Positions 1 through 40,424 of a stretch of DNA of 40,424 nucleotides are shown here, piece after piece. Made by a program: the position numbers and the translations under genes. The first letter of the stretch is position 1, and every line of letters begins with the position of its first letter. The DNA comes from an uncultured Erysipelotrichaceae bacterium (GTDB lineage Bacteria; Bacillota_I; Bacilli_A; Erysipelotrichales; Erysipelotrichaceae). The notes under the pieces are model-generated. The model was not told the DNA's origin. It saw only the letters and a list, made by a program, of their open reading frames with translations, and made no database searches. Location of the stretch: assembly GCA_902766005.1 (NCBI GenBank), contig CACXCB010000243.1:1-40424 (forward strand), written 5' to 3'.

Positions 1-17
1 CCTGATCATTTTTTTCT

Positions 18-38
18 GCCTGTTTTTGCAGGCCTTTT
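18..38 (+). terminator. Intrinsic terminator of an upstream gene
   Basis: A 5-bp stem (GCCTG 18-22, CAGGC 29-33) with a T-rich loop is followed by CTTTT. It probably ends a plus-strand gene lying left of the window. The T tract is short, so it may be weak. Confidence 0.45.
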
Positions 39-109
39 CATCGTTCCTTCTCAGTTATTCAGACCTTGGGGTGGGTTTCATACTTTCACCTATAACTATC
101 ATACGAAAA

Positions 110-140
110 AACGAATAACCTTTCTACCTCGATATTCGTT
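110..140. promoter_or_regulatory. Perfect 8-bp inverted repeat upstream of TM1266-type gene
   Basis: AACGAATA at 110-117 is the exact reverse complement of TATTCGTT at 133-140, with a 15-nt spacer. A TATAAT hexamer follows at 172-177, but I see no convincing -35 box. It could be an operator for the gene starting at 234. Apart from this and the hairpin at 18-38, I see nothing else in bases 1-233. Confidence 0.4.
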
Positions 141-233
141 ATGAAACAGAGAAAAGATGACGAAGGGTATTTATAATCGGTCTACCAATGCAAGCAGCTT
201 ATGTGATATGATTATGCAAAGGAGAAAATCATT

Positions 234-479
234 ATGAGTGAAACAAAAATAGCGGTGATTGCCATAATTGTGGAAAATGCCGATTCTGTAGAAAAACTGA
301 ATCGTATTCTGCATGAAAACAGCCGGTACATCATCGGCAGAATGGGACTGCCATACAGACAGAGGAATATTTCCTTGATCAGCATTGCATTGGATGCACC
401 TGCAGAAGCTATCAGCGAATTGCAGAATAAGATTGCTGAACTGGATGGTGTAACAGTCAGTTCAGCTGCAGAGAAATAA
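234..479 (+). CDS. TM1266-family putative iron-only hydrogenase system regulator (ACT-like)
   Basis: This 81-residue protein matches the small ACT/NikR-C-like family (TM1266) usually annotated as a putative regulator of the [FeFe]-hydrogenase system. Visible family features are the N-terminal beta strand IAVIAIIVEN, the central RYIIGRMGLPYRQR segment and the IALDAP strand. The length is typical for the family. The start has an AAAGGAG ribosome binding site. Members often sit beside hydE/hydF/hydG or hydrogenase genes. None of those is in this window, so here it is a single-gene unit ending in the hairpin at 481-502. Whether it binds a small ligand or DNA is not known for this protein. Confidence 0.8.
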   Translation: MSETKIAVIAIIVENADSVEKLNRILHENSRYIIGRMGLPYRQRNISLISIALDAPAEAISELQNKIAELDGVTVSSAAEK

Positions 480-503
480 AAACCGGATCTCTTGATCCGG
501 TTT
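478..503. terminator. Bidirectional terminator between convergent genes
   Basis: A perfect 9-bp stem (AACCGGATC 481-489, GATCCGGTT 494-502) with a TCTT loop is flanked by A residues on the left and T residues on the right, so it can end transcription from both sides. The stop codon of the minus-strand aldolase gene (502-504) lies at its right edge. Confidence 0.7.
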
Positions 504-1179
504 ACGCTAATTCTGACATGGAGGTTTTTCCTGTCAGTTTTTTAAAATCATTCACGAAGTCCTGAATTGCACCATCAATTGCCATGTTCCTGACAAATCC
601 GTCAATGACATCCGGTGCACATGTGGCATTGGCAATGCCGTATTCACAAAGTTCCAGAACCTGCTGGCTGTTTTTGAAGGAAGCGGCCAGAACTTCACAA
701 TCCATATTATGGGTGTCAAGAATATCCTGGATTTCCTTGACGACTTTTACACCGTCATATCCCATGTTATCGATACGGTTGACATATGGTGCCACATAGG
801 AAGCACCGGCTTTGGCTGCAAGGTATGCCTGCATAGGTGTATATACAACTGTTCCGCATGTAGGGATGCCTTCTTTTTTGAGGGCTTTCATCGCTTTGAA
901 GCCTGTAGGAACAGAAGGAAGCTTGACCACGGTGTTCTTGCCGAGAAGATCAACAATCATGTGTGCATCATTGATCATTCCCTCATAGGAAAGATCGACA
1001 GCCTGGGCAAAGATGATTGCCTCTTCACCGATGATTTCACGAATCTCTTTCAAGGTTTCTCTAGGATCTCTTTTTGCCTTTGCGAGAATGCTTGGATTTG
1101 TTGTTACACCATCGATCGGATATACATCCGTTAAACGCTTGATAGCTTCAATATTTGCATCATCAATAAACAGTTTCAT
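502..1179 (-). CDS. Fructose-6-phosphate aldolase / transaldolase-like protein (FSA/TalC family)
   Basis: This is a 225-residue class I aldolase of the small transaldolase (FSA/MipB/TalC) type. The N-terminus LFIDDANIEAI carries the conserved Asp of the first strand, VTTNPSI is the family signature, and K86 in VVKLP is the expected Schiff-base lysine. I chose the ATG at 1179 because it is preceded by AGAAGG and begins exactly where the family begins; the open frame extends upstream without homology. It lies 13 nt downstream of the glycyl radical enzyme gene on the same strand, so the two are probably co-transcribed. In E. coli the same association (fsaA with ybiW/ybiY) occurs. The likely reaction is reversible cleavage of fructose 6-phosphate or a 1-deoxy analogue to glyceraldehyde 3-phosphate and a dihydroxyacetone- or hydroxyacetone-type product. 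The exact substrate is inference. Confidence 0.85.
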   Translation of the reverse strand: MKLFIDDANIEAIKRLTDVYPIDGVTTNPSILAKAKRDPRETLKEIREIIGEEAIIFAQAVDLSYEGMINDAHMIVDLLGKNTVVKLPSVPTGFKAMKALKKEGIPTCGTVVYTPMQAYLAAKAGASYVAPYVNRIDNMGYDGVKVVKEIQDILDTHNMDCEVLAASFKNSQQVLELCEYGIANATCAPDVIDGFVRNMAIDGAIQDFVNDFKKLTGKTSMSELA

Positions 1180-1192
1180 ATTTTCCTTCTTT

Positions 1193-3607
1193 CTATAATG
1201 TCTGTTCGGTTCTGCCGATAATATCATCCTGTGTCTTTTTGGAGAGGACATTGAAGAATGCGCTGTATCCTGCAACTCTGACAATCAGGTCTTTATGTTT
1301 TTCAGGATGTACCTGTGCATCGAGAAGTGTTTCCTTGGAAACAATATTGTATTGTACATGATATCCATGAAGCCTGTTGAAGAACGCTCTCAATAACATC
1401 TCCAGTTTTTGCTTGTTTTCTTCAGATGACAACATTTGCGGGGTCATCTTCTGGTTCAACAGTACACCACCTGTAATCTTTTCCGTCGGCAGTTTTGTGA
1501 TGGATTTGAATACGGCAGTAGGGCCGTTTTTATCTGCGTTATGTGCAGGAGAGCAACCTTCTGCAAGAGGCTCTTTAGCGTTTCTGCCGTCTGGGGTTGC
1601 CATGGTGCCCATGCCTTGTCCGACATTGGCAGAGATGGAAGAAGTTCCACCATAACGGATTCCTCCGATAGGCCCTCTGGCAAATCTTGTGTTTGGATAT
1701 TTTTTGATTTCATCAAGATATGAATCATACGCTTCGACAACGAGATGATCAACTTCATCGATATCATTGCCGTATTTTGGTGCATCATTGATCAGCATAT
1801 CCTGAATCTTTTTGTTTTCCTCGCTTTGGAAATCATCGAGAATGGCATTCCATAATTGTTCCGAAGTGATCTTCTTTTCTTCATAAACCAGCTTTTTAAT
1901 TGCGGCAAGGGAATCGGCCATGTTGGCGATGCCTACCTGCAGGCCGGAAATAAAGTCATATACCGCACCGCCTTCCTTGATGGTTTTGCCTCTGCCGATG
2001 CAATCATCAGTCAATGCGGAGCAGAGAATATCAGGGACGTCTCTTTCACTGGCTTTATCGATGGCATTTTCCACAATGACACTGTATCTGGTAAATTCTC
2101 TAAGGGTTTTATCCCATACCTTCATCAGCTCATCAAAATCTTTCCATTCCGTGAAATATCCGTAACCTTTGGTGAATCTTTTACCGGATGTTAAATCCAC
2201 ACCGTTGTTCATTGCGCAAAGAAGCAGCCTTGGAAAATTGACATAAGACATGCCGGTACAGCGATAACCCCATTTGCCAGGTACGGCTGTTTCTACGCAT
2301 CCGATTGCACTGTAGTTGTAAGCGTCTTCCTCCTTGACACCCCAGTTGATGAAGGAAGGGATGATCACTTCATCGTTGTTGAGGGCAGGCATGCCGAAGC
2401 CGAGTTTCATGACTTCAATGCATTCATCAAAGAATTCTTTATTTAAATTTGCATGATATCTGACGGTCAGATTTGGCTGTGTCAGTCTTGTCTGGGCAAC
2501 AGACTGTAATACGAGGAAGGACAGTTCATTTACCGCATCTTTTTTATCGGTTGTTTGGCCGCCGATCGTAACATTCTGGTACATCGGGGAACCGGCGGAA
2601 CTCAAGGTATGTGCCTGGGATCTGACTTTGTTGATGGTGAGGGTTTTGATCCATAGACAGGTAAGAAGTTCAAGTGCCTCATCCTTTGTGATTCTTTCAT
2701 TTTTGATGTCATTGATAAAGTAGGGATACATGTACTGGTCGAATCTGCCGTAGCTTAATGAATGGCCGTTAGATTCAATCTGCAGGATCAGCTGGATGAA
2801 CCAAACGGACTGTACAGCTTCCCTGAAAGAAGAAGCAGGCTCGTAAGGAACCTTTGCACAGATTCTGCTGATTTCATTCAATTCTGCTTTACGTTTTGTA
2901 TCTGTTTCTTTTTCGGCAAGTTCCTTTGCCAAAACACTGTATCTTTCGGCAAAAGTTTTTACTGCTTCAATCACAATCAACACTGCTTTATAGAAAACAT
3001 ATTTGTCGATGGATTCGGGGTCGGCAAGATCCAGTTCGCTTTTCAGTGTTCTGGTTCTTTCTTCATATCCTCTGAGGCCTTCTTTTAATACCTTTTCATA
3101 ATTTACCGCAAGGTGCGCATCTCCTGCATTCAGCTTTCCTTCCATGCCGAAGACGCCGGTTTCCATGAATACGCTGACTTCGTCGGGAAGAAGTGCTTCT
3201 CCTCTTGCACGCAGGTTGTTATTGTCCCAGAAAGGTGCAATATTGCGGATCTGTTCTTTTGTTTCTTCCGTAATATAGAAGACATCGCCGTCTCTTTTCT
3301 CAAAGAGATCCAGTTCGTTCAGGACAAACTCCAGTGTATATTCCGGAAATACTGGAGCATTTCTGTTCTTTGTAGCCTGGTTGCCGACAAGAAGTGTTTT
3401 GTCTTCGATATAGACGGTCATGTTTTCCAATATCTTTTTGAGCATCAATGCTCTCATCATCACTCTTGGCTGGTTTTGATTTTCTTTGTATGCTTCTGTC
3501 GCTAATACTGCTCTTTCTGCATCTACATATGGTTTTTCATCTAATACTTCTTCACGGAATGCCTGCATTCTTTTTGTTAATGATCCAAAATGTTCCTTGT
3601 TTTCCAT
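1193..3607 (-). CDS. Glycyl radical enzyme, PFL2/YbiW-like
   Basis: This is an 804-residue glycyl radical enzyme of the pyruvate-formate-lyase-2/dehydratase class. The active-site motif GCVE gives Cys437 as the thiyl radical site and Glu439 as the general base, as in dehydratase and lyase members. The C-terminal RVAGYSAFF motif gives Gly780 as the radical carrier. GCVETAVPGKWG differs from the GCVEP motif of diol and choline enzymes, so this is not a standard glycerol, propanediol or choline enzyme, and it is not true PFL (which has a Cys-Cys pair). The start at 3607 has AAGGAG seven bases upstream; an earlier in-frame ATG lies upstream of that site and is rejected. The FSA-type aldolase downstream and the divergent activase suggest a YbiW-type role on a sugar phosphate, possibly 1,5-anhydroglucitol 6-phosphate. 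The assignment to that substrate is inference from gene context. Confidence 0.85.
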   Translation of the reverse strand: MENKEHFGSLTKRMQAFREEVLDEKPYVDAERAVLATEAYKENQNQPRVMMRALMLKKILENMTVYIEDKTLLVGNQATKNRNAPVFPEYTLEFVLNELDLFEKRDGDVFYITEETKEQIRNIAPFWDNNNLRARGEALLPDEVSVFMETGVFGMEGKLNAGDAHLAVNYEKVLKEGLRGYEERTRTLKSELDLADPESIDKYVFYKAVLIVIEAVKTFAERYSVLAKELAEKETDTKRKAELNEISRICAKVPYEPASSFREAVQSVWFIQLILQIESNGHSLSYGRFDQYMYPYFINDIKNERITKDEALELLTCLWIKTLTINKVRSQAHTLSSAGSPMYQNVTIGGQTTDKKDAVNELSFLVLQSVAQTRLTQPNLTVRYHANLNKEFFDECIEVMKLGFGMPALNNDEVIIPSFINWGVKEEDAYNYSAIGCVETAVPGKWGYRCTGMSYVNFPRLLLCAMNNGVDLTSGKRFTKGYGYFTEWKDFDELMKVWDKTLREFTRYSVIVENAIDKASERDVPDILCSALTDDCIGRGKTIKEGGAVYDFISGLQVGIANMADSLAAIKKLVYEEKKITSEQLWNAILDDFQSEENKKIQDMLINDAPKYGNDIDEVDHLVVEAYDSYLDEIKKYPNTRFARGPIGGIRYGGTSSISANVGQGMGTMATPDGRNAKEPLAEGCSPAHNADKNGPTAVFKSITKLPTEKITGGVLLNQKMTPQMLSSEENKQKLEMLLRAFFNRLHGYHVQYNIVSKETLLDAQVHPEKHKDLIVRVAGYSAFFNVLSKKTQDDIIGRTEQTL

Positions 3608-3624
3608 GTGTCCGCTCCTTATGT

Positions 3625-3752
3625 GTTTCAAATGAAACTTAATTCTTTTTCATTTGCAAAAATAATATACATTATGAACAATACATTGTCAATATTATTT
3701 CTAACAAAAATTAAAAAACTTTCATTCGTAATATTTGTATGTACATTATGAA
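3625..3752. promoter_or_regulatory. Divergent control region of the glycyl radical module
   Basis: The 180-bp gap between the divergent enzyme and activase genes holds three ordered elements. GTTTCA-N2-TGAAAC (3625-3638) is a compact palindrome. CAAATGAAA (3629-3637) and TTTCATTTG (3648-3656) form a perfect 9-bp inverted repeat. TACATTATGAA occurs twice in direct orientation (3668-3678 and 3742-3752), once near each gene. These look like binding sites for one or two regulators controlling both promoters. No regulator gene is adjacent, so the protein is unknown. Confidence 0.5.
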
Positions 3753-3787
3753 ACAATTGTGCTACTATTTTGGTGAGGTGATGCATT

Positions 3788-4702
3788 ATGGAAAGAGCAG
3801 ATCGTACAATACAGGGAACAGTATTTAATATTCAGAAATTCAGTGTAAATGACGGACCTGGCATACGGACAGTCGTGTTTTTGAAAGGATGTCCGTTACG
3901 CTGCAAGTGGTGTGCAAATCCGGAAAGCCAGTTAACTAAAATACAGGTATTATGGGATTATAAAAAATGCATCAAATGCAGGCATTGTATAGATGTTTGC
4001 CCGAAACAGGCCATTCGGTATACTGATGACTGTATCATTATTGATCATGTGAAATGTAATTCATGCAGGCAATGCGTCATGGAATGCCCGCAAAAAGCAT
4101 TAAAAACAGAAGGTGAAATAAAATCTGTCCAAGAGGTACTGGATATTGTTTTGCAAGATGAAGTGTTCTACGAAGAAAGCGGCGGAGGGATTACCTTATC
4201 CGGAGGAGAGATGCTTGCACAACCTCAGTTTTCCATGGAATTATTAAAAGCGGCAAAAGAAGAGGGACTGCATACATGTTGTGAAACGACAGGATATGCA
4301 GATCCTGAGGTATTTAAAAAAATCATTGAGAATGTGGATTATGTATTGTTTGATATGAAGCACTGGAATGCAGATAAGCATAAAGAAGGCACAGGTGTTA
4401 CCAATGAACTTCCAATATGCAATATGAAATATGCCAATGCAATAGGAAAAGAAGTATTAGCGAGAATACCTGTAATTCCCGGTTTCAATGATTCTTTAGA
4501 AGATGCGAAACAACTGGCTTTGTTATTAAAAGAAACAGGTACAAAACAATGTCAACTTCTTCCGTTTCATCAATTTGGTGAGAATAAATATGCATTGCTA
4601 AATAAAGAATATGCTTATCAGAATGTAAATGCTTTGCATAAAGAGGATTTACAAGAATACCTTCAAATATTTCTCAAACAGGATATAAATGCATATTTCT
4701 GA
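3788..4702 (+). CDS. Glycyl radical enzyme activating protein (radical SAM)
   Basis: This 304-residue protein is a PFL-activase-type radical SAM enzyme. The CxxxCxxC cluster motif is Cys35, Cys39 and Cys42. Two ferredoxin-like 4Fe-4S motifs follow (Cys61/64/67/71 and Cys90/93/96/100), an insert typical of activases for dehydratase-type radical enzymes and absent from true PFL activase. GGGITLSGGE is the family glycine-rich SAM-binding motif. The predicted job is to abstract hydrogen from Gly780 of the divergently encoded radical enzyme using S-adenosylmethionine and reduced ferredoxin or flavodoxin. The start codon at 3788 follows a GGTGAGGTG ribosome binding site; the ATG at 3781 is out of frame. 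A hairpin terminator follows directly. Confidence 0.9.
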   Translation: MERADRTIQGTVFNIQKFSVNDGPGIRTVVFLKGCPLRCKWCANPESQLTKIQVLWDYKKCIKCRHCIDVCPKQAIRYTDDCIIIDHVKCNSCRQCVMECPQKALKTEGEIKSVQEVLDIVLQDEVFYEESGGGITLSGGEMLAQPQFSMELLKAAKEEGLHTCCETTGYADPEVFKKIIENVDYVLFDMKHWNADKHKEGTGVTNELPICNMKYANAIGKEVLARIPVIPGFNDSLEDAKQLALLLKETGTKQCQLLPFHQFGENKYALLNKEYAYQNVNALHKEDLQEYLQIFLKQDINAYF

Positions 4703-4707
4703 GAAAC

Positions 4708-4732
4708 AAGACGGGTGAAAATCCGTCTTTTC
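4708..4732 (+). terminator. Terminator of the activase gene
   Basis: The stem AAGACGG (4708-4714) / CCGTCTT (4723-4729) is followed by TTCT. It starts 6 nt after the stop codon of the activase. Confidence 0.65.
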
Positions 4733-4797
4733 TTAATGCAATTTTAATGTGCATTAATAGTACCTTAACCCAATCTTAATGCCATCTTATCTACAAT
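4733..4797 (+). promoter_or_regulatory. Tandem 10-11-bp TTAA repeats and -10 box: response-regulator operator for ktrB
   Basis: TTAA cores begin at 4733, 4744, 4754, 4765 and 4776, followed by a TTAT at 4787, so the spacing is 11, 10, 11, 11, 11. Fuller copies read CTTAATGCAAT, CTTAACCCAAT and CTTAATGCCAT. A TACAAT -10 hexamer lies at 4792-4797, and the expected -35 position is filled by the repeats with no TTGACA-like box. This is the arrangement of an OmpR/PhoB-family activator promoter with tandem half-sites on one DNA face. The most likely binder is the KdpE-like regulator encoded at 9040-9738 in the same operon. Confidence 0.65.
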
Positions 4798-4822
4798 ACA
4801 GATAGAAAGGGAAGGTGGCAGA

Positions 4823-6154
4823 ATGGTTAAGATTCGTGTGTTTATACGGGATCATCTGACTTCATTCAGAATCATATTGATCGGATTTGTCTTGTTGATT
4901 CTTGTAGGTGCATTTCTTTTAACACTGCCTGTTGCAAGTGCATCGGCAGAAAAAACACCGTTTCTGGATGCTCTGTTTACTTCTGCTTCCGCCACCTGTG
5001 TTACCGGACTTGTCGTTCGGGATACTGCAACGTATTGGTCATCTTTCGGCAAATGCATTATCTTGTTTTTAATACAGATCGGCGGGTTAGGCGTGGTCAG
5101 TGTTGCGGTATTTATGATGGTTTTGAGTGGCAGGCAGATAGGGATTCATCAGCGCAGTGTCATGCAGGATGCAATATCTGCACCCCAGATCGGCGGAATT
5201 GTCAGATTTACAAAATTTTTCATTTTGGGGACATTGCTGTTTGAATCACTCGGAGTCCTGGCCTTGCTGCCGGTTTTTATACCGGATTATGGATTGATCA
5301 AAGGATTTTGTTTTTCGGTATTTCATTCTGTTTCGGCTTTCTGTAATGCCGGATTTGATCTGATGGGTGGCTTTTCCTCACTGACTTTTTATAAAAGTCA
5401 TATATGGCTGAATCTCATCATCATGCTTCTGATTATTGCCGGAGGTATTGGATTCAGCACATGGAGAAATCTGCTGGAAGAAAAATTCAAATGGAGAAAC
5501 CTGAAAGTACAAACCAAAATCATTCTTTTCACTACTGCAGTGCTATTGCTTTTGCCTTATGCTTATTTCTATTGTATCGAGTTTTCCGAATATGCATTAA
5601 AAGAAAGAATACTATTCTCTGCGTTTCAATCTGTAACACCGAGAACAGCCGGATTTAATACATTTGATTACAGTGCAATGTCCGAAGGCGGATTGCTGAT
5701 TACGATTTTGCTGATGCTGATCGGCGGAGCCCCCGGTTCTACTGCAGGAGGAATGAAGGTAACAACGGTATTTGTTCTTGTTTTGGCCAGTATTTCCAAT
5801 CTGCAGAGAAATGAAAATGTCAATTGTTTTAAAAGAAGGATGGATTATTCCGTTATTCAGAATGCATTTTCAATTCTGATGGTTTATTTCTGGATGTTGG
5901 CAGCAGGTACAATCATCCTTTCGCGGGTTGAATCAATTCCTGTTATCCATGCGATGTTTGAATGTGCTTCGGCATTGGGCACAGTTGGATTGACAGTCGG
6001 TATTACACCTGTTTTATCTCCCTTATCTAAAATCATTCTGATTCTCTTTATGTATTTTGGAAGGGTTGGCGGATTAACTATTGCATATGCAGCAGTTTCA
6101 ACAAGAAGAAAAGCTTTTAAAAAATACCCGATGGAAAAAATAGCAATCGGATAG
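4823..6154 (+). CDS. ktrB: Potassium uptake channel subunit KtrB/TrkH family
   Basis: This 443-residue membrane protein is the ion-translocating subunit of a Ktr/Trk potassium uptake system. The length matches KtrB rather than the longer TrkH. Four pore-loop segments with filter glycines can be read: SASATCVTGLVV, SAFCNAGFD, TPRTAGFNTF and ASALGTVGLTVG. A GGAPGSTAGGMK loop, the conserved gating-loop region of this superfamily, lies near the third repeat. It is the first gene of a five-gene run. It starts 26 nt after the -10 box of the tandem-repeat promoter and has an AGGTGG ribosome binding site. The regulatory subunit KtrA follows after 10 nt. Expression is probably controlled by the two-component system at the end of the run. 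Confidence 0.9.
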   Translation: MVKIRVFIRDHLTSFRIILIGFVLLILVGAFLLTLPVASASAEKTPFLDALFTSASATCVTGLVVRDTATYWSSFGKCIILFLIQIGGLGVVSVAVFMMVLSGRQIGIHQRSVMQDAISAPQIGGIVRFTKFFILGTLLFESLGVLALLPVFIPDYGLIKGFCFSVFHSVSAFCNAGFDLMGGFSSLTFYKSHIWLNLIIMLLIIAGGIGFSTWRNLLEEKFKWRNLKVQTKIILFTTAVLLLLPYAYFYCIEFSEYALKERILFSAFQSVTPRTAGFNTFDYSAMSEGGLLITILLMLIGGAPGSTAGGMKVTTVFVLVLASISNLQRNENVNCFKRRMDYSVIQNAFSILMVYFWMLAAGTIILSRVESIPVIHAMFECASALGTVGLTVGITPVLSPLSKIILILFMYFGRVGGLTIAYAAVSTRRKAFKKYPMEKIAIG

Positions 6155-6164
6155 GAGGTGTCAG

Positions 6165-6812
6165 ATGAAAAAGAATATATTGGTCATCGGAGCAGGAAGA
6201 TTTGGCAGATATACATGTCAGAAACTGCATGAAATGGGACATCAGGTGATGCTGGTGGATAAAAATGAAGACAGATTAAATAAAGTTTTGAAATATGCCA
6301 CGAATGCAGAGATCGGAGATAGTACAGATGCTGCTTTTATGCAGACGCTTGGCATTAAAGATTATGACTTATGTATTGTCGCAATAGGTGATGACTTTCT
6401 AAGCTCATTGGAAACAACTTTTTTACTGGATGAACTCGGTGCAAAAAAGATAGTTTCACGAGCCACCAGCGGTTCACAGGAAAAATTTTTACTAAGAAAC
6501 GGCGCAAATGCGGTAGTATTTCCGGAAAGACAACTCGGAAGCTGGACAGCAATACGTTTCAGCTCCGACAACATTTCCAATTATATTGAGTTGATGGACG
6601 GGTATTCAATTTTCGAATTAGCTGTTCCGATTCGCTGGGATAATAAAAAAATCGGTGAATTAGAAGTACGACAGAAATATGGTATCAATATCCTGGGTGT
6701 AAAAAACGGAAGAATGGATATGAATATCAGCTTTGATACTGTTTTGCATTTCGGACAGTCGATGCTGGTGCTGGGAAAAACACAAAGCATACAGAAACTG
6801 TTCTATCTCTAG
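6165..6812 (+). CDS. ktrA: Ktr potassium uptake regulatory subunit KtrA (RCK domains)
   Basis: This 215-residue cytoplasmic protein has an N-terminal RCK_N/TrkA-N Rossmann domain with the nucleotide motif GAGRFG (residues 9-14) and the following acidic residue in LVDKNED. A C-terminal RCK_C/TrkA-C domain occupies about residues 135-215. Proteins of this type form an octameric ring on KtrB and gate it with ATP/ADP; in several Bacillota the RCK_C domain also binds c-di-AMP. Its length is usual for KtrA. A strong AGGAGGTG site precedes the start, and the gene lies between ktrB and a small membrane-protein gene with 10- and 13-nt gaps. c-di-AMP binding here is inference from family knowledge. Confidence 0.9.
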   Translation: MKKNILVIGAGRFGRYTCQKLHEMGHQVMLVDKNEDRLNKVLKYATNAEIGDSTDAAFMQTLGIKDYDLCIVAIGDDFLSSLETTFLLDELGAKKIVSRATSGSQEKFLLRNGANAVVFPERQLGSWTAIRFSSDNISNYIELMDGYSIFELAVPIRWDNKKIGELEVRQKYGINILGVKNGRMDMNISFDTVLHFGQSMLVLGKTQSIQKLFYL

Positions 6813-6825
6813 AAAGGAGCTGTTT

Positions 6826-7068
6826 ATGATGTTAATAAATATCATTGTGATTGCCGGTTTTATCGGATCGGCAGCTCTCATATATTTTATGATCAGTCTT
6901 TTTCTGGATTTCCTTCTTCCGTATAAAAAACCAAAAAGATCTAAATTCTCAAAAGAAGAATTGAGCAGAAAAGTATCTGCAATAAAACTGCCGGATAAAA
7001 ATAAACATATACAAAGAAAATCGAATGAATCCAAACGACTGATATCAATAAAATATTTGCATTTTTAA
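6826..7068 (+). CDS. Small single-span membrane protein in the Ktr/KdpDE-like operon
   Basis: This 80-residue protein has one hydrophobic segment at about residues 4-30 followed by a basic, lysine-rich cytoplasmic-type tail. I chose the ATG at 6826 because AAAGGAG lies just upstream; an open frame reaches further upstream into ktrA without a start signal. I recognise no family. Position between the potassium channel subunits and the sensor kinase suggests a small accessory subunit, by analogy with KdpF of the Kdp ATPase or with small regulators of sensor kinases. That role is inference. The following kinase gene starts 11-32 nt downstream. Confidence 0.7.
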   Translation: MMLINIIVIAGFIGSAALIYFMISLFLDFLLPYKKPKRSKFSKEELSRKVSAIKLPDKNKHIQRKSNESKRLISIKYLHF

Positions 7069-7100
7069 AATCAGATTATATGATAGAAAAAAGGCAGGTT

Positions 7101-9074
7101 ATGAGAAATACGGACGAAGAACAAAGAATCATACTTGTGTGTTTATCTGCATCACCAAGTAATGAAAGGGTAATTCGCTCTGCTTCAAAGATGTTTGTGA
7201 AGCAGAGAGATATCTTTCTTGCGCTTTACGCAGGTTTTTACGAAAAAGATACCAGCCAGGACAAAAGACTGCAGGATAATATGGATTTGGCTAAAGAATG
7301 CGGGGCTCGGGTGGATATTATCGAAAGCAGGGAAGTTGCTTTGACTATTGCAGAATATGCTAAAAGAAACAATGTAACAGATATGTTTATCGGCAGCAGC
7401 GCACCGTCTCATATTCTCCAATCAAAAACCATTTCGGAACAATTGGTTGCTTCATTGCCTGAAGTGGATATTCATATTATCCCCGATGCTAAAGCTTCTT
7501 CTTATCCTCAAGCATACAAAAAAACAAACGGGGTTGTTTGGAATTTCCGTGATCTGCTGATGGTAATCGGCATAATGGCAATTGCAACAGGCCTTGGATA
7601 CTGGTTTTATCATTCCCGATACAGCAATTCAAATATCATTACAATATATATTCTGGCAGTGCTGATTGCTTCGGCGTTAACTTCTCATCAGCTCTATGGA
7701 ATTATTGCTGCAGTTCTGTATATTCTGCTGTTTAATTATTTGTTTATCGATCCTAGATTTACGTTTCTTGTATATGATCCGGAATATCTTGTAACGTATT
7801 TTGTCACGATTATCGCTGCGCTGATAACCGGTTCTTTAGCTGCAAAACTGAAAAGCATAGCCTGGGAATCAGCAGAAACGGCTTATCAGGCTAAGGTCCT
7901 GCTTGATACATCCAATCAGCTGCAGAAAGCGACAAACAGTGAAGAAATGATTCGTATTGCATGTATACAGCTTTCAGACCTTCTGAAAAGAGATATATAT
8001 TATTATAAAATTGATGAAAAAGGGAATATCGCCATGGCGGGGATGTCATTGCGTAATAATGATGCATATAAAGCTGTGGAACTCAGTACGATGGAGAAAG
8101 AGGCAATTCTCTGGACATATGAAAACGGACATCATTCCGGTGCATTTACCAGTCATTATTCCGGCTGCAAATACAGATATTTGAGCATATATACAGAAGG
8201 AGTCCGTTATGGTATTATCGGCATCCGCATGGACCAGAAAAGGCTGACAACTTTTGAAAAAACAATTCTGCTTTCGATCATTAATGAATTTACAATGTCA
8301 TTGGACAATGAAACCATGAATAAGCAGAAACAGTTAGCAGAAATTAACGCAGAGACAGAACGGTTCCGTTCCGGTCTTCTCAGGTCTGTGTCCCATGATT
8401 TAAGAACACCTTTGACCGCAATTTACGGCAATGCCGGCAACCTTCTGCAAAACGGAGATGTCCTGAGCGAAGAGGAGAAAAAGAACATATACAGCGATAT
8501 CCAGGAAGATGCATTCTGGCTGCACGGACAGATGGAAAATATTTTATCCATGACAAAACTGGAAAACAATCCGGATATGCATCTGACACCTGTCAATGTT
8601 GATGATGTGATTGAGGAGAGCCTGAAACATCTGGATCCGCATGCAGATGAACATCATATTTCATTTCAGGAATCCTATGACTGCTCGTTTGCGTTAATGG
8701 ATGCCAGGATGATTGTCCTTGTCTTGACCAACCTGATCAACAATGCGATAAAATATACACCGCCCGGATCGGATATCACCATCGAAAAAGAAAAGAAGGG
8801 AAAACAGATTTGGATTATTGTGAAAGATAACGGCAATGGAATATCTGATGAAGACAAGAAACATATTTTTGATTTGTATTATACCGGCAGGCACAGTCTT
8901 TCCGACAGCTGCCGCAGCATGGGAATCGGATTGAACTTATGTGATTTGATTTTGAAAGCACACCATCAGACAATAGAAGTGGCGGATAATATTCCGCATG
9001 GTGCTCTGTTTCGTTTTTCACTGGAAGTGCTGGGGGTAAATGAAGATGAAAGATTTCAAAATTCTGATCGTTGA
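7101..9074 (+). CDS. KdpD-like sensor histidine kinase lacking the KdpD N-terminal domain
   Basis: This 657-residue kinase has, in order, a Usp-like domain (about 8-130), four closely spaced membrane segments of the DUF4118/KdpD type (about 150-248), a GAF-like region (about 265-400) and a HisKA/HATPase core. His432 lies in SHDLRTPLTAIYG; the N box is NLINNAIKYTPPG, with G boxes DNGNGIS and GIGLNL. Classical KdpD (near 890 residues) has an extra N-terminal ATP-binding KdpD domain, absent here. The Usp domain contains S16-A-S18, then 20 residues, then F39-L-A-L-Y43, almost identical to the SxS-x20-FTAxY c-di-AMP site described for Staphylococcus aureus KdpD. The ATG at 7080 is an alternative start with no ribosome binding site; 7101 has AAAGG. 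It overlaps the regulator gene by 35 nt. Confidence 0.88.
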   Translation: MRNTDEEQRIILVCLSASPSNERVIRSASKMFVKQRDIFLALYAGFYEKDTSQDKRLQDNMDLAKECGARVDIIESREVALTIAEYAKRNNVTDMFIGSSAPSHILQSKTISEQLVASLPEVDIHIIPDAKASSYPQAYKKTNGVVWNFRDLLMVIGIMAIATGLGYWFYHSRYSNSNIITIYILAVLIASALTSHQLYGIIAAVLYILLFNYLFIDPRFTFLVYDPEYLVTYFVTIIAALITGSLAAKLKSIAWESAETAYQAKVLLDTSNQLQKATNSEEMIRIACIQLSDLLKRDIYYYKIDEKGNIAMAGMSLRNNDAYKAVELSTMEKEAILWTYENGHHSGAFTSHYSGCKYRYLSIYTEGVRYGIIGIRMDQKRLTTFEKTILLSIINEFTMSLDNETMNKQKQLAEINAETERFRSGLLRSVSHDLRTPLTAIYGNAGNLLQNGDVLSEEEKKNIYSDIQEDAFWLHGQMENILSMTKLENNPDMHLTPVNVDDVIEESLKHLDPHADEHHISFQESYDCSFALMDARMIVLVLTNLINNAIKYTPPGSDITIEKEKKGKQIWIIVKDNGNGISDEDKKHIFDLYYTGRHSLSDSCRSMGIGLNLCDLILKAHHQTIEVADNIPHGALFRFSLEVLGVNEDERFQNSDR

Positions 9075-9738
9075 AGATGATAAATCCATCATGAATTTAA
9101 TTACAACGACTTTGAAAATCAATCAGTATGCATACATCAATGCCGGCAATGGTACTGAGGCACTTTCTCTATGTACATCCCATCATCCCGATCTGATCCT
9201 GATGGATCTCGGTCTTCCGGATATTGACGGTATTGAAGTGATTCGTACCATTCGCACATGGTCGATGACACCGATTGTGGTCATCAGCGCAAGAGGAGAG
9301 GATGAAGATAAAATCGAAGCCCTGGATACAGGTGCGGATGATTATCTGACCAAGCCGTTTTCCGTCAATGAACTTCTGGCAAGAATCCGTGCTGTACAGA
9401 GAAGGCTGCAGTATCCGGTTATGAATAACGATGAGCAGGCTGTTTTTGTGAATGGGGACCTGAAGATTGATTATGCTTCTTCCCTGGTTACACTGGAAGA
9501 AAAACAGCTGCACTTAACCCCGATTGAATACAAACTTTTGTGCCTTCTGGCGAAGAATGCCGGCAAGGTATTAACACATTCGTACATTATTGATCATATC
9601 TGGGGAAACGGTATAGAATCGGATATTGTTTCCTTAAGGGTGTATATGACAGGCCTCAGGAAAAAGCTGAAAACAGAAAAGGAAGAGAGCCTGATTCAGA
9701 CACATATCGGTATCGGTTATCAGATGATCCGCATGTAA
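9040..9738 (+). CDS. KdpE-like OmpR-family response regulator
   Basis: This 232-residue protein has a receiver domain with acidic pocket E12/D13/D14, phospho-acceptor D56 in LILMDLGLPD, S83 and K105 (DYLTKPF), followed by a winged-helix OmpR/PhoB DNA-binding domain (about 128-230). It is the cognate partner of the overlapping KdpD-like kinase. The start at 9040 or the ATG two codons later at 9046 is equally possible; a GGGGG site lies upstream. The best target in view is the tandem TTAA array at 4733-4790, which has the 10-11-bp periodicity used by this DNA-binding family. No kdpFABC genes are present, so the regulated transporter is probably KtrAB. Confidence 0.9.
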   Translation: MKMKDFKILIVEDDKSIMNLITTTLKINQYAYINAGNGTEALSLCTSHHPDLILMDLGLPDIDGIEVIRTIRTWSMTPIVVISARGEDEDKIEALDTGADDYLTKPFSVNELLARIRAVQRRLQYPVMNNDEQAVFVNGDLKIDYASSLVTLEEKQLHLTPIEYKLLCLLAKNAGKVLTHSYIIDHIWGNGIESDIVSLRVYMTGLRKKLKTEKEESLIQTHIGIGYQMIRM

Positions 9739-9794
9739 AAGTTGTTTTCTTTTTGGATAATAAAATACTATAATTAACCAAAGAGGTAGATTTT

Positions 9795-11063
9795 ATGTTG
9801 AATCAGAGTATCAAAGACACATTATATCAGATCATGAAGGAAGAACTGATTCCTGCAATGGGCTGTACCGAACCGATCGCTCTGGCATATGCATGTGCAA
9901 AGGCAAAAGAGGTATTGGGACAAAGACCGGAATGGATATCTGCATCCTGCAGCGGCAATATTATCAAGAATGTCAGATGTGTCTTTATTCCCAATTCCAA
10001 CGGCATGACAGGCATAGAAGCTGCCTGTGTCCTTGGGGCATTGGGCGGCAGTTCTGCCAAAGAGATGGAAGTGCTTGCGGATGTAACACCTGCAATCATT
10101 GAGGAAGCCAAGCAGTATATCAATGCAGGAAAATGTGAAGTTTCCTATCTGGATTCGGAAATTCCTTTGCATTTTGTGATTGAGATGAAGGCGCAGGAGC
10201 ACCAAGTTGCCCTGGAAGTAAAACACTCCCATATGAATATCACAAAGATTGAAAAAGACGGACAGATTCTTTTTGAAAAAGAAGAGGAAGAGGCCTTTTC
10301 GGAAGAGGGTATTGACCGTTCCATATTGAATCTTGATCTGATCAAGGAATATGCCGATACGATTGAAATCGAGGAAATCAAGCCTTTGTTTGAAAGAGTC
10401 ATCCGTTGCAATATGGCAATCGCTGAAGAAGGCATGAAAGGTAAATACGGTGTCGGCATCGGCAATATTCTGCAAGCGCAGGGCGGTGATGTTTATCATC
10501 GCATTAAAGCTTTTGCGGCAGCAGGATCTGAAGCAAGAATGGGCGGATGTGATTTACCTGTGATTATCAATTCAGGCAGTGGCAATCAGGGTATTGCTTC
10601 CTCAGTGCCGGTAATTGTTTATGCCATGCATATTCATGCCAGTGAAGAATTGTTGTACAGGTCTTTGGTATTTTCGGCTCTGTTGACAATCTATCAGAAA
10701 GAGTTTATCGGCAGATTATCCGCATTCTGCGGAGCAGTATCAGCGACCTGCTCAAGCGGAGCAGCTATAACGTATATGGAGGGCGGAAGCATTGAGCAAA
10801 TCCAGATGACCATTGACAGCACTTTGGCGATTACGCCGGGTATCATCTGTGATGGAGCAAAAATCTCCTGTGCTGCTAAGATTGCTTCGGGATTGGATGC
10901 ATCTTTACTGGCACACACAATGGCAATGAATGATAAACAGTATGAACCAAATACAGGTATCTTAAAAGATACTGTGGATGAAACCATTCATACCGTTGGC
11001 CATATCGGCAAAGTCGGTATGAAAGATACCGATAAAGAAATCATCAAATCGATGCTCAAATAA
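9795..11063 (+). CDS. UPF0597/CyuA-like L-cysteine desulfidase or serine dehydratase-like enzyme
   Basis: This 422-residue protein belongs to the serine-dehydratase alpha-chain superfamily, UPF0597 (YhaM/CyuA) branch. The N-terminal MGCTEPIALAY motif (Cys24), the GSGNQGI segment and the cysteine-rich region CGAVSATCSSGAA followed by GIICDGAK and SCAAKIASG are characteristic and supply ligands for an oxygen-sensitive 4Fe-4S cluster. E. coli and archaeal relatives break L-cysteine into pyruvate, ammonia and sulfide; L-serine is the alternative substrate in related enzymes. The gene stands alone, with an AGAGG ribosome binding site and its own terminator at 11067-11090. It follows the potassium operon by 56 nt, which contain a TATAAT box (9769-9774) without a clear -35. 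Confidence 0.85.
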   Translation: MLNQSIKDTLYQIMKEELIPAMGCTEPIALAYACAKAKEVLGQRPEWISASCSGNIIKNVRCVFIPNSNGMTGIEAACVLGALGGSSAKEMEVLADVTPAIIEEAKQYINAGKCEVSYLDSEIPLHFVIEMKAQEHQVALEVKHSHMNITKIEKDGQILFEKEEEEAFSEEGIDRSILNLDLIKEYADTIEIEEIKPLFERVIRCNMAIAEEGMKGKYGVGIGNILQAQGGDVYHRIKAFAAAGSEARMGGCDLPVIINSGSGNQGIASSVPVIVYAMHIHASEELLYRSLVFSALLTIYQKEFIGRLSAFCGAVSATCSSGAAITYMEGGSIEQIQMTIDSTLAITPGIICDGAKISCAAKIASGLDASLLAHTMAMNDKQYEPNTGILKDTVDETIHTVGHIGKVGMKDTDKEIIKSMLK

Positions 11064-11066
11064 AAC

Positions 11067-11090
11067 AGACTCGCAATGAGTCTATTTTTT
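11067..11090 (+). terminator. Terminator after the CyuA-like gene
   Basis: AGACTC (11067-11072) pairs with GAGTCT (11078-11083), followed by ATTTTTT. It overlaps the last codons of the convergent tautomerase gene. Confidence 0.75.
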
Positions 11091-11453
11091 CTGGTATATA
11101 TCTGTATGGTAGGTATCTCCAAACAAGGTCCATGTTTCGACACCGGGCTGGAAGATGATATAAACACTGTCCGATGGGATGGCAGTAACTGCTTCCAGTG
11201 TATTTAATATTTCTTTCCCCAGCTTTTCCAGATCCTCTGTTTTGGCATCACCGTAATGCTGAACAGTAACTGCTGCACCTCTTTCCATTTCGTATCCGCT
11301 GAGATATAAATGGTAGTCATCCTGGATGCCGATCATCAGGTAATCCTCCGTCTTTCCGCTTAACAGGCTGATTGCCTGGCCTAATTGTAATTTGATTGCT
11401 TCTCTTTGATCACTGCTGATAGACATGGTGATTTTGATATCGATAAATGGCAT
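11082..11453 (-). CDS. MIF-type tautomerase superfamily protein
   Basis: This 123-residue protein resembles macrophage migration inhibitory factor and bacterial MIF-like tautomerases. It starts MPFIDIKIT, giving the N-terminal catalytic proline after Met removal, and keeps the repeated beta-alpha-beta pattern, the LGQAISLLSGKTEDYLMI stretch and the late DSVYIIFQP strand typical of the family. The start at 11453 has a strong AGGAGG site and places Pro at position 2; the frame is open 75 nt further upstream without a start signal. The family catalyses keto-enol tautomerisation (for example of phenylpyruvate); the real substrate here is unknown. It is divergent from the dienelactone-hydrolase-like gene with a 76-bp gap. 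Confidence 0.78.
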   Translation of the reverse strand: MPFIDIKITMSISSDQREAIKLQLGQAISLLSGKTEDYLMIGIQDDYHLYLSGYEMERGAAVTVQHYGDAKTEDLEKLGKEILNTLEAVTAIPSDSVYIIFQPGVETWTLFGDTYHTDIYQKK

Positions 11454-11472
11454 GATGTTTCCTCCTGAAATC

Positions 11473-11502
11473 ATTTTAGCATGTATTTGAATTATCTGGT
11501 AA
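11473..11502 (-). promoter_or_regulatory. Putative promoter of the tautomerase gene
   Basis: On the minus strand, TTACCA (11502-11497) and TAAAAT (11478-11473) are separated by 18 nt, giving a plausible sigma-A promoter about 20 nt before the ATG at 11453. The match to the -35 consensus is partial. Confidence 0.4.
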
Positions 11503-11529
11503 TATATATGTAACAGGAGATTTAACAAT

Positions 11530-12291
11530 ATGTGGAATGAATTGAAGACAGATTCCTATGAAGGAATGGTCGCTGAAACAATACAAATCAGTGATGGTAC
11601 CAACAGCATCCGTGCCTATTATTCCAGACCTTTAGGCACAGGGCCATATCCTTCCATTGTCCTGATTCCCCATATGCCGGGATGGGATGAATGGTGCCGT
11701 GAAACATCCAGAAGATTCACCCAGCATGGTTATGCGGTTATGTGTCCGGATATTTACCGTGAATTCGGATCAGGCACACCGACGGAAGTATCCAAAAAGG
11801 CAATGGAGAACGGCGGAGTCCATGATGACAGTGTCATGGCGGATGCCAAAGGATGTCTTGATTTCTTAAAAGCACAGCCCATGAGTAATGGGAAAACAGG
11901 TGTCATCGGCATGTGTTCCGGGGGCAGACATGCCTTTATGGCAGCGTGCACGGTAGATGGCTTTGATGCAGCAGTTGACTGCTGGGGTGGTTTTGTGGTT
12001 ATGGAGAAAGAACAGCTGAGTGAAGCAAGACCTGTTTCTCCGTTAGATTACACAGAGCAGCTGCAGATTCCGCTGCTTGGCATTTTCGGCAATGATGACA
12101 AGCATCCGTCTGTAGAAGAAGTCAATATTCTTGAGGAGGAATTAAAGAAGTTCGGAAAGGATTACACCTTCTACCGGTATGATGGTGCAGGTCATGGAAT
12201 ATGGTATTATGACAAGCCGATGTACCGATGGGAACAGGCAATGGATTCCTTTAATAAAGTTCAGGAATTCTTTGATCAGCACTTGAAGTAA
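11530..12291 (+). CDS. Dienelactone hydrolase family protein
   Basis: This 253-residue alpha/beta hydrolase belongs to the dienelactone hydrolase family. The nucleophile elbow is GMCSGG with Cys129, the cysteine nucleophile typical of the family rather than serine. The acid is D189 or D190 in FGNDDKHPS, and the histidine is His222 in GAGHGIWYYD. The sequence is cytosolic, without a signal peptide. It starts after AGGAGA and is followed by the hairpin at 12297-12318. These enzymes hydrolyse lactones or esters; no aromatic-degradation genes are nearby, so the natural substrate is unknown. Divergent pairing with a tautomerase could mean joint action on an enol or lactone compound, which is inference only. 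Confidence 0.85.
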   Translation: MWNELKTDSYEGMVAETIQISDGTNSIRAYYSRPLGTGPYPSIVLIPHMPGWDEWCRETSRRFTQHGYAVMCPDIYREFGSGTPTEVSKKAMENGGVHDDSVMADAKGCLDFLKAQPMSNGKTGVIGMCSGGRHAFMAACTVDGFDAAVDCWGGFVVMEKEQLSEARPVSPLDYTEQLQIPLLGIFGNDDKHPSVEEVNILEEELKKFGKDYTFYRYDGAGHGIWYYDKPMYRWEQAMDSFNKVQEFFDQHLK

Positions 12292-12296
12292 AGAAC

Positions 12297-12318
12297 AGCC
12301 GCTCAGCGGCTTTCTTTT
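12297..12318 (+). terminator. Hairpin terminator just ahead of the anSME-type gene
   Basis: AGCCGC (12297-12302) and GCGGCT (12306-12311) form a tight GC-rich stem followed by TTCTTTT. The next gene's Shine-Dalgarno begins at 12319, leaving no room for a promoter between them. Confidence 0.75.
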
Positions 12319-12328
12319 GGAGATTGAT

Positions 12329-13477
12329 ATGAGAAACTTTGTCACAATGGCTAAACCTGTCGGCTCTTTTTGCAATATGAGCTGTTCATATTGTTACTAC
12401 CTGCATGCAGATAATCAGCAGGATATGAAAGACATGAGAATGTCAGATGAAGTGTTGGAAACATATATTCGTTCTATGATACAAGCTGTAGATGGAGAGG
12501 TTGTTTCGTTTACGTGGCATGGTGGCGAACCGACATTGGCTGGATTGGATTTTTATCAGAAGGCCATAGCTTTGCAGAAGAAATACTGCCCCAAAAACAA
12601 AACCATCTGGAATAATATACAGACAAACGGTCTGTTGATCGACGATGCATGGTGTACGTTTTTAAAGAACAATCATTTTGATGTCGGATTAAGCATTGAT
12701 GGAACAAGGTTTGTACATGATCAGTATCGGAATGATGCCGGCGGCAACGACACTTATCAAAAAGTACAGAATACATTAAAACTGTTTCAGAAATACAAAA
12801 TACAGCCGGATCTTTTATGCACGGTAACAGATGCAACTGCTGAAAATGCAAAATCTGTATATTCAGCTTTGCGTGGTTATCATACCGGATGGATTCAGTT
12901 TATTCCGATTGTCAGAAGAGATAATAACGGAAATGTTACAGAGGATTCCGTCAAACCGCAGGCATACGGGAAATTTTTGAAAACGGTTTTCAGGGAATGG
13001 TTTACAAAAGATCTCGGTAAACTGAATGTTCAGCTATTTGCGGAAACCGCATTGGTTTTATTAGGAAAAAAAGCCAATGTATGCTGGCTGAATGAAACCT
13101 GCGGGAATGTTCTTGTTGTGGAGAAAAACGGTAATGTATATTCCTGTGATCATTTTGTGGATCGTCATCACCTTTTGGGAAATCTGATGACAAACGATCT
13201 CGGGGATTTGTATGACGGGAAGGTGCAGAGAGAATTCGGTAATCAAAAAGGGAGTGTTTCACAAAGATGCAGACAGTGTCCATGGCTGTTTATATGCCAT
13301 GGAGGATGTCCGAAAGACCGTTTCCTGGAAGAAGAAGGAGAAAACCAATACTATCTTTGTGAAGGAATGAAAATGTATCTGGATTATGCAGTACCATTGC
13401 TGAAAGAAGCTATGGAGATGAGTCAGAGTGGTTTTACATCCGGACAGATCATGAAAGAGTTGAAAAAGAAAGTATGA
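12329..13477 (+). CDS. Anaerobic sulfatase-maturase-type radical SAM/SPASM enzyme
   Basis: This 382-residue protein has the radical SAM motif Cys15-x3-Cys19-x2-Cys22 (CNMSCSYCYY), the GGEPTL glycine motif, and a C-terminal SPASM domain with cysteines in NGNVYSCDHFV, QRCRQCPWLFICHGGCPKD and YYLCEGM for two auxiliary 4Fe-4S clusters. Length and motif order match anaerobic sulfatase-maturating enzymes, which convert an active-site Cys or Ser of sulfatases to formylglycine. The ATG at 12329 has GGAG six bases upstream; an earlier in-frame TTG inside the preceding terminator is rejected. No sulfatase gene is in view, so the substrate protein is elsewhere or different. The AI-2E-family membrane protein follows after 28 nt. 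Confidence 0.85.
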   Translation: MRNFVTMAKPVGSFCNMSCSYCYYLHADNQQDMKDMRMSDEVLETYIRSMIQAVDGEVVSFTWHGGEPTLAGLDFYQKAIALQKKYCPKNKTIWNNIQTNGLLIDDAWCTFLKNNHFDVGLSIDGTRFVHDQYRNDAGGNDTYQKVQNTLKLFQKYKIQPDLLCTVTDATAENAKSVYSALRGYHTGWIQFIPIVRRDNNGNVTEDSVKPQAYGKFLKTVFREWFTKDLGKLNVQLFAETALVLLGKKANVCWLNETCGNVLVVEKNGNVYSCDHFVDRHHLLGNLMTNDLGDLYDGKVQREFGNQKGSVSQRCRQCPWLFICHGGCPKDRFLEEEGENQYYLCEGMKMYLDYAVPLLKEAMEMSQSGFTSGQIMKELKKKV

Positions 13478-13505
13478 AAGCCTATGATTTTTACGGAGGG
13501 AGATC

Positions 13506-14678
13506 ATGAATACTTTTGATCAGAAAAAATTTCTCATCAATGTTGCCTCAGCAACAGCTGTCATATGTTTTATTATTCTGCTTTTTTTCCGCACATCTTT
13601 CTTTATTAGCGTTTTCACGAAATTGATGAATATCATAGCACCGTTTATTTATGGCGCGGTGATCGCATATCTTCTTCATCCTGTCAGCACATGGATTGAA
13701 AAGGGATTGTTGAAACTGATTCAGGGAAAAAACGGAATGGTGAGGATGCTGTCGGTTATATCGGCAATCATACTGATGCTTGTTTTGATTGCTCTTTTGC
13801 TGATAGCGGTTATTCCGGAATTGATCACCAGTATTTCCGAACTTGTCAGACAGCTGCCTCATGCTGTGGATCAGTTCGAATTGTGGATGGATTCTTTGCA
13901 GGTTCCTGCCTCAGCAGAAGCGGTAGACGGTATTCAATCGACATTGGATGCTATCACGGAATATGTGCAGAATTTCCTGCAGACAAACATTCTGCCACAG
14001 CTGACCAATTTCATGACAAGCATGACATCCGGTATTTCCGGTGTGATCGGGGTTTTAAAGAATTTCGTACTCGGAACAATTATCTCCATTTATCTTCTCG
14101 GGAGTTGGGAGAAATTCTTCTTTCAGATCAAGATGATCACATACGCTTTGTTACCGCACAATGCGGCTGAATGGATCAAAAAAGAAGTACATCTGACAGA
14201 TGAAAAATTCAGTGGATTTATCTATGGAAAACTGATTGATTCGTTAATCATCGGTATTTTGTGTTTCATCTTTGTCAGCCTGACAAAGATGCCCTATGCC
14301 ATGCTCATCAGCATTGTTGTGGGGGTTACAAATATTATTCCGTTTTTCGGTCCTTATCTCGGTGCGATTCCTTCGGCAATTCTGATTCTGACTGTATCAC
14401 CTGCCAAATGCATTATCTTTATTATTTTCATCATCATCCTGCAGCAGATAGACGGCAATGTGATCGGCCCCCATATTCTGGGAGATAAACTTGGTTTATC
14501 CGCTTTCTGGATACTCTTCTCTATTTTGTTCTTCGGTGCATTATGGGGCGTAGGAGGCATGCTGGTGGGTGCTCCTTTATTTGCGGTATTGTATGATTTG
14601 GCAAGGGATTTTATTTTAAACAAGTTGCATCAAAAAGGGGAAACGGATATTCTGCAATCATATAGAGAAAAAGACTGA
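13506..14678 (+). CDS. AI-2E family transporter (PerM/YdbI/TqsA superfamily) membrane protein
   Basis: This 390-residue polytopic membrane protein matches the AI-2E transporter (UPF0118) family. It has two hydrophobic segments near the N-terminus, a pair around residues 75-105, a long soluble central part (about 110-175) rich in amphipathic helix, and a C-terminal membrane block. The family signatures GKLIDSLIIGILCFI, VVGVTNIIPFFGP and GPHILGDKLGLSAFW are all present. Family members have been linked to autoinducer-2 export and to Na+(Li+)/H+ exchange, so the transported species cannot be told from sequence. A GGAGGGAG site precedes the start, and the gene ends in a terminator. It is probably co-transcribed with the radical SAM gene. 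Confidence 0.85.
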   Translation: MNTFDQKKFLINVASATAVICFIILLFFRTSFFISVFTKLMNIIAPFIYGAVIAYLLHPVSTWIEKGLLKLIQGKNGMVRMLSVISAIILMLVLIALLLIAVIPELITSISELVRQLPHAVDQFELWMDSLQVPASAEAVDGIQSTLDAITEYVQNFLQTNILPQLTNFMTSMTSGISGVIGVLKNFVLGTIISIYLLGSWEKFFFQIKMITYALLPHNAAEWIKKEVHLTDEKFSGFIYGKLIDSLIIGILCFIFVSLTKMPYAMLISIVVGVTNIIPFFGPYLGAIPSAILILTVSPAKCIIFIIFIIILQQIDGNVIGPHILGDKLGLSAFWILFSILFFGALWGVGGMLVGAPLFAVLYDLARDFILNKLHQKGETDILQSYREKD

Positions 14679-14692
14679 AAGGTCTTTTTTTT
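14667..14692 (+). terminator. Terminator after the AI-2E family gene
   Basis: AAAAAGAC and GTCTTTTTT flank a short TGAAAG loop, ending in a run of eight T residues. The stem overlaps the stop codon of the membrane-protein gene. Confidence 0.65.
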
Positions 14693-14703
14693 CGGGCTTG
14701 ACA

Positions 14704-14733
14704 TTGATCATGCTGTGAGGTGTTTGGTATAAT
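14704..14733 (+). promoter_or_regulatory. Promoter of the GH1 gene
   Basis: TATAAT at 14728-14733 is preceded by TG plus one base (extended -10). TTGATC at 14704-14709 is a possible -35 with an 18-nt spacer. A full TTGACA at 14698-14703 is too far away (24 nt) for a standard promoter. No cre-like palindrome was seen. Confidence 0.6.
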
Positions 14734-14747
14734 AATGAAAAGAATAA

Positions 14748-16256
<1,509 letters not shown>

Positions 16257-16342
16257 ACGTATTATTCATTCAGAGATGTCTTGAGGGTCTTGGCTTAAGA
16301 ATTGCACAACAAGGCTTGAATGGAAATCTTTAAGCAGGAAAT

Positions 16343-16388
16343 AAAGAACGGCCGCATCGGGCATTATGCCCGGTGCAGTCGTTCTTTT
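16343..16388 (+). terminator. Long hairpin terminator of the GH1 gene
   Basis: AAAGAACG (16343-16350) pairs with CGTTCTTT (from 16380), and an inner GCATCGGGCAT/ATGCCCGGTGC stem pairs almost fully. The right arm ends in TTTT. The 90 bases between the GH1 stop and this hairpin hold nothing I recognise. Confidence 0.75.
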
Positions 16389-16437
16389 ACTTTGAAATTC
16401 TGAAGTGCATGTCAAGATAGAAGAACTATTGGATCGC

Positions 16438-17253
16438 TCATGTGACTATGAGTCCACCTTTTGCAAGCTTCACAAGATGGTTGTGCATCTCACGTGAGAA
16501 CACGGTATTGTGGCTGAAAACAAACTTTTCCCCATTGATTGAATATTCGTAATCGGTATGTGTCCTTCCATACATATCGTTCCATGTATCGTCAGGATCA
16601 TCGGTTGCTGCTGAAAAAATATTCCGGAACCAGCATATTTCTTCTTCGGTAAGCAGCCTGTCATATATGTCAAATGTATCCCACCCCTGATACTGAGCGA
16701 ATAATGCATCGATATCTTCCAACGTCGGAACGAGCTTGGTTTTTATCGGAAGCCAGTTACCGGAATTCATGTCAGCCATATAAAAAACATGATATCCATC
16801 TTTATAATTGTTAAAGAGGACTATATCCGCTCCGAAAGCACGAACAGTTCTGATATAAAGATAATCTAATTGTTGCTTGGTGTTATTGCATTTACAGTCC
16901 TGCTTTGAGGCTTTAATCGGGGTGTGCTGGCTGAGACGGTTGAATTCCTCCATGTTTTTTTGCGGAATAAATGATTTGTAATTTTCCTCTGTGATATCCA
17001 GTCCTGTGATTTTTCTGAGTTTATTATAGGACAAAGCGCGTACATCTTCTTCCATATCCAAGACAATACCGTGACTGACCTGTTTTCCCTGGCGGAGTTG
17101 AGGCTGACCTGACGAAATCTGGATGCCTACCGATGCCACTTCCCAGCCATCTTGCGGAAGCACGGTCTTTAACTTGTAAAAAGCAGTATTCTGTGCATGA
17201 TTGCTGTAACGCAGCGTGGCGTTTGCCGTGTCCTTCTTTTTTGTTTTCTTCAT
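16438..17253 (-). CDS. Hypothetical protein, unknown family
   Basis: I do not recognise this 271-residue protein. It starts with a very basic stretch (MKKTKKKD), has no signal peptide or membrane segment and looks cytosolic. There are three loosely defined parts: a beta-rich N-terminal half, a Lys/Cys-rich linker near residue 120 (KQDCKCNNTKQQ) and an aromatic C-terminal half rich in Asp, Trp and Tyr (GWDTFDIYDR, WNDMYGRTHTDYEY). The ATG overlaps the stop of a small upstream gene by ATGA, so it was probably translationally coupled to that gene, which now contains a frameshift. The short gene and this one form an isolated minus-strand unit between plus-strand carbohydrate genes. Confidence 0.6.
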   Translation of the reverse strand: MKKTKKKDTANATLRYSNHAQNTAFYKLKTVLPQDGWEVASVGIQISSGQPQLRQGKQVSHGIVLDMEEDVRALSYNKLRKITGLDITEENYKSFIPQKNMEEFNRLSQHTPIKASKQDCKCNNTKQQLDYLYIRTVRAFGADIVLFNNYKDGYHVFYMADMNSGNWLPIKTKLVPTLEDIDALFAQYQGWDTFDIYDRLLTEEEICWFRNIFSAATDDPDDTWNDMYGRTHTDYEYSINGEKFVFSHNTVFSREMHNHLVKLAKGGLIVT

Positions 17254-17511
17254 ATGATGGCCTTTCTTTGTGCAATGATATCAATGGGAAGCAAACCCTG
17301 CCACATGCGGACAGCTTCGATCTGACTGCTGTTGATTTCAACGCCGTCACCCCACATGTAATGACTGTGCTGTGTATGCAAGGGGAGCTTATATTCCGGA
17401 TCGGCAAGCAGACAGGATCATTTCCGATAATTCATCCAACATAATGTTTTCCGGTGATTCAGTATTTTTCATTGGTTCCTCCTTTTTGTCGCGGGGGTAT
17501 ATAACAGTCAT
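17250..17511 (-). pseudogene. Small gene with a +1 frameshift, coupled to the unknown downstream gene
   Basis: On the minus strand an ATG at 17511 (after GGAGGAG) starts MTVIYPRDKKEEPMKNTE and runs in frame to a stop near 17390. An in-frame ATG at 17472 also has a good GGAGGA site. Around 17405-17412 the coding signal moves to another frame, which continues ADPEYKLPLHTQ...HSHYMWGDGVEIN and ends ...AQRKAII with TGA at 17250. That stop overlaps the start of the next gene as ATGA. Removing a single T restores one 86-residue protein. It could be a true mutation, a sequencing error or a programmed +1 shift. The family is unknown to me. Confidence 0.55.
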
Positions 17512-17828
17512 TGTGCTCCTCCCTCGAAAAAAGCACTTATTCTATGGTCTTCATTCTATCATAAAAAAAGTATACGAAACTATCTCCTGACAAGAATTCT
17601 TTTAGTGGTTGGGCAGTCTGACCGATTATGCAGCACATAGCATAGAAAAATTCATGCCTGCAATTCACTTGCTGTTTTTCATCGCAGAATGATTCATGCA
17701 GTACCCATCGGGATGAACTTGATTGACCTGCTTGTAAAGCCGCATATTCTTTTTATTTCTCTTGAGAAAATGGCAATTAGGAGGAAAGGTTGGTATAATA
17801 AAACAGCTATACATATGGAGGATTAATA
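17512..17828. other. 317-bp intergenic region with divergent upstream sequences
   Basis: This stretch lies between the frameshifted minus-strand gene and the plus-strand GH13 gene. For the GH13 gene a TATAAT at 17794-17799 has an extended -10 TG, and a GGAGG site follows at about 17817; no clear -35 is present. On the minus strand an AT-rich TATGATAGAAT lies upstream of 17511. A minus-strand open stretch at 17665-17892 overlaps the GH13 start and has no start signal, so I do not call it a gene. I see no other structure. Confidence 0.5.
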
Positions 17829-19397
17829 ATGACCTGGTTTGAAGAAAGTATCTTCTATCATATTTATCCATTAGGGCTGACCGATGCTCCAAAACAAAAT
17901 GATTACGGAAAACCTGTAAACAGAATCAAAGAATTATATTCATGGATTGATCATATACAGAAACTTGGCTTTACAGGTTTGTACATCGGGCCTTTGTTTG
18001 AGTCTGTCGGTCATGGCTATGAAACAACGGACTATCGAAAAGTGGACAGCCGCTTAGGGACAAATGATGACTTAAAACAGTTTGTTTCCTATTGTCATGA
18101 AAAAGGGATCAAGGTGATCCTGGACGGTGTGTTCAACCATACAGGCAGAGATTTCTTTGCGTTTAAGGACATTCAGAAAAACAGGGAAAATTCGAGATAT
18201 ATTCATTGGTACTGCAATGTGAATTTCTACGGGAACAATGAATACAATGATGGCTTTTCTTATGACAACTGGGGCGGATATAACCTTCTGGTAAAATTGA
18301 ACCAGAGAAATCCGGAAGTACAGCAGTATATTTGTGACAGTATCCGTTTTTGGATTGATGAATTTGATATTGACGGATTGCGGCTGGATGCGGCAGATGT
18401 GCTGGATTTTGAATTCATGAAAGTTTTGAGAAGAGAAACATCCAAAATGAAAGAAGATTTCTGGTTAATGGGAGAAGTCATCCATGGCCAGTATGAAAGA
18501 TGGATGAACAAAGAAATGCTTCACAGTGTAACCAATTATGCATTGCATAAGGGGTTGTACAGCGGACACAATGAACATAACTATTTTGAAATTGCTCATA
18601 CGGTAAAGAGAATGCATGATCTTGTCGGGGACAAAGTGATCGATTTCTATAATTTTGTGGATAACCATGATGTGGAAAGAATTTACACAAAACTGCAGAA
18701 TAAGAAGCACATGATTCCGGTAACGATTCTTCTCTATACATTGCCGGGTATTCCTTCAGTGTACTATGGATCTGAATTCGGCATTGAAGGAAAAAAGGAA
18801 AGGTATTCCGATGATTCTATTCGTCCGGCATTAAACCTAAAAGATTTTAAGGATAATCAGTGGCAGATGCTGTTTCAAAGGCTTGCAGAAGTCCGCCATC
18901 AGAACATGGCACTGTCCTATGGAAAATATAAAGAGCTGGTATTGACAAACAGGCAGTATGTCTTTGAAAGAAGATTGGATGATTATGCGGTGATTACCGC
19001 CGTCAACAATGATGATCAGGATGCTGAAATCCGTATTCCGGCTTCCTGTGATTATCAGGATATGCTTTCTCGGGAATCGTTTGCATGCATGGATGGGAGC
19101 ATCGTTGTAAAGATCAAGGAGAATAGCGGAATGGTGCTTGTTCCTGCCGGAAAGGCACTGCCTGACAAGCCGGTCGAAATCAAAGTGGAAATAAAAAAAG
19201 AGGAACCGGCAGAAATCCTGCTGAATGAGAATGTGGATTTATCCAAGCCGTATGAAAATATGAGCGTAGAGGAACTGCAGGCTGCCATTATCAACAAGAT
19301 GGCTAAGAACGGTCCTGTGACAGAGCAGATGAAAAAAGATGTTCTCAATAACATCTGGAAAGATTCCCTGATCAATTGGGTAAAGAGTTTTCGATAA
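17829..19397 (+). CDS. GH13 alpha-amylase family glucanohydrolase with C-terminal helical tail
   Basis: This 522-residue cytosolic GH13 enzyme shows all four conserved regions: DGVFNHTG (about 99-106), GLRLDAAD with nucleophile Asp187, GEVIHG with acid/base Glu216, and FVDNHDVER with Asp281. There is no signal peptide, so it acts inside the cell on imported maltodextrins or cyclodextrins, like neopullulanase or cyclomaltodextrinase-type enzymes, although the usual N-terminal domain of those enzymes is absent. After the beta domain (ending near 440) there is an acidic/lysine linker and a helical tail of about 65 residues that I do not recognise. The TAA stop is followed within two bases by the remnant of a GH1 gene. 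The start has a GGAGG site. Confidence 0.85.
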   Translation: MTWFEESIFYHIYPLGLTDAPKQNDYGKPVNRIKELYSWIDHIQKLGFTGLYIGPLFESVGHGYETTDYRKVDSRLGTNDDLKQFVSYCHEKGIKVILDGVFNHTGRDFFAFKDIQKNRENSRYIHWYCNVNFYGNNEYNDGFSYDNWGGYNLLVKLNQRNPEVQQYICDSIRFWIDEFDIDGLRLDAADVLDFEFMKVLRRETSKMKEDFWLMGEVIHGQYERWMNKEMLHSVTNYALHKGLYSGHNEHNYFEIAHTVKRMHDLVGDKVIDFYNFVDNHDVERIYTKLQNKKHMIPVTILLYTLPGIPSVYYGSEFGIEGKKERYSDDSIRPALNLKDFKDNQWQMLFQRLAEVRHQNMALSYGKYKELVLTNRQYVFERRLDDYAVITAVNNDDQDAEIRIPASCDYQDMLSRESFACMDGSIVVKIKENSGMVLVPAGKALPDKPVEIKVEIKKEEPAEILLNENVDLSKPYENMSVEELQAAIINKMAKNGPVTEQMKKDVLNNIWKDSLINWVKSFR

Positions 19398-19398
19398 A

Positions 19399-19643
19399 GG
19401 AGAAGATGGAAAAATCCATGATCCTTATCGTATTGCCTACTTAAGATAACATCTGAAAGAATTAAAGAAAGCTTGCGATGACAGATGCAGGGTATTGGCA
19501 TACTGCACGACTATCAGAAGCGTTACGGCTTTGTATCTATTGACCGTGATGAAAATGAAAATACCGGTACATTAAACCGCTATACCAAGGACTCTTATGA
19601 CTGGTATAAAAAGGTAATTGAGACAAACGGAGAAGAATTATGA
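19399..19643 (+). pseudogene. Decayed 3' end of a second GH1 6-phospho-beta-glucosidase gene
   Basis: From 19399 the frame reads GEDGKIHDPYRIAYLR, then a TAA where the family has Glu, then HLKELKKACDD; this matches the GH1 segment after the nucleophile loop (intact copy: [20 protein letters not shown]). A stretch resembling VLAYCTT follows, then an internal loss of about 14 codons (the [13 protein letters not shown] part of the intact gene) with a frame change. The ending YQKRYGFVSIDRDENEN...GTLNRYTKDSYDWYKK and ...VIETNGEEL ends in TGA at 19641-19643. The intact gene's end ([26 protein letters not shown]) is clearly related. The stop overlaps the ATG of the DUF4003 gene. Confidence 0.85.
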
Positions 19644-20611
19644 ATCAACAGTTGGAAAAAATCTGTGAGGAGTTTATTGAAAACAGGGATATCATCAAAG
19701 ATGAATTCCATTGGCAGAACAGCCTGATCTATCCTGCATGTGCCTATATCTTCCTGGCTTACAAGCAGGTGCCTAATGCAGAGATGTTACAATTATGCCG
19801 TGCAATCCTGAAGGAATATGCCGGATGGTTTTCCTATTTCAGAGGGAACGGTGAATTGATCTTTACATCTTTTCTGGCAACTTCCAATGATCCCGGTGCA
19901 AAGATGGAAATGTCTTCCATGGCATATGAAGCATTGAAGGAGTTCTTTTCCTCCTCTTCCTCATTGCCTTTGGCAGCAATGATCTTAAGTGACTATGTTT
20001 CGGAAGACAAATTTGAAACCATTGCCTATGAAGCAGACCATATCTATCGCAGGTTAAAGGAAGGCCACTTCTGGATTACCGGTGAAGAGGATGTATGCTT
20101 TGCGGTATTGCTTGCCTTATATGTGCACGACCGCAAGAGTGGTTTCCTGTATGATGAGATGGTTGAGGAAATCGATTTCTCTTTTGATCAGCTGAAGAGG
20201 GATTTCCGTTTCCATGGAAATGCGATGCAGTCATTAAGCCATGTATTGTATATGTGTGACGGATCGCCCGAACAGAAGCTGAACAACGTTAATGATCTTT
20301 ATGATGAATTGGAAGATGCGGGATTGAAATACGGTAAAGACTATGAGATGGTCGCTTTAGGCATTCTGGCAAATCTCGGCATTGAAAAAAAGCAAATCGT
20401 ATTGGATTTGCTGGAAATAGATGATTTCCTGAAAGACCAGGAAGGATATGGGTTCTTTGGTTTCAGCAGACGAACACGCCTGCTGCATAGTGTCATGATT
20501 TGTGCGGCATACTACATGAATGAAACAACGCAATTGACGAGTGCGTTTATATTAGCAGTTCTGCTGGAGATTCGTGCGCAGCAGGCAGCAGCAGCTGCAG
20601 CAGCTGCTTAA
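19640..20611 (+). CDS. DUF4003 family protein
   Basis: This 323-residue protein matches DUF4003, a Bacillota family of unknown function made mostly of helices. Family-like segments are the N-terminal FIENRDIIKDEFHWQNSLIYP, FRGNGELIFTS, the TGEEDVCFAVLLALY block, GNAMQSLSHVLYM and GFFGFSRRTRLLHS. It is cytosolic, with no signal peptide. The C-terminus is an unusual run of eight alanines encoded by mixed GCA/GCT codons. The start codon overlaps the stop of the GH1 remnant (ATGA) and its GGAG site lies inside that remnant, so it was once coupled to a full GH1 gene. Today it probably depends on transcription from the GH13 promoter. It converges on the next gene with a 4-bp overlap. Confidence 0.8.
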   Translation: MNQQLEKICEEFIENRDIIKDEFHWQNSLIYPACAYIFLAYKQVPNAEMLQLCRAILKEYAGWFSYFRGNGELIFTSFLATSNDPGAKMEMSSMAYEALKEFFSSSSSLPLAAMILSDYVSEDKFETIAYEADHIYRRLKEGHFWITGEEDVCFAVLLALYVHDRKSGFLYDEMVEEIDFSFDQLKRDFRFHGNAMQSLSHVLYMCDGSPEQKLNNVNDLYDELEDAGLKYGKDYEMVALGILANLGIEKKQIVLDLLEIDDFLKDQEGYGFFGFSRRTRLLHSVMICAAYYMNETTQLTSAFILAVLLEIRAQQAAAAAAAA

Positions 20612-20955
20612 TGGAACAAGTTGGCTAACGGCTGGATGACTTTGGCAAAATCCTGAATCGCCTGATTCAGACTCTCAAAGTCAATTGCATCAATGCTCTT
20701 TAAAGTTGTATCAGCTTCTTTTAAGGCATTATCGGCATTGACCATCAGCTTATTGATGCCTTCCATGGTCGTGGACAGTTCATCCATCGTAGTCAAAAGC
20801 CTCGGAAGCAGTGTTCCTATCGCAAATATTATAACAAGTACAGCGGCAATACCCAGAATGTACAATATTGTCTTCAGGGTGTTGCCTTTCTTTTGCCCTT
20901 TAACGAGTTCTACCAGCAACTCATGATCATTCATTTCTTCAATCGGTCTGGCCAT
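20608..20955 (-). CDS. Small membrane-anchored coiled protein of unknown function
   Basis: This 115-residue protein has one membrane span at about residues 29-51 (TILYILGIAAVLVIIFAIGT) between a short acidic N-terminal part and a helical C-terminal part with regularly spaced hydrophobic residues (LTTMDELSTTMEGINKLM, ADNALKEADTTLKSIDA), suggesting a coiled coil. I chose the ATG at 20955 because GGAGGA precedes it; the open frame continues 39 nt upstream. Its first 17 bases overlap the end of the pyrophosphatase gene, so the two are translationally linked. I do not recognise the family. Confidence 0.7.
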   Translation of the reverse strand: MARPIEEMNDHELLVELVKGQKKGNTLKTILYILGIAAVLVIIFAIGTLLPRLLTTMDELSTTMEGINKLMVNADNALKEADTTLKSIDAIDFESLNQAIQDFAKVIQPLANLFH

Positions 20956-21448
20956 TTTTCTCTTCCTCCATAAATCTTTGACGGCATTCTTCAATGACTC
21001 TCAATGCCTCTTCTTTTCCATAATAGTCACCGACTTCCACATCGACATTCTGCAGAACTTTGTAATTGGCAAAGAAGTTCTGGATCTCTTTCAGATGGAA
21101 ATCGGGCAGGTCATGCAGGGCATGAACATTGTCATATCTCGGATCGCAATCCACAACAGATATGAGTTTGTAGTCTTCCTTTCCGCCGTCAGTCATCTTG
21201 AGATATCCCAATACCCTTGCCGGTACAAGGCATCCGGGAAAGGTGGGATCTTTTGTGACCACCAGAATATCCAGCGGATCACCATCCGGCGCAAGGGTAT
21301 TTTCAATAATGCCGTATTCGGTAGGATAAATCATTGCCGAGTACAAGACCCTGTCCAGATGAATGCGTCCTGTTTTTTCGTTCATCTCATATTTGTTTCT
21401 TGATCCTAAAGGGATTTCAATCAAAGCTTCCACAACATTATCTTTCAT
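20939..21448 (-). CDS. ppa: Inorganic pyrophosphatase, family I
   Basis: This 169-residue cytosolic enzyme hydrolyses pyrophosphate to phosphate and pulls biosynthetic reactions forward. Family I motifs are present: EIPLGSRNKYE near the start, AMIYPTEYGIIENT, the Mg2+-binding DGDPLDILV and the later DCDPRYDNVH segment. I prefer the ATG at 21448 because GAGG lies six bases upstream and the protein then begins where the family begins; an ATG at 21460 would add four residues but lacks a clear ribosome binding site. Family I is less usual than the Mn-dependent family II (PpaC) in Bacillota. The small membrane-protein gene overlaps its 3' end. Confidence 0.88.
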   Translation of the reverse strand: MKDNVVEALIEIPLGSRNKYEMNEKTGRIHLDRVLYSAMIYPTEYGIIENTLAPDGDPLDILVVTKDPTFPGCLVPARVLGYLKMTDGGKEDYKLISVVDCDPRYDNVHALHDLPDFHLKEIQNFFANYKVLQNVDVEVGDYYGKEEALRVIEECRQRFMEEEKNGQTD

Positions 21449-21480
21449 TGTCTGCCTCATTTCTCTACAACAATCATACC

Positions 21481-21509
21481 AGAAAAAAAGCCGTTTTTTT
21501 CAACGGCTT
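21481..21509 (-). terminator. Terminator of the lrgAB operon
   Basis: AAGCCGTT and AACGGCTT form an 8-bp stem; on the minus strand the second arm continues into seven T residues. It begins at the lrgB stop codon and separates lrgAB from the pyrophosphatase gene. Confidence 0.75.
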
Positions 21510-22200
21510 AATAGAACATCGCGAAGATATTTGCACCGACAACGGTGATAATACCGGCTACCACAATAGAGAGAGAACTCATTGCTCCTTCAACCTCTCC
21601 CATCTCCATGGCTTTGGAAGTACCGATGGCATGGGAACATGTGCCGATAGCCAATCCTTTGGCAACAGGATCGGTGATCTTAAATGCTTTAAGGATGGAT
21701 TCAGCAATAATGTTACCGAAAATACCTGTGATAATGATAGCTGCTACGGTGATAGCTACAATTCCTCCCAACTCTTCCGATACACTCATGCCGATCGCAG
21801 TAGTGATGGATTTCGGCAGAAAGGTGACAAGCTGTGATTGATCAAAACCAAACAGTTTTGACAGCAGGAATATCGACAACATGGATGTCAGGGATCCGAC
21901 AAAGATGGAAATCAGGATTGCCTTGATATTCTTTTTTAATCTGTCAATCTCCACATACAGGGGAATGGCAAGGCTGACAGTTGCCGGTGTCAATAAGTAA
22001 CTCAGATATTTTGCACTGCTGTTATAGCTGTCATAGTCAACATGGAAAACCAGAACAAATAAAATGACAAGAACGATGGAGATCAGCAACGGATTCACAA
22101 GGGAACTGCCTGTCTTCTTTTTCAACAGCATGCCGATATAGTAAGCAATTAAAGAAATCACTACCCCAAAGGTAGCACTGCTTGCAACGAGCTGGTTCAT
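21508..22200 (-). CDS. lrgB: LrgB family membrane protein
   Basis: This 230-residue polytopic membrane protein matches LrgB/CidB (YohK). The family core is clear: ATVSLAIPLYVEIDRLKKN, TFLPKSITTAIGMSVSEELGG and GLAIGTCSHAIGTSKAMEMGEVEGAMSSLS without gaps. It pairs with LrgA, encoded one base upstream. LrgAB was first described as an antiholin-like system affecting murein hydrolase activity in Staphylococcus; the Bacillus subtilis relative is a pyruvate uptake system, and a transport role is now the better-supported reading. The gene has a GGAGG site overlapping the lrgA end. Confidence 0.88.
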   Translation of the reverse strand: MNQLVASSATFGVVISLIAYYIGMLLKKKTGSSLVNPLLISIVLVILFVLVFHVDYDSYNSSAKYLSYLLTPATVSLAIPLYVEIDRLKKNIKAILISIFVGSLTSMLSIFLLSKLFGFDQSQLVTFLPKSITTAIGMSVSEELGGIVAITVAAIIITGIFGNIIAESILKAFKITDPVAKGLAIGTCSHAIGTSKAMEMGEVEGAMSSLSIVVAGIITVVGANIFAMFY

Positions 22201-22201
22201 C

Positions 22202-22558
22202 TTATTTACCTCCGTTATCCTTTTTGATAATCGCTTCTGCTACTTTTCCTGTAACAACCATTACAAGAATTGTTGAACCGAGGATTAATACGAGAGCTTG
22301 GATGATGATCGGCTGTAATGTTGACCAGGAGTTGATCAGACCGACAGCGGCAGGAATAAACATGACGGGCATAATTTCAATCAGGAAATTTGCGGTTGGG
22401 CGGACATCTTCCAGTTTCAGTACATGCGTACATAACAGTACAAACATCAGGACAAGTCCGTAAATGCTTCCGGGAATCGGAAGCGGTACAAGATAACGGA
22501 TGATTTCACCGATACAGGTGACAAGCAAGATGATACCGAATTGTTTTAAATATTTCAT
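22202..22558 (-). CDS. lrgA: LrgA family membrane protein (CidA/LrgA, YohJ-like)
   Basis: This 118-residue protein has four membrane segments and the family signature in LPLPIPGSIYGLVLMF, followed by VRPTANFLIEIMPVMFIPAAVGLI. It is the partner of LrgB, forming a two-component membrane complex. I chose the ATG at 22558, with GAGGA eight bases upstream, because homology starts there; the open frame runs 210 nt further upstream but that part has no family resemblance and overlaps the divergent sigma factor gene. The operon is divergent from the ECF sigma gene, with 168 bp shared upstream sequence. Confidence 0.85.
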   Translation of the reverse strand: MKYLKQFGIILLVTCIGEIIRYLVPLPIPGSIYGLVLMFVLLCTHVLKLEDVRPTANFLIEIMPVMFIPAAVGLINSWSTLQPIIIQALVLILGSTILVMVVTGKVAEAIIKKDNGGK

Positions 22559-22578
22559 ACATTCTATCCTCGGAACAT

Positions 22579-22606
22579 ATTGTAAACCATTTTGGAATGG
22601 TAGAAA
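22579..22606 (-). promoter_or_regulatory. Putative lrgA promoter with embedded inverted repeat
   Basis: On the minus strand TACAAT (22584-22579) is a good -10, about 20 nt before the ATG at 22558. A perfect 6-bp inverted repeat, ACCATT (22586-22591) / AATGGT (22596-22601), fills the spacer, where a repressor would block polymerase. The -35 (TTTCTA) is weak. Confidence 0.45.
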
Positions 22607-22662
22607 AGTAAAATGAAGAACATTGAGGGAATGAGTACACAGCGATAGATGCAAAATGATGA

Positions 22663-22690
22663 AAAATATTACAAGTTTCTGTAATATTTT
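22663..22690. promoter_or_regulatory. Perfect 11-bp inverted repeat upstream of the ECF sigma gene
   Basis: AAAATATTACA (22663-22673) is the exact reverse complement of TGTAATATTTT (22680-22690), with a 6-nt spacer. It lies 36 nt before the sigma factor ATG and about 105 nt before lrgA. Its TTACA-N6-TGTAA core resembles operators of dimeric repressors. A related TATTACA-N7-TGTAATA site occurs at 39278-39298. Confidence 0.6.
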
Positions 22691-22726
22691 AACTGAACAA
22701 ACGTTGTATTGGTGAAAGGGGACAGA

Positions 22727-23230
22727 ATGGAAACAGATATTTTTAAGGAAATATATCAGAAATTTCATCGTGCCCTATATTTATATGCATTATCCTTGAC
22801 GCATCACCCGCAGGATGCGGAAGATCTTGTTGAAGAGACATTTCTGAAAGCCTTTCTTTCTTATGAAGGGAAAGAGAATGTACAGGCATGGCTGTTCAGG
22901 GTCTTAAAAAACAGATTTATCGACGGATATCGCAAAAAGAAGATATATATTCACACAGCAGATAATTTTCCGGAAAATTTTGCAGATCCAAATGCAGATG
23001 CCGATAAGCTCTTTCACGAAAAAGAAGAAAAACGACTATGGCTTTATCAAAAGATATATCAATTGCGTGCTTTGGAAAGAGACTGCATGATTCTGACAAT
23101 AACATCCGGAATGAATGACAATGAAATTGCCAAACTTCTGCAGATTACACCGGAGCATTTAAGAGTATTGCGGCATCGCATCAAAGAAAGACTGAAAAAA
23201 GAAGCGAAAAAGGAGTTTAAAGATGAGTGA
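22727..23230 (+). CDS. ECF-type RNA polymerase sigma factor
   Basis: This 167-residue protein has an extracytoplasmic-function sigma layout: a sigma-70 region 2 (about 7-70, with AEDLVEETFLKAF and AWLFRVLKNRFIDGYRKKK) and region 4 (about 110-160, with ALERDCMILTITSGMNDNEIA then LLQITPEHLRVLRHRIKE). The ATG at 22727 has AAAGGGG upstream; an upstream TTG is in frame but has no such site. It overlaps the next gene by 8 nt, which encodes its likely anti-sigma factor. The region in front contains the perfect inverted repeat at 22663-22690. The inducing stress cannot be told. Confidence 0.88.
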   Translation: METDIFKEIYQKFHRALYLYALSLTHHPQDAEDLVEETFLKAFLSYEGKENVQAWLFRVLKNRFIDGYRKKKIYIHTADNFPENFADPNADADKLFHEKEEKRLWLYQKIYQLRALERDCMILTITSGMNDNEIAKLLQITPEHLRVLRHRIKERLKKEAKKEFKDE

Positions 23231-24398
23231 AAAGATAAACGAAATTCTGGAAGAGCAATTCGTCATAGATGATGAAGAACAGAAACTGATGAATAAAAAG
23301 ATTCAAAGAGGTATTGCCAAAAAAATATATACGAAAATTCTTATTACGATCCTCATCCTCAGTTGTCTTGTCTATGGGGGATATAACGGGTATCAACATT
23401 ATCTTGATACAAACAGTTTTCATTTGGAAGATCTTGAACAGCTAGTGACGGTTAAGGATTATTTCGGACATTCGACAAAAGAACAGGTTGTTGCACAAAA
23501 TACTGGTTTTTATCTCCATGCATATTGTGAACTGTTTTTTCCCGGTTATATCTTCGAATACTATGGTAATGCAGAGGATATTTCAAGAACGGATTACGGT
23601 AAATATGAGGTCCGCTCGATACTTTTAAATTATTTTCATGTAAATACGGAAAAGCACAGTATGGGTTTTCAAAATCTGATTTACGAAACAGTGAAGATGA
23701 ATATCAATGACGGGAAAATGTCTCTTAGCTATGAGGATATAATGAGGATAAAAGGAAATGACCTTTTTCAGATATGGTGGAACTACGGAGATACATATAA
23801 AGAAAAGTATTCTGTACCGGCTATTTCAGATGAATTGGAGACTTTCCCTGATTCTGCATATATCGAGCTGGATATGCGGTTTAAGGAACCTTTGTCGCTG
23901 GAAGATGTTTTTCTCTTTCAGACGGAATATCCCGATTCAAGGCTTGCGTATGGTGTGACACATCAAATACAGCTTCCTGAAGTGTATTCCGGAAAATACA
24001 CTATAGGAATGAGCTTCCTATTTGGCAATTATGCTTTTCCTTCACAGGAGGCTATGGAGAAATACCCATGGCTGTTCATGACTTCTTTTATGATAGATGA
24101 ATATGATACCACAAACCGCTGGATCAACCAGTTTGGCAGTGAAGGTGCAAGAAAAATAAATGCCAAACATTATCTTGAACATTATAAAAATGTTGTTTCT
24201 CTTCTTGTCGATAATGATGTTTTGACAGAACCGGAAAAAACAATTGCTGAAACGCTGAAAGAAGAATTACAGGGGGATTCTGTGATGATTTCAGGAGTCA
24301 GGATGTTCTGTACGAAAAAGGATGTATTAGCATTGCTGGAAGATGAAAGAATTGCAGATATGCATATAGAAGATGTAAAAATGAGCCGGTTTGAATAA
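23223..24398 (+). CDS. Membrane-bound anti-sigma factor (Sigma_reg N/C type)
   Basis: This 391-residue protein has a cytosolic N-terminal part of about 36 residues, one membrane span at about residues 37-55 (ILITILILSCLVYGGY) and a large extracellular domain. The layout and the short acidic start match the sigma-factor-regulator family (Sigma_reg_N/Sigma_reg_C, as in YhdL-like anti-sigma proteins of Bacillus). The C-terminal part IELDMRFKEPLSLEDVFLF and the VMISGVRMFCTKKDVLALL region fit that family. It is translationally coupled to the sigma gene by an 8-nt overlap. The predicted role is to hold the ECF sigma at the membrane until an outside signal releases it. Confidence 0.75.
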   Translation: MSEKINEILEEQFVIDDEEQKLMNKKIQRGIAKKIYTKILITILILSCLVYGGYNGYQHYLDTNSFHLEDLEQLVTVKDYFGHSTKEQVVAQNTGFYLHAYCELFFPGYIFEYYGNAEDISRTDYGKYEVRSILLNYFHVNTEKHSMGFQNLIYETVKMNINDGKMSLSYEDIMRIKGNDLFQIWWNYGDTYKEKYSVPAISDELETFPDSAYIELDMRFKEPLSLEDVFLFQTEYPDSRLAYGVTHQIQLPEVYSGKYTIGMSFLFGNYAFPSQEAMEKYPWLFMTSFMIDEYDTTNRWINQFGSEGARKINAKHYLEHYKNVVSLLVDNDVLTEPEKTIAETLKEELQGDSVMISGVRMFCTKKDVLALLEDERIADMHIEDVKMSRFE

Positions 24399-24402
24399 AC
24401 TT

Positions 24403-25158
24403 TTATATGTAAATATATGAGGTTTTCTTCCAGGCAAACCACAGAAGTGATCCGTCTTCGATCGGTTCATCTGTTTCCAATTTCAACGGATGAAAACCCA
24501 TGCCTTCAAGAATCTTGGCGTTTTTGATTCTTTCCGGTTCATCTTTCATACTGTAAATATAAGGCTTGTCTGTCTTATCCTTCCCATAACAGGCAATGTC
24601 GGGATCCAGGGAGATGACAGAGTAGACCGTCATTTCTTTTACTGATACAAATGATTCAATATTCTGTATCATCTGATGAAAAATATTCTGATTTCTGTTT
24701 TCTTTGGAGGTATAGGCATTGGAATAGATCAGGATTAGATCCTTTGATGAAAAATCATCAAACATATTCCGCAAGATATAGCTTTCCCAATATAACCAGT
24801 CACTTTCCTCTTCCAGATAATCCAAAATAACCGGATTATCAATCTGATCTGCCTGCATATAGTACAGTGCTGAATCAGCAATGATATCCATCTTATGATC
24901 AAATACAAGCTGCACCAGAAGATGCATCGGGTAAAGGGTATCGTCATGAAAAAGATCTGTGTTAACCTCTTTGCCTTCTTCATTCAGAATCGGAAAAGTA
25001 AAAATACAATATGTATATGAATTGATTTTATCAATCTTGTACCTGCATCCGGATGTATGGCTTTCATAAGCAGTTAAGAGAATATCCTGATGAATCGGCA
25101 GCCATCCGGATAACAGGTCCAGTGATTTTTTTAGAGTGCGTTTATCTGTTTCATTCAT
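24403..25158 (-). CDS. Hypothetical protein, unknown family, possibly leaderless
   Basis: I do not recognise this 251-residue protein. It is acidic, with no signal peptide or membrane segment, and is rich in aromatic residues (SDWLYWESYILRNMF). It begins MNETDKRTLKKSLDLLSGW. I chose the ATG at 25158: upstream ATGs at 25209 and nearby lack a ribosome binding site and add an unlikely N-terminus. This ATG also lacks a Shine-Dalgarno, but a TACAAT -10 box ends only six bases before it, so the transcript may start at the ATG itself. It converges with the anti-sigma gene, four bases apart. Confidence 0.65.
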   Translation of the reverse strand: MNETDKRTLKKSLDLLSGWLPIHQDILLTAYESHTSGCRYKIDKINSYTYCIFTFPILNEEGKEVNTDLFHDDTLYPMHLLVQLVFDHKMDIIADSALYYMQADQIDNPVILDYLEEESDWLYWESYILRNMFDDFSSKDLILIYSNAYTSKENRNQNIFHQMIQNIESFVSVKEMTVYSVISLDPDIACYGKDKTDKPYIYSMKDEPERIKNAKILEGMGFHPLKLETDEPIEDGSLLWFAWKKTSYIYI

Positions 25159-25164
25159 GGCATT

Positions 25165-25196
25165 ATTGTAACAGAATTGGAGTACATCTGTGATAA
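25165..25196 (-). promoter_or_regulatory. Candidate leaderless promoter
   Basis: On the minus strand TACAAT (25170-25165) is followed after six bases by the ATG at 25158. TTATCA (25196-25191) is a possible -35, but its 20-nt spacer is long. Confidence 0.35.
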
Positions 25197-25229
25197 AATA
25201 TAGATACATTCAAAATAAGGAGAAAGATA

Positions 25230-26000
25230 ATGGCATTAACAGAAAAAGCAAAAGAAACAATGCGCGAATTGTTCAAAAGAGAACCTTCTGCACATCCTCA
25301 GGATCCGGAGCTCTATGAAATCCTGCAGAATGAGATTTTTGATGAAGTATTTTCGACAGGCGTGATTGATGCGAAGAAAAGAGAGATGATCACTGTTGTC
25401 GTATTAACATGTCTGCAGACATTGCCGCAACTGAAAGCACACACTGCAGCTGCATTGAATGCCGGCAATACTGCACTGGAACTCCGAGAGGCAATTTATC
25501 AGTGTGCCCCGTATATCGGCTATCCGAGAACATTGAATGCAATTGCGACCGCAAATGAAGTTTTTGAACAATACGGCTATACACTTCCGTTGGAAAGTGC
25601 AACAACTGTTGCCTATGAAAACAGGGAGGAAGCAGGTGCTGCGATTCAGATTCCGCGCTATGGCAATGAAGTCAAAGAAGTTTTTGCAAAACTGCCGGGT
25701 GTCTTCGGTGAATTTGTTCCACATTTGCTGACAGCTGTAGGGTTTGGTGATTACGGCACAAGAGCCGTATTGAGTGACGCGGACAAGGAACTGATTTCCT
25801 TGATTGTTCTTGTCACAATCGGTGCCGCAACCCAGTTAAAACCACATATTGCCGGAGCAATCAAAGCGGGCAACACCCTGGAAGAAGTGACGGCATCTAT
25901 TGTACAGGCACTTCCTTATGTCGGTTTTCCATATTGCCTGAGTGCGCTCATCATGGTTGCAAACTATGATGAAAACGCCAAGACAGAAGCATATCGTTAA
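25230..26000 (+). CDS. Carboxymuconolactone decarboxylase family protein, two-domain
   Basis: This 256-residue protein contains two tandem carboxymuconolactone decarboxylase (CMD) repeats, about residues 35-115 and 165-245. Each has the motif pattern of helix, LPQLKAHTAAALNAGNT or ATQLKPHIAGAIKAGNT, then a PYIGYP or PYVGFP turn. The AhpD-type CxxC redox pair is missing; only one Cys (CLQTLPQLKAH) remains in the first repeat. It is therefore probably not a peroxidase partner. Proteins of this type act as decarboxylases, hydrolases or are uncharacterised. It has an AAGGAG site and a strong terminator, and appears to be a single-gene unit. Confidence 0.85.
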   Translation: MALTEKAKETMRELFKREPSAHPQDPELYEILQNEIFDEVFSTGVIDAKKREMITVVVLTCLQTLPQLKAHTAAALNAGNTALELREAIYQCAPYIGYPRTLNAIATANEVFEQYGYTLPLESATTVAYENREEAGAAIQIPRYGNEVKEVFAKLPGVFGEFVPHLLTAVGFGDYGTRAVLSDADKELISLIVLVTIGAATQLKPHIAGAIKAGNTLEEVTASIVQALPYVGFPYCLSALIMVANYDENAKTEAYR

Positions 26001-26026
26001 GTGAATCATCTGCTATCTGACATTGC

Positions 26027-26070
26027 AAAAAGGGAAGAAATTCGATGTTTTTCCAAAATCTTCCCTTTTT
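26027..26070 (+). terminator. Terminator of the CMD-family gene
   Basis: A perfect 12-bp stem, AAAAAGGGAAGA (26027-26038) and TCTTCCCTTTTT (26059-26070), with a 20-nt loop ends in five T residues. The symmetry means it could stop minus-strand transcription as well. Confidence 0.75.
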
Positions 26071-26179
26071 CATTTGCTGAAAGAGTGATCGTTTTTGAAA
26101 AGACAAATCTGAACACAAAATGACAGGAATATTGCTGCTATAGTGTATAGTATATTTACAGACATCAAAGGAGAAAAAA

Positions 26180-27073
26180 ATGGAATGGCTGGCAACAATC
26201 AGAAGGGCAATCAGTTTTATGGAAGATCATCTTCTGGACGATATCAGTGCGCAGGATGTCGCCGATGAGACAAATATGTCTTCTTTTTTCCTTCAACGAG
26301 GTTTTTCTGCAATTACCGGTTATGGTATTGCAGAATATCTTCGAAACAGAAGACTGTATGAAGCAGCCAGGGAACTGAAAGAAACAGATGAAAAAATTAT
26401 TGATATTGCTTTGAAATACGGGTATGAAACGCCGGAGAGCTTCTCCAAAGCATTCAGCAGGTTTCATGGCGGAACACCAATGCAAATCAGAAATCATCAA
26501 ATGCCTGTAAAAGCTTTTCTCCCGTTAAGTGTCAAAATCGTTGTACATGGAGGTTTGCAGATGGAGTACAAGGTGAAAAATATGTTCGGTTTTACGGTAA
26601 TCGGATTTCAAAAAGTATTTACAAGTGAGGAAGCCTATCAGAAGATTCCTGAATTCTGGGATGAAATGATAGAAAAATATGCAAAGAATGTTTATGAAGG
26701 AAATACACCTTCCAATCCGTATGAACAGGCAATTGTGGATAATGGTATCGGTGAATACGGCATATGTATTGATGATCTGGGAGAAGGAAAGTTCCGTTAT
26801 ATGATTGCCGGTAAATATACCGGCGGAGAGATTCCCGAAGGCATGGTCACATATACGCTTCCGAATAATGAATGGGCTGTATTTGATTGTTACGGTCCGA
26901 TTCCACAAACATTACAAAGTATGAATACAAGAATCTTCAAGGAATGGCTGCCGGGAAATCCGGACTATGAACTGTCCGGAAACGTAAATGTGGAATGGTA
27001 TGACTGTATTCACGGAACCACAAAAGATCCGGATTATCACAGTGCTATCTGGGTTCCGGTGAAAAGAAAATAG
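26180..27073 (+). CDS. AraC-family regulator with GyrI-like effector domain
   Basis: This 297-residue transcription factor has an N-terminal AraC double helix-turn-helix (about residues 8-105, with FLQRGFSAITGYGIAEYLRNRRL and IALKYGYETPESFSKAFSRF) joined to a GyrI-like small-molecule-binding domain (about 125-297). This Rob-type order is common in regulators of efflux or stress genes that sense cationic or hydrophobic compounds. A GGAG site precedes the start. No dedicated target is adjacent: the following minus-strand sequences are a decayed TetR gene and a dipeptidase. The nearest efflux system is the ABC pair at 29429-32985, which has its own MarR gene. Confidence 0.88.
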   Translation: MEWLATIRRAISFMEDHLLDDISAQDVADETNMSSFFLQRGFSAITGYGIAEYLRNRRLYEAARELKETDEKIIDIALKYGYETPESFSKAFSRFHGGTPMQIRNHQMPVKAFLPLSVKIVVHGGLQMEYKVKNMFGFTVIGFQKVFTSEEAYQKIPEFWDEMIEKYAKNVYEGNTPSNPYEQAIVDNGIGEYGICIDDLGEGKFRYMIAGKYTGGEIPEGMVTYTLPNNEWAVFDCYGPIPQTLQSMNTRIFKEWLPGNPDYELSGNVNVEWYDCIHGTTKDPDYHSAIWVPVKRK

Positions 27074-27078
27074 GGTAA

Positions 27079-27475
27079 TCAGAAGAAGATTGCTTTAAGG
27101 GATTCAGGCATGGACGCAAACATCATAGTTACAGCAGTTTCAGCAGGAGTGATGTTGTCGGTCAATAACCATTCCCTGGTCATACCGGGTGTTCCGTAAC
27201 AAGACAGACGGATACTGTAAGAAAGCTGCGTATCGAGTATATCGGTATGCAGCTTTTCTTTAGTGATTTCAGTATATTTTTTGATAGATAAGACCACATC
27301 GGGATTTTGAGAGTGATCCTCATATGCATGCTTATAAAAGATTAAATTTTCTCTCATCTGATTTAAGCCTGCAGCTGCGGGATGAAACAGATCCAGGCCA
27401 TCAGATTATGCTTGTCCTGAAAGTGATAAAAGTGATAGTAGAAAGTCGGTCTTTTTGTCATTTCACAGAATTGCT
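27079..27475 (-). pseudogene. Decayed TetR-family regulator (TetR_C_8 type)
   Basis: On the minus strand from about 27475 one frame reads QQFCEMTKRPTFYYHF then QDKHNLMAWI, the recognition-helix end of a TetR DNA-binding domain. It holds an extra YHF caused by a 9-bp tandem duplication (AAAGTGATA twice, 27420-27437). The frame then shifts and reaches a stop. The shifted frame continues LFHPAAAGLNQMRENLIFYK and HAYEDHSQNPDV, ending in YGTPGMTREWLLTDN and ...PESLKAIFF, as in the C-terminal ligand domain of TetR_C_8 regulators. About the first 35-40 residues are missing; the remnant begins inside the end of the dipeptidase gene. The open 92-codon stretch 27079-27357 is only its C-terminal part. 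Confidence 0.8.
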
Positions 27476-28192
27476 GTTAACAGGAAATGTGAAATAGGTA
27501 TTGGGATAGGGCTCATCCTCTAAAGTGAAGTGCCACCATTCTTCATCAAGAGGTTTAAAGCCATGTTTCAACATTACCTCTCTCAGCAACATTCTGTTTT
27601 TGTACTGCTCTTCAGTAATATCGGTATAATCCGGATGACTTAATTCACCGAAATAATCGAATGTTCCGCCCATATCTGCTTCTTTTTCTGTTTTCATATC
27701 AAATAAGGTTAGGTCTACGGTACTGCCTCTGCTGTGACCGGAATGTTCAGCGATATACCCTTGCGGGAAAAGAACATCTTTTTCCAGTTCCGGATAAAAG
27801 TATTCTTTCATTCTTGTGTCTTCAGTATCCAATGCCCATCGCATAAAGTGGTCCACTGCTATCTGAGGACGGTATGCATCATAGATCTTTAAACGATAAC
27901 CCATTGAGATGCATTCATCACTGGCTTCTTTGAGGGCGGCAGCTGCTTCTTTTGTCAAAAGTGCAACGGGTTCTTCATAGCCGTCAATTCTTTCACCCAC
28001 AAAATTATATGTGGAATAATAACGAATTTCTAAAATCGCATCCGGAACAGCTTCACTCAGCAATACGAAATCTGAAGAATCATCCGACTGTATCCTTCCG
28101 TCTTCAAGAACTGTTTCTTTTGGTGAAGCCTTGCAACCGCTGCATAAAACATTGAAAAGAATAAGCGGCATCATAACATTTTTCCAATCCAT
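27458..28192 (-). CDS. D-alanyl-D-alanine dipeptidase, VanX/DdpX family, lipoprotein
   Basis: This 244-residue zinc dipeptidase has the expected VanX residues with identical spacing: Arg108 (YDAYRP), zinc ligands His153 and Asp160 (HSRGSTVD), catalytic Glu218 and zinc ligand His221 (EEWWHF). The intervals 45, 7 and 3 between these positions equal those of VanX (71, 116, 123, 181, 184). The N-terminus is a short hydrophobic signal ending in CSGC, so Cys20 is probably lipidated and the enzyme sits outside the membrane, where it could recycle D-Ala-D-Ala from the wall. No vanHA genes are near, so resistance is not implied. The start follows GGAGA at about ten bases. Its 3' end overlaps the TetR remnant. 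Confidence 0.88.
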   Translation of the reverse strand: MDWKNVMMPLILFNVLCSGCKASPKETVLEDGRIQSDDSSDFVLLSEAVPDAILEIRYYSTYNFVGERIDGYEEPVALLTKEAAAALKEASDECISMGYRLKIYDAYRPQIAVDHFMRWALDTEDTRMKEYFYPELEKDVLFPQGYIAEHSGHSRGSTVDLTLFDMKTEKEADMGGTFDYFGELSHPDYTDITEEQYKNRMLLREVMLKHGFKPLDEEWWHFTLEDEPYPNTYFTFPVNSNSVK

Positions 28193-28470
28193 AAAATATA
28201 ATCTCCTGAACTTCTTGTTTTAGTATATTTATATTAACATGAAGCGAATTGAAGTTTAAATTTGCAAAACATTTAAGCATGAATTTTTACCACAAATGCC
28301 ATGCAGATATTAATATCGTTTCTTTCATGAGGATTTGTTTTAGACAATATGTAAGAACCCTCCCAGTAAACATGTAAAGCCGTGGATTTACCTGCGATGT
28401 TATACTGTTTATTGGAAAAAAACAAAGTATGCACAGGGATTACCGCATACATGAACCAGGAGGGTCTTAT
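28193..28470. other. Intergenic region before the IS110-type fragment
   Basis: This 278-bp stretch contains no supported gene. AAGAACCCTCCCA near 28350 is an imperfect inverted match to the sequence around 28457-28470 (its reverse complement reads ATAAGACCCTCCTGG). A TTATACTG with an AT-rich surround near 28400 could be the promoter of the transposase fragment. Whether the repeat marks an element end is unclear, since IS110 elements usually lack terminal inverted repeats. Confidence 0.35.
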
Positions 28471-28695
28471 ATGACAAAAACAGTTTACATCGGAATGGAC
28501 GTTCATTCAACCAATTACACTCTCAGCAGCTATACATGCGAAACAGACAGCTGCTTTTCCACCGTCAAACTCGGTCCGGAAGTGAAGAACATTCTAAAGT
28601 ACATTAGCCGGATCAAAGAAGTTCATGGCAATGACGCTGGAATCGTCACAGAAGAAGTTGCAGAAGAACAGGTATTTGAAACAAACTTGCTATGA
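28471..28695 (+). mobile_element. N-terminal fragment of an IS110-type transposase
   Basis: An ATG at 28471 with a strong AGGAGG site starts MTKTVYIGMDVHSTNYTLSS. This is the start of IS110-family transposases (RuvC-like DEDD fold; Asp in GMDVH is the first catalytic acid), continuing to about ILKYISRIKEVHGNDAGIV. The sequence then departs from the family and stops after 74 codons, whereas full proteins have 300-400. The element is therefore a dead fragment. A longer reading from 28429 adds 14 residues without a ribosome binding site and is rejected. Confidence 0.65.
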
Positions 28696-28710
28696 AAAAG
28701 CAACAAGTAA

Positions 28711-28899
28711 AAAGGTAGTTCAGTTGAAAGAGCTTCGTATCTGAATGCGGTAGCCGGGCTTGGGGAGAAGCTGGAAGACAAAAAGAATTACACAATACAT
28801 GCCGCCGTGAAAACAACGGACATGATGGAAGCGACAAAGAATGCGAGAACTGACGGAGTGGAATGGGTAATACCATCCACTTTTTCTGACGAATTATAA
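28711..28899 (+). pseudogene. Coding remnant of unknown origin (C-terminal end)
   Basis: Between two stop codons this frame reads 62 codons with a protein-like composition, including ASYLNAVAGLGEKLEDKKNY, TIHAAVKTTDMMEATKNA and VEWVIPSTFSDEL before TAA at 28897-28899. There is no start codon or ribosome binding site. It looks like the 3' end of a gene whose front was lost, perhaps in the same event that truncated the IS110 fragment. I cannot name the family. Confidence 0.4.
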
Positions 28900-28943
28900 A
28901 ATCCGTGAAAATCTAAAGGCTTTTTGGCGATTTTAAAATATTT

Positions 28944-28986
28944 AGGTACCTTGAAAAGACTGAGAGAATCCTGTAACATAGTACCT
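28944..28986 (+). promoter_or_regulatory. Promoter of the marR-ABC exporter operon with flanking repeats
   Basis: TTGAAA (28951-28956), a 17-nt spacer and TAACAT (28974-28979) make a good sigma-A promoter. The palindrome AGGTACCT (28944-28951) touches the -35, and AGTACCT (28980-28986) lies just after the -10, so the two GTACCT copies bracket the promoter. This is a plausible autoregulatory site for the MarR protein. Confidence 0.6.
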
Positions 28987-29004
28987 GTTTGAAACGGGGT
29001 GAAT

Positions 29005-29445
29005 ATGAAAGAGGGAACCGGCATAAAAAAGGAAAATACCTATGATGGATCACTTCTGTCACTGTATTTCCATGTGTCCCGCAAACTGCATCGAGGCAAT
29101 CATGGAAACTATGCACAACAGAGAATCCTGAGAATACTTGAAGGGGAAGAAGAGGTTACGCAGAAGGTGCTGCAAGACAAGCTGCAGATACAGGCCGGCA
29201 GCTTGTCAGAAACCATTCTGAAACTGGAGAAAAAAGGATATATTGTCCGTCAGAAGAGCGTACATGACAAAAGAAAAAACGTTGTCCGTATTACCGAAGA
29301 GGGAAAAAAGGCTAATCGAAAATACAGTGAAACTAAGGATGAAATTGCCTTTTCCGCTTTGACAAAAGAAGAGCGTGAACTATTGCAAAATTTATTGCTG
29401 AAGATATATACAGAAGAGGAGAAAAAAGATGAAATTGATATTTGA
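29005..29445 (+). CDS. MarR-family transcriptional regulator
   Basis: This 146-residue protein has the MarR winged-helix fold: QRILRILEGEEEVTQKVLQD, a recognition helix around QAGSLSETILKLEKKGYI, and the wing with the conserved DKRKNVVRITEEGKKANRK. I chose the ATG at 29005 with ACGGGG five bases upstream over the GTG at 28999. It overlaps the first ABC exporter gene by 17 nt, an arrangement typical of MarR repressors that control their own efflux operon. The candidate operator surrounds the promoter at 28944-28986. Confidence 0.88.
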   Translation: MKEGTGIKKENTYDGSLLSLYFHVSRKLHRGNHGNYAQQRILRILEGEEEVTQKVLQDKLQIQAGSLSETILKLEKKGYIVRQKSVHDKRKNVVRITEEGKKANRKYSETKDEIAFSALTKEERELLQNLLLKIYTEEEKKDEIDI

Positions 29446-31183
29446 ATACATTGGGAAACACAAAAGTGTCATTCTCATTGCTATAATCATCAAGCTTTTT
29501 GCGACAATCAGCGAACTGTTATTGCCGTACATCCTCGAATATATTGTGGATACGGTTGTATTGACCAATGATTTAAAACAGGTTCTCTTCTGGGGTATTC
29601 TGATGTTTGTGACAGCAATTACTACACGTATGCTGAATGTCACGGCAAACGGCAAAGCCATCGATAATGCCCATACCATCAGTTATGAAATCCGTCAGGC
29701 ATTATTTGAAAAGACAATGGCTTTAACCGGATCGCAGTTTGACTCCGTGGGATTACCATCCTTAATCTCACGAATGACAAGTGACAGCTACAATGTCCAG
29801 AGTGCAGTTCAGCAGATCCAGAGCTTATGTATACGTGCACCGATGATGTTAATCGGAGGTGTTATCGTAGCCATGGTGATGGATTTCCATCTTGCAATGA
29901 TCATGCTTGTCATGCTGCCGATATTAATTGCAATTATCTTTTTTGTCTCTTCCAAAGGTATACCGATGTATTCTAAAGTACAGCAGAAACTGGATGTGAT
30001 CGTCAGGATCATGAGAGAGAACATTACCGGTATCCGTGTTGTCAAAGCCTTGAGCAAGGAAGATTATGAAATCAGGCGTTTTGCCAATGCCAACAAAGAT
30101 ATGACAAAAACGGATATTTCTGCAGCAACAGTCATGGCAGTGCCCGGACCGTTAATGCAGTTGTTTCTGAATATCGGTTTATCGGTAGTTGTACTGTATG
30201 GGGCATATCGAGTCAATCAGGGATATATCAAACCCGGTGTTATATTGGCATTCTTGACATACTTTAACATGATTGCCATGGGTGTTATGGGATTAAGCCG
30301 TATCTTCATGACTATGAGCAAGGCATCTGCAAGTGCAGACCGCATCTATGCAGTCATGCAGACAGCAGAGGAAAAACCAAAGGTTATCAATGCAGAAGAA
30401 CAGGAAGAAACAGATGATATGATCTGTTTTGAACATGTCGATTTCAGCTATGGAAAAGGAAGCACAAACAAAGAGGACTTTGCCGGAGAGGAAAGGGAAA
30501 AGGCACTCTACGATATTACCTTCTCCATGAAAAAGGGAGAGAGTCTCGGCATCATCGGCCCTACCGGATGCGGCAAGACAACCATCATCAATCTGCTGAT
30601 GCATTTCTATGATCCGGATGAAGGAAAAGTACTTGTAGAAGGAAAACCGGTCAGCAGTTATCCAAAACAGGAATTAAGAAGAAAATTCGGTACGGTGTTC
30701 CAGAACGATATGATCTTCCAAGATACATTGCATGAAAATATTGACTTCGGCAGAAATTTGGAAGAAGAACATATCGATGATGCAGTCGGTGCTGCAATGG
30801 CAAAAGAGTTTATTGATTCTCTGGATGAAGGGCTTGATTATATGGCGGCAATTAAAGGGGCTAACCTTTCGGGCGGACAGAAACAGAGGCTGTATGTCGC
30901 AAGAGCTCTTGCGGCAAAACCGCAAATTCTGATTCTGGATGACAGCTCGTCTGCCTTGGATTACAAAACAGATGCTGCTATGAGAAACGCAATCAACAAG
31001 TATTATCCGGATACGACACTGATCATGATTGCACAGCGTGTTTCCAGTGTCATGAATATGGATAAGATACTTGTACTGGATAACGGAAAATGCATTGGCT
31101 ATGGGGACCATGCAACGTTGTTAGAGACATGTGACGCCTATCGTGAAATCTATGAAATTCAGATGGGCGCTATGAAAGGATAG
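29429..31183 (+). CDS. ABC exporter half-transporter, degenerate-site subunit
   Basis: This 584-residue protein fuses a six-helix exporter domain (about 1-310) to an ATPase domain: Walker A GPTGCGKTT (about 376), signature LSGGQ (about 480) and Walker B ILILDDSSS (about 501). The residue after the Walker B Asp is Asp instead of the catalytic Glu, as in the TM287-type subunit of heterodimeric exporters, while its signature is canonical. An acidic insert of about 15 residues (KGSTNKEDFAGEEREK) lies at the start of the ATPase domain. It is translated after MarR with overlap and is followed after 11 nt by its partner. Multidrug or lipid export is the likely role; the substrate is unknown. Confidence 0.9.
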   Translation: MKLIFEYIGKHKSVILIAIIIKLFATISELLLPYILEYIVDTVVLTNDLKQVLFWGILMFVTAITTRMLNVTANGKAIDNAHTISYEIRQALFEKTMALTGSQFDSVGLPSLISRMTSDSYNVQSAVQQIQSLCIRAPMMLIGGVIVAMVMDFHLAMIMLVMLPILIAIIFFVSSKGIPMYSKVQQKLDVIVRIMRENITGIRVVKALSKEDYEIRRFANANKDMTKTDISAATVMAVPGPLMQLFLNIGLSVVVLYGAYRVNQGYIKPGVILAFLTYFNMIAMGVMGLSRIFMTMSKASASADRIYAVMQTAEEKPKVINAEEQEETDDMICFEHVDFSYGKGSTNKEDFAGEEREKALYDITFSMKKGESLGIIGPTGCGKTTIINLLMHFYDPDEGKVLVEGKPVSSYPKQELRRKFGTVFQNDMIFQDTLHENIDFGRNLEEEHIDDAVGAAMAKEFIDSLDEGLDYMAAIKGANLSGGQKQRLYVARALAAKPQILILDDSSSALDYKTDAAMRNAINKYYPDTTLIMIAQRVSSVMNMDKILVLDNGKCIGYGDHATLLETCDAYREIYEIQMGAMKG

Positions 31184-31194
31184 GAGGTGTATGC

Positions 31195-32985
31195 ATGCCG
31201 GGAAAAGGTGATCGTGGCGGAAAGAAAGAAAAGCCAAAAGATGCGAAGGGTGCATTACGCCGCATCCTTCAATATTTGATGAAATATAATTGGGCAGTAT
31301 TGGCCTTGCTGATTTGTGCTGTTTTAAGCAATATCGGAAACCTTCTGGGTCCCCGCTTTGCCGGGAAAGCCATTGAAGTTGCAGAAGAAGGCTATCGACA
31401 AGGTGTCGGACAGATCGATATGGCATTGGTAAGCAGATATGCTGCATACATGTTAATCGCTTATGTCACCAGCAATATTCTTTCATTTTGTGTCAGCATC
31501 GGCATGACAAGAGTCGGCAGACATGTCGCTGAAAACATGCGCAAAGATGTCTTTGAAAAACTGATGAAACTTCCGGTCAGTTATTTTGACCGTAACCAGG
31601 CAGGTGATATTATCAGCCGTGTCTCCTATGACATTGATGTAGTATCGATGAGTCTTTCTACAGACGTCATTCAGATTCTGACAAGTACTATTACTGTTGT
31701 AGGAAGCTTTACAATGATGTGCCTGATTTCCGTGCCGCTAGTCATGTGCATGTTGTTTACAATTCCTGTATCGATTTGGTTTACAAGAAGGATGAGCAAA
31801 ATCACAAGACCTCTTTATGCGAAAAGAAGCAAGGCTTACGGTACAATGAACGGTTATGCCGAGGAGATGTTCACCGGACAGAAAACCATTCTTGCCTATG
31901 CAAGAGAAAAAGGTGTTTCAGAGAAATTCAGTCAAATCAACAGGGATGCAGCAGAAGCCTACAAGAATGCAGACGGCATGGGTATGCGCATGGGACCGAC
32001 AATCGGCATGATTTCCAATTTTGGTTTGGCTGCTATCGGTATGGGAGGATCCCTGTTATACATGAATAATATTGTCGGTCTCGGACAGATTTCGAGTTTT
32101 GTTTTGTACAGCCGAAAGTTTTCCGGACCGATCAATGAAATTTCCAATATTATTAATGAAATTTTCAGCGCACTTGCAGCCAGCGAAAGAGTATTCCAGT
32201 TGTTGGATCAGCCTGAGGAAGCGGCAGATATCTATGGGGCAGAAATATTGCAGGAAAGCAAAGGTCATGTTCAGGCAGAACATGTATCCTTCGGATACCT
32301 TCCTGAAAAAACAATTCTGCATGATCTGAACCTGGAAGCCAAACCCGGACAGACTATCGCGATTGTAGGACATACAGGCGCAGGAAAGACCACCATCATC
32401 AATTTGTTAATGCGTTTCTATGATGTGGATGCGGGAACGATCTATGTAGATGAAAAGGATTATCATGCATATACCTTAAAGAGTCTCAGAAAGAATTATG
32501 CGATGGTATTACAGGATACATGGCTGTTTGAGGGAACCATCTTTGACAATATTGCCTATGGCAAGGAAAATGCGACACGAGAAGAAGTTGTTGAAGCTGC
32601 CAAGGCCGCCAGAATCCATAACTATATTATGCGGCTTCCTAACGGATACAACACAATCATCTATGAAGACGGCGGTAATATTTCCAAGGGACAGAAGCAA
32701 TTGTTAACCATTGCCAGGGCAATGCTGTATAACACAAACATGTTGATTCTCGATGAAGCTACCAGCAATGTTGATACAAATACTGAAAGACAGGTACAAA
32801 AAGCGATCCGTTCCCTGATGAAGGACAAGACAAGTTTTGTCATTGCCCATCGTTTATCCACCATCCAGAATGCCGACAAGATTCTTGTGGTAGACAATGG
32901 TGACGTTGTGGAACAGGGGACCCATGATGAGTTAATGGAAAACAAAGGATATTATTACAAGCTGTATGCATCTCAGTTTGAATGA
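31195..32985 (+). CDS. ABC exporter half-transporter, catalytic-site subunit
   Basis: This 596-residue partner has the same layout with a longer basic N-terminal tail (GKGDRGGKKEKPKDAKG). The ATPase domain has Walker A GHTGAGKTT (about 391), Walker B LILDEATSNVD with the catalytic Glu, and a non-canonical signature ISKGQ in place of LSGGQ. This is the TM288-type complement to the preceding subunit: one composite ATP site has Glu and LSGGQ, and the other has Asp and ISKGQ. The pair therefore forms a heterodimeric exporter with one fully active site. An AGGAGGTG site precedes the start. A Sel1-repeat gene follows after 14 nt. Confidence 0.9.
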   Translation: MPGKGDRGGKKEKPKDAKGALRRILQYLMKYNWAVLALLICAVLSNIGNLLGPRFAGKAIEVAEEGYRQGVGQIDMALVSRYAAYMLIAYVTSNILSFCVSIGMTRVGRHVAENMRKDVFEKLMKLPVSYFDRNQAGDIISRVSYDIDVVSMSLSTDVIQILTSTITVVGSFTMMCLISVPLVMCMLFTIPVSIWFTRRMSKITRPLYAKRSKAYGTMNGYAEEMFTGQKTILAYAREKGVSEKFSQINRDAAEAYKNADGMGMRMGPTIGMISNFGLAAIGMGGSLLYMNNIVGLGQISSFVLYSRKFSGPINEISNIINEIFSALAASERVFQLLDQPEEAADIYGAEILQESKGHVQAEHVSFGYLPEKTILHDLNLEAKPGQTIAIVGHTGAGKTTIINLLMRFYDVDAGTIYVDEKDYHAYTLKSLRKNYAMVLQDTWLFEGTIFDNIAYGKENATREEVVEAAKAARIHNYIMRLPNGYNTIIYEDGGNISKGQKQLLTIARAMLYNTNMLILDEATSNVDTNTERQVQKAIRSLMKDKTSFVIAHRLSTIQNADKILVVDNGDVVEQGTHDELMENKGYYYKLYASQFE

Positions 32986-32999
32986 TGTAAGGAGATGGA

Positions 33000-33644
33000 A
33001 TGGTTATCCGATCATATGACGCAGAATGTGATGCAATAAAACAATTCTTTGAAAATGCAAAAGAAAAACTGATCCAAGGGGACAAAGAGGAAGCAGCAGA
33101 TCTTTTTGGAAAAGTTGTTATTTCCTATCTGGTGAGTGATGAAGACAGGCAATACTGTTTCACACAGTTGTTGCAACTGGCGGATCAAAATTGTGTCAAT
33201 GCATTGAAGGCATGCAGTTATATCTATCGGTATGGAAAACATGGAGGGATCGACAGAAAATTTGCCAAAGAAGACGAATCATTAGAAAGAATCTATCTGA
33301 AAGGATTTTCCGTTGTTGAACCTGACGGAAAGAAAGCTGTTGCTTATATGGAGAAGGCTGCTGAAATGCAGGATCTTGAAGCTATGGAAAATTGCGGCTA
33401 TTTGTATGAGGAAGGCAAGGTTGTTCCAAAAGATCTGCAGAAAGCTTTTGCTTATTATCTTGCCTGTGCTGAAAAAGGATACAAAAATACACAATCGGTT
33501 GTGGCAGGCATGTATCTGAATGGCGAAGGTGTGAAAAGAAGCAGAAAGATGGCAAAGTACTGGTATCAGAAAGCTGCTGAAAACGGGGATGCGTTTTCCC
33601 GAAACATGCTTAAAAAGTTAAGAGGATTTTCTTTATTCGGATAA
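33000..33644 (+). CDS. Sel1-repeat (TPR-like) protein
   Basis: This 214-residue cytosolic protein contains an N-terminal helical half and, from about residue 105, Sel1-like repeats: GKKAVAYMEKAAEMQDLEAM, DLQKAFAYYLACAEKGYKNT and SRKMAKYWYQKAAENGDAFS, with the linking LYEEGKVV and MYLNGEGV turns. Such repeats mediate protein-protein contacts. It is the last gene of the marR-ABC operon, 14 nt after the exporter with an AAGGAG site, and could be an adaptor for the exporter or an unrelated passenger. It has no signal peptide. Confidence 0.85.
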   Translation: MVIRSYDAECDAIKQFFENAKEKLIQGDKEEAADLFGKVVISYLVSDEDRQYCFTQLLQLADQNCVNALKACSYIYRYGKHGGIDRKFAKEDESLERIYLKGFSVVEPDGKKAVAYMEKAAEMQDLEAMENCGYLYEEGKVVPKDLQKAFAYYLACAEKGYKNTQSVVAGMYLNGEGVKRSRKMAKYWYQKAAENGDAFSRNMLKKLRGFSLFG

Positions 33645-33703
33645 AAGGAAACTTCAAAATACCCATTGTACGGAAGTGTTTCAATAAGTGATTATTCAGG
33701 AAG

Positions 33704-33738
33704 AAGGAACAAGCGTATTTGTTCCTTTTTTTTTTTTT
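33704..33738 (+). terminator. Strong terminator of the marR-ABC-Sel1 operon
   Basis: AAGGAACAA (33704-33712) and TTGTTCCTT (33719-33727) form a 9-bp stem with a 6-nt loop, followed by a 13-T tract (33726-33738). Confidence 0.9.
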
Positions 33739-33781
33739 ATTAGACGGATAATGATTTTTAAGGGTTAGCTAGCACAAATAA

Positions 33782-33799
33782 GTGTTATAATAGTAACAC
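33782..33799 (+). promoter_or_regulatory. Promoter/operator of the GntP-glycerate kinase operon
   Basis: TATAAT (33786-33791) has an upstream TG (extended -10) and lies inside a perfect inverted repeat GTGTTA (33782-33787) / TAACAC (33794-33799). A repressor bound there would cover the -10. The -35 is weak. Confidence 0.6.
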
Positions 33800-33829
33800 A
33801 AAGTTTATGTCAGAAAGGGGATAATCATT

Positions 33830-35221
33830 ATGACTGGCTTGCCACTTATCATTACTTTTATCGTTGCTATTATTGTGATGATCGTCATGATCTCGAAATT
33901 CAAAATTCATCCTTTTGTATCGATCATGCTCATTTCTCTTGTACTGGGATTGGTTGCAGGTATTCCGTTAACGGACCGTGTACTTGAAGACGGTACAAAA
34001 GTCAGCGGTTTGGCGAATGTTATTGGAGCAGGTTTCTCCGGAACATTCTCCAGTATCGGTATTGTTATCATTTTAGGTGCTTTAATCGGAAGTATTCTGG
34101 AGAGTACAGGTGCTGCGTTAACTTTAGCAGATATCGTTATTAAACTCGTAGGACAGAAGAATCCTGTTCTTGCAGTTGAACTGATGGGATGGGTTGTATC
34201 CATTCCTGTATTCTGTGACTCCGGATTTGTTATTTTAAATCCGATCAGAAAAGCATTGGTTAAGCGTACAGGTGAGTCTTCTGTCGCAATGACAGTCGGT
34301 CTTGCTTCCGGTCTGTATATTTCTCACGTATTTATTCCGCCGACACCGGGACCGATTGCAGCAGCTTCTACTCTCGGCATCGGAGATAATCTTTTACTGG
34401 TTATGCTGATTGGTTTTGTCTGTTCTTTATTCCCGTTAGCTGCAGGTCTTGTGTATGCTAAATTCATCGGTAAACGTGTAAAGGCAGATGATGAAATGAA
34501 TACAGAAGAAGTTGTAAAGACTTATGAAGAACTCGTAGCTGAATACGGAAAACTGCCAAGCGGATTCTCTTCCCTGGCACCGATCGTTGCGCCGATTATT
34601 CTCATGGCATTATCTTCTATTGCTTCCATGGCTAAGATGTCCGGTGATTTTGCAACATTGATTTCTTTCTTCGGTACACCGATTATCGCTCTTGCAGTTG
34701 GTGCGGCTTTTGCAGCAGCACAGTTATACACAGCAGGAAAGATGGGAGATTTCTATAAGATTTGTGATGATACATTAAAGACAGTCGGACCGATTCTGTT
34801 CGTTACCGCTGCAGGCGGCGTTCTTGGTAAAGTCATCTCTGCTTCCGATATGGTCAACTATATTTCCGAACATGCAAATGTTCTTTCCGCAATGGGTATT
34901 TTCTTCCCGTTCCTGTTATCGGCAATTTTGAAATCCGCACAGGGTTCTTCAACTGTTGCTTTGACTACTACAGCCGGTATCGTTGCACCGCTTCTTCCGA
35001 TTCTCGGATTCACAACACCGATTCAGATTACACTGGTATGTATGGCAATCGGTGCAGGTGCTATGACCGTTTCTCATGCAAATGACTCTTATTTCTGGGT
35101 TGTTACAAACTTCGGTGCAATGTCTCCGGATCGCGGTTATAAAACACAGACAGCCAATACACTCGTTATGGGTCTTGCTGCTATTCTGGAAATTGCTCTT
35201 CTGAGTTTGTTCCTGCACTAA
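33830..35221 (+). CDS. GntP family permease, probable glycerate transporter
   Basis: This 463-residue membrane protein has about 12 to 14 membrane segments and the GntP (gluconate:H+ symporter) signatures, including FVSIMLISLVLGLVAGIPL, VFCDSGFVILNPIRKAL and the conserved HVFIPPTPGPIAAASTLGI and HANDSYFWVVTNFG. Family members import gluconate and related sugar acids. The adjacent glycerate kinase 13 nt downstream makes glycerate the most likely substrate here, which is inference. The gene starts after AAAGGGG and has its own promoter with an embedded inverted repeat. Confidence 0.9.
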   Translation: MTGLPLIITFIVAIIVMIVMISKFKIHPFVSIMLISLVLGLVAGIPLTDRVLEDGTKVSGLANVIGAGFSGTFSSIGIVIILGALIGSILESTGAALTLADIVIKLVGQKNPVLAVELMGWVVSIPVFCDSGFVILNPIRKALVKRTGESSVAMTVGLASGLYISHVFIPPTPGPIAAASTLGIGDNLLLVMLIGFVCSLFPLAAGLVYAKFIGKRVKADDEMNTEEVVKTYEELVAEYGKLPSGFSSLAPIVAPIILMALSSIASMAKMSGDFATLISFFGTPIIALAVGAAFAAAQLYTAGKMGDFYKICDDTLKTVGPILFVTAAGGVLGKVISASDMVNYISEHANVLSAMGIFFPFLLSAILKSAQGSSTVALTTTAGIVAPLLPILGFTTPIQITLVCMAIGAGAMTVSHANDSYFWVVTNFGAMSPDRGYKTQTANTLVMGLAAILEIALLSLFLH

Positions 35222-35234
35222 TCGGAGTAATACT

Positions 35235-36380
35235 ATGAAATTGTTATTTGCATCGGATTCCTTTAAAGGAAGCCTGAGCAGTGAAAAAACAGCTGCTTTA
35301 TTGAAAAAGGCTGCAGAAGAAGTATTCGGTGAATGTGAGACTTCCAGTGTTCCTGTTGCCGATGGCGGTGAAGGAACGGTTGATGCAGTTATTGCTGCAG
35401 AAAATGGGGAAATCATTACCTGTACGGTATATGGACCTTTGATGACACCGGTGCAGGCGCATTACGGTGTGTTTAACGGGGATAAAGCAGTCATTGAAAT
35501 GGCCTCCGCTTCCGGATTGCCATTGTTGAAAAGAGAAGAGCGTAATCCGATGAACACGACAACTTACGGCACAGGCCAGCTGATCCTGGATGCTCTTGAA
35601 AGGGGATATCGGGATATATCCATCGCAATCGGCGGTTCCGCTACAAATGACGGTGGCATGGGGTGTGCAAGAGCGCTCGGTGTAAAATTCCTGGATGCAG
35701 AAGGAAAGGAATTGGAAGGATTCGGAAAAGATCTGATTAATGTTGCAACGATTGATGTTTCCGGAATGGATAAACGGATTGCAGATACGAAGATTACCGT
35801 TATGTGCGATGTAACCAATCCGCTTTGCGGGCCAAAAGGAGCAACATGGACATTCGGAGCACAAAAAGGCGCTTCTGTTGAGATGCAACAGGAGTTGGAA
35901 AAGGGAATGTGCAATTATCGGGATGTCATTAAGAATACATTTGGCATTGACTGCGATACCATACAAGGTGCAGGGGCTGCCGGCGGACTGGGGTCAGCAT
36001 TAAAAGTGTATCTGAAAGGAGATATGAAATCCGGCATTGAGACAGTACTTGATTTAATCCATTTCGATGAACGTTTGGAAGGTGTTGATCTTGTTGTGAC
36101 AGGTGAAGGACGGACAGACTGGCAGAGCTGCTTCGGCAAAGTTATGCAGGGAGTCGGAGAGCATGCCAAAGCGAAAGGCGTTCCGGTGCTTGGCCTATCC
36201 GGAGGATTGGGAAAAGATGCAATGGAAATCTGTAAACACGGAGTTTGTTCATTGATGACAACGGTTAACGGACCTATGCCGATTGAAGAAGCCATTGAAC
36301 GTGCTGAAGAATTGTATTATGAAGGTGCTGTAAGAATGTTCCGTTTCGTCAAAACCGGCATGGAAATGGTAAAAAAATAA
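35235..36380 (+). CDS. Glycerate kinase (GarK/GlxK family)
   Basis: This 381-residue cytosolic enzyme phosphorylates D-glycerate with ATP; bacterial members of this family make 2-phosphoglycerate, feeding lower glycolysis. Family motifs are visible: the start LLFASDSFKGSLSS, VPVADGGEGTVDA, GGSATNDGGMGCARALG and VVTGEGRTDWQS. The length is standard. It is the second gene of a two-gene operon with the GntP permease, with a GGAG site nine bases before the start. The operon ends at a hairpin. Together the pair imports and phosphorylates glycerate. Confidence 0.92.
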   Translation: MKLLFASDSFKGSLSSEKTAALLKKAAEEVFGECETSSVPVADGGEGTVDAVIAAENGEIITCTVYGPLMTPVQAHYGVFNGDKAVIEMASASGLPLLKREERNPMNTTTYGTGQLILDALERGYRDISIAIGGSATNDGGMGCARALGVKFLDAEGKELEGFGKDLINVATIDVSGMDKRIADTKITVMCDVTNPLCGPKGATWTFGAQKGASVEMQQELEKGMCNYRDVIKNTFGIDCDTIQGAGAAGGLGSALKVYLKGDMKSGIETVLDLIHFDERLEGVDLVVTGEGRTDWQSCFGKVMQGVGEHAKAKGVPVLGLSGGLGKDAMEICKHGVCSLMTTVNGPMPIEEAIERAEELYYEGAVRMFRFVKTGMEMVKK

Positions 36381-36385
36381 AAAAA

Positions 36386-36414
36386 GAAAAGAAGCTCGGA
36401 AACGGGCTTCTTTT
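36386..36414 (+). terminator. Terminator of the glycerate operon
   Basis: GAAAAGAAGC (36386-36395) pairs with GCTTCTTTTC (36406-36415) around a 10-nt loop. The T tract is only four bases, partly inside the stem. The remaining 90 bases before the next gene's end hold nothing I recognise. Confidence 0.65.
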
Positions 36415-36506
36415 CAGAAAGGAAGGTAAGAGATACATTTGATTATATAAAGATAATGAATGCTCTGCTTACCTATATTTTAACATACTTTTTCAAATAT
36501 GGACTT

Positions 36507-37646
36507 TTATTTTTTGATTGGAGGGCAAATTTTGTGTCCTTCCATGAATGTGACATCACTTCTGAAGGCAGAGGATGGCAATGTCATCGGCAGATCATGG
36601 ACTGTCAGGATGCCGGGCTTGGCATTGCATACATATGGAATGGCATTGACAATGCGCATAGCTGTAAGAATGTAACCATCGTAAGACAGTTCTTCCGGTC
36701 TCTCCGGTACCCCGACATTCATGTCTACCTGCAGGTTAGGATCGCCTTCGATGTTGACACGGATCTGTCCGACTCTGTCGGTATATGGCCAGTCTTTGGC
36801 GATGTCCTGTGTCATGCGGTTGACATGTTCAATGACAATTGCTTCTCTTCCATTGACGATGCCGCATGTTCTGACACGTACCGCACCGACTTTTCCTGCT
36901 TTGATTGTACCCCATCCGACTTCCAGGTCTTTATCTGTTGTTCTCTTTTCGAAGGAACATGTGATATCTTCGAGTTCATAACCGAACGCATTGGCAATAT
37001 GGTGAATGGTTAATCCCCATACCATTTTCTGTACATCCGGTATTGAAAGCATCGGGACAAAATCCATGTCTTCATCAAATCCGTAAGACGGAGCCAGTTC
37101 TGCTCTTGCAGGTGAAGAGGAATAATTATACATTTCTGTAATGGTTAATGTTTTGATTGTGTTAGAACAAGTTGCCAGTAACATTGCCTGATTCTCGGCA
37201 AAACCCGGTTCCTGGCCATTAATATAAATAGAAGCATTTCCTTCCAAAGCTGCTTTCTCTATTTCTTCAACAAAAGGTTTATTCATCGCTTTTGAAGGCC
37301 ACATCAAATCCGGAACGGATGGCGACACAACATTAATTCCTCTTTCCAAAAACTTTTTGTACCATGCACCGTTGACAGCTATTGCTGCACGAGGATCGCG
37401 GATATTGATAGCCATGACTGCACAATCGGGGTTTAATGCGAAGATTTCCTCTTCATCGCCGGTAATGATGATTCCGTTTGGATCATCGATGTCCAAACAG
37501 CCTGAATCTGTTCCGATGAGATGGCCTGCGGTTTCCTTATGTGCCCATACGCCGACCAGTTCAACATCTTCACGGTCCTTTAAGCTTCTGATTGCAATAC
37601 TGGCAACATTACCTGTACCGATGACGACAACTCTTAATTTTTTCAT
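36507..37646 (-). CDS. Diaminopentanoate dehydrogenase/dihydrodipicolinate reductase-like oxidoreductase
   Basis: This 379-residue protein has an N-terminal Rossmann nucleotide-binding domain (VVVIGTGNVASIAIRSL, residues 5-21, followed by VELVGVWAH) and a C-terminal domain like those of 2,4-diaminopentanoate dehydrogenase and long dihydrodipicolinate-reductase-like proteins. It probably works on an amino or imino acid with NAD(P)H. Length and fold fit NAD(P)H-dependent amine dehydrogenase-type family members; the substrate is unknown. It is divergent from an AraC regulator with a 97-bp gap that carries a two-turn direct repeat, so the AraC protein is probably its activator. A GGAGA site lies 12 bases before the ATG. 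Confidence 0.65.
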   Translation of the reverse strand: MKKLRVVVIGTGNVASIAIRSLKDREDVELVGVWAHKETAGHLIGTDSGCLDIDDPNGIIITGDEEEIFALNPDCAVMAINIRDPRAAIAVNGAWYKKFLERGINVVSPSVPDLMWPSKAMNKPFVEEIEKAALEGNASIYINGQEPGFAENQAMLLATCSNTIKTLTITEMYNYSSSPARAELAPSYGFDEDMDFVPMLSIPDVQKMVWGLTIHHIANAFGYELEDITCSFEKRTTDKDLEVGWGTIKAGKVGAVRVRTCGIVNGREAIVIEHVNRMTQDIAKDWPYTDRVGQIRVNIEGDPNLQVDMNVGVPERPEELSYDGYILTAMRIVNAIPYVCNAKPGILTVHDLPMTLPSSAFRSDVTFMEGHKICPPIKK

Positions 37647-37700
37647 GATTTTTATGTCTCCTTTTTCACCGATATCATAGTGAAAATAAAAGACACATAA

Positions 37701-37732
37701 TTATAATATATTCTTTTTACTTATAATATATT
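37701..37732. promoter_or_regulatory. Two-copy 12-bp direct repeat between divergent AraC and oxidoreductase genes
   Basis: TTATAATATATT occurs at 37701-37712 and again at 37721-37732, exactly 20 bp apart (two helical turns), in the same orientation. AraC-family proteins bind direct repeats with such spacing. Each copy also contains a TATAAT hexamer, so promoter and operator overlap. Confidence 0.6.
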
Positions 37733-37743
37733 ATGATAATTAT

Positions 37744-38907
37744 ATGGAAAAACGAGTGTTATTTGATATATGCAGTTCTTTTTCGGAAATGACAGGAATA
37801 TCGGTTTCTGTTTATTATGCAGACGATATGATTTTTATTTCTGATTCTTATGCAACATATGCCGGATTGCTGAAAGATCTGATAAAAAGAATACAGCCGG
37901 AAAAAGAAAGCTTCTCTCTTCTGTATTTTGATCAGATATTTATCACAAGCGGATTCTTCATAGACCGTTATCTTGTGATACTCGGACCTGTCTTAACTGC
38001 GCATATTTCTGAAGCAGAATTATCTTCTTTACTGAAAGATCATCAGATTCTTCTGCAGGATAAGAAGGTAATACGCCAGCTCACTTATGAAAAAATCTGT
38101 TTGTATCAGAGGTTTATGGATTCTTTGAACTTCTTTTATAAGGCATTAAATCACCGCATCCCAATTGTTCAAAAGAATGATTCAACAGAAATAAGTGCAT
38201 TGGTTGAGGCACATATGACCGAAGAATATGAAATTGAATGGGCAGAGTATAATGATGAGTTTGTTGATCAGATGCAAAGATATATCGAAAACGGTATGGT
38301 GGATGAACTGAATGCCTTTATGAAAGAAGAACAGCCTGCACCGTATGGAACATTATCGAAAAATGTTCTCAGACACTATAAGAACTCCTGTTTTGTTCTT
38401 TTGTATATTGTCAGAAAAGCTGCCGAAAAAGGTGGCTTGGAATCCACTATCGGTTTGCGATTGGCAGAAGGGTATTCCCAAAGAATTGATGCGGCTTTAT
38501 CGGCAAATGCATTGCGAGATATCACGATAGAATTACGCAGAGACTATTGCACAAGAGTATATAAACAAAAAGAGAATCAATCTTATTCTCCGCTGATCAG
38601 AAAAATCATTCATTATATTCGCATCAACAATATGAAAAAACTATCTCTGGATCAGATTGCAGAAGACACCGGCATATCCAAGTCTTATATGTGTGCCATC
38701 TTTAAAAAAGAGACAGGGAAGAATATCGGACAATACATACAGGAAGAAAAGATCAGAACCGCTAAAGATCTTTTGCAGTTTTCGGAGTATTCCATCATGG
38801 ATATTTCCGATTATCTCTCCTTTTCCTCACAATGCTACTTCCAGAATGTATTTAAGAAAGTTACAGGTATGACACCGAAACAGTACAGAACGAAGGTGAA
38901 AAAATGA
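37744..38907 (+). CDS. AraC-family transcriptional regulator
   Basis: This 387-residue protein has an N-terminal ligand-type domain of unknown family (about 1-270) and a C-terminal AraC double helix-turn-helix (about 285-385). The first helix pair is LSLDQIAEDTGISKSYMCAIFKKETG and the second contains YSIMDISDYLSFSSQCYFQN, ending in MTPKQYR, all split here into short motifs. The ATG at 37744 is not preceded by a Shine-Dalgarno; a TATGAT (37732-37737) ends six bases before it, so the mRNA may be leaderless. It is divergent from the oxidoreductase and separated from it by the direct repeat, suggesting control of both genes. Confidence 0.85.
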   Translation: MEKRVLFDICSSFSEMTGISVSVYYADDMIFISDSYATYAGLLKDLIKRIQPEKESFSLLYFDQIFITSGFFIDRYLVILGPVLTAHISEAELSSLLKDHQILLQDKKVIRQLTYEKICLYQRFMDSLNFFYKALNHRIPIVQKNDSTEISALVEAHMTEEYEIEWAEYNDEFVDQMQRYIENGMVDELNAFMKEEQPAPYGTLSKNVLRHYKNSCFVLLYIVRKAAEKGGLESTIGLRLAEGYSQRIDAALSANALRDITIELRRDYCTRVYKQKENQSYSPLIRKIIHYIRINNMKKLSLDQIAEDTGISKSYMCAIFKKETGKNIGQYIQEEKIRTAKDLLQFSEYSIMDISDYLSFSSQCYFQNVFKKVTGMTPKQYRTKVKK

Positions 38908-38918
38908 AAATAGAGAAA

Positions 38919-39237
38919 AACAGACATCTGATCATCTTGATGAAATCATGGATCATTTTCCCAGTGCATTAAACATAGAAAATTCTATAAGTATGTTTTG
39001 ATTACGGTGCACCGATCGGAATTCGTATTGTGATGAAACATCCTGAAAAAATCTGGGTATTATCAGCCTGCGCTTTTAGCTGTATGGGGAAAAGAAGATC
39101 CTTCATTTATATGGAACGGTGCTCTGGCATTTCAAAAAGATGTCAGGGATGCAAGGATCATACATGTAGAAAGCGGACACTTTGCTTTGGAAAACAGATG
39201 CAGGGAAATTGCCGAAGAGATCAGAAATTTCTTTTAA
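38919..39237 (+). pseudogene. Decayed alpha/beta hydrolase gene
   Basis: Three frames carry consecutive pieces of one alpha/beta hydrolase. First TSDHLDEIMDHFPSALNIEN (from about 38923) runs to a stop near 38999. A shifted frame reads FDYGAPIGIRIVMKHPEKI, the strand-turn around the core of haloalkane-dehalogenase-like hydrolases. A second lesion with internal loss near 39060 leads to QPALLAVWGKEDPSFI, ALAFQKDVRDARI, and HVESGHFALENRCREIAEEI with the catalytic-type His, ending in TAA at 39235-39237. The N-terminal third is missing. It begins about 12 nt after the AraC gene. Confidence 0.8.
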
Positions 39238-39277
39238 GTCAGAAGCATACAAATATGCAAAGAATTATGAAAAACAG

Positions 39278-39298
39278 TATTACAATATTTCTGTAATA
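39278..39298. repeat. Inverted repeat TATTACA-N7-TGTAATA
   Basis: A perfect 7-bp inverted repeat with a 7-nt spacer lies in the region between the hydrolase remnant and the flavodoxin gene. It shares its TATTACA/TGTAATA arms with the 11-bp repeat at 22663-22690. Confidence 0.5.
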
Positions 39299-39310
39299 TG
39301 TTTGATTACC

Positions 39311-39335
39311 AACCGGATATTTTTCCGGTTTTTTG
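39311..39335 (+). terminator. Terminator left over from the hydrolase gene
   Basis: AACCGGA (39311-39317) and TCCGGTT (39324-39330) form a 7-bp stem followed by TTTT. It would have ended the decayed hydrolase transcript and still insulates the flavodoxin gene. Confidence 0.75.
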
Positions 39336-39370
39336 TTTGAAGAAGGGAATATCTGTCTTTGTGTATTATC

Positions 39371-39400
39371 CTGTCAAATCGGATGAATGAATGGTATGAT
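39371..39400 (+). promoter_or_regulatory. Putative flavodoxin promoter
   Basis: CTGTCA (39371-39376) and TATGAT (39395-39400), with an 18-nt spacer and an upstream TG (extended -10), form a plausible promoter 38 nt before the ATG. Confidence 0.5.
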
Positions 39401-39438
39401 TCTTACATAGATTTAAGACTGTTATAAAGGAGTTTATA

Positions 39439-39879
39439 ATGAGTACGTTAGTTGTTTATTTCAGTGCAGAAAGCGGCAGGACCGCAAGAGTGGCAAAGGG
39501 CCTTGCAGCTTTAAAAAAGGCTGACCTGTTTGAAATCATACCTGTTAAGCCATATACTTCCGCCGATCTTTACTACATTAATCCGCTTGCCCGCTGCAAT
39601 CGGGAAAAAGTCGCAAACAAGGATGTTCCGGTTGCCGGGAAAGTGGATAATCTGAGACAGTATGATACTGTCTATATCGGTTTTCCGATCTGGTACGGCT
39701 GTGCACCGAATGTGGTCAATACCTTCTGTAAAGCGTATGACTGGGAAGGCATCACAGTTCATGCTTTTGCAACGTCCGGAGGATCCGGGATCGGAAAAAC
39801 AGCAGAAAAGCTGATGCCTTATGTCAAAGGTGCGGCTTCCGTTGATGCAAAACTGGTCTTCAGTGCCGAAGAGATATGA
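39439..39879 (+). CDS. Flavodoxin family protein, C-terminal end possibly lost
   Basis: This 146-residue protein is a flavodoxin-like FMN protein of the flavodoxin_4 type. The phosphate loop is YFSAESGRTARVAK, and the second and third FMN loops are around IGFPIWYGCAPN and ATSGGSGIGKT. Typical members are 155-165 residues and finish with a helix of about 12 residues after the last strand; this one stops at LVFSAEEI, so it may lack that helix. It has an AAAGGAG site and its own promoter. Likely roles are electron transfer or quinone/NADPH-linked reduction. It converges with the AraC gene at the window end, 19 bases apart. Confidence 0.8.
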   Translation: MSTLVVYFSAESGRTARVAKGLAALKKADLFEIIPVKPYTSADLYYINPLARCNREKVANKDVPVAGKVDNLRQYDTVYIGFPIWYGCAPNVVNTFCKAYDWEGITVHAFATSGGSGIGKTAEKLMPYVKGAASVDAKLVFSAEEI

Positions 39880-39898
39880 TGCATCGCCTTGTATTTGA

Positions 39899-40424
39899 TT
39901 ATTCTTTTATCCGCATCTGTTTCGGTGTCATATGGAATTTTCGCATGAATAAGCGGTTAAAGTAGCTCTGCTGGTTAAATCCGCATTTTCTTGCCACTTC
40001 AGATAATGAGGCATTTGTGGTACGAAGCAGTACCACGCTTCTTTCCAGACGATAATTCTGTACATATTCAATTGGTGATTGTTGCAGATAATCCCGAAAC
40101 AGCCTTGTGCATTTGCTGCGGGAAACGTTGCCTTCACGGGCTAGGGCATCCACTGTAATATCTTCCTGATAGTTTTCTCCCACAAATGCCATCATTTCCC
40201 TGAGAATCTCCAAATCTGCATTATGCGTAATGGTATCATTATGGTTGGTGTGACAATAGATGCGGTAAATTTGTCTTAACATGCCCAAATATTTTGCCAG
40301 CACTTCAAATTCATATTCTTGTGGCTGATGGTTTTTCAGGTCGAAGATGGCATCCATATCTGCGGAAAATAACGGTGAAACCGGATGGATGACAGTATAG
40401 GCAAAGCTGTCGTCATTTATCATC
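39899..40424 (-). CDS. AraC-family transcriptional regulator, 5' end beyond the window
   Basis: Only about 175 codons lie inside the window; the frame is open to the edge. The visible part includes the C-terminal AraC helix-turn-helix pair (about the last 100 residues: DITVDALAREGNVSRSKCTRLF, then SLSEVARKCGFNQQSYFNRLF and the MTPKQ end, each abbreviated), preceded by part of the effector or dimer domain. The start is outside the window, so its upstream region and sensor domain cannot be judged. It converges on the flavodoxin gene. Confidence 0.85.
   Translation of the reverse strand, partial: MINDDSFAYTVIHPVSPLFSADMDAIFDLKNHQPQEYEFEVLAKYLGMLRQIYRIYCHTNHNDTITHNADLEILREMMAFVGENYQEDITVDALAREGNVSRSKCTRLFRDYLQQSPIEYVQNYRLERSVVLLRTTNASLSEVARKCGFNQQSYFNRLFMRKFHMTPKQMRIKE

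Follow-up and report, generated by a model that had tools for sequence, protein, structure and literature searches.

How is a potassium importer controlled when the genes that follow it in its operon encode a regulator best known from a different importer? Textbooks present KdpDE as the regulator of the KdpFABC pump, and Trk/Ktr importers are usually considered constitutive or c-di-AMP-controlled. In the window (the whole 40,424-nucleotide stretch analysed here, from an uncultured Erysipelotrichaceae bacterium; the nearest named relatives of its genome are Solobacterium and Erysipelotrichaceae assemblies from the ruminant gut) four genes follow one another on the plus strand in the order ktrB-ktrA-kdpD-kdpE. 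They encode a K+ translocating subunit of the TrkH family (ktrB, 4823..6154, 443 aa; PF02386, E=7.3e-59), an RCK gating subunit (ktrA, 6165..6812, 215 aa; PF02254, E=9.7e-25, and PF02080), a KdpD-like sensor kinase (7080..9074, 664 aa) and an OmpR/PhoB-family response regulator (kdpE, 9040..9738, 232 aa; PF00072 and PF00486). A small open reading frame of 111 aa between ktrA and kdpD (6733-7068), which partly overlaps ktrA, is poorly conserved; it has no Pfam match, and relatives give weak matches at the same place. The kdpA gene is absent from this genome and occurs in only 1 of 60 genus-mates. Upstream, the operon is preceded by the intrinsic terminator of a glycyl-radical activating-enzyme gene (4708..4731, plus strand), with a 9-pair stem, a 4-nt loop and a T tail (-15.5 kcal/mol, z -4.3). 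Between this terminator and ktrB lies a run of TTAA repeats, and we asked which regulator reads it and to what effect.

Exact TTAA copies start at 4733, 4744, 4754, 4765 and 4776 on the plus strand, at spacings of 11, 10, 11 and 11. The preliminary description had counted six copies at 10- to 11-bp spacing, ending at a -10 box. Five copies and the spacing are borne out, whereas the sixth position (4787..4790) reads TTAT; the -10 box is present as TACAAT (4792..4797), exactly 12 nt downstream of the last TTAA. A genome scan for 11-bp TTAA repeats, which had been proposed as a check, found the three-site pattern TTAA-N7-TTAA-N7-TTAA once in the 4.05-Mb draft genome, in the window array itself.

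To learn which of these copies are kept, we aligned 31 ktr promoters from the genus that had been chosen through KdpE homology, independently of the motif. The conserved unit is TTAA-N7-TTAA-N16/17-TTAA-N7-TTAA, that is, four half-sites arranged as two 11-bp direct-repeat pairs. In the window the distal pair comprises TTAA at 4733-4736 and 4744-4747 (4733..4747), and the proximal pair TTAA at 4765-4768 and 4776-4779 (4765..4779). The pairs start 31-32 bp apart, about three helical turns, so that one turn is skipped between them. All 16 TTAA bases are kept in 24 of the 31 promoters and 27 are within one mismatch, whereas 6,200 shuffles of the ktr promoters yielded no zero-mismatch array. Nearly all 31 also carry a -10-like hexamer 12 nt past the last TTAA. 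The alignment contains no conserved copy at 4787, and the extra TTAA between the pairs (4754..4757) keeps its register in only 3 of 46 arrays, where shuffling predicts 0.7 (P=0.03, with the window itself, the array in which the site was first noticed, among the three). The earlier picture of six sites in a row thus gives way to a functional unit of two plus two, because the comparison keeps sites 1+2 and 4+5 and not 4754 or 4787. One could still suppose that in this particular species a contiguous array of five or six sites permits KdpE to polymerise, as the site at 4754 is in register here, at 10 bp, and two other arrays share an in-register middle TTAA. We consider this unlikely given how rarely that middle site recurs and how poorly the TTAT is kept, and a six-site polymer model was rejected on the conservation of the sites.

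The two-pair unit is specific in genome-wide searches. Its strict four-half-site form has one match in the window's own genome and is present in 34 of 60 sampled genus genomes, with exactly one copy in each; the same pattern read backwards, our control, gave no match in the 60. The very AT-rich genomes of this class do produce strict-looking matches by chance, and outside the order control counts are similar to those of the motif, which is the argument for functionless AT-rich repeats. Within the genus, the empty control, the 24 strict promoters and the constant -10 distance leave that explanation with a negligible likelihood, and we regard it as already refuted by the genus control and the promoter alignment.

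The array also keeps company with KdpE. A KdpE ortholog was found in 49 of the 60 genomes, and the strict array in 33 of these 49 compared to 1 of the 11 genomes in which KdpE was not detected (Fisher P=5e-4, an optimistic value because the sampled species are related and hence non-independent). Among the 16 KdpE-positive genomes that lack a strict array, some have a contig end at this point or an array with 1-4 mismatches. Of 30 array loci examined, 26 lie before ktrB and two before ktrA of a ktrA-kdpDE operon; one (G009) precedes a TPR gene with homologues that stand first in the kdpFABC or Trk-type operons of relatives, and one (G028) is an unrelated locus away from any K+ gene, in a genome that is 80% complete and has no detected KdpE. 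Occurrence at many unrelated loci had been named as the finding that would speak against a K+ link; the genus matches that we checked lie at K+ genes bar one.

The position of the unit points to the way in which it may act. Computed with a 17-nt spacer from the -10 box, the -35 slot falls inside the proximal pair and reads CCCAAT (4769-4774) instead of TTGACA, and a consensus scan called no sigma-70 promoter on the plus strand and found no consensus -35. In the PhoB pho box and other class II promoters of the OmpR-PhoB family, 11-bp direct repeats replace the -35 at a fixed distance from the -10. The array shares all of this with the pho box: an 11-bp period, a site over the -35 slot in place of a consensus hexamer, and a fixed -10 distance. 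It differs from the pho box in regulator, core and regulon, and in having two pairs with a skipped turn. A proximal pair over the -35 slot is also where a bound protein could block polymerase, and KdpE might accordingly be imagined to repress this promoter or keep it poised. We think this quite unlikely; the promoter has no -35 hexamer of its own, the fixed 12-nt distance to the -10 suits class II activation, and kdp operons are classically activated by KdpE.

We therefore turned to the candidate regulator. Its best full-length match in the PDB is E. coli KdpE (4kny, E=1.5e-50), and its residues R200, R207 and T221 align with R193, R200 and T215, which E. coli KdpE requires for DNA binding (PMC3264566). 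The E. coli kdpFABC operator consists of the half-sites TTTATA-N5-TTTACA, in which the first two T are invariant (PMC3264566). The array resembles it in being an 11-bp direct repeat of TT-initial, AT-rich half-sites that accompanies a cognate KdpE and a K+ uptake operon. Unlike the single E. coli pair, there are two pairs here, 31-32 bp apart and with TTAA cores, and they stand before ktrBA-kdpDE; also unlike the E. coli operator, the array covers the -35 slot at a fixed distance from the -10. As a kind, the KdpE direct-repeat operator is already known. A position before kdpFABC, which we did not find in this kdpA-less genome and did find in relatives, describes the canonical target of the regulator and does not belong to the DNA site as such.

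The kinase has the DUF4118, HisKA and HATPase domains of KdpD which, along with both domains of KdpE, identify a KdpDE two-component system. A Pfam search and motif scan gave no match to the N-terminal domain PF02702 and no Walker A in this protein, and its USP-like region, for which Pfam has no match, was judged by motif alone. From residue 23 the kinase reads SAS-X20-FLALY, which fits the motif SXS-X20-FxAxY of the c-di-AMP-binding S. aureus KdpD (PMC4686210), and as in that system the genome encodes a protein with a DAC (c-di-AMP synthase) domain. Together these two features make c-di-AMP control of KdpD plausible. We limit the suggestion to this species because a loose motif search matched only 12 of 29 relatives; nor is the exact motif present throughout the genus. 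Unlike in S. aureus, where KdpDE controls kdpFABC, kdpDE here lies within the ktrBA operon. Riboswitches that bind c-di-AMP control K+ operons (PMC6488665), and the present system resembles them in placing K+ uptake in Firmicutes under transcriptional control. Unlike those systems, no Rfam riboswitch family matched in the window, and only 25 nt separate the -10 from the ktrB start, a leader too short to leave room for one.

Together these observations lead us to read 4733-4797 as an activator-dependent promoter of ktrB-ktrA-kdpD-kdpE that carries a putative two-dimer KdpE operator in place of the -35 and is autoregulating, a reading to which we assign a probability of roughly 0.88. The TTAA array is very probably the site of a KdpE-type K+ regulator, predicted from the DNA, that switches on the KtrAB operon; binding by KdpE, the direction of control and the signal are the parts of this reading that we infer. 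Two dimers of phosphorylated KdpE would occupy the two 11-bp pairs on the same face of the helix. With the proximal pair lying where a -35 hexamer is missing, KdpE would recruit RNA polymerase to the -10 by PhoB-like class II activation. When KdpD senses that K+ (or c-di-AMP) is low, KtrAB and KdpDE would both increase, and because kdpDE lies inside the operon the feedback would be positive.

The same operator appears to serve a different importer in relatives. An identical array with the same -10 spacing stands before kdpFABC at nine loci in other genera (L056, L058, L061, L062, L215, L216, L218, L227 and L232), and before ktrBA-kdpDE in another genus (L220) and in another order (L252). For 29 array matches from outside the genus, the -10 lies at +12 in 15 of 15 arrays at K+ genes and in 1 of 14 others (P=2e-7), where the K+ label is looser for two of the 15, L217, in which kdpD is the next gene but one, and L230. 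The genus thus seems to use KdpE for KtrAB, whereas in relatives this operator serves KdpFABC. Since an identical arrangement of sites drives the unrelated Kdp pump there, the transporter differs and the switch seems to have been retained. We lean towards the view that one rigid module of four KdpE half-sites has been passed between the unrelated K+ importers kdpFABC and ktrBA-kdpDE, with regulator and operator kept and the transporter changed; the direction of this evolutionary exchange, too, is inferred. The assignment in the preliminary description of an OmpR/PhoB-type, KdpE-like array at the -35 is well supported at this level, by the conserved layout, the fixed -10 spacing, the operon, the co-presence of KdpE and the kdpFABC promoters of relatives.

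The TTAA core also invites a comparison with phosphate control. The Bacillus PhoP box is an 11-bp repeat of TTAACA type. Another OmpR-family regulator, for example a PhoP-like phosphate regulator, might use the array in place of KdpE: the genome encodes further OmpR-family regulators (34% identity), and elsewhere in the order, in two other genera, TTAACA-type arrays adjoin Na/Pi cotransporter genes. Those phosphate-linked arrays, however, lack a -10 at +12, and the genus array, a single copy per genome that lies at K+ genes, shows no link to phosphate genes of the kind that would be expected of a Bacillus-like PhoP site. As the array further accompanies KdpE within the genus and precedes kdpFABC in relatives, we hold a regulator other than KdpE to be very unlikely. 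Four-site TTAACA arrays adjoin Na/Pi cotransporter-PhoU genes at L223 (4646-4691), L224 (1988-2033), L225, L226 and L228 (minus strand). This suggests that they are possible PhoP-like phosphate operators, read by a second OmpR-family regulator with a similar repeat.

Returning to KdpE as the regulator of the ktrB operon, we searched the genome for further targets. A single-pair motif, allowing one mismatch, gave 43 matches compared to 49 for the reversed control, and with no excess over control we detected no wider single-site regulon. The four-site pattern with at most three mismatches gave 66 matches compared to 104 for its control and, the zero-mismatch match aside, no convincing second target. 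Two other TrkH genes in the genome have no array in the upstream DNA inspected (best matches with 6 and 5 mismatches), although one of them, C275, is located downstream of trkA, which makes its upstream DNA an imperfect promoter control. Since the searches for further targets returned counts at or below control, the KdpE regulon may consist of the ktrB operon only.

In the open-access literature, with subscription papers outside the search, we found no report of KdpDE control of a ktrAB operon. Nor did we find, in the literature searched, an arrangement of two phased pairs that replaces the -35 of a ktrBA-kdpDE operon in bacteria lacking kdpFABC and is common to the kdpFABC promoters of relatives. 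A predicted KdpE operator with a genus-wide layout at KtrAB, and the same layout at KdpFABC in relatives, would represent an exchanged target. If this is true, an importer normally of housekeeping type becomes one inducible by K+ limitation. For gut Erysipelotrichales, two 11-bp TTAA pairs with a -10 at +12 offer a searchable signature of KdpE targets.

Several loci outside the genus carry related features. At L230 an array (2416-2480) lies in front of the gene for a P-type cation ATPase, with two TrkA-like genes after it, which makes this operon a possible further KdpE-type target. The L215 genome has a second complete array with a TATAAT -10 (2110-2173), 2.3 kb from its kdpFABC array; the short peptide encoded after this second array, about 70 aa in length, is predicted to be a membrane peptide. 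In several genera the first gene of kdpFABC or Trk-type operons encodes a small TPR protein (L066:1586-1906, L058 and L227:2257-2682). In genus g6 (L049 and L051) ktrBA and kdpDE are arranged divergently, with TTAATGTTTTCTTAAT-type pairs on both strands of the DNA between them.
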